A DNA stretch of 64,000 bases from contig CAMAWD010000001.1 of NCBI GenBank assembly GCA_945861785.1, forward strand, positions 124,001 through 188,000. Direction: 5' to 3'. The position numbers and the translations under genes are program-made. This stretch comes from Rhodoferax sp. OV413 (GTDB lineage Bacteria > Pseudomonadota > Gammaproteobacteria > Burkholderiales > Burkholderiaceae_C). Below, piece after piece: positions 1-64,000 of this stretch. Under the pieces are notes generated by a model, which saw only the letters and a list, made by a program, of their open reading frames with translations, searched no databases and was not told where the DNA came from. The stretch's first letter is position 1. Each line of letters starts with the position of its first letter.

Positions 1-336
1 CGTGAAAGGGCACGAAAATCGCAATGTCCTGCCCTGCTTCAAGGCCAGACATTCGGCGAGCGGCGTCTCCTGCACGCGCAGTCCCAACCCGCCCAGCGTC
101 TGTGCGATCTTGCCCAAATCGCCCTCACTCTCCATCTGCCATGCGATCCGTTTGATACCCGGCGCGCCTTGGTGGAGAACAAGATTGTGGTGATCGTTGC
201 TGCATCTGAAGAATTGCTCACCTGCCGCGCCGCTCCCATTGGGCATCAGGCCCCAGACGTCCTGGTAAAAGCGGCTCGACCGTGGCAGGTCGGACACACT
301 GAGCGCGACGTAGCCAAGCCGGGAATAACGATGCAT
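1..336 (-). CDS. VOC/glyoxalase-fold (extradiol-type) protein, 3' end cut by window edge
   Basis: Reverse-strand reading MHRYSRLGYVALSVSDLPRSSRFYQDVWGL...HHNLVLHQGAPGIKRIAWQ is VOC-like. Confidence 0.75.
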   Translation of the reverse strand, partial: MHRYSRLGYVALSVSDLPRSSRFYQDVWGLMPNGSGAAGEQFFRCSNDHHNLVLHQGAPGIKRIAWQMESEGDLGKIAQTLGGLGLRVQETPLAECLALKQGRTLRFSCPFT

Positions 337-430
337 TGCACTCTCCTGATCCAGTGGATGGCCTGCTGCGTGCCCTGGCGCCCCCGGCGAGATGGAGCGA
401 CCCGGCGGCGGCCTGGCAAAAAATTGTACA

Positions 431-485
431 TGCGCTCAACTTCCTATGCAACATGATTGAGCGTGCGTTCAACTTCTTGTATAGT
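431..485 (+). promoter_or_regulatory. Putative sigma70 promoter TTGAGC-N17-TATAGT (457-485) overlapped by direct repeats TGCGCTCAACTTCC (431-444) and TGCGTTCAACTTCT (464-477)
   Basis: Read directly; lies between divergent VOC and Rieske genes. Confidence 0.55.
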
Positions 486-634
486 ACACAAAAGCGATTT
501 CGGTCGCCAGGGGTTGATTGGATATCCACGTGTACCGGGTGCCATTCCATGGTGTCGGCGCTATCGGCCAACCCGCGCAGGCTGGCGCAACCGGCCAGGC
601 GCGCGCGGTTATTGGTCATTCAGGAGTCTTGCAG

Positions 635-1918
635 ATGCTGAGCAAAGAGCAGAACGAACGCCTTACACAAGTCGGGTCAGGCACGCCCATGGGTGAGTTG
701 CTCAGGCGGTACTGGCACCCGGTTGCCGCCACGAGCGAGTTTTCCGGGAAGTTCCCGCTGAAGCGCCGACTCCTGGGCGAAGATCTCCTCGTGTACCGTG
801 ATGGAAACGGCAACTATTCAGCCATCGAACCGGTCTGCGCACATCGCAGGGCCACGCTCGAGTTCGGTTGCATCGAGAAGGATGGAATTCGCTGCCCGTA
901 CCACGGCTGGAAGTACGACATTACGGGGCAATGTGTGGACATGCCAGCCGAGCCCGCCAACAGCACCTACAAGGCCAAGGTCAAACTGACCGCCTACCCA
1001 GGAATGGAAATGGGCGGGCTTGTCTGGCTCTACCTGGGGCCACAACCGCAGCCCTTGCTTCCCCGGTTTGACCTGTTTGTCTGGGACCGATGCCTGCGCG
1101 ACATTGGCCAAGTCAGCTTGCCATGCAACTTCGTCCAGATCATGGAGAACTCGGTGGACCCGCACCATGTGGAATGGTTACACGGGATGCTGGGCCGCTA
1201 CATGCGCGGCGGGAGTGCGAGTGATGACCTGTTCAGCAAACACGCGGTGAAAATCGGGTTTGACACGTTTGAATATGGAATCATCAAACGCCGCCTGGTT
1301 GCCGGGCAAACCGAGGAAAGCGACAGCTGGAAAATCGGGCACCCGCTTGTTTTTCCAACCATGCTGCGTGTCGGTGGTGGTGGTCACAACCAGTACCAGA
1401 TCAGGGTCCCGGTGGACGATGTCACGACCCACCTCTACTACTACTCGGCCTACCAGCCTTTGGACGAGACCATTGCCGTGCCGCACCAAGACGTGATCCC
1501 GCTGTATGAGATGTTGTTGCGCTGGCCGGATGGCTCCCCCTGCATGGACGTCACCGAGATTCAAGACATGCTGGTCTGGATCACGCAAAGCCCGATAGTC
1601 GACCGGACCCTGGAGCGCCTGGTCACGTCAGACGTAGGGCTCCATCATTTGCGAAAACTGTATTTTTCGGAAATGGAAAAAGTCGAACAAGGGCTGGACC
1701 CGCTGGGGGTGGTTCGCGACCCGGCCAAGAACACCATGATCGAATTACCCCAGGAACGGCACACCTATGGCGCAGGCACTGAATTTCTGCGCGCAACCCT
1801 GCTCAACGGCCAAGCCCAGTTCAGCCCTTTGCTGCCTGAAATTATGGCCATGTTCGGGCTGTCGAACCTCACCACCGACGGGCAGCTGAAGCAGGCCCAG
1901 CGCCCATTGACCGATTGA
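635..1918 (+). CDS. Rieske [2Fe-2S] aromatic ring-hydroxylating oxygenase alpha subunit, phthalate 4,5-dioxygenase-like
   Basis: Rieske motif CAHRRATLEFGC..CPYHGWKYD; iron site ENSVDPHHVEWLH; start MLSKEQNERLTQVG. Confidence 0.9.
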   Translation: MLSKEQNERLTQVGSGTPMGELLRRYWHPVAATSEFSGKFPLKRRLLGEDLLVYRDGNGNYSAIEPVCAHRRATLEFGCIEKDGIRCPYHGWKYDITGQCVDMPAEPANSTYKAKVKLTAYPGMEMGGLVWLYLGPQPQPLLPRFDLFVWDRCLRDIGQVSLPCNFVQIMENSVDPHHVEWLHGMLGRYMRGGSASDDLFSKHAVKIGFDTFEYGIIKRRLVAGQTEESDSWKIGHPLVFPTMLRVGGGGHNQYQIRVPVDDVTTHLYYYSAYQPLDETIAVPHQDVIPLYEMLLRWPDGSPCMDVTEIQDMLVWITQSPIVDRTLERLVTSDVGLHHLRKLYFSEMEKVEQGLDPLGVVRDPAKNTMIELPQERHTYGAGTEFLRATLLNGQAQFSPLLPEIMAMFGLSNLTTDGQLKQAQRPLTD

Positions 1919-1953
1919 CGTGGCCCGTGCCACCCGATCCACCTTGGAGACCC

Positions 1954-2928
1954 ATGAAACAGCCCCTCATTCTCTTGGCGCACAACTATGACAGGACGGC
2001 AGCCGTGGTGGATGGCCGTGTCCTGGTAGGTGGGACCAGAGCGCGTGTTGAAGTCGCAAGCAGCGTTCCCGAAAACTTCAAACGGATGATGGGTGATGAC
2101 GACGTGGTCGCCGGGGAGATGTCGCTTGGTTTTCATGCCGTCATTTCTGGCAGCCAGGACATGAGTCGTTTCGTGGGCCTGCCCATCTTCCTGTCCAGGT
2201 CGTTCAGGCATGGCAATGTCTTTGTGGGTAAAAATAGCCCCCTGGAGAACTTCTCCGAACTCAAGGGCAAGAAAGTCGGACTCGAAGAGTACGCAATGAC
2301 CATGGGCATTTGGGCAAGGGCACTTTTCATGGAAGCCGGGGTCTCCCCGCAGTCCATTGACTGGTACACGGCAAGGGACCCGGTCGTGGTACCAGAGATC
2401 GAAGCCAAGCTCAAGGCGACGCTGAGCTTGAGCCGAGTCCATGGGCGGACCCTCTGGGACTTGCTGGAGCACGGGGAAATCGATGCCGTGATCGGTCGGC
2501 CACCGAAACTCCAGGACGTCCACCATGGTCCGTTCAGACGCTTGTTGAAGGACCATTGGGCGGTCCAGCGGAACTACTATTCCGAGCGAAAAATGTTCCC
2601 GCTCATGCATTTGCTGGTCCTGCGCCGGGCAGCCTATGAGGAAAGACCGGAATTGGCGCGTGACCTCTTCACGGCGTTCGTTCAGTCCAAGCAAATTGCG
2701 GTGGACGATCTGCGCTCCAATCTCCACACACTGTCGGTCACGCTCCCGATGCTGGAGTCGCATATCGATTACACAGTCAGGATTTTTGGCGAAGACTGGT
2801 GGCCCTATGGAATTCGCCAGAACCTTGTTGAGCTCAACGCTTTCGCATCCTATTGCCTGGACCAGGGACTGACCACGGCCCCATTGCGCCTGGACCGCTT
2901 GTTTTGCGCAGAAACACTCTCCAGCTGA
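1954..2928 (+). CDS. 4,5-dihydroxyphthalate decarboxylase-like / substrate-binding-fold protein
   Basis: MKQPLILLAHNYDRTAAVVDGRV...LKGKKVGLEEYAMTMGIWARALF resembles the Pht5 family. Confidence 0.65.
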   Translation: MKQPLILLAHNYDRTAAVVDGRVLVGGTRARVEVASSVPENFKRMMGDDDVVAGEMSLGFHAVISGSQDMSRFVGLPIFLSRSFRHGNVFVGKNSPLENFSELKGKKVGLEEYAMTMGIWARALFMEAGVSPQSIDWYTARDPVVVPEIEAKLKATLSLSRVHGRTLWDLLEHGEIDAVIGRPPKLQDVHHGPFRRLLKDHWAVQRNYYSERKMFPLMHLLVLRRAAYEERPELARDLFTAFVQSKQIAVDDLRSNLHTLSVTLPMLESHIDYTVRIFGEDWWPYGIRQNLVELNAFASYCLDQGLTTAPLRLDRLFCAETLSS

Positions 2929-2939
2929 GGTGCCCATCC

Positions 2940-3235
2940 ACAGGTCGCCGGGTGGCATGCACTGTCACGGTTGGGCGCCCTTCCTCGCGCACCCCCCATG
3001 GGCTTGTGCTTGATCAGCCCACGCTGCACGGTCGTCGGCAACCGGAGCGTTGGTGATACAGTCTGCCGGCGCGCCGAAAAGAGCTGCTTTGGGCGCAACT
3101 ACACGCCGGGCGAACAAGTCCATCGGGCCAACGCGACTCCGTCAGTGCCACCTCGCACTTGTCATCGCTGCCATACCGCTCCATGAACACCATCGTCGAG
3201 AGTCCGGGTTGAAGTTGCACTGCATTCATCGCCAT
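2940..3235 (-). mobile_element. Relic of an IS1595-family transposase, internally deleted
   Basis: Reverse strand MAMNAVQLQPGLSTMVFMERYGSDDKCEVALTESRWPDGLVRPAC...SSSFRRAGRLYHQRSGCRR, then LIKHKPM in another frame. Confidence 0.6.
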
Positions 3236-3345
3236 GGCGCACCCCCTGTTGTGGCGAGCCCAGCTGCCGCCCCCACAGGCTCACCACCTGAGCCTGCTGA
3301 GGCATCTCGCCCATCAGGACCGGTTTTGACAGGAGAAAAAACCTT

Positions 3346-5421
3346 ATGACCTGGATGATCGGTATCGATACCGGGGGGACATTCACCGATGTGATCGGCA
3401 TGAACCGCCTGACCGGTGAGCTTCGTACCGTCAAGGTGCCCTCAACCCCGCGCGACCCGTCGCAGGCGATTGTCAACGGTGTCGCCGCACTGATGGAGGT
3501 GAAGGGCGACTTCACCGCCAAGGACATCAGCTTCTTCGCCCACGGCACCACCGTCGCTACCAATGCGGTGATCGAACGCAAGGGCGCCCGCACCGGCCTC
3601 CTGGTCACCAGGGGCACCAACGCCGTGTATTTCGCGCGCATGTCACGCCAGCCCGAGGGCCTGGAGGTCCTGAGCCCGGACCTGCAGAAGCCGGCTCCGC
3701 TGGTGGCGCTGTCGCACACGCGCGAAATCGGTGAACGGCTGGCGTTCGACGGCGCGGTGCTGCAGGCGCTGGACGAGGAAGAGGTGCTGGCGCAGGTGCG
3801 TGATCTCGTGCAGAAGAAGAAAGTCGAATCGATCGCGGTCTGTTACCTGTTCTCGTTCATGCGCGCCGACCACGAACAGGCCACACTGCGTGCCATCCGC
3901 CGTGCCTTTCCTTCGATTCGTGTTTCGCTGTCCAGCGAGCTGATACCGATCATCCGCGAATACCGGCGCCTGTCGACCACCGTGCTCGACGCCTATGTCG
4001 GCCCCACGCTGGATGGTTATCTGCAGCGCCTGGCAGCCGGCCTGCGCGGTGCTGGGCTGACGACCCGCCAAGTGTTCATCATGCAGTCCAACGGCGGATT
4101 GATGAGTATCGATGTGGCGAGCGCCAACCCGGTGCAGACCTTGCTGTCCGGGCCAGCCGGCGGCGTGATCTCGGGCAAGTACCTCGGCGGCATCACCGAG
4201 TTTCCGAACCTGGTGACCTTCGATGTCGGTGGCACCAGCACCGATGTGGCAACCATCGTGGACGGTGAGAACCCGGAGACCACCGACGGCAACGTGGCCG
4301 GCCACGACAGCTCGGTGCCGATGAGCGACATCGGCACCATCGGCGCCGGCGGCGGCACGATCGCGCGGGTTGGTGCGGACGGCCGGTTGCGTGTGGGACC
4401 CGACAGTGCGGGTGCCGACCCGGGCCCGGTGTGTTACGGTATTGGCGGGGTCGACCCCACGGTGACGGATGCCGCGCTTGTGCTGGGCTACCTGGACCCT
4501 TCCGCGGCGTTGGGCGGACGGGTGAAGATCGATCGTGGGCGTGCGGAACGGGCGATCGCCTCGAAGATCGCCGAACCCCTGGGCATCAGCATCGAGGACG
4601 CCGCCTTTGGCATCATCAAGATCATCAGCAGCCACATGGAGGGCGAGATCCGTCTGCGTCTGATGTCGCGTGGCTACAGCCCCAAGCGCTTTGCCTTGGT
4701 TGCGATGGGTGGCGCCGGACCGATGCATGCGAGCATGGTGGCAGCCAACCTCGGGTTCCAGGCCGTGCTGGTGCCGCCTTACCCCGGTCTTGGTTCCGCA
4801 ATGGGACTGTTGCTGACAGATATCCGGCATACCTATCTGCAATCGCGACCGGGTGCACTCGCCAGCTACGACAGCGATGCTGTGGCCGCATTGTTTGCGG
4901 CGCTTCGCGCCAAGGGGGCCGCCGAAGCGCGCGACGAAGGTACCCCAGCCGACACGGTGCATTTCCTCAACTTCCTGGAACTCCGTTATCTGGGCCAGGG
5001 TTATGAGTTGCAGGTCTCCTGTGCGGATGTGCCGCTCGATGACACCGCACGCGCCGACATCAGCAGCCGCTTTCACCAGTTGCACGAGAAGCAATATGGT
5101 CACTGCGCGCCGGACTCGCCGATCGAGATTGTCAACTTTCGGGTCGATTCGGTGGCCACCATGCCAAAGCTGAGGCTGCCCGAACAGGCCAGCGCCGGGC
5201 GTGCAACGGGTGCGGCCCAGCCCCGATCACAACGCAAGGTCTATTTCGCCGAAACGCGGGGATTCGTGGACACGCCGGTGTATGGGCGTGCGACGCTGCA
5301 AAGCGGCGACCGGCTCGTTGGGCCGGCCATCATCGAACAAGCCGACACCACGACCGTGCTGCTGCCGGGGCAACAGCTCTCGGTCGATCCGCACTTCAAT
5401 CTGGTTCTGCGCAATGAGTGA
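3346..5421 (+). CDS. hyuA: Hydantoinase/oxoprolinase family protein, HyuA-type
   Basis: MTWMIGIDTGGTFTDVIGMNRLTGEL...FFAHGTTVATNAVIERKGA. Confidence 0.93.
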   Translation: MTWMIGIDTGGTFTDVIGMNRLTGELRTVKVPSTPRDPSQAIVNGVAALMEVKGDFTAKDISFFAHGTTVATNAVIERKGARTGLLVTRGTNAVYFARMSRQPEGLEVLSPDLQKPAPLVALSHTREIGERLAFDGAVLQALDEEEVLAQVRDLVQKKKVESIAVCYLFSFMRADHEQATLRAIRRAFPSIRVSLSSELIPIIREYRRLSTTVLDAYVGPTLDGYLQRLAAGLRGAGLTTRQVFIMQSNGGLMSIDVASANPVQTLLSGPAGGVISGKYLGGITEFPNLVTFDVGGTSTDVATIVDGENPETTDGNVAGHDSSVPMSDIGTIGAGGGTIARVGADGRLRVGPDSAGADPGPVCYGIGGVDPTVTDAALVLGYLDPSAALGGRVKIDRGRAERAIASKIAEPLGISIEDAAFGIIKIISSHMEGEIRLRLMSRGYSPKRFALVAMGGAGPMHASMVAANLGFQAVLVPPYPGLGSAMGLLLTDIRHTYLQSRPGALASYDSDAVAALFAALRAKGAAEARDEGTPADTVHFLNFLELRYLGQGYELQVSCADVPLDDTARADISSRFHQLHEKQYGHCAPDSPIEIVNFRVDSVATMPKLRLPEQASAGRATGAAQPRSQRKVYFAETRGFVDTPVYGRATLQSGDRLVGPAIIEQADTTTVLLPGQQLSVDPHFNLVLRNE

Positions 5422-7135
5422 GGTCACCATGCAGATAGATCCCATCACGCTGGAAATCATCGCGAACCGGTTCGACGAGATCCAGCGGATCATGAAACAC
5501 CGGCTCTTTCGCACCGGGTATTCGACCATCCTGCGTGAGTCTTTTGATGGCGGCGCCGGCCTGCTGGACCGCCAGGGGCGGGTGATCGGCGCCTCGGGCA
5601 TGAGCATCCACACGCGGCCCTACGCCTTCTTCATCGCCGGTGTACTGGCTGCATTTGCGGAGAAGGACATTGCCGAAGGTGACGTGTTCATCTCCAACGA
5701 CCCCTACCGAGGCGGCGTGGCGCATTCGCCTGACATGGCAGTGGCCACCCCCGTGTTCGCCGACGGACGCCTGATTGCCTTCTGCACGAGCATCGCACAC
5801 AAGCCCGACGTCGGTGGTCTGGCCCCGGGGTCGGCGAGCCCAGCCTCGCGCTCGATCTTCCATGAAGGGTTGCTGGTACCGCCCTGCAAGCTGTTCGAAC
5901 GCGGACAACTGGTTGACGGTGTCAAGCGCATCCTGGAGAACAATTCCCGCACCCCGAAACTGCTGCTTGGCGACCTGTTTGGTCAGGTGGGGTGCACGCG
6001 CATTGGTGCACAACTGTTCCAGGAGCTCACACAGCGCGAAGGTGTCGCGACCATCCTCAACGCGATTGAGCAACTGATGGACTCCTCCGAGCGGCAACTG
6101 CGCGAGGGCTTGCGGCGCATCCCGGACGGCAAGGTAACGGTGGACAGCTTCCTGGACGGCGACGGGGTGGTGGAGCGGCCGATCCGCATCGCGCTGACGG
6201 TCACGAAGCAGGGCGACGGCATCACCTTCGACTTCACAGGCAGCGAGCCGCAGACCCCGGGCCCGGCGAATACAGTGGTGCAGTCGGTGGAGGCCGCCGC
6301 AATCACCGGCCTGCTGTCCGCCGTCGACCACACTGTCCCCAACAACGAGGGGGTGCGGCGTGTCGTGACATTTATCCTGCCCCAAGATTCAGTCGTCAAC
6401 CCGACTTCGCCGGCACCGGTCAATTCCTACATTCCCACCTCGCACCTGGTGTTCAACGCGGTGATGGAGGCGATCGGCACCCTGGCGCCGGAGCGGGCTG
6501 CGGCGGCTTCCGGTCTGGGCCTGGGCGGCATGGCGCTGGGTTATGCACATACCCGCGCGGGCGGCAGCCACGTGCATTACGAAATCACGCTCACCGCCAC
6601 CGGTGGCACGGCGCGCGGTGATGGCTGTTCGGCCATCATGCCGATGTCCAACCTCGAGTCGGTCCAGCCGATCGAGATCGTGGAGAGCGAGTTCCCGGTG
6701 CGGATCACCGACTTCTCCATGCTGCCTGACTCCTGCGGACCGGGCCGGCACCGGGGTGGCGTGGGTGTGCGCCGGGAGATGGAATTGCTCGAGGACGCGC
6801 AGTTCGTGTCGCGCCTGTCGCAGCGCCGTTACGGCGCCAAGGGACTGGCCGGCGGTATGGCGCCGTCGGTATCGCGCACCGTCGTGCGCGAGGCGGGCGT
6901 CGAGCGTGCCCTTCCCGGTCTGGCGCTGCTGCAGATGAAAGCCGGTGACCGGGTTCGCATCGAACAGTCGGGCGGTGGGGGCTGGGGGGACGCGCGGCTG
7001 CGCGACCCCGAGGCGGTGCTGCGCGACGTCGATGACGGCATCGTTTCGCCGGAGAGCGCGCGACGCGACTACGGCGTCGTGGCCCAACGCAATGTCAATG
7101 GGGAGTTGGTTGTTGCCGCGCTGGAACGCGGCTGA
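5414..7135 (+). CDS. hyuB: Hydantoinase B/oxoprolinase family protein, HyuB-type
   Basis: ITLEIIANRFDEIQRIMKHRLFRTGYSTILRESFD...GGGGWGDARLRDPEAVLRDV; 8-bp overlap with hyuA. Confidence 0.93.
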   Translation: MSEVTMQIDPITLEIIANRFDEIQRIMKHRLFRTGYSTILRESFDGGAGLLDRQGRVIGASGMSIHTRPYAFFIAGVLAAFAEKDIAEGDVFISNDPYRGGVAHSPDMAVATPVFADGRLIAFCTSIAHKPDVGGLAPGSASPASRSIFHEGLLVPPCKLFERGQLVDGVKRILENNSRTPKLLLGDLFGQVGCTRIGAQLFQELTQREGVATILNAIEQLMDSSERQLREGLRRIPDGKVTVDSFLDGDGVVERPIRIALTVTKQGDGITFDFTGSEPQTPGPANTVVQSVEAAAITGLLSAVDHTVPNNEGVRRVVTFILPQDSVVNPTSPAPVNSYIPTSHLVFNAVMEAIGTLAPERAAAASGLGLGGMALGYAHTRAGGSHVHYEITLTATGGTARGDGCSAIMPMSNLESVQPIEIVESEFPVRITDFSMLPDSCGPGRHRGGVGVRREMELLEDAQFVSRLSQRRYGAKGLAGGMAPSVSRTVVREAGVERALPGLALLQMKAGDRVRIEQSGGGGWGDARLRDPEAVLRDVDDGIVSPESARRDYGVVAQRNVNGELVVAALERG

Positions 7136-7237
7136 ACCCAGGAGTGCGAGCTTGGTGAATGCTGAAGAGAACGACCCGATGTGCCGCGTCGAGGGAGATG
7201 CGCCGATGGGTCAGAGGATGCGACGGCGCAACGGCGC

Positions 7238-8560
7238 TCAGCGTGCCGGCCCCGAGCCCCTGTCCATGAAGGGCTCTCCTGCCAGCGGCCCGGTGTAGTC
7301 CTGGGCCTTCAGGCCCATCGCCTCTTCGAAGCGATGCCGGACCCAGTCTGGCTGTCCGGCTTGCAGGATGTAGCCCAGCACAGTTTGGCGGTGCACCGGG
7401 TTGGCCAGGATCTCTGCGCGCGTCAGCCCATGCATCGCGATGTTGCGTCGCACGCTGGGCAGCTCGATGCGCACGTTGTGCCGCGGGTCGCGCAGGATGC
7501 CCTTTGGGTCCAGGCCTTGTGCCACAGCGGCCAGGTCGGCCAGAAAGCGCCGGCGCAGCATGACGATGCCCCCGTCGCTCGCACCCAGAAACTCGCGCGT
7601 GCGATCGGCGATACGGCCCTGGCCCGCCCACGCGACGAAGTCCTGGTTCATCACGTGGGAGGTGATCCAGCGTCCGTGTTCGTCATGTGTCGGCCCGATC
7701 CAGGTGGGGATGCTGCCCTGGACATAAGGCTCCTGCTCGCGCGGCACATGCACATAGTGCCAGGTCACGCTCAATGTGTTCTCGTCGTCTACAGGCACGC
7801 GCCACTCAAAATGGTTGCCGAGGAAGAATCCGTTCGGCCACAGGCAGACGCGCCCGGTCGTCCAGGCAGTGTCGTTTTCGTCGCTTCCTTCGCGCATGCG
7901 TTTGTACACCAGACCATGCTCGAACTCTTCGAATTTGACCCGCAGGTGGCGGGCGGAACGCCCGGCTTGCGGGCCATCACGCAGGCGTGCGCCCCAGTTG
8001 TCGTGCATCCACTCGAAATGCACCGGGTCGATCGAGTTTTCCTGGCATTGCAGCCAGTTGCAGGGCAATTGCGACAGCACCACCTGCACGAAGCCGTTCT
8101 TCCATGAGAACTGCTCCCAGTCGGGTACCAGGGGCGCGGGCAGCGGACCCAGGTAGGCCCACACCATGCCCCCCTTGGTCTGCACCGGATAGGCCTTCAC
8201 GGCGGCTCCGCCACGCAGGCCATGGCCCGGTCGCGCCAGGTCTTCATAAGGCTGTGCGGTGCAGGCGCCGGTGGCCGAGAACTCCCATCCGTGGTAGGAG
8301 CAGCGCAGGCCCTGCTGCTCGACCATGCCATGCAGCAGATCTGCGCGGCGGTGCGAACAATGCCGGTCGATCAGGCCGAAGTGACCCTGAAGGTCGCGGA
8401 ACAGGACCAGATCCTCACCCATGAGGCGCACGGGCTTGATGGCGACCTGGTCGAATTCGGACACGCCGGCGATGGGCATCCAGTATCTGCGCAGCAGGTC
8501 GCCCATGGCGGTGCCAGTTCCGACCCGGGTGAGGGTCTCGTTCTTGTGCTGGTCGAGCAT
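7238..8560 (-). CDS. Rieske aromatic ring-hydroxylating oxygenase alpha subunit (second)
   Basis: CSHRRADLLHGMVEQQGLRCSYHGWEFS; ENSIDPVHFEWMH. Confidence 0.92.
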   Translation of the reverse strand: MLDQHKNETLTRVGTGTAMGDLLRRYWMPIAGVSEFDQVAIKPVRLMGEDLVLFRDLQGHFGLIDRHCSHRRADLLHGMVEQQGLRCSYHGWEFSATGACTAQPYEDLARPGHGLRGGAAVKAYPVQTKGGMVWAYLGPLPAPLVPDWEQFSWKNGFVQVVLSQLPCNWLQCQENSIDPVHFEWMHDNWGARLRDGPQAGRSARHLRVKFEEFEHGLVYKRMREGSDENDTAWTTGRVCLWPNGFFLGNHFEWRVPVDDENTLSVTWHYVHVPREQEPYVQGSIPTWIGPTHDEHGRWITSHVMNQDFVAWAGQGRIADRTREFLGASDGGIVMLRRRFLADLAAVAQGLDPKGILRDPRHNVRIELPSVRRNIAMHGLTRAEILANPVHRQTVLGYILQAGQPDWVRHRFEEAMGLKAQDYTGPLAGEPFMDRGSGPAR

Positions 8561-8642
8561 GCGGTCTCCTTCGCGACCTGACTGTCAGAGCGGCGCACCC
8601 AGGCCGCTGCTTGTATTCGTCATCCAGGAATGTCGCGCGTTC

Positions 8643-10328
8643 TCAGGGGTTCAGGAAGTCCTCTTCCCAGTACTCGTGCACGCCGCGCAGGTTCGACGCT
8701 CGGCGCGCAGCTTCCTCGTTGCGCAACTCCACCCTGCGGATCTTGCCCGAGATGGTCTTGGGCAGTTCGCTGAACTGGATGCGACGGATCCGCTTGAAGG
8801 GTGCGACGCGTTCCCTGAGGAACACGAACAGCGCACGGGCGGCATCTGCCGAGGGTGCCACGCCTGGCTTCAGGACGACGAAGCCCTTGGGAACGGCCAG
8901 GCGTTGGGGGTCCGGGCTGGGTACCACCGCGGCTTCCGCGACCGAGGGGTGTTCGATCAGCACGCTTTCAAGCTCGAACGGACTCACGCGGTAGTCTGAA
9001 CTCTTGAAGACGTCATCGGTGCGACCGACGAAGGTGAAGCAGCCGTTCGCATCTCTCATCGCCACGTCGGATGTGCGGTAATGGGTGCCGCCCAGTGCGT
9101 CTGCGGTTCGCTGCTCGTCACCGGCATACCCATGCATGATCGACACCGGCGGCGGGTCGAGCGCCACACTGACTTCGCCTTCGGTTCCCTCCTGGCCTTC
9201 GGTATCGAGCAGCACCACCCGGTAGCCGGGCATCGGACGCCCCATGGAGCCGGCCTTGACCTCCTGCCCCGGTGAGTTGCCGATGATGCAGGTGGTCTCG
9301 GTCTGCCCGTAACCATCGCGGATGGTCAGGCCCCAGGCGCTCCGGACCTTGTCGATGATCTCGGCATTCAGTGGCTCCCCTGCGGAGAGTACTTCGCGCA
9401 GCCGGACCGGGTAGCTGGCCAGGTCAAGCAGCGCAAAGGCGCGCCACACTGTGGGCGGGGCGCACAGGCTGGTGACCCCGCAACGCACGATGGAGTCGAG
9501 CGTGCGCTTGGCGTCAAACCGCGCCTGCTCAAAGATGAACACACCCGCACCGGCATTCCACGGCGCGAAAAAGCAACTCCATGCATGTTTGGCCCACCCG
9601 GGCGAGCTGATGTTCCAGTGCACATCGTCCGGACGCAGGCCGAGCCAGTACATGGTCGACAGGTGCCCGACCGGGTAACTCGCCTGGGTGTGCAGCACCA
9701 TCTTGGCCTTGGCGGTGGTGCCGGAGGTGAAATACAGCAACAGCGGGTCAGTCGCGGCGGTCGCGCCCTCGGGGGTGAAGTCGGCGCTGCAGGACTGCGA
9801 TTCGTTGAAGTCCGACCAGCCCTGCAGGGCCCCTCCAATGGCGATGCGTGCCAGTCCCGGCCGGAGTCCGTCGCACAGGGGGGCCCGGGCATGGTCTGTG
9901 ATCAGCACACACATGCCGCCACGTTCGATCCGGTCTTCCAGGTCGACTCGGGTCAGCAGGGTCGCCGCGGGGCTGATCACCGCGCCCAGCTTGATGATGG
10001 CCAGCGTCAGTTCCCACAACGGTACGACATTGGGCAGCATCACGAGGATGCGGTCACCACGCCTGACACCCAGATTGCGCAAGTAGTTGGCTACACGGTT
10101 CGAGCGCGTGCTGATCTCGGCGAAGGTGAGTGCTGACTCGACCCCCTCGTCGTCGACGATGCGCAGCGCCATGCGGTTGTTGCCTCTGGCCAGTCCATCG
10201 AAATAGTCCAAGGCCCAGTTGAAATCGGCCGAGCGGGGCCATTGGAATTCGCGGTAAGCCAGTTCATAGTTGTCGCGGTGGCGGATGAGGAGGTCACGCG
10301 CCGCAAGGAATTCGTTCGCAGTGGACAT
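8643..10328 (-). CDS. AMP-binding acyl-CoA synthetase, benzoate-CoA ligase-like
   Basis: LLYFTSGTTAKAKMVLHTQ; RDGYGQTET; C-terminal KTISGKIRRVELR. Confidence 0.9.
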   Translation of the reverse strand: MSTANEFLAARDLLIRHRDNYELAYREFQWPRSADFNWALDYFDGLARGNNRMALRIVDDEGVESALTFAEISTRSNRVANYLRNLGVRRGDRILVMLPNVVPLWELTLAIIKLGAVISPAATLLTRVDLEDRIERGGMCVLITDHARAPLCDGLRPGLARIAIGGALQGWSDFNESQSCSADFTPEGATAATDPLLLYFTSGTTAKAKMVLHTQASYPVGHLSTMYWLGLRPDDVHWNISSPGWAKHAWSCFFAPWNAGAGVFIFEQARFDAKRTLDSIVRCGVTSLCAPPTVWRAFALLDLASYPVRLREVLSAGEPLNAEIIDKVRSAWGLTIRDGYGQTETTCIIGNSPGQEVKAGSMGRPMPGYRVVLLDTEGQEGTEGEVSVALDPPPVSIMHGYAGDEQRTADALGGTHYRTSDVAMRDANGCFTFVGRTDDVFKSSDYRVSPFELESVLIEHPSVAEAAVVPSPDPQRLAVPKGFVVLKPGVAPSADAARALFVFLRERVAPFKRIRRIQFSELPKTISGKIRRVELRNEEAARRASNLRGVHEYWEEDFLNP

Positions 10329-10373
10329 GGCAGTTTCCAGAAATTGTTGCCGTGCCAGTATCCACAGTTTCGG

Positions 10374-10397
10374 TTAGAACCCTAATCAGGGGAAACC
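10374..10397. promoter_or_regulatory. Candidate operator TTAGAACCCTAA followed by GGGGAAACC
   Basis: TTAG-N4-CTAA in a divergent intergenic region; recurs at 15293, 23194 and 24055. Confidence 0.45.
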
Positions 10398-11666
10398 ATG
10401 ATGGAACCCAATCCCCACGAACCGGCGATCACCGCTAACATCGACCGGCATCTGCCCACGGATATTGCCATGACAAACACCCCACTGCGCATCGGTATCG
10501 CCGGCCTCGGACGCGCGTTCTCGGTCATGCTGCCGACCTTCTTGCACGACCCGCGTGTCCAACTGGTGGCCGCAGCGGATCCCATCGCAACGGCGAGGGC
10601 GAGGTTCGTGTCCGACTTCGGCGCACCGGCGTATGACTCGGTCGAGGCCGTGTGTGCAGATCCCCGGGTGCAGGTGGTCTATGTCGCAACGCCGCACCAG
10701 TTCCACAGCCAGCACGTGTGCCTGGCCGCCGCCCATGGAAAACACGTGCTGGTCGAAAAGCCCATGGCCATCACCCTCGATGAGTGCACGCGGATGGTGG
10801 AGGCTTGCCGAGCGGCTGGCGTGTACCTGATCGTCGGTCACAGCCACAGCTTCAACACTCCGATCCAGCGGCTGCGCACGCTGCTCGACAGCGGACGATT
10901 CGGCCGGGTCCGCATGATCAACGCCATCGACTACACCGACTTCCTCTACCGCCCGCGCCGGCCGGAAGAACTCGACACGCGTTCCGGTGGCGGTGTCGTG
11001 TTCAGCCAGGGCGCACATCAAATCGATATCGTGCGCCTGCTCGGCGGTGGCCTGGTGCGCAGCGTGCGCGCATTCACAGGCAGCTGGGACAGTTCACGCC
11101 CTACCGAAGGCGCCTACAGTGCCCTGCTGGGCTTCGAGGACGGAACGTTCTGCAGTGCCACCTACAGTGGGTACGGGCACTACGACAGCGACGCGCTGCT
11201 GGACGACATCGGGGAGTCGGGCGTAGCCAAGAGCGCGGCCGATTACGGCGCCGCACGCCGGCGGCTGGCCACGGCACAATCCGCCGACAAGGAGGCTGCC
11301 CTGAAGGCGGCACGCAACTACGGCGGCAGCCTGTATGCGCCATCTGCCGCCCTGCCGGTGGACCGGTTTCACCAGCATTTCGGTCATATGGTCATCAGCT
11401 GCGAACACGCGGACCTGCGTCCGACGTCCAAGGGGATCGAGATATTTGCCGACGATTCGCGGCATTTCGAGGCCCTGCCGCCGCCGGTTGTGCCGCGCCT
11501 GGAAGTGATCGACGAACTGCATGACGCAGTCATCCGAGACAGGCCACCGCTGCACAACGGGGAGTGGGCCCGCGCCACCACGGAAGTCTGCCTGGCGATT
11601 CTGGAGTCGGCGCGAATACAGGCTGACTGTGCGCTGACGCTGCAGGTCAGGCCGGTGGATCGCTGA
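10398..11666 (+). CDS. Gfo/Idh/MocA-family NAD(P)-dependent dehydrogenase
   Basis: LRIGIAGLGRAFSVMLPTFLHDPRVQLVAAADP...GKHVLVEKPMAI; an alternative start is 10470. Confidence 0.88.
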   Translation: MMEPNPHEPAITANIDRHLPTDIAMTNTPLRIGIAGLGRAFSVMLPTFLHDPRVQLVAAADPIATARARFVSDFGAPAYDSVEAVCADPRVQVVYVATPHQFHSQHVCLAAAHGKHVLVEKPMAITLDECTRMVEACRAAGVYLIVGHSHSFNTPIQRLRTLLDSGRFGRVRMINAIDYTDFLYRPRRPEELDTRSGGGVVFSQGAHQIDIVRLLGGGLVRSVRAFTGSWDSSRPTEGAYSALLGFEDGTFCSATYSGYGHYDSDALLDDIGESGVAKSAADYGAARRRLATAQSADKEAALKAARNYGGSLYAPSAALPVDRFHQHFGHMVISCEHADLRPTSKGIEIFADDSRHFEALPPPVVPRLEVIDELHDAVIRDRPPLHNGEWARATTEVCLAILESARIQADCALTLQVRPVDR

Positions 11667-11719
11667 GCGCAGGGGGCCGCAGCGCAGGCTTGCGGGCGTG
11701 CCGCGCTGTGCCGGGGAGC

Positions 11720-12709
11720 CTACTCGGCCTTGATTCCAGTGGCCCTGATCACGCGCACCCAGCGCTCGTTGTCCTGTCGGCGCAGTTGCTCGGTTTCGGC
11801 CACCGTACCCCCCACAGGGTCGAACGTGTTGGTCGAGATCCAATTGGCGATTTCGGGGGTCTGCAAGGCCTCGCTGACAGCGGCGGACAGCCTGCTGGCC
11901 ACTGCCGGCGGTGTTGCCGGCGGGGCGAACATCGCGAACCACACCATGGAGACGAAACCGGGCACGGCCTCGCCGATCGTTGGCACATCGGGCAACAACG
12001 GATTGCGTTTTTCGCTGCCGATACCCAGGGCACGCAATTTTCCGGACCGGATATGCGGCAGTGCCGAACCAAGGTTCAGGAACATCAACTCAACCTGCCC
12101 GCCCAGCAGATCCGCCATGGCCGGAGCGTTTCCCTTGTAAGCCACGTGCACGATCTTGGTGTTGGTCATGCCCTTGAACATTTCGCCGGTAAGGTGCGCC
12201 ACGCTCGCAATACCCTGCGATGCATAGTTGAGCTTGTCGGGGTTGGCCCGGGCATAGGCAATCAACTCGGGCAGCGACTGGGCCGCCACCTTGGGGTGAG
12301 CGACCAGCACACTGTATCCTTTGGCTGGCGCCGACAAGGCAATGAGAGCATCCGGTTCATAGCCCAATTGCGGATACAGCGTCTTCTGGACAAATGGACC
12401 CGGCATGAACAGCAGCGTCGAGCCATCCGGCGCCGAGCGAAATACCGCCTCGGCTCCCAGGTTGCCGCCTGCTCCCGCCCGATTTTCGACGACGAAAGGC
12501 TGGCTCCAGCGCGCCGACAGGTTCCCTGCAAGCAGTCGCGCCAGGGCATCCGTGGCTGAGCCGGCGGCAAAGGGCACGACAATACGCACCGGCTTGGACG
12601 GGTAGTCCTGTGCCTGTGCGGGCAGCCCATGCAGCAGGCCAGTCACGCCGGCGATCATGAGTATGCGTATGCAAAATTTTTTCATCATCGGGCCTTCAAT
12701 GGTGGGCAA
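11720..12709 (-). CDS. Bug-type tripartite tricarboxylate transporter substrate-binding protein
   Basis: YPSKPVRIVVPFAAGSATDALAR...PFVVENRAGAGGNLGAEAV. Confidence 0.93.
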   Translation of the reverse strand: MPTIEGPMMKKFCIRILMIAGVTGLLHGLPAQAQDYPSKPVRIVVPFAAGSATDALARLLAGNLSARWSQPFVVENRAGAGGNLGAEAVFRSAPDGSTLLFMPGPFVQKTLYPQLGYEPDALIALSAPAKGYSVLVAHPKVAAQSLPELIAYARANPDKLNYASQGIASVAHLTGEMFKGMTNTKIVHVAYKGNAPAMADLLGGQVELMFLNLGSALPHIRSGKLRALGIGSEKRNPLLPDVPTIGEAVPGFVSMVWFAMFAPPATPPAVASRLSAAVSEALQTPEIANWISTNTFDPVGGTVAETEQLRRQDNERWVRVIRATGIKAE

Positions 12710-12727
12710 GGTTCGTTCGCAGCTGGT

Positions 12728-13468
12728 TCAGAAATTGCGAAGCAGGCGCCCGTACCCGGTGATGGCATCGTTCACGGCACAGCGGCGCAAAGCACTCCAG
12801 CAGATGGACTGGTGCGCTGTCACCACGTTGATTCCGAATTCCTTTTCGATCGGTTCTATCGACTCGGCCACAGCCCAATGCGGGCACGGCATCCACATCG
12901 TGTCGGCCGACGGCGCCTCAAGCATCAGCGCGCGCGCCAAGCCCATGGCAGTGCTGCGCGGCACCAGTCCGAGCCGGTCCGCCGGGAACCCAGCACCCTT
13001 CACTGCGGCTGGTTCGAATTTGTAATCGTCCAGGCAACGCGTGAAAAGGGCATCCTGGCTGGCATCGAAGGGATGACCGATGACAACCTTGCGGGCTCCC
13101 AATATCCGCAATGCTTCCATCTGTGCCGAAGTGCTGGTGGTCACCGGGACGCCGATGTCGCTCTGTACGTCGCGAATCAGCCCATCGACATCACTGCCGC
13201 GCGACCGGTTGATCGGCAACCCGCCGAGGACGAGGAGATCGACCGACGCCCGGGCAATCTCCCGCGCCGCGCGCAGGCTGATCTGGTAGCTCTGGTCGAT
13301 CTCGTCCTTGTTCATGTCGACGATCGCCAATGTCGATATGACCAGACAGACGCCTTCGGGCACCATTTTGTAGAACTCGAACGGGAACACCTCGGTAGCG
13401 GCCGGAGGCGAGGTGTAGCCGATCCGGGCACGGTAGCCATAGATGTCGCGTGGGGAATGTACTTGCAT
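12728..13468 (-). CDS. Maleate isomerase / arylmalonate decarboxylase family protein
   Basis: RARIGYTSPPAATEVFPFEF..VPEGVCL; WMPCPHW; C-terminal ITGYGRLL. Confidence 0.75.
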   Translation of the reverse strand: MQVHSPRDIYGYRARIGYTSPPAATEVFPFEFYKMVPEGVCLVISTLAIVDMNKDEIDQSYQISLRAAREIARASVDLLVLGGLPINRSRGSDVDGLIRDVQSDIGVPVTTSTSAQMEALRILGARKVVIGHPFDASQDALFTRCLDDYKFEPAAVKGAGFPADRLGLVPRSTAMGLARALMLEAPSADTMWMPCPHWAVAESIEPIEKEFGINVVTAHQSICWSALRRCAVNDAITGYGRLLRNF

Positions 13469-13489
13469 GGCGGTGGAAGCCCGTGCTGC

Positions 13490-14215
13490 TCAGCGCTGCA
13501 GTGTCGAGAAGATGCGGCCATACCCCGTGATCGGCTCCCGGATGTCGAGCATCTCGAATACGTGCCACAACATGGCCTGGAAACTCGAAATTACCGGAAC
13601 CCCGAGGTCGGCCTCCAGCGGTGCGATGTTGTCGAACGTCGGCATCTGGGCGCAGGGCATGTAGACCGCATCGACATCCGGGGCCATCCGGTATGCCTGC
13701 TTGGCAAGCTGGTACGACGCGCGGGAGGCCATGGACCCTATCTCGATGACCGGCAGCCCCAATCCCTTGATGGCGACAACGGCAATGCCCGAGTCTTCGA
13801 GGAACTTCTTCAGCAGCAGATTCTGGTCCTCCGCAAACGGAGACGCAATCGCGATCCTTTTCGCACCCAGTCGCCGCAGCGCCTCAACAGCCCCGGTCTG
13901 GCTCGTTGTGCATGGGATCGTGGTCACTTCATGCATTTGGCGGATGATCTCCTGGTCAAAGCCGTAGCCCCCATAGGTCACCGTCGGCGACCCTCCCAGC
14001 GCGATGACATCGGATTTGGCGCGTGCCAGTTCGGCAGTGGCATCCTTGAGCTTGAGCAGTGCTGCGCCGATGTTGTCGCGGTCCAGGCGCTGGATCGACA
14101 GGCAGGTCAGGGCCAGTGCAACGCCGGGAGGCGCCACCTTTGGAAACTCCTGGACCATGGTCTCGGCAGTCATCGATGGGCAGATGAAGCCTATGCGGGC
14201 GCGCCATGCGTACAT
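13490..14215 (-). CDS. Maleate isomerase / arylmalonate decarboxylase family protein, tandem paralogue
   Basis: RARIGFICPSMTAETMVQEFPKVAPPGVAL; YMPCAQMP; ITGYGRIF. Confidence 0.75.
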   Translation of the reverse strand: MYAWRARIGFICPSMTAETMVQEFPKVAPPGVALALTCLSIQRLDRDNIGAALLKLKDATAELARAKSDVIALGGSPTVTYGGYGFDQEIIRQMHEVTTIPCTTSQTGAVEALRRLGAKRIAIASPFAEDQNLLLKKFLEDSGIAVVAIKGLGLPVIEIGSMASRASYQLAKQAYRMAPDVDAVYMPCAQMPTFDNIAPLEADLGVPVISSFQAMLWHVFEMLDIREPITGYGRIFSTLQR

Positions 14216-14267
14216 GAAATCGATCTCCGGGGTCGTAGGTGGTGGATGTCGAAGTGCGCCGCAAGCG

Positions 14268-15245
14268 TCAGTCGGCCTGGATACCGGTTGCCTTGACTAC
14301 GGACGCCCACTTTGTTGTCTCTTCGCGGATAAAGCTGGCGAACGCCAGGGGGTTCATGGTCATGACGCTCATTTGCGCTGCGCCCAGGCGCTTCTGGGTG
14401 TCCGGCTGCGCAAGCGCCTCGGTGATCTTCGCGTTGAGCAGGTCGATGATCGGCCCGGGGGTTCCGGCTGGCGCAAAAATGCCATGCCAGGACGTCGCCT
14501 CGAATCCCGGAAACGTCTCGGAGACCGCCGGCAGGTCGGGCAGGTTGGGCAGTCGCCTGGCCGCGGTGGTCGCCAGCCCCACCAGCTGACCAGCGGCTAC
14601 CTGTTGCACGACCTGACCGGCATCAAACATGAAATTGATATGGCTCCCGAGCAAAGCAACATTGGCCGGGCCGCTTCCGCCGAATGGAATGGGCCGGACA
14701 TCAATCCCGGCGCTGGCTCGGAAGAGCTCCGCAAACAGGTGCTGGGTGCTGCCACTGCCTGCCGTGCCGTAGGTGACCTGCCCGGGCTTTGCCTTGGCCA
14801 TCGCGATCAGTTCGGCAACCGATCGCACGCCGAGCGACGGAGGAACGACGAGGAACGTCGGCACACTGGCTATCGGCGCGACCGGGGTCAGCTCCTTTGC
14901 AGGCTGGTAGGGCAGCTTGGCGCCATACAGGGCCGGATGGATCGCGATCGTGCCCACGTACCCATGGACCAGTGTGTAGCCGTCGGGTGCAGATCTGGCT
15001 GCCTGCGCAGTACCAATATTGCCTGCCGCGCCAGGCCGGTTGACGACCACAAAAGGCTGCCCCAGCATTTGGGTGAGTTTCTCGGCGATGACACGGGTGG
15101 AGAGGTCGGTCGACCCGCCCGGTGGATACCCGACAATCACGGTCACCGGCTTGCTTGGGTAGGCCTGCGCAAATACCGCACCACCCAGAAGGACGCCGGC
15201 GACAGCCAGAAGCAACTTTCCGACCCGAAACTTCATTGGGAACAT
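14268..15245 (-). CDS. Bug-type substrate-binding protein
   Basis: YPSKPVTVIVGYPPGGSTDLSTRVIAEKL...PFVVVNRPGAAGNIGT. Confidence 0.93.
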   Translation of the reverse strand: MFPMKFRVGKLLLAVAGVLLGGAVFAQAYPSKPVTVIVGYPPGGSTDLSTRVIAEKLTQMLGQPFVVVNRPGAAGNIGTAQAARSAPDGYTLVHGYVGTIAIHPALYGAKLPYQPAKELTPVAPIASVPTFLVVPPSLGVRSVAELIAMAKAKPGQVTYGTAGSGSTQHLFAELFRASAGIDVRPIPFGGSGPANVALLGSHINFMFDAGQVVQQVAAGQLVGLATTAARRLPNLPDLPAVSETFPGFEATSWHGIFAPAGTPGPIIDLLNAKITEALAQPDTQKRLGAAQMSVMTMNPLAFASFIREETTKWASVVKATGIQAD

Positions 15246-15292
15246 CTCCTTTCAGATGCGTTGAACAGCACCACGAGTGTGCATCTCGATGG

Positions 15293-15316
15293 TTAGGGAT
15301 CTAAATGGGGGAAACC
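15293..15316. promoter_or_regulatory. Candidate operator TTAGGGATCTAA followed by GGGGAAACC
   Basis: Same architecture and 3-nt spacing as at 10374. Confidence 0.45.
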
Positions 15317-15407
15317 CTGAGGGCGGCCCACTAAATTCCGGACCGGGGAATGTTTGCAGAGGGCCCGAAAAACGAACCCGAAAACCGCAGCTTGCGGGCG
15401 GGTACGC

Positions 15408-16382
15408 CTACTCCGCCGCAGGAATTTTGGCCACTTTCACCGCACGTTCGTAGCGCTTCAGGCTGGCACGGATGTTGGTCGCATACTGCAACGGAGTCGT
15501 GTACTTGATGTCGATGCCCCTGGCGCGGAACGAGTCCACGATCTCGGGGGATTCAGAGGCCAGCTTGATGGCGGCAGCCAATTTCTCCAGGACATTTGCG
15601 GGCAGGCCGGCAGGCGCCAGGATGCCGGTTTCGGAAGCGAAGTCGTAGTCCTTGATCAATTCACCGATGGATGGCACATTGGGTAAACCGGCAGCGCGGT
15701 AACTTGTGCTCACACCCAAGGCAAACAACTTGCCGGCGGCAATATGGGGCCCGGCTGTCGCAGCCGACGTGGCGAGCACCGGAACCTCGCCGGCCAGGAT
15801 GGCACCCACGGACTGCCCACTGCCCTTGTAAGGGATGTGCAGCAACTCCACACCCGAGTCCTCGAAGAATGTCGCCATCGAGATGTGGTGGATGCTGCCC
15901 ACACCCGAGGTGCCGAAGTCGATCTTGCCCGGACGGGCCTTGGCCTCGCGAATGAGGTCCTGCAGGCTGCGGATGCTGGTATTGGCACTGGCCACCAGAA
16001 GCACGCCCCCGGTCGCCACCATGCTGATGGGCGTGAAGTCGCGAAGCACGTCGTAGCCCAGGTTCTTGTAGATGTAAGGGGCCACGAACAACTGACCTGT
16101 CTCGCCCGCGATCAGGGAGTACCCGTCAGGCGGCATCTTGACGAACTGCGCGGTGGCTGTGGTTCCGGCAGCGCCCGGGCGGTTCTCGACCACGAAGGGC
16201 TGGCCCAGCAACTCTCCCAGCTTCTTGGCATAGGCGCGGGCCACCAGATCGGGAACGCCACCGGCCGGATGGCCGACGTAGATCTTCACGGGTTTGTTGG
16301 GGTAGTCCTGGGCAAAGGCACTGGTGGCGGCCGCCAGCAATCCCGCAAACGCCAGGATCAGGGTCTTGAGCCATATCGCCAT
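15408..16382 (-). CDS. Bug-type substrate-binding protein
   Basis: YPNKPVKIYVGHPAGGVPDLVARAYAKKLGELLGQPFVVENRPGAAG. Confidence 0.93.
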   Translation of the reverse strand: MAIWLKTLILAFAGLLAAATSAFAQDYPNKPVKIYVGHPAGGVPDLVARAYAKKLGELLGQPFVVENRPGAAGTTATAQFVKMPPDGYSLIAGETGQLFVAPYIYKNLGYDVLRDFTPISMVATGGVLLVASANTSIRSLQDLIREAKARPGKIDFGTSGVGSIHHISMATFFEDSGVELLHIPYKGSGQSVGAILAGEVPVLATSAATAGPHIAAGKLFALGVSTSYRAAGLPNVPSIGELIKDYDFASETGILAPAGLPANVLEKLAAAIKLASESPEIVDSFRARGIDIKYTTPLQYATNIRASLKRYERAVKVAKIPAAE

Positions 16383-16482
16383 CGTTGTCTCCTTCAGTTG
16401 GTGCAAAAACAGAACTCGCAATAACACGCCGGACCGCCATTCCCGCACGGTTCACGGCCGTCGCGGCAGAACGTAGGAGAAC

Positions 16483-17457
16483 TCAGTCGGCCAGAGGAAT
16501 CTTGGCGATTCTGACGGCGCGCTCGTATTTCTTCAGGTTGACCCGGATGTTCTCAGCGTATTCGGCAGGCGTGGTGTAGCGGACGATGAGGCCGGACTTG
16601 CGAAGGCCCTCCGTCACCTCCGCCATCTCCGAGACCTTCTTCACAGCCGCCGACAACTTGGACAGTATCGGCGCTGGCAGGCCGGGTGGCGCCAGAAAGC
16701 CCACTTCGGATGCGAAGTCGTAGCCCTTCACGAACTCGCCGATGGACGGCACATTCGGATACCCTGGCAGACGGAAACTGGTCGACACCGCCAGCGGGAT
16801 GAGTTTGCCTGCCGCAACATGCACTCCAGCGCCCGCAGCAGACGTTGCGAGCACCGGCACCTCACCCGCCAACGCACTCACGACCGACTGACCACTGCCT
16901 TTGAAGGGAATGTGCTGCATGTCGATACCGGAGTCCTCCATGAACGTGGACATCACGATGTGGTGGATGGTGCCGATGCCGGAACTGCCAAAGTCGATCT
17001 TGCCTGGTCGCGCCGTGGCCTCCCGGATCAGGTCCTGCAGGGTCTTGATCGACGACCCCGGCGTGGAAACGACCATCACCGCCGTAGTCGCCACCATGCT
17101 GATGGGCGTGAAATCGCGAACCGTATCGTACTGCAGGTTCTTGTAGACATAGGGCGCCACAAACAGCTGGCTGGTTTCGCCCACCAGCAGCGTGTAGCCG
17201 TCCGCTGGCATCTTGGACACCTGGGCAGTGGCCGTGGTGGCGCCTGCGCCGGGCCGGTTCTCCACCACCACCGGTTGCCCCAGGACCTCGCCGAGTTTCT
17301 GCGCAAATCCGCGGGCGACGACGTCGGGGCCGCCGCCAGCCACAAATCCGACGATCATCTTGATCGGCCTCGCGGGATAGTCCTGCGCGAACGCGCCACT
17401 GGTTGCCGCCAGCACCGCCGCCAATGCCATGAACCGTCTGCCCAGCGCCTTGTTCAT
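16483..17457 (-). CDS. Bug-type substrate-binding protein, tandem paralogue of 15408-16382
   Basis: YPARPIKMIVGFVAGGGPDVVARGFAQKLGEVLGQPVVVENRPGAGATT. Confidence 0.93.
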   Translation of the reverse strand: MNKALGRRFMALAAVLAATSGAFAQDYPARPIKMIVGFVAGGGPDVVARGFAQKLGEVLGQPVVVENRPGAGATTATAQVSKMPADGYTLLVGETSQLFVAPYVYKNLQYDTVRDFTPISMVATTAVMVVSTPGSSIKTLQDLIREATARPGKIDFGSSGIGTIHHIVMSTFMEDSGIDMQHIPFKGSGQSVVSALAGEVPVLATSAAGAGVHVAAGKLIPLAVSTSFRLPGYPNVPSIGEFVKGYDFASEVGFLAPPGLPAPILSKLSAAVKKVSEMAEVTEGLRKSGLIVRYTTPAEYAENIRVNLKKYERAVRIAKIPLAD

Positions 17458-17476
17458 CTGTTTCCCTTGTCAGCAA

Positions 17477-18469
17477 TCATTTCCACACGATGAAACCCGC
17501 ACCGACACCGGTGCCCGCTGGCGTCCGGTACAAGGGCAGGTATTCGGACCACGCCACCGGCATACCTTCCATGGCGCCGGCGGTCAAAACCCAGTTGAGG
17601 ATCTCGGACGACCCTGAGTTGAGCGCACCACGCGGCAGCGAACGCAGCGTCGCGGCGTCGCCAGCCACCAGTGCGCCCATGACGCTGCGGTCGAGCGCCT
17701 CATCCACGACAAAATGGCTCAGCCCACCGGATGCCACGATGGCAACCCGCCGGTCTGACCGGTCGGACTCGAGCACCCTGCGCAAGGCCCGTCCGATGTC
17801 GTGGCAGCGCGCCGCGCTCGGCACGTTGGGCGGGAAGTAGGTGTTGAGCAACAACGGCACCATCGGGATGGGACGCTGGCGGAACAGCCGCTTCGAAATG
17901 AAGCCAAATGCGTGCCCGAGTCCGGCCTTGCCGCCATCACCACAGCTCGCCACAGCGGTCACATCGACGCCCTGGTCGATCAGGCCTTCGATGAGTTGGA
18001 GGGCGAACGCCTGCTGCCCGGGGAGCGTGTGACGCGTGTCCATCAGGTAGCCCCTGCCCATGGTCTTGACCCAATCGGGTGACCCTTGACGTCCAAACGC
18101 ATCGCTCGTGATCAGCTGGTCGTTGTGGTAGATCGCGAACGCAGGCTGGTTGGCCGGACCAAAAAGTTCCCCCTGGTCATCCCCAACGATGAGGACGATG
18201 TCTGGCTGGGCGGCCTCCAGCGTATCGGCCAGGCGGTTCAGGGCGGCTTCACACAACTGCGCCTTGCGTTCGAGTTCGGACGGCTGCGACACCTCGGTGT
18301 AGCGGGGGCCGGTTTCCGCCAGCAGCTCTGCATAGGAGACCCAGCGGCCGTCCGACAGGTTCAACCGGGGGTTGTTGCGGTCGGCCTCTGCGCGGTGCTG
18401 CCAGTCTGAACTCTCCAACGTGAACAGCGGGGTATGGGAAGTGCCGATTCCGAGAACGATATTGGCCAT
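17477..18469 (-). CDS. Class III (LigB-type) extradiol ring-cleavage dioxygenase
   Basis: MANIVLGIGTSHTPLFTLE...ADTLEAAQPDIVLIVGDDQ...VAIVASGGLSHFVVDE. Confidence 0.85.
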   Translation of the reverse strand: MANIVLGIGTSHTPLFTLESSDWQHRAEADRNNPRLNLSDGRWVSYAELLAETGPRYTEVSQPSELERKAQLCEAALNRLADTLEAAQPDIVLIVGDDQGELFGPANQPAFAIYHNDQLITSDAFGRQGSPDWVKTMGRGYLMDTRHTLPGQQAFALQLIEGLIDQGVDVTAVASCGDGGKAGLGHAFGFISKRLFRQRPIPMVPLLLNTYFPPNVPSAARCHDIGRALRRVLESDRSDRRVAIVASGGLSHFVVDEALDRSVMGALVAGDAATLRSLPRGALNSGSSEILNWVLTAGAMEGMPVAWSEYLPLYRTPAGTGVGAGFIVWK

Positions 18470-18479
18470 GGCGTAGAAC

Positions 18480-19112
18480 CTAGTTGGTTGCAGGTAGCTT
18501 GTAGACGTCGATCGTTCGTGCGCCCTGCTTGAGCCGCGCGACGATCTCGAGTTCATCGCGTTCGCGCTGCAAGCCTGCAGCGACGACGCGCACGGCATCG
18601 GCGCGCGCCAAAACCACCACGCCGTCTGCGTCGGCGACCAACAGGTCACCGGTATGCACGAGGATGTCGCCGATCAGCGCCGACCGGCCCACCGACCCGG
18701 CGCCATCGGCCCGCTTCGTGGTGCCACGGATGCAGACACCGGCGGAGAACACCGGCCAGTCAAGCGTGCGAAGTTCCTCGGAATCCCGCACCCCCCCTTC
18801 GGTGACGAACCCGGCCAGTCCGCACTCGCGGGCCGCATTGGCCATGATGCCACCCCAATAACCGGCCTCGGCGTCGGCGCCACATTCGTGGAGCAGCACG
18901 GCTCCCTTGGGTGCCGCGTAGATGGCACGGTGCAGCCACAGGTTGTCGCGCGGGGGGCCGACCACCGTGAAGACCGGGGCGGCAATACGCCAATCGTTGC
19001 GCAACGGCTTGATGGCCGAAGGCAAGGCCCCCATCTTGCCACCGGCTTCGTGCAACGTGGCACTGCCCAGCTGGCGCGCCTGGTGCAGCAGATCGTGGGG
19101 GAACCCGTCCAT
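18480..19112 (-). CDS. RraA / LigK-type (4-carboxy-4-hydroxy-2-oxoadipate aldolase) family protein
   Basis: AVLLHECGADAEAGYWGGIMANAARECGLAGFVTEGGVRDSEEL. Confidence 0.85.
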   Translation of the reverse strand: MDGFPHDLLHQARQLGSATLHEAGGKMGALPSAIKPLRNDWRIAAPVFTVVGPPRDNLWLHRAIYAAPKGAVLLHECGADAEAGYWGGIMANAARECGLAGFVTEGGVRDSEELRTLDWPVFSAGVCIRGTTKRADGAGSVGRSALIGDILVHTGDLLVADADGVVVLARADAVRVVAAGLQRERDELEIVARLKQGARTIDVYKLPATN

Positions 19113-19768
19113 CAGGATGTTCCCTTGGTCTGAAGGGCGTGGTAGCCCTGATTCTTGCGCGCCTGATCGAGCCGCTCACCCCGTTCCACTGCTGCACGAA
19201 TGTGGTCTTCTGCCTGCTCGATGCGGCTCGCCACCTCGGCCACTTGCTCGATGCGCTCCTTGGGCACCACCACCACCCCGTCCCAATCGCCGAGTACATA
19301 GTCACCCGGGTCGACACGCACACCACCGATCGAAATGCTGCATTGCACCGCGTCCACTGCAACACGGTCCTTGCCGGTGCGCATGTGGCTGGCGCGCGCG
19401 AAGATCGGGTATTTGAGTTCGATGGCACGGGGCGCGTCACGGCACACGCCATCGATCACGGTGCCGCCCAAGCCCTTGCGGCTGGCCACGATGGTGAGGA
19501 TGTCACCCCACACGGTGGCATCCATGCGCTGCTGGTTGTCGAGCGCCACGACCGTTCCTGGCCCGAGATCGTCGATGTAGTCGCCGACCGTGCCGCCGCG
19601 CGTCCCGCACGGCACGTAACGGATGGTGAAAGCGGGCCCGGCTGCCCGAAAACCCGGATCCAGCGGCTTGATGCCCAGACATTGGCCGGCGATACCCAGC
19701 TTGTCCAGCGCGTCCGAGACGGTGGTTGTGTCCATGCGGCACAGCGCCGCCATTGCTTGGGTAGTCAT
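19112..19768 (-). CDS. RraA / LigK-type family protein (second)
   Basis: VSDALDKLGIAGQCLGIKPL...ATVWGDILTIVASRKGLGGTVIDGVCRD. Confidence 0.87.
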   Translation of the reverse strand: MTTQAMAALCRMDTTTVSDALDKLGIAGQCLGIKPLDPGFRAAGPAFTIRYVPCGTRGGTVGDYIDDLGPGTVVALDNQQRMDATVWGDILTIVASRKGLGGTVIDGVCRDAPRAIELKYPIFARASHMRTGKDRVAVDAVQCSISIGGVRVDPGDYVLGDWDGVVVVPKERIEQVAEVASRIEQAEDHIRAAVERGERLDQARKNQGYHALQTKGTS

Positions 19769-20449
19769 TCAGCTGCCTTTCAACATGCTCTCATACTGGT
19801 GGCTCATCACCACGCTCACCGGTTCGCCGTTGCGCACCCGGGCAATCATCTGCTGCTCGCGTGCGGCCAGGCCTTCGGCGGTGGCCAGGACCTCCTCCAG
19901 GCGGGCGGCCGGCACGAACACCACGCCGCTGCTGTCCGCCAGCACCCAGTCACCGGGGCGCACGCGAATGCCGCGCACCACGATCGGCTCCTGGCAGGCG
20001 ATTTCCATCACCCGCCCGCGCGCCGTCGCCGGCACGGCGCCGACGCCGAAGACCGGAAAACCGAACTCAATCGCCTCGTCGATGTCGCGGCACATGCCGT
20101 CGACGATCACACCCTCGATGCCGCGGCTCTTGGCGGCGAAGGACAAGATGCCGCCCCAGCCCGCAGCCTGCTGGTGCGCATGGTGCTCGACCACGATCAC
20201 ATCGCCCGGACCACCCTGGTCGACGGCCGCCGTGCACAGATGGCGTGGCGCGACCCCGCCCTCGGCCGGGCCCAGGGTGACCGTGATCACACGGCCGGCC
20301 ACGCGCGTCTGGCCGGCCAGGCGGCCGATGCCGAAGGCCACGCCGCGGATGCCCAGGCGGTCCAGTGCGTCGGACAACACGCAGGTGTCGACCTTCACCA
20401 GCCGCGCTTGCACAGCGCGGGCGGCTTCGGCCGTCAGCACTGCGCTCAT
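19769..20449 (-). CDS. RraA / LigK-type family protein (third)
   Basis: MSAVLTAEAARAVQARLVKVDTCVLSDALDRLGIRG...AGWGGILSFAAKSRGIEGVIVDGMCRD; ATGA overlap with upstream gene. Confidence 0.87.
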   Translation of the reverse strand: MSAVLTAEAARAVQARLVKVDTCVLSDALDRLGIRGVAFGIGRLAGQTRVAGRVITVTLGPAEGGVAPRHLCTAAVDQGGPGDVIVVEHHAHQQAAGWGGILSFAAKSRGIEGVIVDGMCRDIDEAIEFGFPVFGVGAVPATARGRVMEIACQEPIVVRGIRVRPGDWVLADSSGVVFVPAARLEEVLATAEGLAAREQQMIARVRNGEPVSVVMSHQYESMLKGS

Positions 20450-21441
20450 TTGTAGTTCTTGAAGTGGGTGTACAGGCGGGCGCAGTTGCACTCGAAAATG
20501 TTCTCGCGGTCCTTGTCGCTGAGCATCTCCATGGCCTCGATCACCGGTTTGAGGTCGTCGAAGCTGCGGCCCGAGCGCGGGTCGATCTGGCTGCCCGTGC
20601 CCGGGTTCTCGGTGGCAAAAAGCACCCGCTCGGTGCCAACCACCTTGAACAGCAGCTCCAGCGCGTCCTTGTCGTAGGTGGTGGTGTCGAAGTGCAGGTG
20701 CTTGAGCTGCTCGTCGAAGAAGGCCTCTTTCTTGTGCACCGACCAGGCCCTGAAGCGCCCCATGTGGTAGGGGATGGCGCCGCCGCCGTGCGGGATGATG
20801 AGCTTGAGCGTGGGGAAGCGCTTGAACACCTCCGAGGACAGCAGCGAGGTGATGGCGATGCTCTCCTCGTTGATGAACTTCAGCGTGTACGACAGGCGTG
20901 GCTCGCAGCTGCCGGCTGAATGCACCAGGGCCGGTATGTCGAGCTCGCACAGTTTCTCGTACAGCGGGTACCAGAACGGGTCGCCCATGCCGGGAGGGGG
21001 CGCAGCGTCGCCCTCGGTCGGGTCGGGGTTGAGCAGGCAGCCGATGAAGCCCTGCTCCTTGACGCGGAATTCGAGCTCTTCGAAACAGTTGACCGGCGAG
21101 GTATCGCGGTACTGGGGCAGGCCGGCCACGGCGCGAAAGCGGGTCGGGAACATTTCGACCGTGCGGTAGACCAGGTCGTTCATGTAACGCGTCCACAGCG
21201 CAGTCACCTTGGACGGCTTGACCGAGTGCATCTGCATGTAGGGCCGCGGCGACAGGAACTGGATGTCCGTGCCGACCCTGTCCATGATGTCGATGATGGT
21301 CTGGCCGGCCTTGCGCACCGATTCTTCGGGCAGCACCGGCGGGGAGGTGGGGTTGGCGCGGCTCGCCACCAGTTCGGCCATGTATTTGTAGGCCTCGGGC
21401 GGTACGACCACGTGGGCGTGGGAGTCGATGATCAATGGCAT
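20446..21441 (-). CDS. Amidohydrolase-2 family protein, 4-oxalomesaconate hydratase (LigJ)-like
   Basis: MPLIIDSHAHVVVPPEAYKYM...GFIGCLLNPDPTEG...FWYPLYEKLCELDIPALVHSAGSC...IIPHGGGAIPYH. Confidence 0.8.
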   Translation of the reverse strand: MPLIIDSHAHVVVPPEAYKYMAELVASRANPTSPPVLPEESVRKAGQTIIDIMDRVGTDIQFLSPRPYMQMHSVKPSKVTALWTRYMNDLVYRTVEMFPTRFRAVAGLPQYRDTSPVNCFEELEFRVKEQGFIGCLLNPDPTEGDAAPPPGMGDPFWYPLYEKLCELDIPALVHSAGSCEPRLSYTLKFINEESIAITSLLSSEVFKRFPTLKLIIPHGGGAIPYHMGRFRAWSVHKKEAFFDEQLKHLHFDTTTYDKDALELLFKVVGTERVLFATENPGTGSQIDPRSGRSFDDLKPVIEAMEMLSDKDRENIFECNCARLYTHFKNYK

Positions 21442-21471
21442 GGGAGGGGTCTTTCGTCAGGGTTAATGGAG

Positions 21472-21864
21472 TCAGGTAATTACGGCCACGGCTTCAAGCT
21501 GCACCAGCATGCCGCCGCGCAGGTCGTACATCAGGGTGTGGCGCGCCGGGCGGTCGTGGGGGTCGGGGAAGCGCTGCAGCCACTGTTCGTTGACGGCTGC
21601 TCGCGCGGAGTCGTCCTTGATGAAGACGGTCATGCGCACCAGGTGGTCCAGCGTGGCGCCGCCGGCCCGCAGCAGGCTCTCCATGTTCTGGAATGCGAAT
21701 TTGACCTGCTCGGCAACGTCCGCGGGCAAGGTGTCGGTCGCCGGGTCCTTGCCCATGATACCGGAGGAATAGATGACATTGCCGACACGCGCACCCATCG
21801 GGATGGGCGCGTTGCCGTGCGTGATGCCGGGGACTTCGAGGCTGCGGCCTTTGCGTTCACTCAT
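21472..21864 (-). CDS. RidA (YjgF/YER057c/UK114) family protein
   Basis: NVIYSSGIMGKDPATDTLPADVAEQVKFAFQNMESLLRAGGATLDHLVRMTVFIKD. Confidence 0.85.
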   Translation of the reverse strand: MSERKGRSLEVPGITHGNAPIPMGARVGNVIYSSGIMGKDPATDTLPADVAEQVKFAFQNMESLLRAGGATLDHLVRMTVFIKDDSARAAVNEQWLQRFPDPHDRPARHTLMYDLRGGMLVQLEAVAVIT

Positions 21865-21896
21865 TCAGGACTCCTGGTTGACTGTGGTGCCGGCGC

Positions 21897-23138
21897 CTAG
21901 GGCTCGAAGACGAGGCCGAGTGCGTCAGCGATGGGGGAGAAGCGCACATGGGTGCGCGACACGAAGGTGCGAAAGCTGCCGCGAAAGTGCTTCTTGCCCT
22001 TCTCGTTGGGCAAATCGATGCGCTGGTTGCGCGCCTCATCGCGGATCACCCCCATCGGGTCTTCCCCGCGCTCCACCTTCTTCATCTCGCGGCGCAGCAT
22101 GCGCCGGTACATCGCAATCCCCTGGTCCGAGGCCCCCAGATTTTCGCGTGTGCGGTTCGCAAGCGGCCCCTGCGTCAGCCACGCCATGACGTCCTGGCCG
22201 TCAATGTGGTCCACGCGGAACTCGCCATTGGCCAGCCGGAACGGCACCTCGTGCAGGTGCACCTCCTGCAGCAGCCGCGGCGGCACCGAGGCCCCCGGCG
22301 GCGGCGTGTACGCGTGGTACCAGAAGTGCATGGTGTTCTCGTCGTCCATCGGCACCCGCATCTGGAACACATAGGCGCGTTTGTCCTCGTCGCCGTTGCC
22401 TACCGCGAGCATGCTGGGGAACACAATCGGGTGGCCCACCTTCCAGTCGTCACCCTCTTCGCTCTGCCCCTCGAGCAGCCGGTGCTTGGTGATGCCCCAC
22501 TCGAACTCCCGAAAGTCGATCTTCTTGTGCGTGGCGCTGATGTGCGTCTTCACCCCCTCCTGCTCCAGCAGGAACTCCGTGCTGCGCCCGTGCAGCCACT
22601 CCGCATGCACCGGGTCCAGCGAAGTCTCCACGATCTGCAGCCAGTTGCACGGAATGTGCGCATGGCCCAGCAACCGGATCGCGCCCGGCACCACAAAACC
22701 ATCAAAACGCGGCAGCAGCGGCACCGGCTTGGGGCCCAGGTAGGCAAACACCAGCCCGCCAAGCTCCTGCACCGGGTAGCCCGCAATCCCCACCTTCTGG
22801 CGGAACTCCAGGTTGTCCTTCTCAAACGGCTGGCTCAGGCACTGGCCCTGGGCGTTGAACTCCCAGCCGTGGTAGGGGCAGCGGATACCGCCCTCGGTGG
22901 GCAAACCGTAGACAAACGAGGCCCCCCGGTGCGGGCACTGGTGCTCGACCAGGCCCAGGCGACCCTGGCGGTCCTTGAACAGCACCAGATCCTCGCCCAG
23001 CAGGCGCACCGCCTTGGTCCACTTGTCGCGCAGTTCCACGGCCGCGGCCACCGGGTGCCAGTAACGGCGCATCAATTCGCCCCCCGGCGTGCCTTTGCCC
23101 ACCTGGGTGAGCAGCCGGTTTTGCTCTGCCGTTTCCAT
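21897..23138 (-). CDS. Rieske aromatic ring-hydroxylating oxygenase alpha subunit (third)
   Basis: CPHRGASFVYGLPTEGGIRCPYHGWEFN; ETSLDPVHAEWLH; RBS GAAGGAG before ATG. Confidence 0.92.
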   Translation of the reverse strand: METAEQNRLLTQVGKGTPGGELMRRYWHPVAAAVELRDKWTKAVRLLGEDLVLFKDRQGRLGLVEHQCPHRGASFVYGLPTEGGIRCPYHGWEFNAQGQCLSQPFEKDNLEFRQKVGIAGYPVQELGGLVFAYLGPKPVPLLPRFDGFVVPGAIRLLGHAHIPCNWLQIVETSLDPVHAEWLHGRSTEFLLEQEGVKTHISATHKKIDFREFEWGITKHRLLEGQSEEGDDWKVGHPIVFPSMLAVGNGDEDKRAYVFQMRVPMDDENTMHFWYHAYTPPPGASVPPRLLQEVHLHEVPFRLANGEFRVDHIDGQDVMAWLTQGPLANRTRENLGASDQGIAMYRRMLRREMKKVERGEDPMGVIRDEARNQRIDLPNEKGKKHFRGSFRTFVSRTHVRFSPIADALGLVFEP

Positions 23139-23140
23139 CG

Positions 23141-23253
23141 ATGCTCCTTCGTTTTGCCTGAACCTCGCCACCGGCCCGCAGAGCAGCACCCGATTAGCGA
23201 TCTAAGTCTAGCAAATTCCTGACGGCGATCAAGTGCGACCGATCCTCTTTGCG
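23141..23253 (-). repeat. 113-bp direct repeat copy A: leader/promoter region of the third Rieske gene
   Basis: Near-identical, indel-free match to 24002-24114; contains TTGATC-N16-TAGACT, TTAGCGATCTAA and GAAGGAG. Confidence 0.9.
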
Positions 23254-23296
23254 CTAGGGAAAACCCTTGGGGTGCGGGACGGCGCGGCAGCGCCGC

Positions 23297-23836
23297 TCAG
23301 CCGACCTTGCGCAGCGGCGGCAAGGTGCGGTTCATCCGGAACTCGTCGACTTCGAGGTTCTTCATCATCGTGATGGCGGTCTTGCGGAAGATCGCGACGT
23401 CGCGCGGAGCAATGCCGCCAATGGCCACCGAGTTGAGCTCCTCGGCCAGCGGGATCAGCTTGTCTTTCAGGGCGCGACCTTCGGGTGTCAGCAGGATGCA
23501 CACGTTGCGCAGGTTGCTGGGGAGCTTCTGGCGCGAGATGTAACCCAGCGACTCCATGGCCCGCAGCGCGCTGTAGGTGGTGGGCTCGGTCACGCCGGCG
23601 TAGTCGCTCAGCTCGCGCTGGGTGATGCCGTCGTGCTCCCACAGGACCCGCAGGAAGGCCCAGTACCCGTAAGAGACCGCATGGTCCATCAGGCGGATCT
23701 GCATGCCCCGGGTCATGCCACGCAACAAATCCTTGACAACGTACGCCAGGCGGTCGTTGGGTACCGCCTCGCGCCACCGGCGCCGCCCTGGCGGCACGGA
23801 AGTATCGATTCGAGAGTCCTTGATGCGAGTAGCCAT
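23297..23836 (-). CDS. MarR-family transcriptional regulator
   Basis: LRVLWEHDGITQRELSDYAGVTEPTTYSALRAMESLGYISRQK..RNVCILLTPEGRALKDKL. Confidence 0.9.
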   Translation of the reverse strand: MATRIKDSRIDTSVPPGRRRWREAVPNDRLAYVVKDLLRGMTRGMQIRLMDHAVSYGYWAFLRVLWEHDGITQRELSDYAGVTEPTTYSALRAMESLGYISRQKLPSNLRNVCILLTPEGRALKDKLIPLAEELNSVAIGGIAPRDVAIFRKTAITMMKNLEVDEFRMNRTLPPLRKVG

Positions 23837-24001
23837 AGGTCTTTATTTTCTGGCGGGAGCCCGGAGCCGGTGCTGGTACGGCGCTCCCAGGTTGGCAAGT
23901 GTACTGGCCGGCACCCGGGTGGCTGCGGAAATGGCTTTCAGAGGTTCGGCAGCAGTCGCGTGGACTTCGCACTTGAGACAAAAATCATGGTCTCATCCTG
24001 G

Positions 24002-24114
24002 ATGCTCCTTCGTTTTGCCTGAACCTCGCCACTGGCCCGCATCGCAGTATCCTATTAGCGATCTAAGTCTAGCAAATTCCTGACGGCGATCAAGTGCGAC
24101 CGATCCTCTTTGCG
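24002..24114 (-). repeat. 113-bp direct repeat copy B, upstream of marR
   Basis: See copy A at 23141-23253. Confidence 0.9.
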
Positions 24115-24199
24115 TCAGTGAAAACCCCTATGGCAGAGCCGAGGCGGCGATCTCACGCCCCTCTGTGCGCCTGCCACGAAACTTTGGGCCGCTGATGGA

Positions 24200-24652
24200 T
24201 CAGCGCAGAGACAATCCGCGTCGGATCACAACCGGCTTGCCCCCAGTGCGCAATTTGCTGATCCAATGCGCCAGCGCCGAGTCGAGATGGTGCGCATGGG
24301 AGGGGAACCATTGGACCAACTCCTGCACCAGGCGCCGGCAGACGGCAGTATTGCCCTCGCCCAACAGCTTGCGCACCTCGTCCACCGACTTCATCACCGC
24401 TGCATGTTCGTCAATGTGGCATTCCCTGGGCGGGAAATTTGTTTCTGTCATCCAGGCGTTCTCCATGTCGAAATGGGTTCGGGTGTGGGTTGCGAAGATG
24501 TCCAGAAGCGCGGGCAACTCGGCGTCCGAAGCCCGCTCCATTCGTACCACGATGTCGACGAACTCTTTGTGCGTCTCATCCATTTGCGGGTATCCGAGCA
24601 GAAAGTTGTCGCTCCAGGCGAATTGCTCCGGGGGTGGGTTTGTTGTGATCAT
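24200..24652 (-). CDS. Hemerythrin-domain protein
   Basis: FLLGYPQMDETHKEFVDIVVRM...HTRTHFDMENAWM...CHIDEHAAVMKSV. Confidence 0.9.
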   Translation of the reverse strand: MITTNPPPEQFAWSDNFLLGYPQMDETHKEFVDIVVRMERASDAELPALLDIFATHTRTHFDMENAWMTETNFPPRECHIDEHAAVMKSVDEVRKLLGEGNTAVCRRLVQELVQWFPSHAHHLDSALAHWISKLRTGGKPVVIRRGLSLR

Positions 24653-24663
24653 GGTGTCTATAG

Positions 24664-24705
24664 TTGATGCTTGATGCTTGATGCTTGATGCTTGATGCTT
24701 GATGC
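24664..24705. repeat. Heptanucleotide tandem repeat (TTGATGC)x6
   Basis: Six exact consecutive copies. Confidence 0.97.
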
Positions 24706-24871
24706 TGCAGGCGGCACCGTGGCCGGGCAAGATCGCCCAAGGCCGGCTACACCGCTGCGCAACGGGCTCGGGACACTGATGAAGGTCTGCATTGGTCTAT
24801 TCTGACCTATCTTGTGCGTCGCTTTGGCGCGCGATCCGGTTCCATGCAGGACGGATTGACGGCAGACGTGC

Positions 24872-27800
24872 CTACTTGGAAAGCGCCCGCAACACCACCA
24901 GCAGGTCCTTCGCCTGCACCCGGTCCCCCGGTGCCACATGCACGGCTTCGACTTCCGCGTCGCGGTCGGCGCTCACGTGGGTTTCCATCTTCATGGCCTC
25001 CAGCGCCAGCAAAGTGCTGCCGGCGCTGACACGCTGGCCCGGCTGCACCGCGACACTCACGATGCCGCCCGGCATGGGGGCAGCCACATGCCACGGGTTG
25101 GTCGGGTCGGCCACCGGGCGGCCGCGCGCGGCGGCGCCGGCGTCCGGGCGCAACACCCGCACCGTGCGTGACTGGCCGTTGAGTTCGAACTGCACCTTGT
25201 ACGCCGCCTCGCCGTCGGCCGACACCGATTGCAGTGCCACCAGCAGGGTCTTGCCGGGGTCGATCTCCACCGTCAGTTCCTGGTCTGGTTGCGCGCCGTA
25301 GAAGAACACCGGCGTGGGGAGCATCGAGGTGTCGCCGTACTGGGCGGTGTGCGCGCAGAAGTCGCGCATCACCCTGGGGTACATCAGGTAGGACGCGAGT
25401 TGCCGGTCGTCCAGCGGCTGTTCGCATTCGCGCTCGGCGCTGGCGCGCGCCTCGGTCAGGTCGACCGCCGGGAGGCGGTCCCCGGGGCGGTAGGCAACCG
25501 GCGGCAGCGCGTCGTCGGCCAGCCTGAGCACCTTGCGCGACAGGCCGGCGGGGAATCCGTCTGGCGGAAACCCCAGCTCCCCCTTGAACAAGGACACCAC
25601 CGACTCCGGAAAGGCCACTTCGCGCGCCGGGTCGAGCACGTCGGCGGGGGTCAGGTCGCTGGCGACCATCATCAGCGCCATGTCGCCGACCACCTTGGAG
25701 GTGGGTGTGACCTTGACGATGTCGCCGAACAGGCGGTTCACGTCGGCATAGGTTTGCGACACCTCGGTCCAGCGGTGCGCCAGGCCCATGCCGCGCGCCT
25801 GTTCGCGCAGGTTGGTGTACTGGCCGCCTGGCATCTCGTGGCGGTAGACATCGGCCGTGCCGGAGCGGATGTCGGACTCGAAAGGCGCGTAGAACCGCCG
25901 CACACTTTCCCAGTACATCGAGGCGGCATGTAATGCATCCTGCGACAGGCCAGGGTCGCGTTCGGTCCCCACAAGCGCGGCGGCGATCGACGACAGGTTG
26001 GGCTGCGAGGTGAGGCCGCTCATCGCGTCCAGGGCGCCGTCCACCGCATCGCAACCGGCCTCCACCGCCGCCAGCACCGAGGCGGCCGAAGCGCCGCTGG
26101 TGTCGTGGGTGTGGAAGTGCACCGGCAGGCCGGTTTCGTCTTTCAGCGCCCGCACCAGCGCCGCCACGGCGCGCGGGCGGCAGATGCCTGCCATGTCCTT
26201 GATCGCCAGCAGGTGCACACCGGCTTGTTGCAGTTCGCGCGCAATGCCGGTGTAGTACTTCAGGCTGAATTTGTCGCGCGCGGTGTCGAACAGGTCGCCC
26301 GAATAACATATCGCGCCTTCGCACAGGGCGCCTGTGTCGACCACGGCGTCGATTGCCACGCGCATGTTCTTGACCCAGTTCAGCGCGTCGAAAACGCGGA
26401 ACAGGTCGATGCCGCCAGTTGCCGCCTGCTGCACGAAATGCCGCACCACGTTGTCGGCGTAGTTGGTGTAGCCGACGCCGTTGGAGCCGCGCAGCAGCAT
26501 CTGGAACAGGATATTGGGGACACGGTTGCGCAGCTGGTCCAGCCGCTGCCAGGGGTCTTCCTTGAGGAAACGCAGCGCCACGTCGAAGGTGGCACCGCCC
26601 CAGCATTCGAGCGAGAACAGCTGCGACAACTGGCTGGCGTAGAAGGGCGCGATCGGCAACATGTCGGCGGTGCGCATGCGTGTTGCCAGCAGCGACTGGT
26701 GGGCGTCGCGCAGCGTGGTGTCGGTCACCAGCACGCGGTCCTGGGCCAGCATCCATTGGGCAAATGCCGCCGGACCCAGCGCCCGCAGGCGCTGGCGCGT
26801 GCCGTCCGCCGGCGTTGTTCCGGCAGGCAGCTTGGGCAGCAACGGCCGCGGCAGCGGAAGGGCCGGCAACACGCGGCCCTTGACCTCTGGATTGCCATTG
26901 ACCGCCACCTCGGCCAGAAAACGCAGCAGCTTGCTGGCCCGGTCGCGCCGGGCCGCGAAAGCCAGCAGCTCCGGTGTGTTCTCGATGAAACGCGTGGTGA
27001 GTACACCGGTGGCAAAGGCCGGGTGGTTGATCAGGTTTTCCAGGAACTGCAGGTTGGTGGCCACACCGCGGATGCGGAACTCGCGCAGCGCCCGGTCCAT
27101 GCGCTGGATGGTTTCGCGCGCGGTGGGGGCCCACGCTGTCACCTTGACCAGCAGCGAGTCGTAATACGGTGTGATCACCGCGCCGCCGTAGGCCGTGCCC
27201 GCATCGAGCCGGATGCCGAAACCGGCTGCACTGCGGTAGGCGGCAAGGCGGCCATAGTCGGGCAGGAAGCCGTTTTCCGGGTCTTCGGTGGTCACCCGGC
27301 ACTGCAGGGCGTGGCCGTTCAGCGGTATTTGCGCCTGCGGTGGCACGCCGGTCGGGTGCAACCCGCCGGTGCTCGGGCCGTCCGGGCCTTCAGTGACACC
27401 GATGTGGCCGCCCTCCGTGATGCGGATCTGCGCCTTGACGATGTCCACGCCGGTGACCATCTCGGTCACGGTGTGTTCGACCTGGATGCGCGGATTGACC
27501 TCGATGAAATAACACTTGTCGTCGTCCGCATCCATCAGGAACTCGACCGTGCCGGCGTGGGTGTAGGCTACCGAGCGCATCAGTTTCAGGGCGCTGTCGC
27601 ACAGGGCGGCGCGGCCTGCCGGGTCGAGGTAGGGCGCGGGTGCGCGTTCCACCACCTTCTGGTTGCGCCGCTGCACGGTGCAGTCGCGTTCATGCAGGTG
27701 CACCACGTTGCCGTGCTGGTCACCCAGGATCTGCACCTCCACATGGCGCGCCCGGCGGATGAGCTTTTCGAAGTAGACCTCGTCGTTGCCGAACGCAGCC

Positions 27801-28381
27801 AGGGCCTCGCGCCGCGAAGCGTCCAGCGCGCCGGCCAGTTCGGCCTCGTTCTCGATCACCCGCATGCCACGGCCGCCACCACCCCAACTGGCCTTGAGCA
27901 TCACCGGGTAGCCGATGCCGGCTGCCAGGTGGGCGCACGCGGCCGTGTCGAGGGGCAGCGGGGGCGTGGCCGGCATCACCGCCACGCCGGCCGCCACCGC
28001 CGCGTGGCGCGCCGCCACCTTGTTGCCCAGCGTGCGCATCACGGCCGGTGTGGGGCCGATCCAGCGGATGCCGGCAGCGATGACGGCGTCGGCGAAATCG
28101 GGGTTCTCGGACAGGAAGCCATAACCCGGGTGGATGGCGTCGACCAGCGCCTGCTGTGCGATGCGCAGGATGTCCGCGCCGTCGAGGTAGGCAGCCAGCG
28201 GTTTTTTGCCTTCGCCGACCAGGTAACTCTCGTCGGCCTTGAAGCGGTGCAGGGCCTGGCGGTCCTGCTGCGAATAGATCGCCACGGTGCGTATGCGCAT
28301 CTCCGAGGCGGCCCGCATGACGCGGATGGCGATTTCGGAGCGGTTGGCGATCAGGATCGAACGGATTGGCTGGATGGTCAT
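24872..28381 (-). CDS. pyc: Pyruvate carboxylase
   Basis: Biotin carboxylase domain SILIANRSEIAIRVMRAA; carboxyltransferase domain LECWGGATFDVALRFLKEDPWQRL; biotinyl site LEAMKMETHV; 1169 aa. Confidence 0.95.
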   Translation of the reverse strand: MTIQPIRSILIANRSEIAIRVMRAASEMRIRTVAIYSQQDRQALHRFKADESYLVGEGKKPLAAYLDGADILRIAQQALVDAIHPGYGFLSENPDFADAVIAAGIRWIGPTPAVMRTLGNKVAARHAAVAAGVAVMPATPPLPLDTAACAHLAAGIGYPVMLKASWGGGGRGMRVIENEAELAGALDASRREALAAFGNDEVYFEKLIRRARHVEVQILGDQHGNVVHLHERDCTVQRRNQKVVERAPAPYLDPAGRAALCDSALKLMRSVAYTHAGTVEFLMDADDDKCYFIEVNPRIQVEHTVTEMVTGVDIVKAQIRITEGGHIGVTEGPDGPSTGGLHPTGVPPQAQIPLNGHALQCRVTTEDPENGFLPDYGRLAAYRSAAGFGIRLDAGTAYGGAVITPYYDSLLVKVTAWAPTARETIQRMDRALREFRIRGVATNLQFLENLINHPAFATGVLTTRFIENTPELLAFAARRDRASKLLRFLAEVAVNGNPEVKGRVLPALPLPRPLLPKLPAGTTPADGTRQRLRALGPAAFAQWMLAQDRVLVTDTTLRDAHQSLLATRMRTADMLPIAPFYASQLSQLFSLECWGGATFDVALRFLKEDPWQRLDQLRNRVPNILFQMLLRGSNGVGYTNYADNVVRHFVQQAATGGIDLFRVFDALNWVKNMRVAIDAVVDTGALCEGAICYSGDLFDTARDKFSLKYYTGIARELQQAGVHLLAIKDMAGICRPRAVAALVRALKDETGLPVHFHTHDTSGASAASVLAAVEAGCDAVDGALDAMSGLTSQPNLSSIAAALVGTERDPGLSQDALHAASMYWESVRRFYAPFESDIRSGTADVYRHEMPGGQYTNLREQARGMGLAHRWTEVSQTYADVNRLFGDIVKVTPTSKVVGDMALMMVASDLTPADVLDPAREVAFPESVVSLFKGELGFPPDGFPAGLSRKVLRLADDALPPVAYRPGDRLPAVDLTEARASAERECEQPLDDRQLASYLMYPRVMRDFCAHTAQYGDTSMLPTPVFFYGAQPDQELTVEIDPGKTLLVALQSVSADGEAAYKVQFELNGQSRTVRVLRPDAGAAARGRPVADPTNPWHVAAPMPGGIVSVAVQPGQRVSAGSTLLALEAMKMETHVSADRDAEVEAVHVAPGDRVQAKDLLVVLRALSK

Positions 28382-28551
28382 GGCGGCTGGGTCGGGTTGG
28401 GCGATAAGCGGGCGCAGGCCCAGCATATCCCACAGCAAGAAACGCACCAAGGCTGACCGGGGCCCGTTATCGGCCGCACGGTCAGCCAGCTTGGCGGCCA
28501 AACCGTGCGCCGGGCCGAATTACGCCCTGCAGGCGCTTGAGCGAACCGGTG

Positions 28552-28794
28552 TCAGGCGGCTTTCTTGGCGGGCTTGGCCTTGGCCTTCTTGGCCGGCGCG
28601 GCCTTGTTCTTGGTCTTCTGGACCGGCTTCTTGGCCGCCATGGACTTTTTCTGTGCGGGTGCTGCAACGGGGGGTTGGGTGGCCTTGGAAGGAGCGGCGG
28701 GTGCGGGTGCGGGTGCGGGTGCCGGCGCAGCGGCCTGCGCCGAGGCTGAAATGGAGATGAAGCCGGCGAGCAGGGCAACGAGGATCTTGTTCAT
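28552..28794 (-). CDS. Small exported Pro-Ala / Lys-Ala-rich low-complexity protein
   Basis: [37 protein letters not shown]...KKPVQKTKNKAAPAKKAKAKPAKKAA. Confidence 0.6.
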   Translation of the reverse strand: MNKILVALLAGFISISASAQAAAPAPAPAPAPAAPSKATQPPVAAPAQKKSMAAKKPVQKTKNKAAPAKKAKAKPAKKAA

Positions 28795-28927
28795 GGAAAT
28801 TCCAGGGTAAGGGCAAGAAACCACCCGGCCCAGCGCCGGGTCTTTGCTTACAACGGTTGGCCGGGTTTGGCGTTGACACGCGCAGGCGCCGGTTGGCAAC
28901 AACTGCGGGATTTCCACGAGCGCCGGG

Positions 28928-29578
28928 TCAGGTCAGCCAGCGCCGCTGTGCCGCCAGGCGGCTGGCGGCTGCAAACGTCACCTTGCCGCCCATGTCCCGC
29001 TGCGCCGCCGGCCATAGTTTTTGCAGCAACTCGGCGGTGGCCAGGGTGTCGGCAGCGGCCTGGTGGCGCACGGCGCAGCGGATGTTCATCTGCGCCATCC
29101 ATTCGTCGAGCGACCGTGCCCGGACCTTCGGGTTCAGCACAGCGGCCAGGGGTTCCAGGTCGAGCCAGGGATTGGCCGGCCGGTAGCCCAGCACGGTATC
29201 GAAGGCGCGCAGGATCAGCGTCTGGTCGAAGGCCGCGTGAAACGCGATCAAGGGGGAACTGCCGATGAAGCGCTCGAAGGCGGTGAGCGCTGCAACGGGT
29301 GGCACCCCCTTGCGCTGCGCCCCGACGCCGATGCCGTGCAGCAGGATGTTGCCCTTGTCGGCGATGCTGACGTCCTGGCGCAGCACCACCTCGAAACTGT
29401 CTCCTGGCACGACGCGGGCGCGGTGGCCGCCGGTGGTGACGGCGATGGCGGCAATCGCCAGCAAACGGTCGCGTTTTGGGTCCAGGCCGCTGGATTCGAC
29501 GTCCAGCACCACCCAGCGGCTGTCGTCGATGTCCGGCCCGGGTCGCAGCCGCCGTGTCAGTGACTGGAGAAAACTCAT
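28928..29578 (-). CDS. 3'-5' exonuclease (DEDDh, PolC/DnaQ-like)
   Basis: WVVLDVESSGLDPKRDRLLAIAAIAV; FHAAFDQTLI; HQAAADTLATAELL. Confidence 0.88.
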   Translation of the reverse strand: MSFLQSLTRRLRPGPDIDDSRWVVLDVESSGLDPKRDRLLAIAAIAVTTGGHRARVVPGDSFEVVLRQDVSIADKGNILLHGIGVGAQRKGVPPVAALTAFERFIGSSPLIAFHAAFDQTLILRAFDTVLGYRPANPWLDLEPLAAVLNPKVRARSLDEWMAQMNIRCAVRHQAAADTLATAELLQKLWPAAQRDMGGKVTFAAASRLAAQRRWLT

Positions 29579-31479
29579 CGCTGGTAGTCGAGTTCCATCT
29601 TCTGCTGGAGTCGGCGCGCAACCCGGAAACTCTCCTTGAGCATGCGCCGGTCGATGTCGTTGAGGGTCGACAGTTCGACCAGGTTGGCCTGGTCCGGCGC
29701 GGCACCGGGGTGCGCCATCTGCACCCGCAGGCGCAGCATCTGCAGGAACTCGAACGCGGCCACCCAGGCCTGGCTTTCGTTCGGCGCGACCTTGAGCAGC
29801 GGCCCGAGCGCCTCGAAGCGCTGGCGCGTGCCAGTCTCTGTGACACCGTGCGCCAGCGCATAGAGGCGCGCCACATCCACAAAAATCGCAGTTCCGCTGT
29901 GTTTGAGGTCGATCATGCCGTGCCCGTCCACATCGCGCGTTTCCACGCTGCCCAGCCAGCTCAGGGGCGGCCGGCTGCGCAACGCGTTGTCGGCCATCTG
30001 CTTGATGAAACGCGGCAGGCCGGCTGCCTTGTGTGTCACCAGATCGCGCAAGGCGCTGGCCAGCGACGCGTTCCCGAGCAGCGGGCGCAGGTCAAAATAG
30101 ATGCTGGCCCGGAGCAGGTCTTGCGGGGCGCCACGCTCCATCCAGTCGCCAAAACGCTGGCCCCACTCCTGCACCGTCAGGCAACACTGCGGGTTGCTGG
30201 CCATCACCAGCCCCTTGCACAAGGGGTAGCCGCAGGTGTCGAGCGCCTGGTTGACCTGTGTCGCAAACGCCAGCCACCCGGGACGGTCGGCCTCGGGGTC
30301 GTCGCTTTCGAACACCAGCCCGTTGTCCTGGTCGGTGGAAATTGTCTGTTCGGAGCGGCCCTCCGACCCGAAGGCCAGCCAGCAGGCGCGGCTGAAATCC
30401 AGGCCGTGTTCCCGCGCGACCAATTCCAGCAGTTGTTCGGTCAGCACATCGTTGAGGTGGCTGATCAGTTGGGTGAGCTGGCGCGCGGCCACGCCCTGGC
30501 GCAGCAGCGTGTGGGCAAAGCGGCGGACGTCCCGCGCGGCTGTGGCCAGCGCCGGCACATCGCGCGCAGAGCGGATGGCCGAACTCACATGCTTCAGCGA
30601 CAGGCGCTGCAACGCGAACAGGTCGCGCTCCGACACCAGGCCCACCACGCGGCCACCACGCGTGACCGGCACGTGGCGGATGCCGTGGCGCGACATCAGC
30701 AGCGCGGCGTCCTGGGCGGTCCTGTCGACGTCGAGGGTCAGGATTGGCTGGGTCATCACCTGCGCGATCGGTGTCGCGAGGTCGACCCGTGCCAGCGTGA
30801 TGCGGCCCAGGATGTCGTGCCGCGTGAGAATGCCCAGCGCCGCGCCTTGCGGGTCGGTCACCATCACAGAGCCGATATGGCGTTCGTGCATGGTGCTCAG
30901 CGCGTCGAAGAGCGGAGTGTCTGGCGGGACCGCGACCGGGTTCCTGAGCCCGAGTTGGCCGAGTGGTGTTTCAAGCGTCTGTTCGTCCAGTGCCTGCGAG
31001 GAATAACTGGCCTGCAGTGCCTGGCGCGACAACTCGAGGTAGCGCAGGGCCCGATGGCCCAGGAAAGCCGAAAACTGCGGGCTGAGCGCTGCCAGCGTCC
31101 GGACCTCCGGCACCGGCAGCAGCAGGCAAAACACGTCTTCATGGGCCTGGTAGGTGGCCGCCACTGGCCGCGCGCCCATGACCGCGCCGACCGGAAAGAT
31201 GTCGCCCGCGTCGTATTCGAATCCGGGTGCCTGGTCGTGGCCGCCAACTCGGCCGGTGATGTGTCCCTGGCGGATGCAGATCAGGTGCGTTGGCGGGCCG
31301 TCGGCCGGTGACAGGACGGTTTCACCGGGCGCAAAATAGGCCTGCTCGCTGGCAGCGAGAAAGTGGTCGACATGCTCCGGCTGCATCTGCGCAAACGGCG
31401 CGTGCCGCACCAATTCGGCGCGCAGGTTGCCCATCAGGCTGGGCGAGGGCTGGGTGCCCGACGGCGCGGTGGCGGCCAT
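29575..31479 (-). CDS. Putative nucleotidyltransferase with cyclic-nucleotide-binding and CBS domains (DUF294 type)
   Basis: GETVLSPADGPPTHLICIRQG; RHIGSVMVTDPQGAALGILTRHD; AFGSEGRSEQTISTDQDNGL. Confidence 0.9.
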   Translation of the reverse strand: MAATAPSGTQPSPSLMGNLRAELVRHAPFAQMQPEHVDHFLAASEQAYFAPGETVLSPADGPPTHLICIRQGHITGRVGGHDQAPGFEYDAGDIFPVGAVMGARPVAATYQAHEDVFCLLLPVPEVRTLAALSPQFSAFLGHRALRYLELSRQALQASYSSQALDEQTLETPLGQLGLRNPVAVPPDTPLFDALSTMHERHIGSVMVTDPQGAALGILTRHDILGRITLARVDLATPIAQVMTQPILTLDVDRTAQDAALLMSRHGIRHVPVTRGGRVVGLVSERDLFALQRLSLKHVSSAIRSARDVPALATAARDVRRFAHTLLRQGVAARQLTQLISHLNDVLTEQLLELVAREHGLDFSRACWLAFGSEGRSEQTISTDQDNGLVFESDDPEADRPGWLAFATQVNQALDTCGYPLCKGLVMASNPQCCLTVQEWGQRFGDWMERGAPQDLLRASIYFDLRPLLGNASLASALRDLVTHKAAGLPRFIKQMADNALRSRPPLSWLGSVETRDVDGHGMIDLKHSGTAIFVDVARLYALAHGVTETGTRQRFEALGPLLKVAPNESQAWVAAFEFLQMLRLRVQMAHPGAAPDQANLVELSTLNDIDRRMLKESFRVARRLQQKMELDYQR

Positions 31480-31500
31480 GCGGCAGGTTCTGGGGCTGAC

Positions 31501-32664
31501 TCAGGCGAACACTTCGAACAGCCCCGCTGCGCCCATGCCGCCGCCGACACACATCGACACGACCACGAGTTTCGCTTTGCGCCGCCGGCCCTCGAGCAGG
31601 GCGTGGCCGGCGAGCCGGGTGCCGGTCATGCCGAACGGGTGGCCAATCGCAATCGAGCCGCCGTTGACGTTGTATTTTGCCGGGTCTATGCCCAGCGTGT
31701 CGCGGCAATACAGGCATTGGCTGGCGAACGCCTCGTTGAGTTCCCACAGGTCGATGTCGGCGACTTTCAGACCGTGCCGCTCCAGCAGCCGCGGGATGGC
31801 GAACACCGGTCCGATGCCCATTTCATCGGGCTGGCAACCGGCCACGGCCCAGCCCTTGAACGCACCCAGTGGGTGCAGACCGCGGCGCTCGGCTTCGCGC
31901 GCCTCCATGAGCACCACCGCGCCGGCCCCGTCGGACAACTGGCTGGCATTTCCGGCGGTGACGAACTTGCCCGGGCCTTTGACCGGCTCGAGCCTGGCCA
32001 GCCCTTCGAGGGTGGTGTCCGGGCGATTGCATTCGTCGCGGTCCACGACAGCATCGACCATCGACTCGGCCTTGGTCGCTTTGTCGACCACCTTCATTTG
32101 TGTCTTGACCGATATGATTTCGTCCTTGAACTTGCCGGCGGCCTGCGCTGCCGCCATGCGCCGCTGCGATTCCAGCGAATAGGCGTCCTGGACTTCACGG
32201 CTGATGCCGTAACGCGCGGCCACGACGTCGGCGGTGTCGATCATCGGCATCCAGAAGTCAGGGTACAGGTCGGTGAGCCGGGTGTCGCGCCCACCACCGC
32301 CACCGCCCTGGAAACTGATGGAATCCACACCACAACCCACCACCACGCTGGCGCCTTCCTCGACGATGTGGTGCGCGGCGTTGGCGATTGCGTTCAGCCC
32401 GGAAGAACACGCGCGGTGCAGGGACACGCCCGAGGTGGTCACTGGCAGACCGGCCAGGAGTGCCGCGGCCCGCGCCACGTTGCCGTGCGCGGCGACGCTG
32501 CCGGCAACCACGTCTTCTACCTCTGCCGGGTCCACGCCGGCGCGTTGCACGGCGTGTTCGATGGCATGGCCCAGCATGGTCATGGCGGGTGTGTTGTTGA
32601 AGCCGCCGCGCATGGACTTGGCCAGGCCGGTGCGCGCATAGGAAACGATGACTGCCTGTCGCAT
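31501..32664 (-). CDS. Acetyl-CoA C-acyltransferase (thiolase)
   Basis: [47 protein letters not shown]. Confidence 0.93.
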
Positions 32665-32723
32665 GGGGTGGTTCTCCTTCTGGGGTTGGTTGAACGGATG
32701 GAAGTCTTGGGTCGGTGGTCGGG

Positions 32724-34805
32724 TCAGGCCGGGTCCTGGAAGCGCCGGCCTTCGTTGGCCAGTTTTTCGAGCAAGTTCGACGGCCGGAAGTCGTCGCCCA
32801 GGCGTGCATGGAACTCGCGCATCTTGTCGCGCACCACACCCAGGCCCAGGCTGTCGCCATAGAACATCGGACCACCGCGGTAGGCTGGCCAGCCGTACCC
32901 GTTGATCCACACGATGTCGATGTCGGAGGCGCGGATGGCCTTGCCTTCTTCGAGAATCTTGGCGCCTTCGTTGACCATCGGGTAGATGCAGCGCTCGAGA
33001 ATTTCGGCGTCTGACACGGCCCGGCGCGTTATCCCCTTGCGGGTTGCCAGTTCGAGGATGAGTTTTTCGACCACCGGCGAGGGGGTGGCGTTGCGTTGCG
33101 CGTCGTAGTCGTAATAACCGGCGCCGGTCTTCTGGCCGCGCCGGTCGAGTTCGCACAAGATCTCGCGCATGGTCTGTCCGGTCGACGCCTCGCGCGTCCA
33201 GCCCAGGTCCAGCCCGGCCAGGTCGGACATGGCGAACGGCCCCATCGGAAAACCGAAGTCAACCAGAACCCGGTCCACATCCCAGGGCATCGCGCCTTCG
33301 AGCACCAGTTGCTGCGCCTCGCGCTGGCGTTGCGCCAGCATGCGGTTGCCGACAAACCCGGGACACACACCCACCAAGGCCGCGATCTTGCCGATCTTGC
33401 GCGCCAGTTTCATCGAGGTGGCGATCACCGGTTTGGAGGTTTTGTCGCCGCGCACCACCTCGAGCAAGCGCATGACGTTGGCGGGCGAGAAGAAGTGCAG
33501 GCCGATCACCGATTCGGGGCGCGTGGTGGCGGCCGCGATCTCGTTCACGTCCAGACGCGAGGTGTTGGTGGCGAGCACCGCGCCCGGCTTGGCGATCGTG
33601 TCGAGCCGTGCGAACAGCGTCTTCTTGACAGCCATGTCTTCGAACACGGCTTCGATCACCAGGTCGCTGTCGGCCAGCGCGTCGAGCGACAGGGTGGGTG
33701 TCAACAGCGCCATGCGTTGGTCCACATCGGTCAGCGTCAGGCGGCCGCGTTTGGCGGTGTTTTCGTAGTTGCGGCGAATGGTTGCAACACCACGGTCGAG
33801 CGCGTCCTGGCGGGTCTCGACGATGGTGACCGGAAGCCCGATGTTCAGGAAGTTCATGGCGATGCCACCGCCCATCGTGCCGGCGCCGACGATGCCGACC
33901 CGGGCCGCTGGAAGCACCGGGGTGTCGTCTGGCACGTCGGGCAGCTTCCAGACCGCACGTTCGGCAAAAAACACATAACGCTGCGCCGCAGACTGGCTGC
34001 TTGCCACCAGTTCCAGGAACAAGCTGCGCTCGAAGGCCATGCCTTCGTCGAAGGGCAGGTTCACGGCGGCTTCGACACAGCGGATGATGGATTCGGGCGC
34101 CTCGAAGCCACGGAACTTCTTGGCATTGGCCTTGCGGAATTCGGCAAAGACTTCGGGCTTTGACCGTGCGGCCACCAGCTTGTCATCCAGGTCGCGGACC
34201 TTTTTGAGCGGCCGATTTTCAGCCAGCACCTGGCGGGCAAATGCCAGCGCACCCTGGCGCAACTGTCCTTCATCGACCAGCGCATCGACCATGCCTTTTT
34301 CCAGGCAGGCCCGGGCACCGATCTGCTGGCCCGAGGTGATGATCTCCAGGGCGTTTTCCACGCCCACGATGCGCGGAAGGCGCTGGGTGCCGCCAGCTCC
34401 GGGCAGCAGCCCGAGCTTGACCTCGGGCAGCCCGCACTTGGCCGATGGCACTGCCACCCGGTAATGGCAGGCCAGCGCCACTTCGAACCCGCCGCCGAGC
34501 GCCGTGCCATGGATGGCGGCGATCACGGGCATGCGGGCGGCCTCGATGGAGCGCAGTGTCTCGAGTGTGCTGGTGCCTTTGGGCGGTTTGCCGAAGGCCG
34601 CGATGTCGGCCCCGGCGATGAAGGTCTTGCCGGCGCAGATGATCACCAGCGCTCGCACCGTGGGGTTGGCGGCAGCCTGCGCCACACCGAGGGCCAGTCC
34701 GTCACGGACATCGGCCGACAACGCGTTGACGGGCGGGGAGTTGAGTGTGAGCACGGCGATGTCGCCTTCGACGTCGAGTTCGGTCACGGAATTGATGCTT
34801 GTCAT
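32724..34805 (-). CDS. Multifunctional enoyl-CoA hydratase / 3-hydroxyacyl-CoA dehydrogenase
   Basis: [43 protein letters not shown]. Confidence 0.94.
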
Positions 34806-36793
34806 GGTGTTCCTTCGAGTTCTACGAGCAGGGTGCCAGCCGCCACCTGCGCGCCGACATCGACGCAGATGCGTTTGACAGTGGCGGCAACCGGGGCGAA
34901 GGCCGGGTGCTCCATTTTCATGGCTTCAAGAACGACCAGCGAATCGCCCTTGGCAACAGTTTGTCCTGCAAGCACCTGCAGCGAGACGATGCGCCCGGCC
35001 ATCGGCGCGCGAACCATGCCGGCGCTGGCCGTGTCGCGCACTGCGGCGCCGACAAGGGTGCGGTCTTCCAGCACAGTCTGGCGGCCGCGTTGCTGCACAA
35101 ACAGCAAGTCATGGCAGGTGGCCACGGCCAGCAACTCGCGCCCGCTGGCGCAGGTGACCGCCAAGTGCTTGGCGTCGCAGGCGTCCAGGGTCAGGTCTTC
35201 GGCGCTGGCAGAAGTCGTTACGCGGTAGCGGTTGCCGCCCAGCGCCTGCAGTCTGGCTTCATGGCCCGCGCCGTCCAGTGCGAAACGCATCGGGACCGGC
35301 CAAGACAGGGCCAGCGCCACGTGGCAGGGGTTGTGTCCCAGGCGCTGCGCCCGGGTGGCGTACAGGGCCAGGGCGGCCAGCGCTGCCCGCAGTGGGACGA
35401 TGGTGCCGAGTATTTCCTCGCCGTGGGCGGGGATGAACGCCGTGCTGGCCCGGCCCTGTGCGAACTGGGGGTGCGCAAGGCAGGCGGCAAGAAAAGCCTG
35501 GTTGGTGCGCACGCCCAGCGCCACGGTGCTCTGCAAGGCGTCGCCCAGTGCCTTGCAAGCGCTGGTGCGATCGGGGCCGTGGGCCACCAGCTTGGCCACC
35601 ATAGAGTCGTAATACGGGCGGATGTCGGCGCCCGGCTCCAGTGCATGGTCGACCCGAACCTCAGCAGAAGGCCGCCAGTCCAGCAAACGGCCGCTCTGGG
35701 GCAGAAAACCCTTGGCCGGGTCTTCGGTGCACAGCCGCACCTCGATCGCGTGGCCGCCGGACTCGAAGCGGCTCAGGATGGTGTCCTGCGAGGTCTCCGG
35801 CAACGGTTCGCCCTGCGCCACACGCAACTGCCACTCCACCAGGTCGTAACCAGTCAGCGCCTCGGTCACAGGGTGCTCCACCTGCAGCCGGGTGTTCATC
35901 TCCATGAAGTAGAAGTGCCCCTGGGTGTCGAGCAGGCACTCGATGGTTCCCGCGCCCCGGTAGTTGATGGCGCGTGCCGCTGCCACCGCCATGTCGCCCA
36001 TGCGCCGGCGCAGGCGCTGCCCTGCGGAACCGGCCAGTGCGGGGGATGGTGCCTCCTCGATCACTTTCTGGTGCCGCCGCTGGACCGAGCAGTCGCGCTC
36101 GCCCAGGTGCACCACATGCCCGTGGGCGTCGGCAAACACCTGGACCTCGACGTGGCGTGGCTGGTTGATGGCACGCTCCAGCAGGAGTGTCGAAACACCA
36201 AATGCCGCCTGCGCTTCAGAGCGTGCGCTGGACAGTGCCGCATCCAGGCCCGCGGCCGACAAGACCAGGCGCATGCCGCGGCCGCCGCCACCTGCGGTGG
36301 CCTTGACCATCAGCGGGTACCCGATGCGCTGCGCCTCGGTGCGCAGGGTGGCGTCGGACTGGTCGTCGCCGTCGTAACCGGGAATACACGGCACGCCCGC
36401 GACCTGCATCAGTTGTTTGGCACGTGCCTTGTCACCCATGGCGCGTATGGCGGCGGGCGGAGGTCCGACCCAGACCAGGCCAGCGTCCACCACCGCCTGC
36501 GCAAAATCCGCGTTTTCGGCCAGAAAGCCGTAACCCGGGTGCACCGCCTGCGCGCCGCTGCCCAGCGCTGCCGCAACGATGGCGGGGATGTTCAGGTAGG
36601 AGTCGCGCGGGGCCGGGCCCCCGATGCGCACCGCCTGGTCGGCCTGACGCACATGCAGCGCGTTCGCATCGGCGTCGGAGTAGACCGCCACCACGCGCAG
36701 GCCCATGCGGCGCGCGGTGCGGGCAATCCGAACCGCGATTTCTCCGCGGTTGGCAATCAGCAGGGAGGAAAAGGGGCGGTCCGGCGCGCTCAT
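34802..36793 (-). CDS. Acyl-CoA carboxylase biotin carboxylase/BCCP subunit
   Basis: LLIANRGEIAVRIARTARRMG; YLDTQGHFYFMEMNTRLQVEHPVTE-type motif; VLEAMKMEHPA. Confidence 0.93.
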   Translation of the reverse strand: MSAPDRPFSSLLIANRGEIAVRIARTARRMGLRVVAVYSDADANALHVRQADQAVRIGGPAPRDSYLNIPAIVAAALGSGAQAVHPGYGFLAENADFAQAVVDAGLVWVGPPPAAIRAMGDKARAKQLMQVAGVPCIPGYDGDDQSDATLRTEAQRIGYPLMVKATAGGGGRGMRLVLSAAGLDAALSSARSEAQAAFGVSTLLLERAINQPRHVEVQVFADAHGHVVHLGERDCSVQRRHQKVIEEAPSPALAGSAGQRLRRRMGDMAVAAARAINYRGAGTIECLLDTQGHFYFMEMNTRLQVEHPVTEALTGYDLVEWQLRVAQGEPLPETSQDTILSRFESGGHAIEVRLCTEDPAKGFLPQSGRLLDWRPSAEVRVDHALEPGADIRPYYDSMVAKLVAHGPDRTSACKALGDALQSTVALGVRTNQAFLAACLAHPQFAQGRASTAFIPAHGEEILGTIVPLRAALAALALYATRAQRLGHNPCHVALALSWPVPMRFALDGAGHEARLQALGGNRYRVTTSASAEDLTLDACDAKHLAVTCASGRELLAVATCHDLLFVQQRGRQTVLEDRTLVGAAVRDTASAGMVRAPMAGRIVSLQVLAGQTVAKGDSLVVLEAMKMEHPAFAPVAATVKRICVDVGAQVAAGTLLVELEGTP

Positions 36794-38415
36794 GGCCTTG
36801 CCACCCCGAACTGCATCGGCCGCACACTGCGGCGCGCGGACTCGTCGCACAGCTGCAGGCACAGGCCCAGCACGGCGCGGGTGTCGCGCGGGTCGATCAC
36901 GCCGTCGTCGAGCATCAGGCTGGAGGTGGCGATGGCGCTTTGCTGGCGCTCGAAGGTGTCGATGATGGTTTTCTCCTGGGCATCCATGGCGGCTTCGTCG
37001 ATGGTGATGCCTTTGCGTTTCGCCCCTGCCTCGGCCACGATGCGCATGGTGGTGGCGGCCTGCTCACCACCCATCACGGCGGTGCGCGCGTTGGGCCACG
37101 AGAACAGGAACCGGGGCTCGTAGCCGCGCCCGCACATGCCGTAGTTGCCGGCGCCAAAGGACGCGCCGCACATCACGGTGAGTTGTGGCACGCTGGCGTT
37201 GGACACCGCCTGGATCATCTTGGAGCCGTGTTTGATCATGCCGCCACGTTCGTAGGCCTGGCCCACCATGTAACCGGTGGTGTTCTGCAGGTACACCAGG
37301 GGCGTGCCGCTCTGGCAGCAGGCCTGGATGAAATGGGTGGCCTTGCTGGCGCCGTCCGGGTCGAGCGGACCATTGTTGGTGATGATGCCGACCGGATGGC
37401 CCTGGATGGACGCATGGCCGGTGACGGTGGCTGGGCCGTAAAGGGCCTTGAATTCGAGGAAATCGGAGTCGTCCACGATGCGCGCGATCACCTCGCGCAT
37501 ATCGGCCGGCTTGCGCCCGTCGGCCGACAGGATGCCGAGCAGTTCCTCCGTGTCCAGGCGGGGCGGCGGCCCGGCGGTGGTCTGTGACGCCGGTGCCAGG
37601 TGGCGCTGCCACTGCAGGCGCTGCACCACTTCGCGCGCCAGACGCACGCCGTCGGCGTCGTCCTCGGCCATGTATTCACCCAGACCCGACACCGAGGTGT
37701 GCATCTCCGCGCCGCCGAGTTCCTCCTCGGTGGCGATCTCGCCAGTGGCGGCCTTGAGCAGCGGTGGCCCGGCCAGGAAGGCGCGGGCCCGGCCACGCAC
37801 CATGATCACGTAGTCCGACAGTCCCGGCATGTAGGCCCCACCCGCCGTGGACGAACCGTGCACCACGGTCACCACCGGCAACCCGGCCGCGGACAGGCGG
37901 GCCAGGTTGCGGAAGATGGCACCGCCGAGCACAAAACCATCGACCTTGTAGCGCAGCAGGTTGGCGCCGGCGCTTTCCACCAGGTGCACGAAAGGCAGCC
38001 GGTTTTCCAGCGCCAGGTGCTGGGCCCGCAGGATCTTCTCCCGGCCCATGGCGCGGATCGAACCGGCCTCGATACCTGCGTCGGATGCCACCACCATGCA
38101 GCGGGTGCCGGCCACCAGACCGATGCCGGTGATCACACCCGCGCCCGCGACACATTTGGCCGGGTCGGGGTGGTCCAGCCCGAAACCGGCCAGGGTGGAC
38201 AACTCCAGGTAGTCGCTGCCCGGGTCGAGCAGCAGGGCGATGCGGTCGCGTGGCAGCAACTGGCCGCGTTTGTCGAACAGCGGTCTGGATTGCGCCGACC
38301 GGTCACGCGTGCGCTGTTCCAGGGCGCGCACCTCGGCCAGGGTGCGCAGCATGTGCTCGCGGTTGGTGGCGAAGGCCTCGCTTTGCGGCTGGATGCGGGT
38401 ATCGATGACGGGCAT
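36790..38415 (-). CDS. Acyl-CoA carboxylase carboxyltransferase subunit
   Basis: YQ-type HGSSTAGGAYMPGLSDYVIMV; GGEQAATTM; QNTTGYMVGQAYERGGMIKHGSKM. Confidence 0.93.
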   Translation of the reverse strand: MPVIDTRIQPQSEAFATNREHMLRTLAEVRALEQRTRDRSAQSRPLFDKRGQLLPRDRIALLLDPGSDYLELSTLAGFGLDHPDPAKCVAGAGVITGIGLVAGTRCMVVASDAGIEAGSIRAMGREKILRAQHLALENRLPFVHLVESAGANLLRYKVDGFVLGGAIFRNLARLSAAGLPVVTVVHGSSTAGGAYMPGLSDYVIMVRGRARAFLAGPPLLKAATGEIATEEELGGAEMHTSVSGLGEYMAEDDADGVRLAREVVQRLQWQRHLAPASQTTAGPPPRLDTEELLGILSADGRKPADMREVIARIVDDSDFLEFKALYGPATVTGHASIQGHPVGIITNNGPLDPDGASKATHFIQACCQSGTPLVYLQNTTGYMVGQAYERGGMIKHGSKMIQAVSNASVPQLTVMCGASFGAGNYGMCGRGYEPRFLFSWPNARTAVMGGEQAATTMRIVAEAGAKRKGITIDEAAMDAQEKTIIDTFERQQSAIATSSLMLDDGVIDPRDTRAVLGLCLQLCDESARRSVRPMQFGVARP

Positions 38416-38432
38416 GGGTTTTGGGATTGGCC

Positions 38433-39236
38433 TCAGGGCTTCGCGGCGGGTGTTGCAGGCCACTGGAACTGCGGGGCCTGTTTTTCCACAAATCGGCGGG
38501 TCGCCTCCTTGTGGTAATCGCTGGTGCCAGCCACAGCTTGCGAGGCGGCTTCGAGTTTGAGCAGGCTGTCGAGGTCACTGTCCAGCGAGCCGTTCAGTGC
38601 GTCCTTGGTGATGGACATCGCGATCGGCGACGCACTCGACAGTGCCCGGGCCATTTGCATGGCACGTGGCATCAGTGCCTCGGGGGCGAGCACTTCAAGT
38701 GCGAGACCGATGTCCAGGGCTTCGGTTGCGCCGACTTCACGCGCGGACATCATGAGCTCCTTGGCGCGCTGCAGACCGACCACCCGGGGCAAGGTGTACA
38801 GGGCGCCGTAGTCGGGCACCAGCCCGATCCGGCCGAAAGCCATGCAAAAACGTGCCCGCGTGGACACCAGAATGAAGTCCGCCAGCAGCGCCAGCGAGAA
38901 GCCGGCCCCGAACGCCGGGCCGTCCACTGCGGCGATCACCGGGCGGTCCAGGTCGTACAAGGCCTTGACGACCCGGTGCGCCCGGCGCATGCCGGCGCGC
39001 ATGGTCTGTGCGTTGCGCACCGTTGCGTTGTTCATGCTGCGCACATCCCCACCGGCGCAGAACGCGCCGCCGGCCCCGGTCAGGATGAGTACACGCACCG
39101 AATCGTCGCGTGCGATCTGTTGCAGCAGGGCGTCAAGCTCAGCCGTCATGGTGGCGCCGATCGCGTTGCGCGCCTCGGGCCGGTTCAGTGTGATGGTGGC
39201 GACGCCTTCGTCGCAGCTATAGAGAAGTGTTTCCAT
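38433..39236 (-). CDS. Enoyl-CoA hydratase/isomerase family protein
   Basis: NRPEARNAIGATM; GAGGAFCAGGDVRSM; AAVDGPAFGAGFSLALLADFI. Confidence 0.92.
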   Translation of the reverse strand: METLLYSCDEGVATITLNRPEARNAIGATMTAELDALLQQIARDDSVRVLILTGAGGAFCAGGDVRSMNNATVRNAQTMRAGMRRAHRVVKALYDLDRPVIAAVDGPAFGAGFSLALLADFILVSTRARFCMAFGRIGLVPDYGALYTLPRVVGLQRAKELMMSAREVGATEALDIGLALEVLAPEALMPRAMQMARALSSASPIAMSITKDALNGSLDSDLDSLLKLEAASQAVAGTSDYHKEATRRFVEKQAPQFQWPATPAAKP

Positions 39237-39372
39237 GGTGCCTCCTGAAATCATTGTGGGGTTCCGGGTTGCCCCGAAGGTGTCACGCCGGGGACGGTGC
39301 CGGTGCCTGGGCATGGCCGATCATCGTGGCCCCGGGGCGCGCCCCTGATCGTATCGGCATTTTGCAGACACC

Positions 39373-40539
39373 ATGAGCATCCGACGCAAGGCCTGCATCG
39401 CAGGCGCCTTCGAGCACCCCACCCGCAAGGCCCCTGACAAGACCGTGGCCCAGCTGCATGCCGAATCGGCACGCGGTGCGCTGCTGGACGCCGGCCTGAC
39501 CCTGCAGGACGTGGACGGCTATTTTTGCGCCGGCGATGCGCCGGGGCTGGGCGCCCTGAGCATGGCCGACTACATCGGGCTGCATCCGCGCCATGTCGAC
39601 TCGACCGACACCGGCGGCTCGTCCTACCTGGTCCACGTAGCGCACGCGGCCCAGGCCATCATGGCCGGCAAGTGCAATGTGGCGCTGATCACCCTGGCCG
39701 GGCGCCCGCGCTCGGAGGCGTCCAGCGGCACCCAGCCGCGCAACTGGGGCCCCAACGTGCCGGATGTGCCCTTCGAGGCGCCGTTCGGCGCGGTCACGGT
39801 CAACATGTACGCGATGGTGGCGATGCGCCACATGTTCGACTGGGGCACCACCGCCGAGCAGCTGGCCTGGATCAAGGTTGCCGCGTCGCACCATGCCCAG
39901 CACAACCCGCACGCCATGTTGCGCGACGTCGTCACAGTGCAGGACGTGCTCGATTCGCCGATGATCTCCGACCCGCTGCACAAGCTCGATTGTTGCGTGG
40001 TGAGCGATGGCGGTGGTGCACTGGTGGTCACGCGGCCCGAGGTCGCGCGCGCCCTGAAGCGCCCGATCGTCCACGTGCTCGGGGCCGGGGAGGCCATCAA
40101 GGGCCAGGAGAGCGGTCAGATCGATTTGTCGTTCTCCGGCGCGGCCTGGTCGGGCCAGACGGCGTTTGCCGAGGCGGGCGTGACACCGGCCGACATCCAG
40201 TACGCGTCGATCTACGACAGCTTCACCATCACTGTGCTGATGCAGCTCGAGGACCTCGGTTTCTGCAAGAAAGGCGAGGGCGGCCGTTTCGTCGCCGATG
40301 GCAACCTGATCTCGGGCGTGGGCAAACTGCCTTTCAACACCGACGGAGGCGGCCTGTGCAACAACCATCCCGCCAACCGTGGCGGTATCACCAAGGTGAT
40401 CGAGGCGGTGCGCCAACTGCGTGGCGAGGCCCACCCCGCAGTGCAGGTCAAGAACTGCGGCCTGGCGCTGGCGCAGGGCATGGGCGGGCTGTTGGGCGCG
40501 CGCCATGGCAGCGCGACGCTGATCCTGGAGAGGGAGTGA
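39373..40539 (+). CDS. Thiolase-fold protein, SCP2-thiolase/aldolase-like
   Basis: MSIRRKACIAGAFEHPTRKAPDKT..ALLDAGLTLQDVDGYFCAGD; NTDGGGLCNNHPANRGGITKVIEAVRQLRG. Confidence 0.87.
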   Translation: MSIRRKACIAGAFEHPTRKAPDKTVAQLHAESARGALLDAGLTLQDVDGYFCAGDAPGLGALSMADYIGLHPRHVDSTDTGGSSYLVHVAHAAQAIMAGKCNVALITLAGRPRSEASSGTQPRNWGPNVPDVPFEAPFGAVTVNMYAMVAMRHMFDWGTTAEQLAWIKVAASHHAQHNPHAMLRDVVTVQDVLDSPMISDPLHKLDCCVVSDGGGALVVTRPEVARALKRPIVHVLGAGEAIKGQESGQIDLSFSGAAWSGQTAFAEAGVTPADIQYASIYDSFTITVLMQLEDLGFCKKGEGGRFVADGNLISGVGKLPFNTDGGGLCNNHPANRGGITKVIEAVRQLRGEAHPAVQVKNCGLALAQGMGGLLGARHGSATLILERE

Positions 40540-40541
40540 AA

Positions 40542-40952
40542 ATGCCAACTGATACCAGCAACGCCGAGCGCGTGGCCCCGGCCCCGCCGCTGTATCCGGA
40601 CAACGCGGAATTCTGGGCCGGCACGGCTGCCGGGAAACTGCTGGTTCGCCACTGCGCCAGTTGCCACAAGCCGCATTGGTACCCGCGCCCCCAGTGCCCG
40701 TTGTGCATGGGTGACCAGACCGTGTGGAAAGAGTCCGCCGGCACTGGCAGCATCTACACCTTCAGCGTCTGCCGGCGGGTGGGGCCGCATCCCTTTGTGA
40801 TTGCCTACGTGCGGCTGGACGACGGTGTCACCTTGCTGACCAACATCGTGGATTGCGACTTCGACGCCATCCGCATCGGCGACCGGGTCAGGGTGGTGAT
40901 GCAGGCCAGCGAGAGCGGCGTGATGGTGCCGATGTTCACGCCGCACCGATGA
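40542..40952 (+). CDS. DUF35 OB-fold / zinc-ribbon protein, partner of the preceding thiolase
   Basis: CASCHKPHWYPRPQCPLCMG; GSIYTFSVCRR..PFVIAYVRLDDGVTLLTNIV. Confidence 0.9.
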   Translation: MPTDTSNAERVAPAPPLYPDNAEFWAGTAAGKLLVRHCASCHKPHWYPRPQCPLCMGDQTVWKESAGTGSIYTFSVCRRVGPHPFVIAYVRLDDGVTLLTNIVDCDFDAIRIGDRVRVVMQASESGVMVPMFTPHR

Positions 40953-41612
40953 CCATGCCAGTCTGCACGGCGCGCGGCAACCATTCACTGAAGTTCAGCC
41001 CTTGCGCATTTTCCAGTGCGCTGAGCAGCTTGAATCCGGCCAGCAACTGCACCAGCATCGCTGCTTCAGCCGCAGAGCAGGCCGCGACGCGGGGACGGTA
41101 GCCCTGGCGCCAGACGATGGCGGTTTCTGCGATGCCGTCGCGCAGCGATTGTCCGGCCTGCTCCAGCGTGGGGCTGCCGTCCAGGTGCGCCGTGACAATG
41201 CTGGCGACCGGGTAGGCGGGTCGGCTGCCAGGGCGCAGCGGTGCAGCGCCCACTCGACACGCGCCACATCGCTCAGGTAGGGCTCTGCGGTCAGTTGGGC
41301 ATTCGAATGCAGGAACGCCGGCAGGTCGCCGCCCCACTGCGCGAGGTCACCTTGTAGCGGCGGATGGTGGTGCCAGAAGTCCCGCGCCAGCCGCGCAAAA
41401 CTTTCCGAACCCAGCAATTGCGCCAGCACCGGGTAGGTTGCCAGCAGGCTGCGTTCGGCTTGCGCGTGGCCGTTGGCACGGTAGGCGCGTAGTCCGCGGG
41501 CGCCGAGGAAAAGAGGCAAGCCTGTACCAGCCGGGGCAGTGGTCCTGCCGGCGTCGGGCCGGGTGAACAGCGCATCCAGCAGGGCCGTTTGCTGGTGGGC
41601 GAGTGTGTTCAC
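40936..41612 (-). pseudogene. DUF2063 (HvfC/BufC-like) protein with internal deletion and frameshift
   Basis: N-part MNTLAHQQTALLDALF..SDVARVEWALHRCALAAD; C-part YPVASIVTAHLDGSPTLEQAGQSLRDGIAETAIVWRQGYRPRVA in another frame. Confidence 0.75.
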
Positions 41613-41672
41613 AGGATGCCCGCCGTTGGGCTGTTCGGCCGTGCAGCTGTGCAGCCGTTCGGCTGTGCAGTC

Positions 41673-42560
41673 TTATCCATACAGCGTGTGCGCAATTCCG
41701 TCGGCCCGCCGGGCCTGCGCCAGCAGCAGGTCGAGCGCCGGGATGTCGGTATCCCATTCGACCAGGGTGGGCGCGGCGCCAAAGCGCTGCATCGCATGGT
41801 CGTACAGGGCCCAGACGTCCTCGTGCACCGTGCTGCCATGGTCATCGATCACGATATCGCCGCAGTGGGTATGGCCAGCGAGGTGGATTTCGCCAACGGC
41901 CTGCGGGGGGATGGCGTCGAGCCAGTCGCGACAGGTTTGCAACACATCCACACCGGCATCGCGCAACTGCTGGTTCAGCGCATTGACGTACAGATTGTTG
42001 ACGTCCACCAGCAGGCTGCACCCGGTGCGCCGTGCAAGTGCCATGAGGAAGGCTGGTTCGTCCATCGTGTCACCCACCCAAACCACGTAGGCCGACAGGT
42101 TCTCGACCGCGATCGAACGTCCGAGCTTTTTCTGCACCTGTTGCACGTTGGCCACCATCACCGCCAGCGCCTCGTCGGAAAAAGGCACTGGCAGCAGGTC
42201 GGCCGCATGCACCATGGCGGGCCCCTGCGGACCACGCCAGGCACCGCGCGCAAAGCATGCATGGTCGCTGACACGGGCCGGCTGGATGCGGTTCACCAGT
42301 CGGTGAAGGCGTTCGAGGTGCCAGGGGTCGATGCCCGCCGCCGACCCCAGCGACAGACCGACACCGTGCAAACTCACCGGGTACAAGGCCCGTCCCTGCT
42401 CCAGCACCTGCCGCGCCGCACCCCCGTCGCCGAAGAAGTTCTCGGAGTGCACCTCCAGGAAACCGATGGCGGGCTGGCGCTGCAGCCCCGCAGCGGCGGC
42501 AGGGCTGACGCTCGCATTGCCGGCCGCATTCAAAAAAATGCCGGCGCGGACTTTTCGCAA
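41673..42560 (-). pseudogene. DUF692 (MNIO; HvfB/BufB-like) protein lacking a normal N-terminus
   Basis: [75 protein letters not shown]-terminal GxGLR segment absent, only a TTG-type start. Confidence 0.75.
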
Positions 42561-42603
42561 CTTGCCTGCCTGAACCGCTTCACGAATCCAGCGCTCGAAG
42601 GTG

Positions 42604-42686
42604 CAGGGATGGGGTCACAGGGATGGGGTCACACAGGGATGGGGTCACACACAGGGATGGGGTCACAGCACACAGGGATGGGGTCA
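42604..42686. repeat. Five exact copies of CAGGGATGGGGTCA with spacers of 0, 2, 4 and 7 nt
   Basis: Copies start at 42604, 42618, 42634, 42652, 42673. Confidence 0.97.
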
Positions 42687-42715
42687 GGTCTTGTTTTGCA
42701 GCATTGCCGCAGGTT

Positions 42716-42833
42716 GCACTGCCCATCAGATCGCCTGGCTCACCCCAATGATGCTTGCGCAATCGGCAGCGGATTCCGAACAGTGCCCGCTCACGCCGGA
42801 TGGCCCAGCGCGAGAAATGTTGCAATACAAGAC
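42716..42833 (+). repeat. 118-bp dispersed repeat copy 1
   Basis: GCACTGCCCATCAGATCGCCTG...GCGAGAAATGTTGCAATACAAGAC matches 44087-44204 without indels. Confidence 0.9.
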
Positions 42834-43015
42834 TTGGCCCCCAGCCCGTGCTCTGTCATACGGCGAAGATTCAGGGTTCTCCCGCACGCTATCGAGTCTT
42901 CAGTGTCGGCACTGGCCTGCGCACAACCCTTGCATTGCCGGTCTTGCCAGAGCGCTCATGCGTGGGGGCGTCACAGTATCATTGGCCCATTCCTTCCTCA
43001 AACTGCGGAGCCACC

Positions 43016-43291
43016 ATGAACGCGTCCACCCAGGCTGAAACGCTGGCACTCGCCAAAGGTGATCAAAAGCGGCTTGAGCGCCTCGCCGGGCTGGCAGGGC
43101 GTTCGCCAAAAGCGATGCTGAAGTTTGTCCTGCGCGACGGCTTTGATGCGGTGGAAGAAGAAATAGTCGAATCCCAGGCGGCCGAGCGCGATATTGCGCT
43201 TCATGGCACTGTGCCGCACGCCGAGGTGATGCGCAGCGCCAAGCGATTGATCGAGGTGGCGCGCGTAGGAACCCGAAAAAAAGCGGCTTGA
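43016..43291 (+). CDS. Antitoxin-like (RHH / StbD-type) small protein
   Basis: MNASTQAETLALAKGDQKRLERLAGLAGRSPKAMLKFVLRDGFDAVEEEIVE; followed by toxin-like ORF. Confidence 0.55.
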   Translation: MNASTQAETLALAKGDQKRLERLAGLAGRSPKAMLKFVLRDGFDAVEEEIVESQAAERDIALHGTVPHAEVMRSAKRLIEVARVGTRKKAA

Positions 43292-43559
43292 GTGGGCCCG
43301 GCCGGCGCGAGCCGCCTATGAGGGAGCAATTGCGCGCATCGCCATTGACGACGCGCATACCGCCCATTTGGTGGAGGGGCGGGTGGGGCGCAGTTTGGCA
43401 CTGCTGCAAGTGCATCCGCAACTCGGCTCGCCGAGCGTGCTGCTTGGAAGTCGCAACTACGCCATTCCCAATACGGGGCATAACCTGACATACCGTGTCA
43501 CGCGAGACGCCATAGTGATTTTGCGCTGGTATCGACAACGACAAAATGTGCCGCGTTGA
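43269..43559 (+). pseudogene. ParE/RelE-like toxin reading frame without a usable start codon
   Basis: EWARPARAAYEGAIARIAIDDAHTAHLVEGRVGRSLALLQVHPQLGSPSVLLGSRNYAIPNTGHNLTYRVTRDAIVILRWYRQRQNVPR; no ATG/GTG/TTG from the upstream stop to mid-gene. Confidence 0.6.
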
Positions 43560-43850
43560 GAAGCGTCAGTCCCCATGATCGCCTGCAGCAGTCCGCGTTC
43601 GGGCGCGGTGGCCGATGCGACCTCAGTCAAGTTTCCCGTCTGCATGCCCTGGCACCTGGCGATAAGCCTGTGGCAGACCGGTCACCGGTTCGCGCCGAAG
43701 ATGCTCCGCGTTTTCAAGATGCGCTGAACAGCATCACCAAGCGGCACTTGCCGACCCGACGTCTTTCACATCAAGCCCGTTGACAGGGGGCAGGCCCAGG
43801 CAAAAGGCAAGACCTGACCCAATATTGTAGCTTTGGCGCGTTCGCACTGT

Positions 43851-43884
43851 GCCTGTCGAAGTGCCTGGCGGGGGTTCGACAGGC
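43851..43884. repeat. Perfect 10-bp inverted repeat GCCTGTCGAA-N14-TTCGACAGGC
   Basis: Stem arms 43851-43860 and 43875-43884. Confidence 0.9.
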
Positions 43885-44008
43885 TCAGCCCGAACGAGTC
43901 TGTTCTAAAGCGATGAGTATTGAGACCTGACCACGTGCCCGCTTGCGCGAACCCGGCTGCCAGTTAAAAATGCACACACTACGTACACACCTCACCAAGA
44001 AGCTTCAG

Positions 44009-44122
44009 ATGGCAGCCGTGATCAGCCGTGTTTTCATGAATGGCAATAACCAGGCGGTTCGTATACCGCAGGAGTTCCGCCTGGATGCACTGCCCATCAG
44101 ATCGCCTGACTCATCTCTATGA
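44009..44122 (+). pseudogene. VapB-type (AbrB-fold) antitoxin 5' fragment, truncated by the 118-bp repeat
   Basis: MAAVISRVFMNGNNQAVRIPQEFRLD, then repeat copy 2 begins at 44087. Confidence 0.65.
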
Positions 44123-44204
44123 TGTTTGCGCAATCGGCAGCGAATTCCGAACAGTGCCCGCTCACGCCGGATGGCCCAGCGCGAAAAATGTTGCAATGCA
44201 AGAC
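44087..44204 (+). repeat. 118-bp dispersed repeat copy 2
   Basis: See 42716-42833; followed by AAGACCTGACCCCGCAGCC iterations to about 44280. Confidence 0.9.
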
Positions 44205-44297
44205 CTGACCCCGCAGCCGAAACAAGACCTGACCCCGCAGCCGAAAAATGTTGCAATGCAAGACCTGACCCCGCAGCCTTTATGCCCCGCAGCCTTT

Positions 44298-44382
44298 CAG
44301 GCAGATAACATTTGCGTAAGAAGCCCGTACCGCCACCGTCAATCCGTCCATGCCCTCCACCATTCTTGTAGCCGACAACCAG
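44298..44382 (+). repeat. 85-bp direct repeat copy 1 (promoter and first codons of the response regulator)
   Basis: Six mismatches versus 45719-45803 by eye. Confidence 0.92.
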
Positions 44383-44384
44383 AG

Positions 44385-44807
44385 TCAACCCACCAAATAG
44401 AGCGCGACGCGATCAGAGGTCCAAGTGGCAATCCCGGTGCCAAAGAAGTCGGCATCCTCCGTCCAGACGGGGCAACCGATCGCCATTGCGCAAGCGAGAA
44501 CAGGCCAGTCATCGGCATCACGTATGGCAATCCTTTGGAGCGCTTGTGCTTGCAAGCTTGCATAGACTCCAAATTCCAGCGGTCGGACGACTGATTCCAG
44601 TGCGGCCAATACGGCCATCGCCGGCTCGCTTTCCAGGCCTCTTTTCTTGAGCAGCGCAGGAAGGTGTTTTTGGGCGTCTGCATAAGCCACATCAGGCGCA
44701 AAGAATTGGACTGATTCTGCGTTGTCGACAATGAGTTCCCGCACCCGTCTACCCAATACCGCTCGAATCAGGATGTTGGCGTCCAGAATGATTGCTTTTT
44801 TGCTCAT
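44385..44807 (-). CDS. PIN-domain toxin, VapC-like
   Basis: IILDANILIRAVLG; RDADDWPVLACAMAIGCPVWTEDADFFGTGIATW. Confidence 0.85.
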   Translation of the reverse strand: MSKKAIILDANILIRAVLGRRVRELIVDNAESVQFFAPDVAYADAQKHLPALLKKRGLESEPAMAVLAALESVVRPLEFGVYASLQAQALQRIAIRDADDWPVLACAMAIGCPVWTEDADFFGTGIATWTSDRVALYLVG

Positions 44808-44947
44808 CAGGCAACCTCCATGCTGCGCATTGCGCTATTCCCCCTTGGGGCGGCCCTGCGGGGTCATCAGGGTACCTTCGTCCTGCGGGCTGCGGTGCGA
44901 GCCCCTTGGGAGCGGCCCGGCGGCGCTCATGCCGCCACGGCTGCGCG

Positions 44948-45211
44948 CTACTTGGCCTCGCTCGAACGGCTGCGCGCCGTTTTGAATTCTGCGACGACGG
45001 CGTCGACGTCAATGCGCTTGGCCGCCAGCAACCGGTCCAAAGCCTTGCTGGCCTTCTTGAGCGACGCGATGTCGGCTTCGGCATGTCCGTGGGTGGGTAT
45101 GAAGTAACCAATAGTCTGTCCATGCCGTGTCACCGCCACCGGCGTGTTGGACGCAACGAACTCGGCTATGCCGGCACGAAATTCCCGAATCCCTACTTTG
45201 GTGGTTTCCAT
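44948..45211 (-). CDS. Phd/YefM-family antitoxin
   Basis: METTKVGIREFRAGIAEFVASNTPVAVTRHGQTIGYFIP. Confidence 0.85.
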   Translation of the reverse strand: METTKVGIREFRAGIAEFVASNTPVAVTRHGQTIGYFIPTHGHAEADIASLKKASKALDRLLAAKRIDVDAVVAEFKTARSRSSEAK

Positions 45212-45281
45212 GGCACTTTTCTTTGGGCTCACACGCGATTTGTGTGAATCATAGTGTACACAAAGACTCGGCGAGAGCATG

Positions 45282-45641
45282 CTACTCGGCCACCTCGTCC
45301 GGGCGTGGATTTGGGCATTCGATGGCCAGCGCCTGGCCGTCTTCATCGTCCACATCCAGGCTGTCGGTGCCGGCGCGCTGGCGTACCAGGTCGACGATCT
45401 TGTGCTTGAGGATGGCGGTGAGCCAGGAGCGCAGCGCGGCGCGGCCGGCAAATGCCGCGCGGCCGGACAACACCGCTTCGAACACATCGTGCACCGCGTC
45501 CTCGGCCAGCATTGGGTCGTGCAGGCGGGCCTTGGCAAAACGCACCAGGGCGCTGCGGTGCGACACCATGTCGCGCCAAGGAACAGGAACGCCCATCTGC
45601 GGATTGAAGCTGGCGGCGAAGGCGTGGGCGGTGGCTTGCAT
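45282..45641 (-). pseudogene. ECF-type RNA polymerase sigma factor truncated before region 4
   Basis: MVSHRSALVRFAKARLHDPMLAEDAVHDVFEAVLSGRAAFAGRAALRSWLTAILKHKIVDLVRQR, stops at DEVAE; 119 aa. Confidence 0.75.
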
Positions 45642-45718
45642 GGGGCGTTCCTTGAAAAGGGCTGTTTCGGTGCAGTGACTGTGCCGGCCCCACCTCGCGC
45701 CAGGCTCCCGAATCCTCA

Positions 45719-45803
45719 CAGGCAGATAACATTTGCGTAAGAAGCCCGTACCGCCGCCGACAATCCGCCCATGCCCTCCACCATTCTTGTTGCCGAAGAC
45801 CAG
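45719..45803 (+). repeat. 85-bp direct repeat copy 2
   Basis: See 44298-44382. Confidence 0.92.
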
Positions 45804-46349
45804 GCCGATATCCGTGACCTGCTGGTCATGAACCTGTGCAATGCCGGTTACGAGGTGACCGCCGTAGCCGACGGTGTGGCTGCGCTCGCAAGCCAGAACG
45901 AGGTCGCCAGCGACCTGCTGATCCTTGACCTGATGATGCCCGGCATGGACGGCCTGGAGGTGTGCAAGGCACTGCGCGCGCGTGGGCGCAGCAGCCCGAT
46001 CCTCATGCTCACCGCCAAGTCCACCGAACTGGACCGCGTGCTCGGGCTTGAACTGGGTGCCGACGACTACCTGACCAAACCGTTCTCGCTGGCCGAACTG
46101 CTGGCCCGCGTCAAGGCCTTGTTGCGACGCGCCGACCTGCTGCGTGTCGCGCAGTCGCAGGCCCAGCAGCAACCGGTGTTGCTGCGCAATGGCGACCTGG
46201 AAATCCAGCCCGGCAAACGCAGCGTGCGTTACCGCGGCGAGCTGATCGACTTCACCGCGCTCGAGTTCGATCTGCTGCTGCATTTTGCGCAATCACCGGG
46301 CCGACCTGTTCCTGGGGCGCGTGGTGGGCATGTACGACGACATACTTGA
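45771..46349 (+). pseudogene. OmpR-type response regulator with most of the winged-helix domain deleted
   Basis: MPSTILVAEDQADIRDLL..DLLILDLMMPGMDGLEV..LELGADDYLTKPFSLAELLARV..FTALEFDLLLHFAQSPG then out of frame. Confidence 0.8.
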
Positions 46350-47688
46350 CATGCACACGCGCAAGCCCGACGAGTTCAACCAGTTCCTGCGCAACCTGGT
46401 GTTGTTCGAGCCTGATACACAGCTCTATCTGCTTGACGCCACGGGCCTGGTGTTGTCGTCCACGGGGAACGCGAAGCTGCCGGCGGGTTTCAAGGTGGCA
46501 TTGGCGCCGGTGCTTGAGGCCGCTGCCGGGGCCGACATGCCGTATGTGATGGGGGACGACCCCGAACGCATGGACGCCGACGCGGTCATCGCAGCCCGGC
46601 CGTTGCGGCGCAACGCGATTGCTGGCGACGGACGGGTGGCGGGTTACCTGTACCTGGTGTGCCACAAACCGCTGGTGTCCGAGGGGCAACTGCGGGTGTT
46701 CGGCAGCACCTTTGCCGGGCCGGCGTTGGCAGCGTGTATTGCTGTGGTGCTGGCGGCCACGCTGCTGGCGGCCTGGACCATCGCCACGGTCACCCGCCCG
46801 CTGCGCCAGCTCACGCTGGCGGTTGTCACGTTGTCCAACAGTGGGCTGGAGCCTGGTGCACCTGGTGCCGCACAGGTGCAACTCCCCAGGTACACCCCGG
46901 ACGAGTTCGGCCAGCTGACCACCGCCTTCGGCCGCATGTTCGACACACTGCGCCAGCAGTGGGCCGCCTTGCGCCGGCTCGACCACTTCCGGCGCGAAGG
47001 GGTGAGCAATCTGTCGCACGACCTGCGCTCCCCGCTGACCGCCACCGTGGCTTGTCTCGAAACCCTGGAGACGCGCTGGGTGAACGACCCGCAACGCGAT
47101 GCCGACCGGGCGCTGGTGGCGATGGCATTGCGCAACACGCGCAATGCTGCGCGCTTGGTGCAGTCGCTGGGCGACCTGGCGCAGCTCGACGAACCCGAGT
47201 TCAAGCTGCAGACCGAGCTGCTCGATGCCGGCGAACTGCTCGACGACATCGTGCTTCGGTTCGGCCAGCGCGCCGCCGAACGTGGTGTCGAGTTGCGCAC
47301 CGAACAGTCGGATGCCGCCCAAGCACCCATCGCGGCGCTCGACATCGAACTGTTCGAGCGCGCAGTGGCCAACCTGGTCGATAACGCGCTGAAGTTCTGC
47401 CGTGCCGGTGACAGCATCACCCTGGCTGCCTGCCGGCGCGGTGACCGGGTGGAGGTCAGCGTCAGCGACACCGGCCCCGGCATCCCGGCGGCCGACTTGC
47501 CGTAGCTGTTCGATCGTTTCTACCAGAGCCGCACCACAGTGGTGCCGGCCACCGGTGAAGGCGGCAAGGGCCTGGGCCTGGCGATCGTCAAGCGGATCGC
47601 GGAGCTGCGCGGCGGCGAGGTGACGGTGACCAGCACAACTGGCGCCGGCACACAGGTTATGCTCGTGCTCCCCGCCGCCCCAGCCTGA
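46285..47688 (+). pseudogene. Sensor histidine kinase lacking N-terminal TM region and carrying a TAG nonsense codon (47503-47505)
   Basis: GVSNLSHDLRSPLTATVACLE; VANLVDNALKFC; VSVSDTGPGIPAADLP*LFDRFYQSR..GKGLGLAIVKRIAELRGG. Confidence 0.85.
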
Positions 47689-47772
47689 GCGTCGCCGCGT
47701 TGCGGCACGGCGGACCGCCCCGCAGCTTGGAGCGCAATCGCCTGCGTGGCCGCTCGATGACCACAGAAGTGA

Positions 47773-48510
47773 ATGACTGAACCTGTCCGCCTCTCCAAAC
47801 GTGTTGCCGACATGGTGCCGTGCTCCCGCCGTGAGGCCGAGCAGTACATCGAAGGCGGCTGGGTGCGCGTGGACGGCCAGGTGGTCGAAACGCCGCAGTT
47901 TCGCGTGGGTACGCAGACCGTGGTGATCGATCCAAAGGCCAGCCTCGCACCGCTGTTGCCGGTGACGCTGCTGCTGCACAAGCCCCCCGGGTACGACTGG
48001 GACGCCAGCGGCCCCAAACCGGCCGCCCAGTTGCTGGTGCCGCAGAACCACTGGGGCCCCGACCGCTCGGGCATCCGTCTGCTGAAACGCCACATGACCG
48101 ACCAGCGCTGTGTCACGCCGCTGGAGCATGCCGCGACCGGCCTGTTGGTGTTCTCGCAGGAGCGCCCGATCCTGCGCAAGTTGCTGGAAGACGGCGCGCT
48201 GGTCGAACACGAGGTGATCGTCGATGTGCGGGGCGCGGTGGGCGAGGACGCGCTGGTGCGCCTGCGCCGCTCGCCGGTGGTGGACGGCCGCGCCATGTTG
48301 CCGGCCAAGGTCAGCGTGACCAGTGACTCCCAAGGTGGCACCAGCCTGCGTTTCGCCACCAAGGGCAGCCACCCGGGCCAACTGGCCCAGATGTGCGAGC
48401 AGGCCGGTCTGGCCATCATCGGCATGCGGCGCATCCGGGTAGGGCGTGTCCCACTTTCATCCCTTCCGGTCGGCCAATGGCGCTACCTGTTGCCGACCGA
48501 GCGCTTCTAG
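47773..48510 (+). CDS. rRNA pseudouridine synthase (RluF/RsuA-like, S4 domain)
   Basis: RLSKRVADMVPCSRREAEQYIEGGWVRVDGQVV; LLHKPPGYDWDAS; TPLEHAATGLLVFSQE. Confidence 0.88.
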   Translation: MTEPVRLSKRVADMVPCSRREAEQYIEGGWVRVDGQVVETPQFRVGTQTVVIDPKASLAPLLPVTLLLHKPPGYDWDASGPKPAAQLLVPQNHWGPDRSGIRLLKRHMTDQRCVTPLEHAATGLLVFSQERPILRKLLEDGALVEHEVIVDVRGAVGEDALVRLRRSPVVDGRAMLPAKVSVTSDSQGGTSLRFATKGSHPGQLAQMCEQAGLAIIGMRRIRVGRVPLSSLPVGQWRYLLPTERF

Positions 48511-48586
48511 TTCGCCAGGGGCCTTTGGCGCAGAACCGGATGCCGCGCCGTTCGCCTCCAGCCCTGGTTACACGGAGCGCGCCGGG

Positions 48587-49396
48587 GTGAACGACGCATT
48601 CGTTGTCGGGCCGCTGGTGTTGCCGTATGCGCTGTTGCTGTTGCTGGTCGCAGTGGGATGCACCTTTCTCGTTGGCAAGCGACTCGCCGGCAAGGGTGGC
48701 GCCGAAGTCGAAAGAGCGTTGTGGCACACCTTGCTGTTCGGGCTGCTTGTGGCGCGCCTGGCGTTTGTCTGGGAGTTCCAGGCGGTCTACCGCGCCGCGC
48801 CGCTGGACATCCTCGATATCCGCGATGGCGGATGGACCGCCACCGCCGGGTTTGTCGGCGCCTGGCTGTACGCACTCGGGCGGCGGGGGCAGATACCGGC
48901 AATGCGCCGGCCGCTTCAGTATGCATTGCTGACCGGGTCAGTCCTGTGGCTTGTCGGCAATATCGCATTTGCAGTGCGACCCGGACCGGGGCAGGAGATG
49001 CCGGCGCTTGGATTCGCGTCTTTGGAGGGGCGAACGGTCCAACTGTCCGAGTTCAAGGGCCGGCCGGCTGTGGTCAACCTGTGGGCCACCTGGTGCCCAC
49101 CGTGCGTGCGCGAAATGCCGGTTTTGCAGCAGGCGCAATCCAGCAACCCCACGGTCAACTTCGTGTTCGTGAACCAGGGTGAACCTGCCGACAAGGTCGC
49201 CGCGTGGCTACGGGCCCGCAACCTGCCCTTGCGCAACGTGCTGCTCGATGCACACGGGCAGACCGGCGCTGCGTTCAAGCAGCGCGCGCTTCCCACCACG
49301 CTGTTCTTCAATGCGCAGGGCGAACTGGTGAGCATGCGGGTCGGGGAGTTGTCGGCCGCCACTTTGACCGAACGGCTGCAGGCTTTGAATCCCTGA
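48587..49396 (+). CDS. TlpA-family disulfide reductase with N-terminal membrane domain
   Basis: VVNLWATWCPPCVREMPVLQQAQ; N-terminal hydrophobic helices; GTG start. Confidence 0.88.
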   Translation: MNDAFVVGPLVLPYALLLLLVAVGCTFLVGKRLAGKGGAEVERALWHTLLFGLLVARLAFVWEFQAVYRAAPLDILDIRDGGWTATAGFVGAWLYALGRRGQIPAMRRPLQYALLTGSVLWLVGNIAFAVRPGPGQEMPALGFASLEGRTVQLSEFKGRPAVVNLWATWCPPCVREMPVLQQAQSSNPTVNFVFVNQGEPADKVAAWLRARNLPLRNVLLDAHGQTGAAFKQRALPTTLFFNAQGELVSMRVGELSAATLTERLQALNP

Positions 49397-49444
49397 GCCG
49401 GGGCCTGCCTGGTTCCCATCGCGTGGCAGCGACTTCGCGCGCAA

Positions 49445-49458
49445 TTGACCTCGATCAA
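49445..49458. promoter_or_regulatory. FNR/Anr-like box TTGACCTCGATCAA
   Basis: One mismatch to TTGAT-N4-ATCAA, 82 bp upstream of the 49540 start. Confidence 0.35.
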
Positions 49459-49539
49459 ATGGAACCTGCATGGCGACCGTAGACTCCATCCATCGTCCGA
49501 TCAGTCCACATGGTTCGATGGCCTGACACGACCCAAGTC

Positions 49540-50001
49540 ATGAAGCCACTGCGCAACCCCCGTCAAACACGGCTCACCGTGGTGGTGATACTGTTCGTTT
49601 GGCTGCTGACCCTGGCTGCCGGTGTGGTCAACGCCTGCCAGCTGCACGAGGACCACACAACGGGCGCAGGAGGGCTGGCGCACGGCACGCAGGCAGCCGC
49701 ACGCAGCATGGCCGAACACACCGCGGTCTCGGCCGGTACAGCTCCGGCAACGCAGCAGGACGATGCCGAGGACCAGATGGCGGAGTCGATCGCGTGCCAA
49801 GCCCTGTGCGCGACGATGCAATCGGCCGTACCCAAGCAAAAACCATTGGCCTTTGCGGACCCGGCTTCAGAGCCGGTGCTGGTCACGGGCAGCGGGCCGG
49901 TTCGAGTTTGGCCCAGCCCGGTGTCCGAGGCGCCAATCACGGCGCACTTGCCCAGACCGGAACCTCCCGTCTTCATCCGCTTCCTGCGCTTGACGCTATA
50001 A
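49540..50001 (+). CDS. Small membrane-anchored/periplasmic protein with His/Cys residues, unknown function
   Basis: MKPLRNPRQTRLTVVVILFVWLLTLAAGVVNACQLHEDHTT..IACQALCATMQS. Confidence 0.6.
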   Translation: MKPLRNPRQTRLTVVVILFVWLLTLAAGVVNACQLHEDHTTGAGGLAHGTQAAARSMAEHTAVSAGTAPATQQDDAEDQMAESIACQALCATMQSAVPKQKPLAFADPASEPVLVTGSGPVRVWPSPVSEAPITAHLPRPEPPVFIRFLRLTL

Positions 50002-50135
50002 GTCCACGCCTTGGGTTGGCCACCGTGCGGCGGTGCCCGCGTGGCGGCCGGCCCTGTCCATGTTCAGCCTGGTCGGTCGACCCCGCCGGACGGTCTTTTG
50101 GTTCCTCACCTTTTTTTCACTGATTGGAGATTGCC

Positions 50136-50591
50136 ATGACACGACTTTCACGCACCCTGCTTGTCGCTGCACTGCTTGCCGCTGCAGCCGGCGCACCGAC
50201 CTTCACGTCGGCACAAGCCCCCCAAAAGCCACCAGCCGCCGCGGCCGGAATGAAAGGCAATGCCGACCACATGGCGGCCATGGATGGCCAGATGAAAGCC
50301 ATGCGCGAGATGCACGACAAGATGGTCAACGCGAAAACGCCCGAGGAGCGCAACGCCCTGATGGCTGAACACATGAAGGCCATGCAGGGCGGCATGGCCA
50401 CGATGGGCATGATGGGCGGCGCCGGCATGGGTGGCATGGGTGGCATGGGCGGTATGGGTGCGATGCAAGGCGGCAAACCGATGCCGGGCGACATGAACCA
50501 GCGCCAGCAGATGATGGAAAAACGCATGGACATGATGCAGTCCATGATGCAGATGATGATGGACCGCATGCCTGCCACACCGGCAAAATAG
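50136..50591 (+). CDS. Exported Met-rich protein, putative copper binding
   Basis: Signal peptide; MATMGMMGGAGMGGMGGMGGMGAM; MMEKRMDMMQSMMQMMMDRM. Confidence 0.7.
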   Translation: MTRLSRTLLVAALLAAAAGAPTFTSAQAPQKPPAAAAGMKGNADHMAAMDGQMKAMREMHDKMVNAKTPEERNALMAEHMKAMQGGMATMGMMGGAGMGGMGGMGGMGAMQGGKPMPGDMNQRQQMMEKRMDMMQSMMQMMMDRMPATPAK

Positions 50592-50681
50592 GCGTCTCAC
50601 AGGCCCGGTCGGCACGGCGGGCGTGATCAGGCCGTGCTGGTGGGGACTGCTACCACCCTCTGAAATTTCTAGGAGATCCGT

Positions 50682-51158
50682 ATGCGAAGACGATTCATCA
50701 TCCAGGCTGGCGCTATTGCGCTCGGTACCTTGGCCGTGGCGAGCCCGGTCATGGCCTTGGCGGCGGGCAAACCGCAGTTGGAAGTCTGGAAGTCGCCCAC
50801 CTGCGGGTGTTGCCACGACTGGATCGCGCACCTGCAGGCCAATGGGTTTCAGGTCGCGGTGCATGACGTGAGCGAGGCCGCCAAGGCCGGCCAGCGACTC
50901 AAACTCGGCATGCCCGACAAGTTCGGCTCGTGCCACACCGGGCTGATTGACGGCTATGTGGTGGAAGGCCACGTGCCAGCGCGCGAGATCACCCGTTTGC
51001 TCAAGGAACGGCCCAAGGCCGTGGGCCTCGCCGTGCCTGGCATGCCGGTGGGCTCGCCTGGCATGGATGGGCCCGTGTACCAGGGGCGCAAGGATGCGTA
51101 TGCCGTGTTGTTGGTGCAGCGGGATGGAAACGCCGCAGTGTTCCAGTCTAACCGCTGA
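50682..51158 (+). CDS. DUF411 family metal-binding protein
   Basis: LEVWKSPTCGCCHDWIAHLQANGFQVAVHDV..SCHTGLIDGYVVEGHVPAREITRLL. Confidence 0.9.
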   Translation: MRRRFIIQAGAIALGTLAVASPVMALAAGKPQLEVWKSPTCGCCHDWIAHLQANGFQVAVHDVSEAAKAGQRLKLGMPDKFGSCHTGLIDGYVVEGHVPAREITRLLKERPKAVGLAVPGMPVGSPGMDGPVYQGRKDAYAVLLVQRDGNAAVFQSNR

Positions 51159-51183
51159 TTCGGATGGGGCTGAGCCCGCGCCC

Positions 51184-52131
51184 TCAGTCCGCCTGAAACC
51201 CCGACGCCTTGATCACCGGGTTCCAAACAGCCTTGTCGGAGGCCAGCCGGCGCGCCATGTCATCGGCTGACCCAGGCGCGACGCTCAGCCCGAGTTTCTC
51301 GAGCCGGTCGGATATGTCAGGCGCCTTCAATGCCACCTGCAGCGCCGCGTTGAGCCTGTCCACGGCGGAGCGCTGCATGCCGGCCGGGCCGAACAGGCCG
51401 AACCACGCGACAGCGTCGATGTCGATGCCCTGTTCCTTGAAGGTGCCCACCCCCGGGAACTGCGGGCTGCGCTTTGCGCCGCTGAGCGCCAGCACCCGCA
51501 ACTTGCCGGCGCGGTGGTTTTCGGCGAACTCGGCCGGCGTGTCGAAACCGATCGGAATCTGGCCTCCCAGCAGGTTTACCACCATGGGCGCGCCGCCCTG
51601 GAACGCAACGTGGGTCAGCTTGAGCTTGGCTGCCGAGGCCAGCAATTCACCGAGGAAATGCGGCATCGAGCCCGCCGCCGGTGAGCCGTAGTTGGCCAGG
51701 GCCGGGTTGGCGCGCAGCCAGTCGATCAGCTCTTTCATGTTGGTGGCCGGAGTCAACGGCCCCGCTGCCAACGCCAGCGGGAAACTGACCACATTGCCCA
51801 CCGGCGTGAAGTCGGTCGTGGTGTCGTACTTGATGCTGCGAAACACCGCCGGCTGCACCACCATCGCGGCAAACGGCACCAGCATGAGGGTGTTGCCGTC
51901 GGGCGCGGCGTCCTTGACCACCTGGCTGGCAATGCGCCCGCCGGCGCCGGGCCGGTTTTCTACCAACACCGGCGTGCCGAGCACATCCTTCATCTTGTCT
52001 GCGATGGAGCGCGCCGTGACGTCGGCAGAGCCGCCGGCCGGGAACCCGACCAGGATCCGGACCGGGGCCTGGGCCCAGGCGGTGTGGGCAAACACCAAGG
52101 CGAGTCCCAATAAGGCATGGCGCAACAGCAT
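51184..52131 (-). CDS. Bug-type substrate-binding protein
   Basis: APVRILVGFPAGGSADVTARSIADKM..LVENRPGAGGRIASQVV. Confidence 0.92.
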   Translation of the reverse strand: MLLRHALLGLALVFAHTAWAQAPVRILVGFPAGGSADVTARSIADKMKDVLGTPVLVENRPGAGGRIASQVVKDAAPDGNTLMLVPFAAMVVQPAVFRSIKYDTTTDFTPVGNVVSFPLALAAGPLTPATNMKELIDWLRANPALANYGSPAAGSMPHFLGELLASAAKLKLTHVAFQGGAPMVVNLLGGQIPIGFDTPAEFAENHRAGKLRVLALSGAKRSPQFPGVGTFKEQGIDIDAVAWFGLFGPAGMQRSAVDRLNAALQVALKAPDISDRLEKLGLSVAPGSADDMARRLASDKAVWNPVIKASGFQAD

Positions 52132-52248
52132 GGTGTCTCCGGGCGAAGGGTAAGTTGTGGTCTGCCAGTGTCCTGCTGTTCGCCCGGCTGGTCTATCGGT
52201 AGTTGCCCGATGGCTGGCGCGGTCGGCCGTGCGGGCAGGTGAGGCGCC

Positions 52249-52758
52249 TCAACGCTTCATCCCGGGCATGGCGCCCATTGCGCCATCCGCCTGCCCCATC
52301 AACAACGTCGGGTCGAGCATGCCGAAGATCATCGCGACATGGGCGACCACCAGGAAGATCGCCACGAACGTCGCGTGCAGCTTGAGTTTGTTCTCCTCGT
52401 TGCGCTGCTTGCCGATCACTCCAAGGTCGAGCAGCGCCAGGCCCAGCAATGGCACGATGCCCGACAGGTAGAAACCCACGGCAATGACATCGGCTGCGCC
52501 GCGCCAGCCTCCGGTGCTGGTCAGGGGGACGACGGCTGTGGCCATCAGGTACACGAATACACCGCAGAAATACAGGCCACCGGCAATACTCGCTGTGCGG
52601 TTGATGGTTCTCACGCCGCCGTGGAACTGGCGCGAGAACAGGATATACAACTCGGTGATGGCCACGGTCTCGGCCAGGATGACCGGAACGGCCATGAAAA
52701 GGATCAGGTTCCATGGCTGGTTGCTGGCCAGCAGCTCCATGTAGTGCGTCATGTTCAT
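52249..52758 (-). CDS. Multi-pass membrane protein of unknown function
   Basis: MNMTHYMELLASNQPWNLILFMAVPVILAETVAITELYILFSRQF with several hydrophobic helices. Confidence 0.65.
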   Translation of the reverse strand: MNMTHYMELLASNQPWNLILFMAVPVILAETVAITELYILFSRQFHGGVRTINRTASIAGGLYFCGVFVYLMATAVVPLTSTGGWRGAADVIAVGFYLSGIVPLLGLALLDLGVIGKQRNEENKLKLHATFVAIFLVVAHVAMIFGMLDPTLLMGQADGAMGAMPGMKR

Positions 52759-52834
52759 TTTGAAATCTCCAGGGTGAAAATTGCAGGGCAGCGGCGCTGC
52801 CATCGGCAGGACGGTAGGTACACAAGCAGGAGAT

Positions 52835-53206
52835 TCAGAATCGGGGAGGTCGAGGCTCGGGAGTGACCGCGACCCCGGCCATCACGGGTTCGGTCGGCGT
52901 GGCAAACGCTGTCGGATTGGCAATTCGGGTGCGCGCGACCGTCTGTGCCGCCATGGGTTGCCAGTGGGTGGCGCATGCAACGCAGTCTGCGCAGCCCGAC
53001 CCAAGCCCTTTGTCGGCGGGGGTCTGCCAGACCACAGGGGCTGTACGCGCTTGTGCGGTCGGGGCGTTGTGTATCGCGCTGCCCGGGCCCGCGAGCGATG
53101 CGCCAGTGGGGCAGGCCCATGCGGATGGGGCCGCCAGCAACATGGCACCAGCAAGAAGCAAGCAGCGCAGCATTGAACGCATCAAAACCCCGGTGACCTT
53201 GACCAT
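52835..53206 (-). CDS. Small exported Cys-containing protein, unknown function
   Basis: MVKVTGVLMRSMLRCLLLAGAMLLAAPSAWACPTGASL..GCADCVACATHW. Confidence 0.5.
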   Translation of the reverse strand: MVKVTGVLMRSMLRCLLLAGAMLLAAPSAWACPTGASLAGPGSAIHNAPTAQARTAPVVWQTPADKGLGSGCADCVACATHWQPMAAQTVARTRIANPTAFATPTEPVMAGVAVTPEPRPPRF

Positions 53207-53240
53207 GGCCGGATTTTCCGGACATGGCGCTTGCCCTGCG

Positions 53241-53254
53241 TTGACGGCGATCAA
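53241..53254. promoter_or_regulatory. FNR/Anr-like box TTGACGGCGATCAA
   Basis: One mismatch to TTGAT-N4-ATCAA, about 35 bp upstream of the 53206 start. Confidence 0.35.
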
Positions 53255-53441
53255 GGATGCGCGCGCGCTTGCCCTGCCGCGCGCAGTCGCCCAAATCTGA
53301 ACCCCAACTTCGCCGGCTCGGTAAAAACCCTTTAAAAAGTTTCTTGACTCAGGTCTATATTCCTGTGTGTTTAGGCATATTTAAAATATATTAAGCAAAC
53401 ATCTGGAGCGAATACATGCCAAACATGGAAGAGGTCTGCCG

Positions 53442-53632
53442 ATGAAAAACCCTCGCTGGAAAGGCATATTTCCCACCATCACCACCAAATTCCACGCCGA
53501 CGAAAGCCTGGATCTGGAGGGCACATGCGCCGCCCGCGGTTGCCGCTGGTCGGCGCCGAACGCGAGTTTGTCGAGACTGTCGTGAATACCGCCCTGGCCA
53601 CGCGCCCGGTGCAATACCAGTCCGTTCCCTGA
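53442..53632 (+). pseudogene. DHDPS/NAL-family gene reduced to its N- and C-terminal ends
   Basis: MKNPRWKGIFPTITTKFHADESLDLEGT joined out of frame to RPRLPLVGAEREFVETVVNTALATRPVQYQSVP. Confidence 0.75.
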
Positions 53633-53712
53633 GCATCGCGTGCCTCTCGAAAGGCCGCACATGTGCAAGTCCCCCTGTTCCACTTGGTCCCATAATTTTT
53701 TGAGGTGCTTAT

Positions 53713-54540
53713 ATGAAGATGAAATCCCTCGCGGTGTTGGCTGTAGGTTCCGCGTTGTTGTGCGTCGGCCCAATGGCCTTTGCCAAAGACAAACTTGACA
53801 GCATCATTGAATCGGGCAAGCTGCGCTGCGCCGTGGTGCTGGACTTCCCGCCCATGGGTTCACGCGACAGCAGCAACACGCCCATCGGTTTCGATGTCGA
53901 CTATTGCAATGACCTGGCCAAAGTGCTGGGGGTCAAACCCGAGATCGTGGAAACCCCGTTTGCAGACCGTATCCCCGCGCTGGTCTCCAACCGCGTGGAC
54001 GTCGTTGTCGGCTCTACCTCCGACACCCTGGAGCGCGCCAAGACCGTGGGCATGTCCATCCCCTACTTTGCCTTCACCATGGTGGTGCTCACCCGTGATG
54101 ACAAAAAGATCCAGAACTACAGCGACCTCAAAAGCCACCCGGTTGGCAACACGGTCAGTACCTATGAGGCCATCGCCCTGGAAAAAGACGTGAAAGCATG
54201 GAATGACAAGAAAGGCAGTTTCCTGGCCTTCCCGACCCAGGCCGACACGATTCTGGCCGTCAGTCAGGGCAAAATCGCTGCAACCGTGGCAACCTCCACG
54301 GTGGCATTTGCCTCGATCAAATCGGGCAAATACGACAAGCGCCTCAAAGTCGGTGGCAATGCGCCTTACCCGATCGACTATGTTTCGCTGGTTGTTGCGC
54401 GCAGCGAGTACGGCCTGATCAATTACCTCAACCTGTTTGTCAACCAGCAAGTGCGCACCGGGCGCTACGCAGAGCTGTACAAAAAATGGGTTGGCGAAGG
54501 CAAGGCCCCTGACCTGACCGTGCCCGGCGTCTTTTACTGA
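53713..54540 (+). CDS. Amino-acid ABC transporter periplasmic binding protein
   Basis: LDSIIESGKLRCAVVLDFPPMGSRDSSNTPIGFDVDYCNDLAKVLGVKPEIVETPFADRIPALVSNRVDVVVG. Confidence 0.93.
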   Translation: MKMKSLAVLAVGSALLCVGPMAFAKDKLDSIIESGKLRCAVVLDFPPMGSRDSSNTPIGFDVDYCNDLAKVLGVKPEIVETPFADRIPALVSNRVDVVVGSTSDTLERAKTVGMSIPYFAFTMVVLTRDDKKIQNYSDLKSHPVGNTVSTYEAIALEKDVKAWNDKKGSFLAFPTQADTILAVSQGKIAATVATSTVAFASIKSGKYDKRLKVGGNAPYPIDYVSLVVARSEYGLINYLNLFVNQQVRTGRYAELYKKWVGEGKAPDLTVPGVFY

Positions 54541-54603
54541 TCGGTGCCCGCGCCCACCCTCGGAAGAACATGCTTCTGGTGGGCGCACGAATTGAATTTG
54601 AAT

Positions 54604-56382
54604 ATGCAAACACAAGCCATCCAAGGCGAAGCGCTCACCTCAGGATCGGCCCGGGGGCCGGTACTGTTCAGCGACACCGCACTCAGTTTCTGGGGCGGTG
54701 TCCAGCCCACCAGTGGCGAAGTCATAGACCGCCACCACCCGCTCAGCGGGCAGATCATCACAGGCAAAGTGCTCGCCATCCCCAACGGACGCGGCTCCTG
54801 CACCGGCAGCAGCGTGCTGATGGAAGTCATTCTCAACGGCAATGGCCCGGCGGCCCTTGTGCTCGAACAAGCCGACGAAATCCTGGCCCTGGGCGCCATC
54901 GTGGCCGAACTGGTGTTCGGCCGCGTCTTGCCGGTTGTCAGTGTGGGCAGCGCCGCGTTTGCGCGCCTGCGCCATGCGGCCTGGGCAGATGTGCATGCAG
55001 ATGGCCAAGTGCGCTTGAGCGACACAGCCTTGCCCGTATCGGCAGCGGCAACGGCACCCGAAGTGGCCCCGCTCTCGGGCGCAGCCACTGCCATGCACCT
55101 GACCGCGCAAGACCAGGACATGCTTGCCGGTGGCCAGGGCAAGGCACGCCAGGTCGCGATGCAAATCGTCTTGCGCATGGCGCGCCTGCAAGGTGCGACC
55201 GAGCTGATAGACATCGTGCAAGCCCATATCGACGGCTGCATTTACACCGGCGCGGCCAGTTTGCGCTTTGCGCAGCAGTTGTGCGCATGGGGAGCGCAGG
55301 TCAAAGTGCCCACCACCCTGAATTCGATTTCGGTAGACCAGCGCCGCTGGCGTGCGATGGGCATCGACCCCGGTTTTGGCGAGGCCGCAAGCGCCCTGGG
55401 CCAAGCCTATGTGGACATGGGTGCGCAAGCGAGTTTTACCTGCGCCCCGTACCTGCTCGACAGTGCGCCTCAGGCAGGCGAACACATCGTCTGGGCTGAA
55501 TCCAACGCCGTGGTCTATGCCAACAGTGTGCTGGGAGCCTACACCGCCAAATACGCCGATTTTCTGGACATCTGTATTGCCCTGACCGGACGCGCACCCA
55601 AAGCCGGCTGCCACTTGCCGGGCAACCGCCACGCCATGCTGCGCATCCAGGTGCCCGCCCCGCGCGGCGCAGATGATTCCTACTACCCCTTGCTCGGTTA
55701 CCACGTTGGCTTGCTTTGCGGCACCCACATACCGGTGCTCTGCGGCCTGGAAAATTCCGCGTTGTCCAGAGACGACCTCAAAGCCTTTGGCGCCGCCTTT
55801 GCCACCAGCAGCGCAGCGCCCATGTTCCATATCGTTGGTGCCACGCCTGAGGCGCCCGATGCCGCTACCGCACTGGGCGGTAAAGCGCCAGCCCAGTCCT
55901 TGACGGTCACGCTGCAAGGCCTGCAAAACGCGTGGCGTGAACTGAGCAGTTCGGCCGAGCTGCAGGTGGATCTGGTGGCACTCGGCAATCCACATTTTTC
56001 CGTGACCGAATGCCACGCGCTGGCCCAACTGCTTCAAGGACGCAAGCCCCATCCCGGCACGCAAACCGTGCTCACTCTGGGCCGAGCGGTGAAAGAGCAA
56101 GCCCGGGCGAACGGTGACATTGCGCTGCTCGAAGCCTTTGGTGTGAACCTGATTACCGACACCTGCTGGTGCATGCTCGACGAGCCAGTTGTGCCCGTCG
56201 CGGCCCGCGTCATCATGACCAATTCGGGAAAATACGCGCACTACGCTCCCGGCCTGACCGGCCGCCAGGTGCACTTTGGCTCACTGGCGGCGTGCGCGCA
56301 AACTGCCTGTACCGGCCAGGCGCCGTCGGCCCTGCCCACCTGGCTGACAAGCCAGGCGCAAACAGAAAGCGCCCCCACCTAG
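54604..56382 (+). CDS. Aconitase X (fused DUF126-DUF521), putative cis-3-hydroxy-L-proline dehydratase
   Basis: RGSCTGSSVLMEVILNGNGPAALVLEQADEILALGAIVAEL; VKVPTTLNSISVDQRRWRAMGI; ESNAVVYANSVLGAYTAKYADFLDICIALTGRAP. Confidence 0.87.
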   Translation: MQTQAIQGEALTSGSARGPVLFSDTALSFWGGVQPTSGEVIDRHHPLSGQIITGKVLAIPNGRGSCTGSSVLMEVILNGNGPAALVLEQADEILALGAIVAELVFGRVLPVVSVGSAAFARLRHAAWADVHADGQVRLSDTALPVSAAATAPEVAPLSGAATAMHLTAQDQDMLAGGQGKARQVAMQIVLRMARLQGATELIDIVQAHIDGCIYTGAASLRFAQQLCAWGAQVKVPTTLNSISVDQRRWRAMGIDPGFGEAASALGQAYVDMGAQASFTCAPYLLDSAPQAGEHIVWAESNAVVYANSVLGAYTAKYADFLDICIALTGRAPKAGCHLPGNRHAMLRIQVPAPRGADDSYYPLLGYHVGLLCGTHIPVLCGLENSALSRDDLKAFGAAFATSSAAPMFHIVGATPEAPDAATALGGKAPAQSLTVTLQGLQNAWRELSSSAELQVDLVALGNPHFSVTECHALAQLLQGRKPHPGTQTVLTLGRAVKEQARANGDIALLEAFGVNLITDTCWCMLDEPVVPVAARVIMTNSGKYAHYAPGLTGRQVHFGSLAACAQTACTGQAPSALPTWLTSQAQTESAPT

Positions 56383-56396
56383 GGCTTGCTGCGGCC

Positions 56397-57065
56397 ATGG
56401 TCTTTGACTACTCCTTCCGCTGGCTGGCGGCCTTCAAGGCGTTGCCCGACATGTTGTTGGGCACCTGGTACACGCTGCAGACCACCGTGTTGTCCATGGT
56501 GTTTGGTGTGCTCATTGCGCTGGCGCTCACGGCCATGCAGACCGCCCGCCTGGCGCCGCTGCGCCACTTTGCCAATGCCTGGGTATCGGTGGCGCGCAAC
56601 ACGCCGGCACTGTTCCAGATCTACATGCTGTATTTCGGCCTGGGCGCGTTTGACATCCACCTCAGTTCCGCCTTCGCGTTGCTGGCCGGCATCACCTTCA
56701 ACAACGCAGGTTACCTGACCGAAAACTTCCGGGGTGGCCTGAAAGCCATTCCCCAGACCCAGGTGCGCGCCGCGCGTTCGCTGGGCATGAGCGCGTTCCA
56801 GGCCTACCGGCTGATCGTCGTGCCGCAGCTTCTGCGCATCGTGTTTTACCCCATGACCAACCAAATGGTCTGGGCCATGCTGATGACCTCGCTCGGTGTG
56901 GTGGTGGGCCTGAACAACGACCTCACCGGCGTCACGCAGGCCTACAACGTGTTGACTTTCCGCACCTTCGAGTTTTTCACGATCGCAGCGGTCATTTACT
57001 ACCTGCTGGCCAAAACCATCATGCTCGCGGCGCGCCTGCTGGCCTGGCGTCTGTTCCGCTACTGA
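56397..57065 (+). CDS. Amino-acid ABC transporter permease
   Basis: GTWYTLQTTVLSMVFGVLIALAL..NAWVSVARNTPALFQIYMLYFGLG. Confidence 0.92.
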   Translation: MVFDYSFRWLAAFKALPDMLLGTWYTLQTTVLSMVFGVLIALALTAMQTARLAPLRHFANAWVSVARNTPALFQIYMLYFGLGAFDIHLSSAFALLAGITFNNAGYLTENFRGGLKAIPQTQVRAARSLGMSAFQAYRLIVVPQLLRIVFYPMTNQMVWAMLMTSLGVVVGLNNDLTGVTQAYNVLTFRTFEFFTIAAVIYYLLAKTIMLAARLLAWRLFRY

Positions 57066-57073
57066 GCCGCACC

Positions 57074-57724
57074 ATGCCTGGCACTGACTTTTCCATTTCC
57101 GACCTGCAGTTCATGCTGGCAGGTGCCTGGGTCAGCCTGCAGCTGACACTGTGGGCGATGTTGATCGGCACCCTGGCCGGTGCGGTCTTCGGCCTGCTGC
57201 GTGCCGTGTTTCCGCGGGCCAGTGCTCCGCTGGGCTGGTTGCTGGACGTGTTCCGGTGTGTTCCGCTGCTGATCCAGTTCGTGCTGTTCAATTCCTTCAA
57301 CAGCATTGCCGCCATCAACTGGACTGCCTTTGCCATCGGCTGCCTGGTGCTGGGCATTTACTGCGCTTCTTACTGCACCGAAGTGGTCCGCGGCGGTGTG
57401 CTGGCGGTGCCGCCCAATGTGGTGCGCGCTGCGCGCTCGCTGGGCCTGAGCTACGGGCAAACCTTGCGCTACATTGTTGTTCCCATGGCCGCGCGCGTCA
57501 GCTTTCCGGGATGGATCAACCTCACACTCGGCGTAGTCAAAGACACCTCGTTGGTGCTGTGGATCGGCATCATGGAGCTGCTGCGCGCATCGCAGTCCAT
57601 TGTCACGCGCATCCAGGAGCCGATACTGGTGCTGTCGATTGCCGGGCTGATGTACTACGTCATGAGTTGGGGCATTGCCCGCATCGGCCAGCAGGTCGAA
57701 AAAGGATGGCAGGAAAATGATTGA
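57074..57724 (+). CDS. Amino-acid ABC transporter permease
   Basis: LLDVFRCVPLLIQFVLFNSFNSI..VRAARSLGLSYGQTLRYIVVPMAARVSFP. Confidence 0.92.
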   Translation: MPGTDFSISDLQFMLAGAWVSLQLTLWAMLIGTLAGAVFGLLRAVFPRASAPLGWLLDVFRCVPLLIQFVLFNSFNSIAAINWTAFAIGCLVLGIYCASYCTEVVRGGVLAVPPNVVRAARSLGLSYGQTLRYIVVPMAARVSFPGWINLTLGVVKDTSLVLWIGIMELLRASQSIVTRIQEPILVLSIAGLMYYVMSWGIARIGQQVEKGWQEND

Positions 57725-58439
57725 AATCGACCAGGTACACAAATCCTTCGGCCAGCTCAAGGTGCTCCAGGGCGTGAGCATGACGGTGAACAAGGGGGAG
57801 GTCATCTCGGTGATCGGCGGCTCGGGTTCGGGCAAATCCACCCTGCTGATGTGCATCAATGGCCTGGAGCCGATCCAGCGCGGCACGATTCTCCTGGACG
57901 GTACCAACGTCCACGCCCCGGGCACCAACCTCAACGCCCTGCGCCAGCGCATCGGCATCGTGTTCCAGCAATGGAATGCATTTCCGCACCTCACCGTGCT
58001 CGAAAACGTGATGCTTGCGCCGCGCAAAGTGCGCGGCCTCAGCGCCATCCAGGCCGAAGAGCTGGCGGTCAACCAACTCAGCCATGTGGGGCTGCGAGAC
58101 AAGCTCAAAGTCTTCCCGGGCAAGCTCTCGGGCGGCCAGTTGCAACGCATGGCGATTGCCCGCGCGCTGGCCATGTCGCCGGACTACATGCTGTTTGACG
58201 AAGTCACTTCGGCGCTGGATCCGCAACTGGTGGGCGAAGTGCTCGACACCTTGCGCATGTTGTCAGACGAAGGCATGACCATGGTTTTGGTTACCCACGA
58301 AATCCGCTTTGCGCGCGACGTTTCCGACCGCGTGGCGTTTTTCCGCAACGGCGTGATCCACGAAATCGGCGCCCCGCAGCAGGTCATCGACGACCCGCAG
58401 CGCCCGGAAACCGCCGAGTTCCTCAAGTCCTCGCACTGA
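57717..58439 (+). CDS. Amino-acid ABC transporter ATP-binding protein
   Basis: [54 protein letters not shown]. Confidence 0.96.
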
Positions 58440-58488
58440 ACGCGCCCGCAGCACCGGTTCAACTTCACCCACCAGCACCCTGACAGCC

Positions 58489-59187
58489 ATGCAAACCATT
58501 GAAGTGATCGACTCGCACAGCGGCGGTGAACCCACGTGTTTGGTGATCTCCGGTTTTCCGGACCTGGGCAGGGGCAGGCACACCATCGAAACCCCGGTCG
58601 GCAATGTGCAAGCCACGCTGCATGAAGACGGTTCTGTCAGCGTGTGCAACGTAGCGGCCAGGCACCACTTGCACCAAGTTACGCTTGATGTGCCGGGTTG
58701 CGGCAGAGTACATGGCGACGTGGCTTGGGGCGGCAACTGGTTTTTTCTCTGCAGCGACCATCGCCAGCGTGTTTCTAGCGACAACCTGGCCAGCCTGAGC
58801 AGCTACAGCATCGCGCTGCGCCATGCGTTGTTGGCCCAAGGCATCACTGGCACAGATGGTGCCGAGGTTGACCACATCGAACTCTTTGGCCCGGATGACC
58901 AGGGTGCCGACCGCCGCAACTTTGTGCTCTGCCCCGGCAACGCTTGCGACCGCCCACCCTGCGGCACCGGCACCAGTGCCAAAGTGGCCTGCCTGGCCGC
59001 CGACGGCAAGCTCGCCCCCGGCGCCGCCTGGACGCAAGCCAGCATCATCGGGAGCCGGTTCGAAGCGAGCTACGTGTTTGAAAACGGCGAGGTCATTCCC
59101 ACCATCCGAGGGCGTGCGTACATCAGCGCAGAGGCCAAACTGGTGCTCGACCCGCAGGATCCCTTTGTCTGGGGCATCCGCCCGTGA
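58489..59187 (+). pseudogene. Proline racemase / hydroxyproline 2-epimerase family protein with in-frame internal deletion
   Basis: [24 protein letters not shown] joined to [33 protein letters not shown] retained, CGHGT motif missing; 232 aa. Confidence 0.8.
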
Positions 59188-59203
59188 TGCAGGCCGCAGT
59201 GCA

Positions 59204-60220
59204 ATGAGCAACACAGTCCACCTCTCGCTCGATGAAGTCAGTGCGCTTGCACTGCGTGTACTGCGCCACCACGGCATCATCGAAGCGCAAGTGCAGGCCA
59301 TGGCGCGCGTCATGACGGCCGGCGAGCGCGACCAATGCCACTCGCACGGCCTGTTTCGCCTGCTCATGTGTGTGCAGTCTTTGCGCCAAGGCAAAGTCGT
59401 GCGGGATGCGCTGCCGGTGGCGCAACATCGCTCGGCTGCGGTGGTCGCGGTCAATGCCCATTGCAACTTTTCCCCGCTGGCGTTTGAAGTTGGCAGCGCA
59501 CTGCTGATCGAGAAAGCGCACCACACCGGCATTGCCGCACTGGTCATCAACAACTGCCTGCATTTTTCGGCGCTCTGGCCCGAGGTGGAGCAACTCACGC
59601 AGGCCGGTTTGTGCGCCCTCATCATGACGCCCAGCCATGCCTGCGTGGCACCGGCAGGTGGCAAGCTGCCAGTGTTTGGCACCAACCCGATTGCGTTTGG
59701 CTGGCCGCGCGCCAATGGCCACCCCTATGTATTTGACTTTGCCACCAGTGCCATCGCGCGTGGCGAAATCGACCTCTACCGCCGCAGCGGCCGCACCCTG
59801 CCCGAAGGCTGGGGGATTGATGAAAACGGCGCACCCTGCACCGATGCGGCCACTGTTTTGCAACGCGGCGCCATGCTCACTTTTGGCGGCTACAAAGGCT
59901 CGGCCCTGGCGACCATGATCGAACTGCTTGCCGGCCCGCTGCTGGGCGACCTCACCAGCACTGAATCGCTGGCCTTGGACGGCCGGCCCGGCGGCGCACC
60001 GCGCCACGGTGAATTGATCGTTGCGTTTGACCCGCGCTTTTTTTCCGGTCGCGACCCGGCCACCGACCAGGCCAGCGCCGAACAACTCTTGCAAGCCATC
60101 CGTGGGCAGGGCGCGCGTCTGCCTTCTGAGCGCCGCTACGCCGCACGCGCGCACAGCATCGCGCATGGTGTCGACATCGCCCGCGCGCTGCACGACGATA
60201 TCCTGGCCCTGATGGATTGA
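59204..60220 (+). CDS. Ldh2/MDH-type oxidoreductase, putative delta1-pyrroline-2-carboxylate reductase
   Basis: HGLFRLLMCVQSLRQGKV; PVFGTNPIAFGWPRANGHPYVFDFATSAIARGEI; FGGYKGSALATMIELLAGPL. Confidence 0.88.
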   Translation: MSNTVHLSLDEVSALALRVLRHHGIIEAQVQAMARVMTAGERDQCHSHGLFRLLMCVQSLRQGKVVRDALPVAQHRSAAVVAVNAHCNFSPLAFEVGSALLIEKAHHTGIAALVINNCLHFSALWPEVEQLTQAGLCALIMTPSHACVAPAGGKLPVFGTNPIAFGWPRANGHPYVFDFATSAIARGEIDLYRRSGRTLPEGWGIDENGAPCTDAATVLQRGAMLTFGGYKGSALATMIELLAGPLLGDLTSTESLALDGRPGGAPRHGELIVAFDPRFFSGRDPATDQASAEQLLQAIRGQGARLPSERRYAARAHSIAHGVDIARALHDDILALMD

Positions 60221-60227
60221 TTGGTTT

Positions 60228-60238
60228 CCCCCCCCCCC
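60228..60238. repeat. Poly-C homopolymer (11 nt)
   Basis: Read directly. Confidence 0.9.
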
Positions 60239-60384
60239 TCCTGACTGACCTTTCACGGCAAACGGCATGAACCTGAAGAGCCGCTTCTCTGTGGCCCCGG
60301 CACCCGGCATGTTGCCGATGCCCATGGGTTGCCGCGCCCGGAGCGGACCCACGCAGGCAGTGCATCCCGCTGCTCCATAACAGC

Positions 60385-61053
60385 ATGGCCACCAAAAGTC
60401 CTGCCACTCGCATCGAACCCAAACGCCGGGCGGCAGACCTGGCGTATGACCGCATCGAAGCCCTGATCTCCAAGCTGCAAATTGCGCCAGGCTCGACCGT
60501 GGTGGAAAGCGAAATTGTCGAACTGACCCAACTCGGCCGCACCCCGGTGCGCGAAGCACTGATGCGCATGGCAGCCATCGACCTGATCGTGCAACAACCC
60601 CGGCGCGGTCTGAGCGTGTCCTCGATCGATGTGGTGGACCATCTCGACCTCATCGAGACCCGGCGTGCGCTGGAGCGCCTGATTGCCGCCAGCTCTGCGC
60701 GACGCGCCAATGCGGCGCAACGCAAAGAGCTGGTGCGTTGTGCCGAAAAGATGCTCAAGGCTGGCGCGGCTGGCAATCTGGACCAGTACATGGCCGCCGA
60801 CCAGGAACTGGACCGCGTGAACCACGCTGCTTGCGGCAACCGCTCGGCGGTCAAAGCCGTGGTGCCGCTCATCGTGCAATGCCGACGCTTCTGGTACCGC
60901 TACCAGGCCGAAGGCGAAATCAGCGAAGGTGCCCGCTTTCACATGCTGCTGGCCGAAGCCATCGCCTCTGGCGACGCAGCACAAGCGGCCGATGGCGCCG
61001 GTCAATTGATGGACTATCTGGAGCGTTTTGCGCGCAAGGTGATCAACCTGTAG
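60385..61053 (+). CDS. GntR-family (FCD domain) transcriptional regulator
   Basis: LAYDRIEALISKLQIAPGSTVVESEIVELTQLGRTPVREALMRMAAIDLIVQQPRRGLSV. Confidence 0.93.
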   Translation: MATKSPATRIEPKRRAADLAYDRIEALISKLQIAPGSTVVESEIVELTQLGRTPVREALMRMAAIDLIVQQPRRGLSVSSIDVVDHLDLIETRRALERLIAASSARRANAAQRKELVRCAEKMLKAGAAGNLDQYMAADQELDRVNHAACGNRSAVKAVVPLIVQCRRFWYRYQAEGEISEGARFHMLLAEAIASGDAAQAADGAGQLMDYLERFARKVINL

Positions 61054-61114
61054 GTGCACCCACCAAAGAGCAAAACCGCCGCAGCCGTGACGCACGGTGT
61101 TTGTGTTGGCGCTG

Positions 61115-62482
61115 TCAGGGCGACGATGCCAGGGTGTAGAGCGGCTCCGGGCTGGCGCTCGTCGCCTGGCCCAGCGCTTCGGCCGCAGCGTCGGCGTAGG
61201 GTGCTGGCCAGCCGAAGATGGCGCTCGCCTGTTCGCAGCGCCGGCGCAAGTGCTTCTTGTCAGCCCCGCCGAGGTGGATGATCGCGTAGCGGTAACTGCC
61301 CAGCCATTTGAAGTCGCGTTGCATCGATCCGCGCGGCTTGGGGAACTCCAGCAGCATTCCGTCGGGGAAGTCTTGTGCAAAAGTTTCACGCTGCTGCTGC
61401 TCTGGCATACACACGGCCGTGTCCGGGCTGAATATGCGGTAGACGAAACTCGATGCCGCGCCGGCCACGGGATTCGCACGGGGCAGCAGCCCGGGGTCGC
61501 GACCCCATGCGAGTTCGAGCGCCATGCGGTGCAGGTCGATACCCTCGACGCGCTGGTACAGATCGGAAAACTGCGGCGCCATGCGGGGGTTGAACTCGAT
61601 CACCGACAACTTGCCGCTGGCCGGGTCATGGAAGAACTCCATGTTGAACATGCCATTCGTGAAACCAACGGCGGTCAGGAACTTGCGCGCCACTTCCAGT
61701 GCCTGCGCATGCACCGGCTTTTGCAGGCCGCTGGGGTATTCGAAACGCATGAACGCGTCGGTGCCCGGGTACATGACGGCCTGCACCACGCCGATTTCAT
61801 GCACGGCACCATCGAACACATACCCATCCAGGTTGTATTGCGGCGCCTTCACCGGCTGCTCCAGCAGCAAACGGTGCGCGGTGCCGGCTTGCGGCAGGCG
61901 TTTGCGCACGATCTGTTCGAACGGCTCCACCAGGTGGCGGATGACCCACAACTCCCATGCACCAAAGCGGGTGTGCGCCTGCAGTGCGTCGCGGTCTGGC
62001 ACGTTGGCCGCCAGCACCGAAAACGCCGCCTTGACGGGTTTCACGAAGGCCGGGTAGGTGAGCCCTTCCGGCACCGGCTCGCCGTAAGCGGCCTCGAGAC
62101 TCGCAAAGGGTATGTTGGCCCCGGGGCAGACCTGCTCCAGGACCTGGCGTGCGTACAGCTTGTGCTGGCATGCCAGGATGGCCTCGACCGGGGTGCCTGG
62201 CCAGCCCATGCGTTCGGCCAGCAATGCGGCTGCAAGGGCGCCGAACTGCTCGTGGTTCGATACCACGGCTTTCCAGCCAGCGCGCCGCGCGCGCCGTTCC
62301 AGCCGGTCCACGAAGCGCTGCATGTTGAACCACACCAGGCGGGCATTGCTCGGAAACGAAAAGAGATCGAAACCCTCGCTGTCGAAAGAGAAGTGGTCTT
62401 GCCAGCGGGCAAACCCCGTCTGGTCCCAGTCGTAGTTGAACAGCACCAGGGTGCGGCCGCAATCTCTAGCGGCCGGTGTCAT
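61115..62482 (-). CDS. ATP-grasp domain protein
   Basis: LTYPAFVKPVKAAFSVLAANV; MFNMEFFHDPASGKLSVIEFNPRMAPQFSDLYQRVEGID. Confidence 0.8.
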   Translation of the reverse strand: MTPAARDCGRTLVLFNYDWDQTGFARWQDHFSFDSEGFDLFSFPSNARLVWFNMQRFVDRLERRARRAGWKAVVSNHEQFGALAAALLAERMGWPGTPVEAILACQHKLYARQVLEQVCPGANIPFASLEAAYGEPVPEGLTYPAFVKPVKAAFSVLAANVPDRDALQAHTRFGAWELWVIRHLVEPFEQIVRKRLPQAGTAHRLLLEQPVKAPQYNLDGYVFDGAVHEIGVVQAVMYPGTDAFMRFEYPSGLQKPVHAQALEVARKFLTAVGFTNGMFNMEFFHDPASGKLSVIEFNPRMAPQFSDLYQRVEGIDLHRMALELAWGRDPGLLPRANPVAGAASSFVYRIFSPDTAVCMPEQQQRETFAQDFPDGMLLEFPKPRGSMQRDFKWLGSYRYAIIHLGGADKKHLRRRCEQASAIFGWPAPYADAAAEALGQATSASPEPLYTLASSP

Positions 62483-63287
62483 TCAGTGACCAGTCGTAGT
62501 CCAGGTGGGAGACGCTGACAGAGCCGGCCTTGAGCTTCTCGCGGTCGGCGGGTGCGTCGGCCAGTTGCTCGGCATACCGCGCCAGCAGGTCGTCGATCTT
62601 GTGAAAACCTTTGTGGCCTTTTTCGAAGTCTTCGCGGAACCATTTGAAGATGGAGCTGATTTCGGCTTTGCCATTGGCATAACGGTTGCGCGTGTGGTCG
62701 CCCATGAAACGCAGCATGCCGTCATCGAGTTGTGCATCGAGGCGCGCCAGGGTAAAGGCCTCCGGGCGCAGGGCGGGGCAGCCGATGGACGCGCAATTGA
62801 CTGCGCCATGCACCCGAGGATCGGCATATTTGGGGCGCAACTGCTCGTGTTCGATCCAGTCGAGGTTGCGTTCTTCGTCGAGCAGGCGAAAGAACTTCTT
62901 CTTCCAGGGGCTCTGGACGATGCTGCCGAGGTCCTTGATGGACTTGAGGTCGGGGTATTTGGTGAGGATCAGTTCAACCGTGAACCCGTTGTAGGCATTG
63001 ATCAGGAACACCATCTGCTGCTCGCGGCTAAGCGTGGCGAACGCGCCGGCCGATACGCCCGACCATTCGGCGAGCACCTTTTTCAACACGGCGCGATCGG
63101 CCAGAAAACCCTTGTAATCCACCCGCGACTGTTTGTTGTCGGGCAACCAACGCACGTGTTTCTTCAGCAGTGCGTCCCAGGCGGCGTAGGTCAGGTCGAG
63201 AGCGGCCGGGGCCTGTGCCTGGCTGCCGCGCGCCAACCAGGGGGCGGCGGTTGCGGCCAGCAGGCCCAGCAAGTCACGTCGTTGCAT
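62466..63287 (-). CDS. DUF547 domain protein (Tat-like leader)
   Basis: MQRRDLLGLLAATAAPWLARG; VDYKGFLADRAVLKKVLAEWSGV..FLINAYNGFTVELILTKYP; VHGAVNCASIGCPALRPEAF. Confidence 0.88.
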   Translation of the reverse strand: MQRRDLLGLLAATAAPWLARGSQAQAPAALDLTYAAWDALLKKHVRWLPDNKQSRVDYKGFLADRAVLKKVLAEWSGVSAGAFATLSREQQMVFLINAYNGFTVELILTKYPDLKSIKDLGSIVQSPWKKKFFRLLDEERNLDWIEHEQLRPKYADPRVHGAVNCASIGCPALRPEAFTLARLDAQLDDGMLRFMGDHTRNRYANGKAEISSIFKWFREDFEKGHKGFHKIDDLLARYAEQLADAPADREKLKAGSVSVSHLDYDWSLNDTGR

Positions 63288-63291
63288 TGTT

Positions 63292-64000
63292 TCAGTTCCT
63301 TTTCCAATCGTGGTATTTGCGTACCCATTCGAGCAAACGCACCGGTTGGTGGGCACGCTTCCATTCACCGGCCGCGTACTTGTTGGCCTCTGAGAGAGTC
63401 GGGTAGGTGTGGATGGTTCCCAGGATCTTGTTCATGCCCAGGCCGTGTTTCATGGCCAGCACGTATTCCGCCAGCAGGTCGCCGGCATGCACCCCGACGA
63501 TGGTGGCGCCCAGTATGCGGTCCTTGCCTGGCACGGTGAGGACCTTGACGAAACCGTGCGCCTCGCTGTCGGCGATCGCGCGGTCGAGGTCGTCGATGCC
63601 GTATTTCACCACTTCATAGGGTATACCCTGCTCCTTGGCTTCCTGTTCGTTCAAACCCACCCGTGCCACCTCCGGGTCGATGAACGTCGCCCACGGGATC
63701 ACCGAATAGTCGGCCTTGAACTTCTTGAAGTCACCGAACAACGCATTGACGGCGGCATACCAGGCCTGGTGCGCAGCCGTGTGGGTGAACTGGTAGGGCC
63801 CGGCCACGTCTCCGGCGGCATAGATGTTGGGGTAGAGCGTCTGCAGGTATTCGTTGGTCTCTACCGTGCGCTGGGTCGGGATGCCGAGTTCTTCCAGTCC
63901 GTAGCCCGACAGGCGCGCCACCCGGCCCACAGCGCAAATGAGTGCGTCGAACCCGATCCGGTGCTCCTGCCCTGCGTGTTCCACGATGAGCACTTTGCTG
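63292..64000 (-). CDS. FAD-dependent pyridine nucleotide-disulfide oxidoreductase, 5' end beyond window
   Basis: ALICAVGRVARLSGYGLEELGI; NIYAAGDVAGPYQFTHTAAHQAWYAAVNALFG; C-terminal dimerisation domain. Confidence 0.9.
   Translation of the reverse strand, partial: SKVLIVEHAGQEHRIGFDALICAVGRVARLSGYGLEELGIPTQRTVETNEYLQTLYPNIYAAGDVAGPYQFTHTAAHQAWYAAVNALFGDFKKFKADYSVIPWATFIDPEVARVGLNEQEAKEQGIPYEVVKYGIDDLDRAIADSEAHGFVKVLTVPGKDRILGATIVGVHAGDLLAEYVLAMKHGLGMNKILGTIHTYPTLSEANKYAAGEWKRAHQPVRLLEWVRKYHDWKRN

Follow-up and report, generated by a model that had tools for sequence, protein, structure and literature searches.

Results

A probable shared operator for a MarR subfamily

The palindrome TTAG-N4-CTAA probably represents the operator core of a subfamily of MarR proteins that governs phthalate-dioxygenase-type operons, and a diverged, putative regulon of the same kind is predicted in the 64-kb window, the whole stretch of DNA analysed here. 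The subfamily appears mainly to control such operons in Alpha- and Betaproteobacteria. The sites, their rarity, their promoter positions, the duplication of one promoter, and the linkage of palindrome to subfamily are all direct results of computation. Four occurrences are found in the window, against 0.02 expected from dinucleotide shuffles, at the coordinates and in the gene contexts that the first-pass annotation had given, and allowing one mismatch brings no fifth. The sites, the genes around them, and the promoter features are as follows.

10374-10385, no strand: TTAGAACCCTAA, weakest operator candidate, between the acyl-CoA ligase and Gfo/Idh genes
15293-15304, no strand: TTAGGGATCTAA, moderate operator candidate, upstream of the Bug gene at 14268-15236
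23194-23205, no strand: TTAGCGATCTAA, predicted operator of the Rieske operon, overlapping its -10 box
24055-24066, no strand: TTAGCGATCTAA, predicted operator in the duplicated promoter upstream of marR
7238-10328, minus strand: acyl-CoA ligase gene (8643-10328) and second Rieske gene (7238-8560), candidate targets of site 10374
10398-11666, plus strand: Gfo/Idh/MocA oxidoreductase, 58-67% identical to Gfo/Idh proteins of MarR-linked phthalate-type clusters
11720-15236, minus strand: predicted Bug operon (Bug, two Amdase-family proteins, Bug)
15408-21864, minus strand: rest of the predicted Rieske operon, judged from spacing and strand
21897-23138, minus strand: Rieske oxygenase of the LigXa/phthalate dioxygenase group (Pfam; matches to 7fhr and 7fjl), predicted target
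23297-23836, minus strand: marR, 179 aa, diverged member of the operator-linked MarR subfamily
23205-23232, minus strand: predicted Rieske-operon promoter, with -35 TTGATC (23227-23232), 16-nt spacer and -10 TAGACT (23205-23210), a consensus match
24066-24093, minus strand: predicted promoter in the marR-side copy, identical to the Rieske one
23140-23266, no strand: copy 1 of the duplicated promoter-operator region
24001-24127, no strand: copy 2 of the duplicated promoter-operator region

From site 10374 it is 45 nt to the start of the acyl-CoA ligase gene and 12 nt to the ATG of Gfo/Idh; the Bug start is 56 nt from 15293, the Rieske start 55 nt from 23194, and the marR ATG (23836) about 219 nt from 24055. 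The remainder of the Rieske operon encodes a Rid-family protein, an amidohydrolase, three RraA/LigK-type aldolases, a LigB-type dioxygenase and two Bug receptors. For the last gene of the Bug operon (11720-12688), the Bug label comes from size and context only. Homologs of the Rieske gene at 21897-23138 on contig C22 of the same genome and in genome G005 also have the site upstream. Where MarR genes of phthalate clusters adjoin phthalate dioxygenase, reductase and Gfo-type dehydrogenase genes, the window shows a diverged Rieske gene with a Gfo homolog 12 kb away, and no reductase was found among its annotated genes; the canonical phthalate gene set of this genome is that of contig C9.

The short sequence GGGGAAACC, reported earlier as common to sites 10374 and 15293, does adjoin both. 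It was rejected as a second, general element of the regulon because it occurs only at these two sites apart from one inverted copy, because at 10374 it occupies the position expected of the Gfo Shine-Dalgarno sequence, and because the flanks of the two sites show no wider homology (44 of 132 positions identical, against a random 35.6, sd 5.5). The inverted copy lies near C1:63379, on the window's own contig, and the sequence is absent from most other operators.

Promoter geometry and a duplicated promoter

Most Rieske and phthalate dioxygenase promoters that were examined share one layout: the -10 hexamer begins five bases ahead of the operator, so that the last T of the -10 is the first T of the operator, and a TTGACA-like -35 box lies 16-18 bases upstream. 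Canonical clusters show one palindrome overlapping the -10 boxes of both divergent promoters. When 105 non-redundant gene-facing sites are averaged, a -10-like signal appears at the same offset, with others beyond the operator. Dyad symmetry extends about 11 bases from the operator centre (about 22 bp in all), giving a consensus of approximately WWWC-TTAGA-NN-TCTAA-GWWW. The predicted target promoters thus carry a conserved dyad-symmetric site, as expected for repressors of the MarR family, and this symmetry, together with the overlap of operator and -10 box, would suit a dimeric repressor that acts by blocking polymerase. In the window, clear promoter hexamers are lacking at 10374, and only weak ones are seen at 15293.

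Two of the four sites had been said to belong to one duplication, and a repeat of 127 nt, its copies 93% identical, is indeed found around 23194 and 24055, which leaves three independent sites in the window. An identical block of 61 nt (23193-23253) holds the -35 box, the -10 box and the operator, and all nine differences between the copies fall outside it (P = 0.02 for an identical block this long). A mobile or otherwise repeated element was considered and rejected, as the block has just two copies in the whole genome. With one copy at each gene, marR carries ahead of itself the promoter-operator of its predicted target. Autoregulation of marR would follow if MarR binds; the site about 219 nt upstream retains a full copy of the Rieske promoter.

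The four sites differ in strength. A matrix built from operators of other genomes, and applied to the window, to contig C1 (the window's own contig, 241 kb) and to the fetched stretches, gives scores of 18.9 for 24055, 15.7 for 23194, 11.3 for 15293 and 7.7 for 10374. Simulation of such windows yields no site scoring at least 9 and about 0.7 sites scoring at least 7; the score at 15293 is therefore one of which none is expected, and that at 10374 is close to the null. Sites 23194 and 24055 are strong, 15293 is moderate and 10374 is weak. The last is best treated as a candidate only, despite a Gfo/Idh neighbor that resembles those of MarR-linked clusters.

Distribution over the genome

The genome (7.13 Mb in 202 contigs) has 14 occurrences of TTAG-N4-CTAA, against 33 of a reversed control pattern, and half of the 14 fall on C1 (binomial p about 1e-7). 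Matches scattered away from promoters would have counted against a regulon; instead 13 of the 14 are placed at promoters, all 13 in intergenic DNA, where 6 of 15 control sites are intergenic. Most lie upstream of a Rieske or transport-receptor gene: next to them are genes for five LigXa-type Rieske oxygenases, four TctC/Bug receptors and one DctP receptor, besides those for a thiolase, the acyl-CoA ligase and MarR. Five of the eleven LigXa-family genes in the genome have the site, for p about 3e-11 with the total of 6700 genes taken as an estimate. The Bug neighbors are weak as a sign of a transport regulon, because TctC has 151 matches in this genome.

Across the whole of C1 the matrix finds nine sites scoring at least 9, all of them intergenic, where simulations give none. 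Among the nine are additional, one-mismatch sites near genes for TauD and aldehyde dehydrogenase (C1:46097), Bug and hydantoinase (C1:14677), and class II aldolase and TauD (C1:36473).

Comparative screen of MarR loci

We fetched 79 loci from Burkholderiales and Alphaproteobacteria whose MarR proteins are 48-58% identical to that of the window, and screened them for 2304 spaced palindromes (256 tetramers by spacers of 0 to 8). TTAG-N4-CTAA ranks first of all, with 91 occurrences against 1.55 expected, in 62 of the 79 loci; the reversed control pattern occurs eight times. Although 85% of the sequence is coding, 90 of the 91 sites are intergenic. Of the 63 loci that include phthalate dioxygenase or reductase genes, 60 carry the site; of the remaining 16 loci, 2 do. 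Among the three that lack it, L153 and L193 contain one-mismatch versions with high scores, and in L139 the contig stops just upstream of the operon. The site is absent from a clade of nine Caballeronia and Burkholderia MarR proteins that lack phthalate genes nearby, and none was found in 64 kb around distant MarR proteins. Many loci are close kin, a large share of them from Caballeronia, so the p-values are not to be read literally, yet the pattern spans two proteobacterial classes.

An order-wide sample gave the oxygenase in 9 of 399 genomes. All seven of the newly examined oxygenase genomes have this MarR subfamily. In five of them the oxygenase promoter carries an exact site, and the oxygenase locus of a sixth, G173, carries one with a single mismatch. 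The C9 oxygenase scores 818 bits against 7fjl, a Rieske protein from the phthalate dioxygenase group, and a relative's reductase scores 400 bits against the phthalate dioxygenase reductase 2pia. On these matches, the ancestral cluster most likely served o-phthalate degradation. The earlier proposal that the palindrome is the operator of the local MarR thus gains support at the level of the subfamily, from the screen and from the promoter geometry together.

The window MarR and its paralog

The window MarR has the MarR winged-helix domain (Pfam PF01047, 1.1e-10, 41.7 bits against a cut-off of 24.6) and is 48-58% identical to MarR proteins adjoining phthalate dioxygenase genes, with relatives in the same genus at about 48-56%. 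It forms a long branch whose position in the tree is not fixed. A second MarR of the same genome, on contig C9, is 48% identical to it and adjoins a canonical phthalate cluster that carries this operator too. The C9 arrangement is similar to that of G001, G002, G003 and G005, relatives in the genus, and of G038, which belongs to the same order; their whole genomes contain one, one, one, four and two palindromes, respectively. In each, one copy separates a phthalate-dioxygenase-like gene from a divergent operon whose last gene encodes a MarR.

We infer that the window MarR, alone or with its C9 paralog, binds the window sites. Our tentative picture, which we hold at somewhat less than even odds, is of two paralogous MarR proteins sharing one operator code over roughly a dozen scattered aromatic-acid operons, with autoregulation in the window arising through a copied promoter-operator of the target. 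An alternative, rather unlikely but the strongest of those considered, is that the C9 protein reads the window sites as part of a single genome-wide regulon while the window MarR has come to recognise a different site or ligand. The C9 protein groups in the tree with the phthalate-linked MarR proteins of the genus, its own operator has the top score among the exact sites of the genome (24.3), the sites are scattered over the genome, and the window MarR is changed at several positions of its recognition helix (T for M, Y for F, R for K). The same helix, however, keeps its P-T-T core, and marR is located between two of the sites, with one in its own upstream region.

Discussion

We propose that, when no inducer is present, a MarR dimer would cover the -10 box and the surroundings of the start site at the Rieske operon (23194) and at marR (24055), probably also act at the Bug operon (15293), and possibly at the acyl-CoA ligase and Gfo pair (10374). 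The bound dimer would block RNA polymerase, and an aromatic acid or one of its metabolites, presumably a phthalate-like ligand, would free it. A duplication of the Rieske promoter may have supplied marR with an operator of its own. We propose repression, and its relief by an aromatic acid, because the MarR family, and DdvR at ligXa in Sphingobium sp. SYK-6, behave in this way.

A role as activator or anti-silencer in the manner of SlyA, rather than as a simple repressor, seems improbable. The core is the same as in the SlyA consensus, SlyA activates by antagonising H-NS (PMC5797941), and the promoters at 10374 and 15293 look weak; yet the operator holds a blocking position over the -10 and start region of Rieske and phthalate dioxygenase promoters, and DdvR represses ligXa (PMC6874591). 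Chance palindromes plus one duplication, devoid of regulatory meaning, are the least credible account of all, for although the window has just three independent sites and 10374 scores near chance by the matrix, the reading is contradicted for the set of sites, 10374 excepted, by the shuffles (0.02 expected), by the 13 of 14 intergenic sites in the genome, and by the first rank among 2304 palindromes over 79 loci from other genomes.

Searches of the openly accessible literature, assessed by title, abstract and count, turned up no paper that assigns any of the four commonest operator sequences to a catabolic MarR, and none on a MarR regulator of phthalate dioxygenase genes. A review from 2026 treats the isophthalate repressor IphR as characterised in detail and names no such regulator for o-phthalate (PMC13040137). 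The sequences analysed here suggest a specific operator for a widespread repressor subfamily of phthalate-type degradation, uncharacterised as far as that literature shows. With such an operator, regulons could be recognised in genome sequences, and phthalate biosensors could draw on it for parts. The window also presents a repressor gene that seemingly acquired the switch of its own target by duplication.

Comparison with known systems

The SlyA consensus of E. coli and Salmonella, TTAGCAAGCTAA (PMC5797941), is an exact instance of the TTAG-N4-CTAA core, but the predicted targets in the window are catabolic genes. The window MarR itself was rejected as a SlyA: BLAST against E. coli SlyA gave no alignment, the SlyA model PRK03573 is not among its matches, and that model scores its relative in G001 at 20 bits against a cut-off of 120.

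In Variovorax auxin degradation, the MarR repressor MarR_73 (iadR) binds a 24-bp site in the promoter region and is released by the substrate (PMC9613470). Like the role proposed here, its own is that of a MarR repressor at an aromatic catabolic locus. Its structure (7kym) ranks with the closest PDB matches, but in sequence the two proteins are distant (E about 2e-8).

The MarR-linked loci resemble the clusters for o-phthalate, of the oph or pht type, in carrying a 7fjl-type oxygenase and a 2pia-type reductase; the window differs in having a diverged oxygenase together with LigB/LigK-type ring-cleavage genes.

DdvR is a MarR-type repressor of the LigXa Rieske gene ligXa in Sphingobium sp. SYK-6, where entry of the aromatic substrate ends repression (PMC6874591). 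The gene set and the genus are different, and the likeness is drawn from the published description of that system, but the Rieske genes of the window also match the Pfam family LigXa_C.

Upstream region of marR

The Rieske promoter-operator block occurs twice in the window, once upstream of the Rieske gene (23140-23266) and again upstream of marR (24001-24127). A 61-nt regulatory part is the same in both copies, and the flanks have diverged. The regulator gene looks to have captured the promoter of its own target. Also upstream of marR is a short tandem run of TTGATGC units (window 24664-24712).

Further sites on the contig

Three operator-like sites with one mismatch each were found elsewhere on contig C1, two of them scoring above 21 with the operator matrix; they are probably additional members of the regulon.

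One-mismatch sites on contig C1 and adjoining genes
C1:46097 (L015:18097), TauD/aldehyde dehydrogenase genes
C1:14677 (L242:14677), Bug/hydantoinase genes
C1:36473 (L015:8473), class II aldolase gene

The TctC/Bug receptor family is very greatly expanded in this organism, with 151 matches in the one genome. Separately, three of the candidate operator sites have GGGGAAACC, in one orientation or the other, 3-5 nt to their side: at window positions 10389 and 15308 and on the C1 stretch L003 (C1:63379).

MarR relatives lacking phthalate genes

In a nine-member Caballeronia/Burkholderia clade of MarR proteins (L117, L120, L122, L124, L126, L129, L130, L136 and L146), the surrounding DNA contains no phthalate genes and no copy of the palindrome. 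Locus L105 of genome G029, which encodes a more distant member of the MarR subfamily, has two high-scoring one-mismatch sites (positions 9416 and 11234) upstream of neighbouring genes. Because these sites are present in a genome from which phthalate dioxygenase is absent, the operator motif may go with MarR rather than with the oxygenase.
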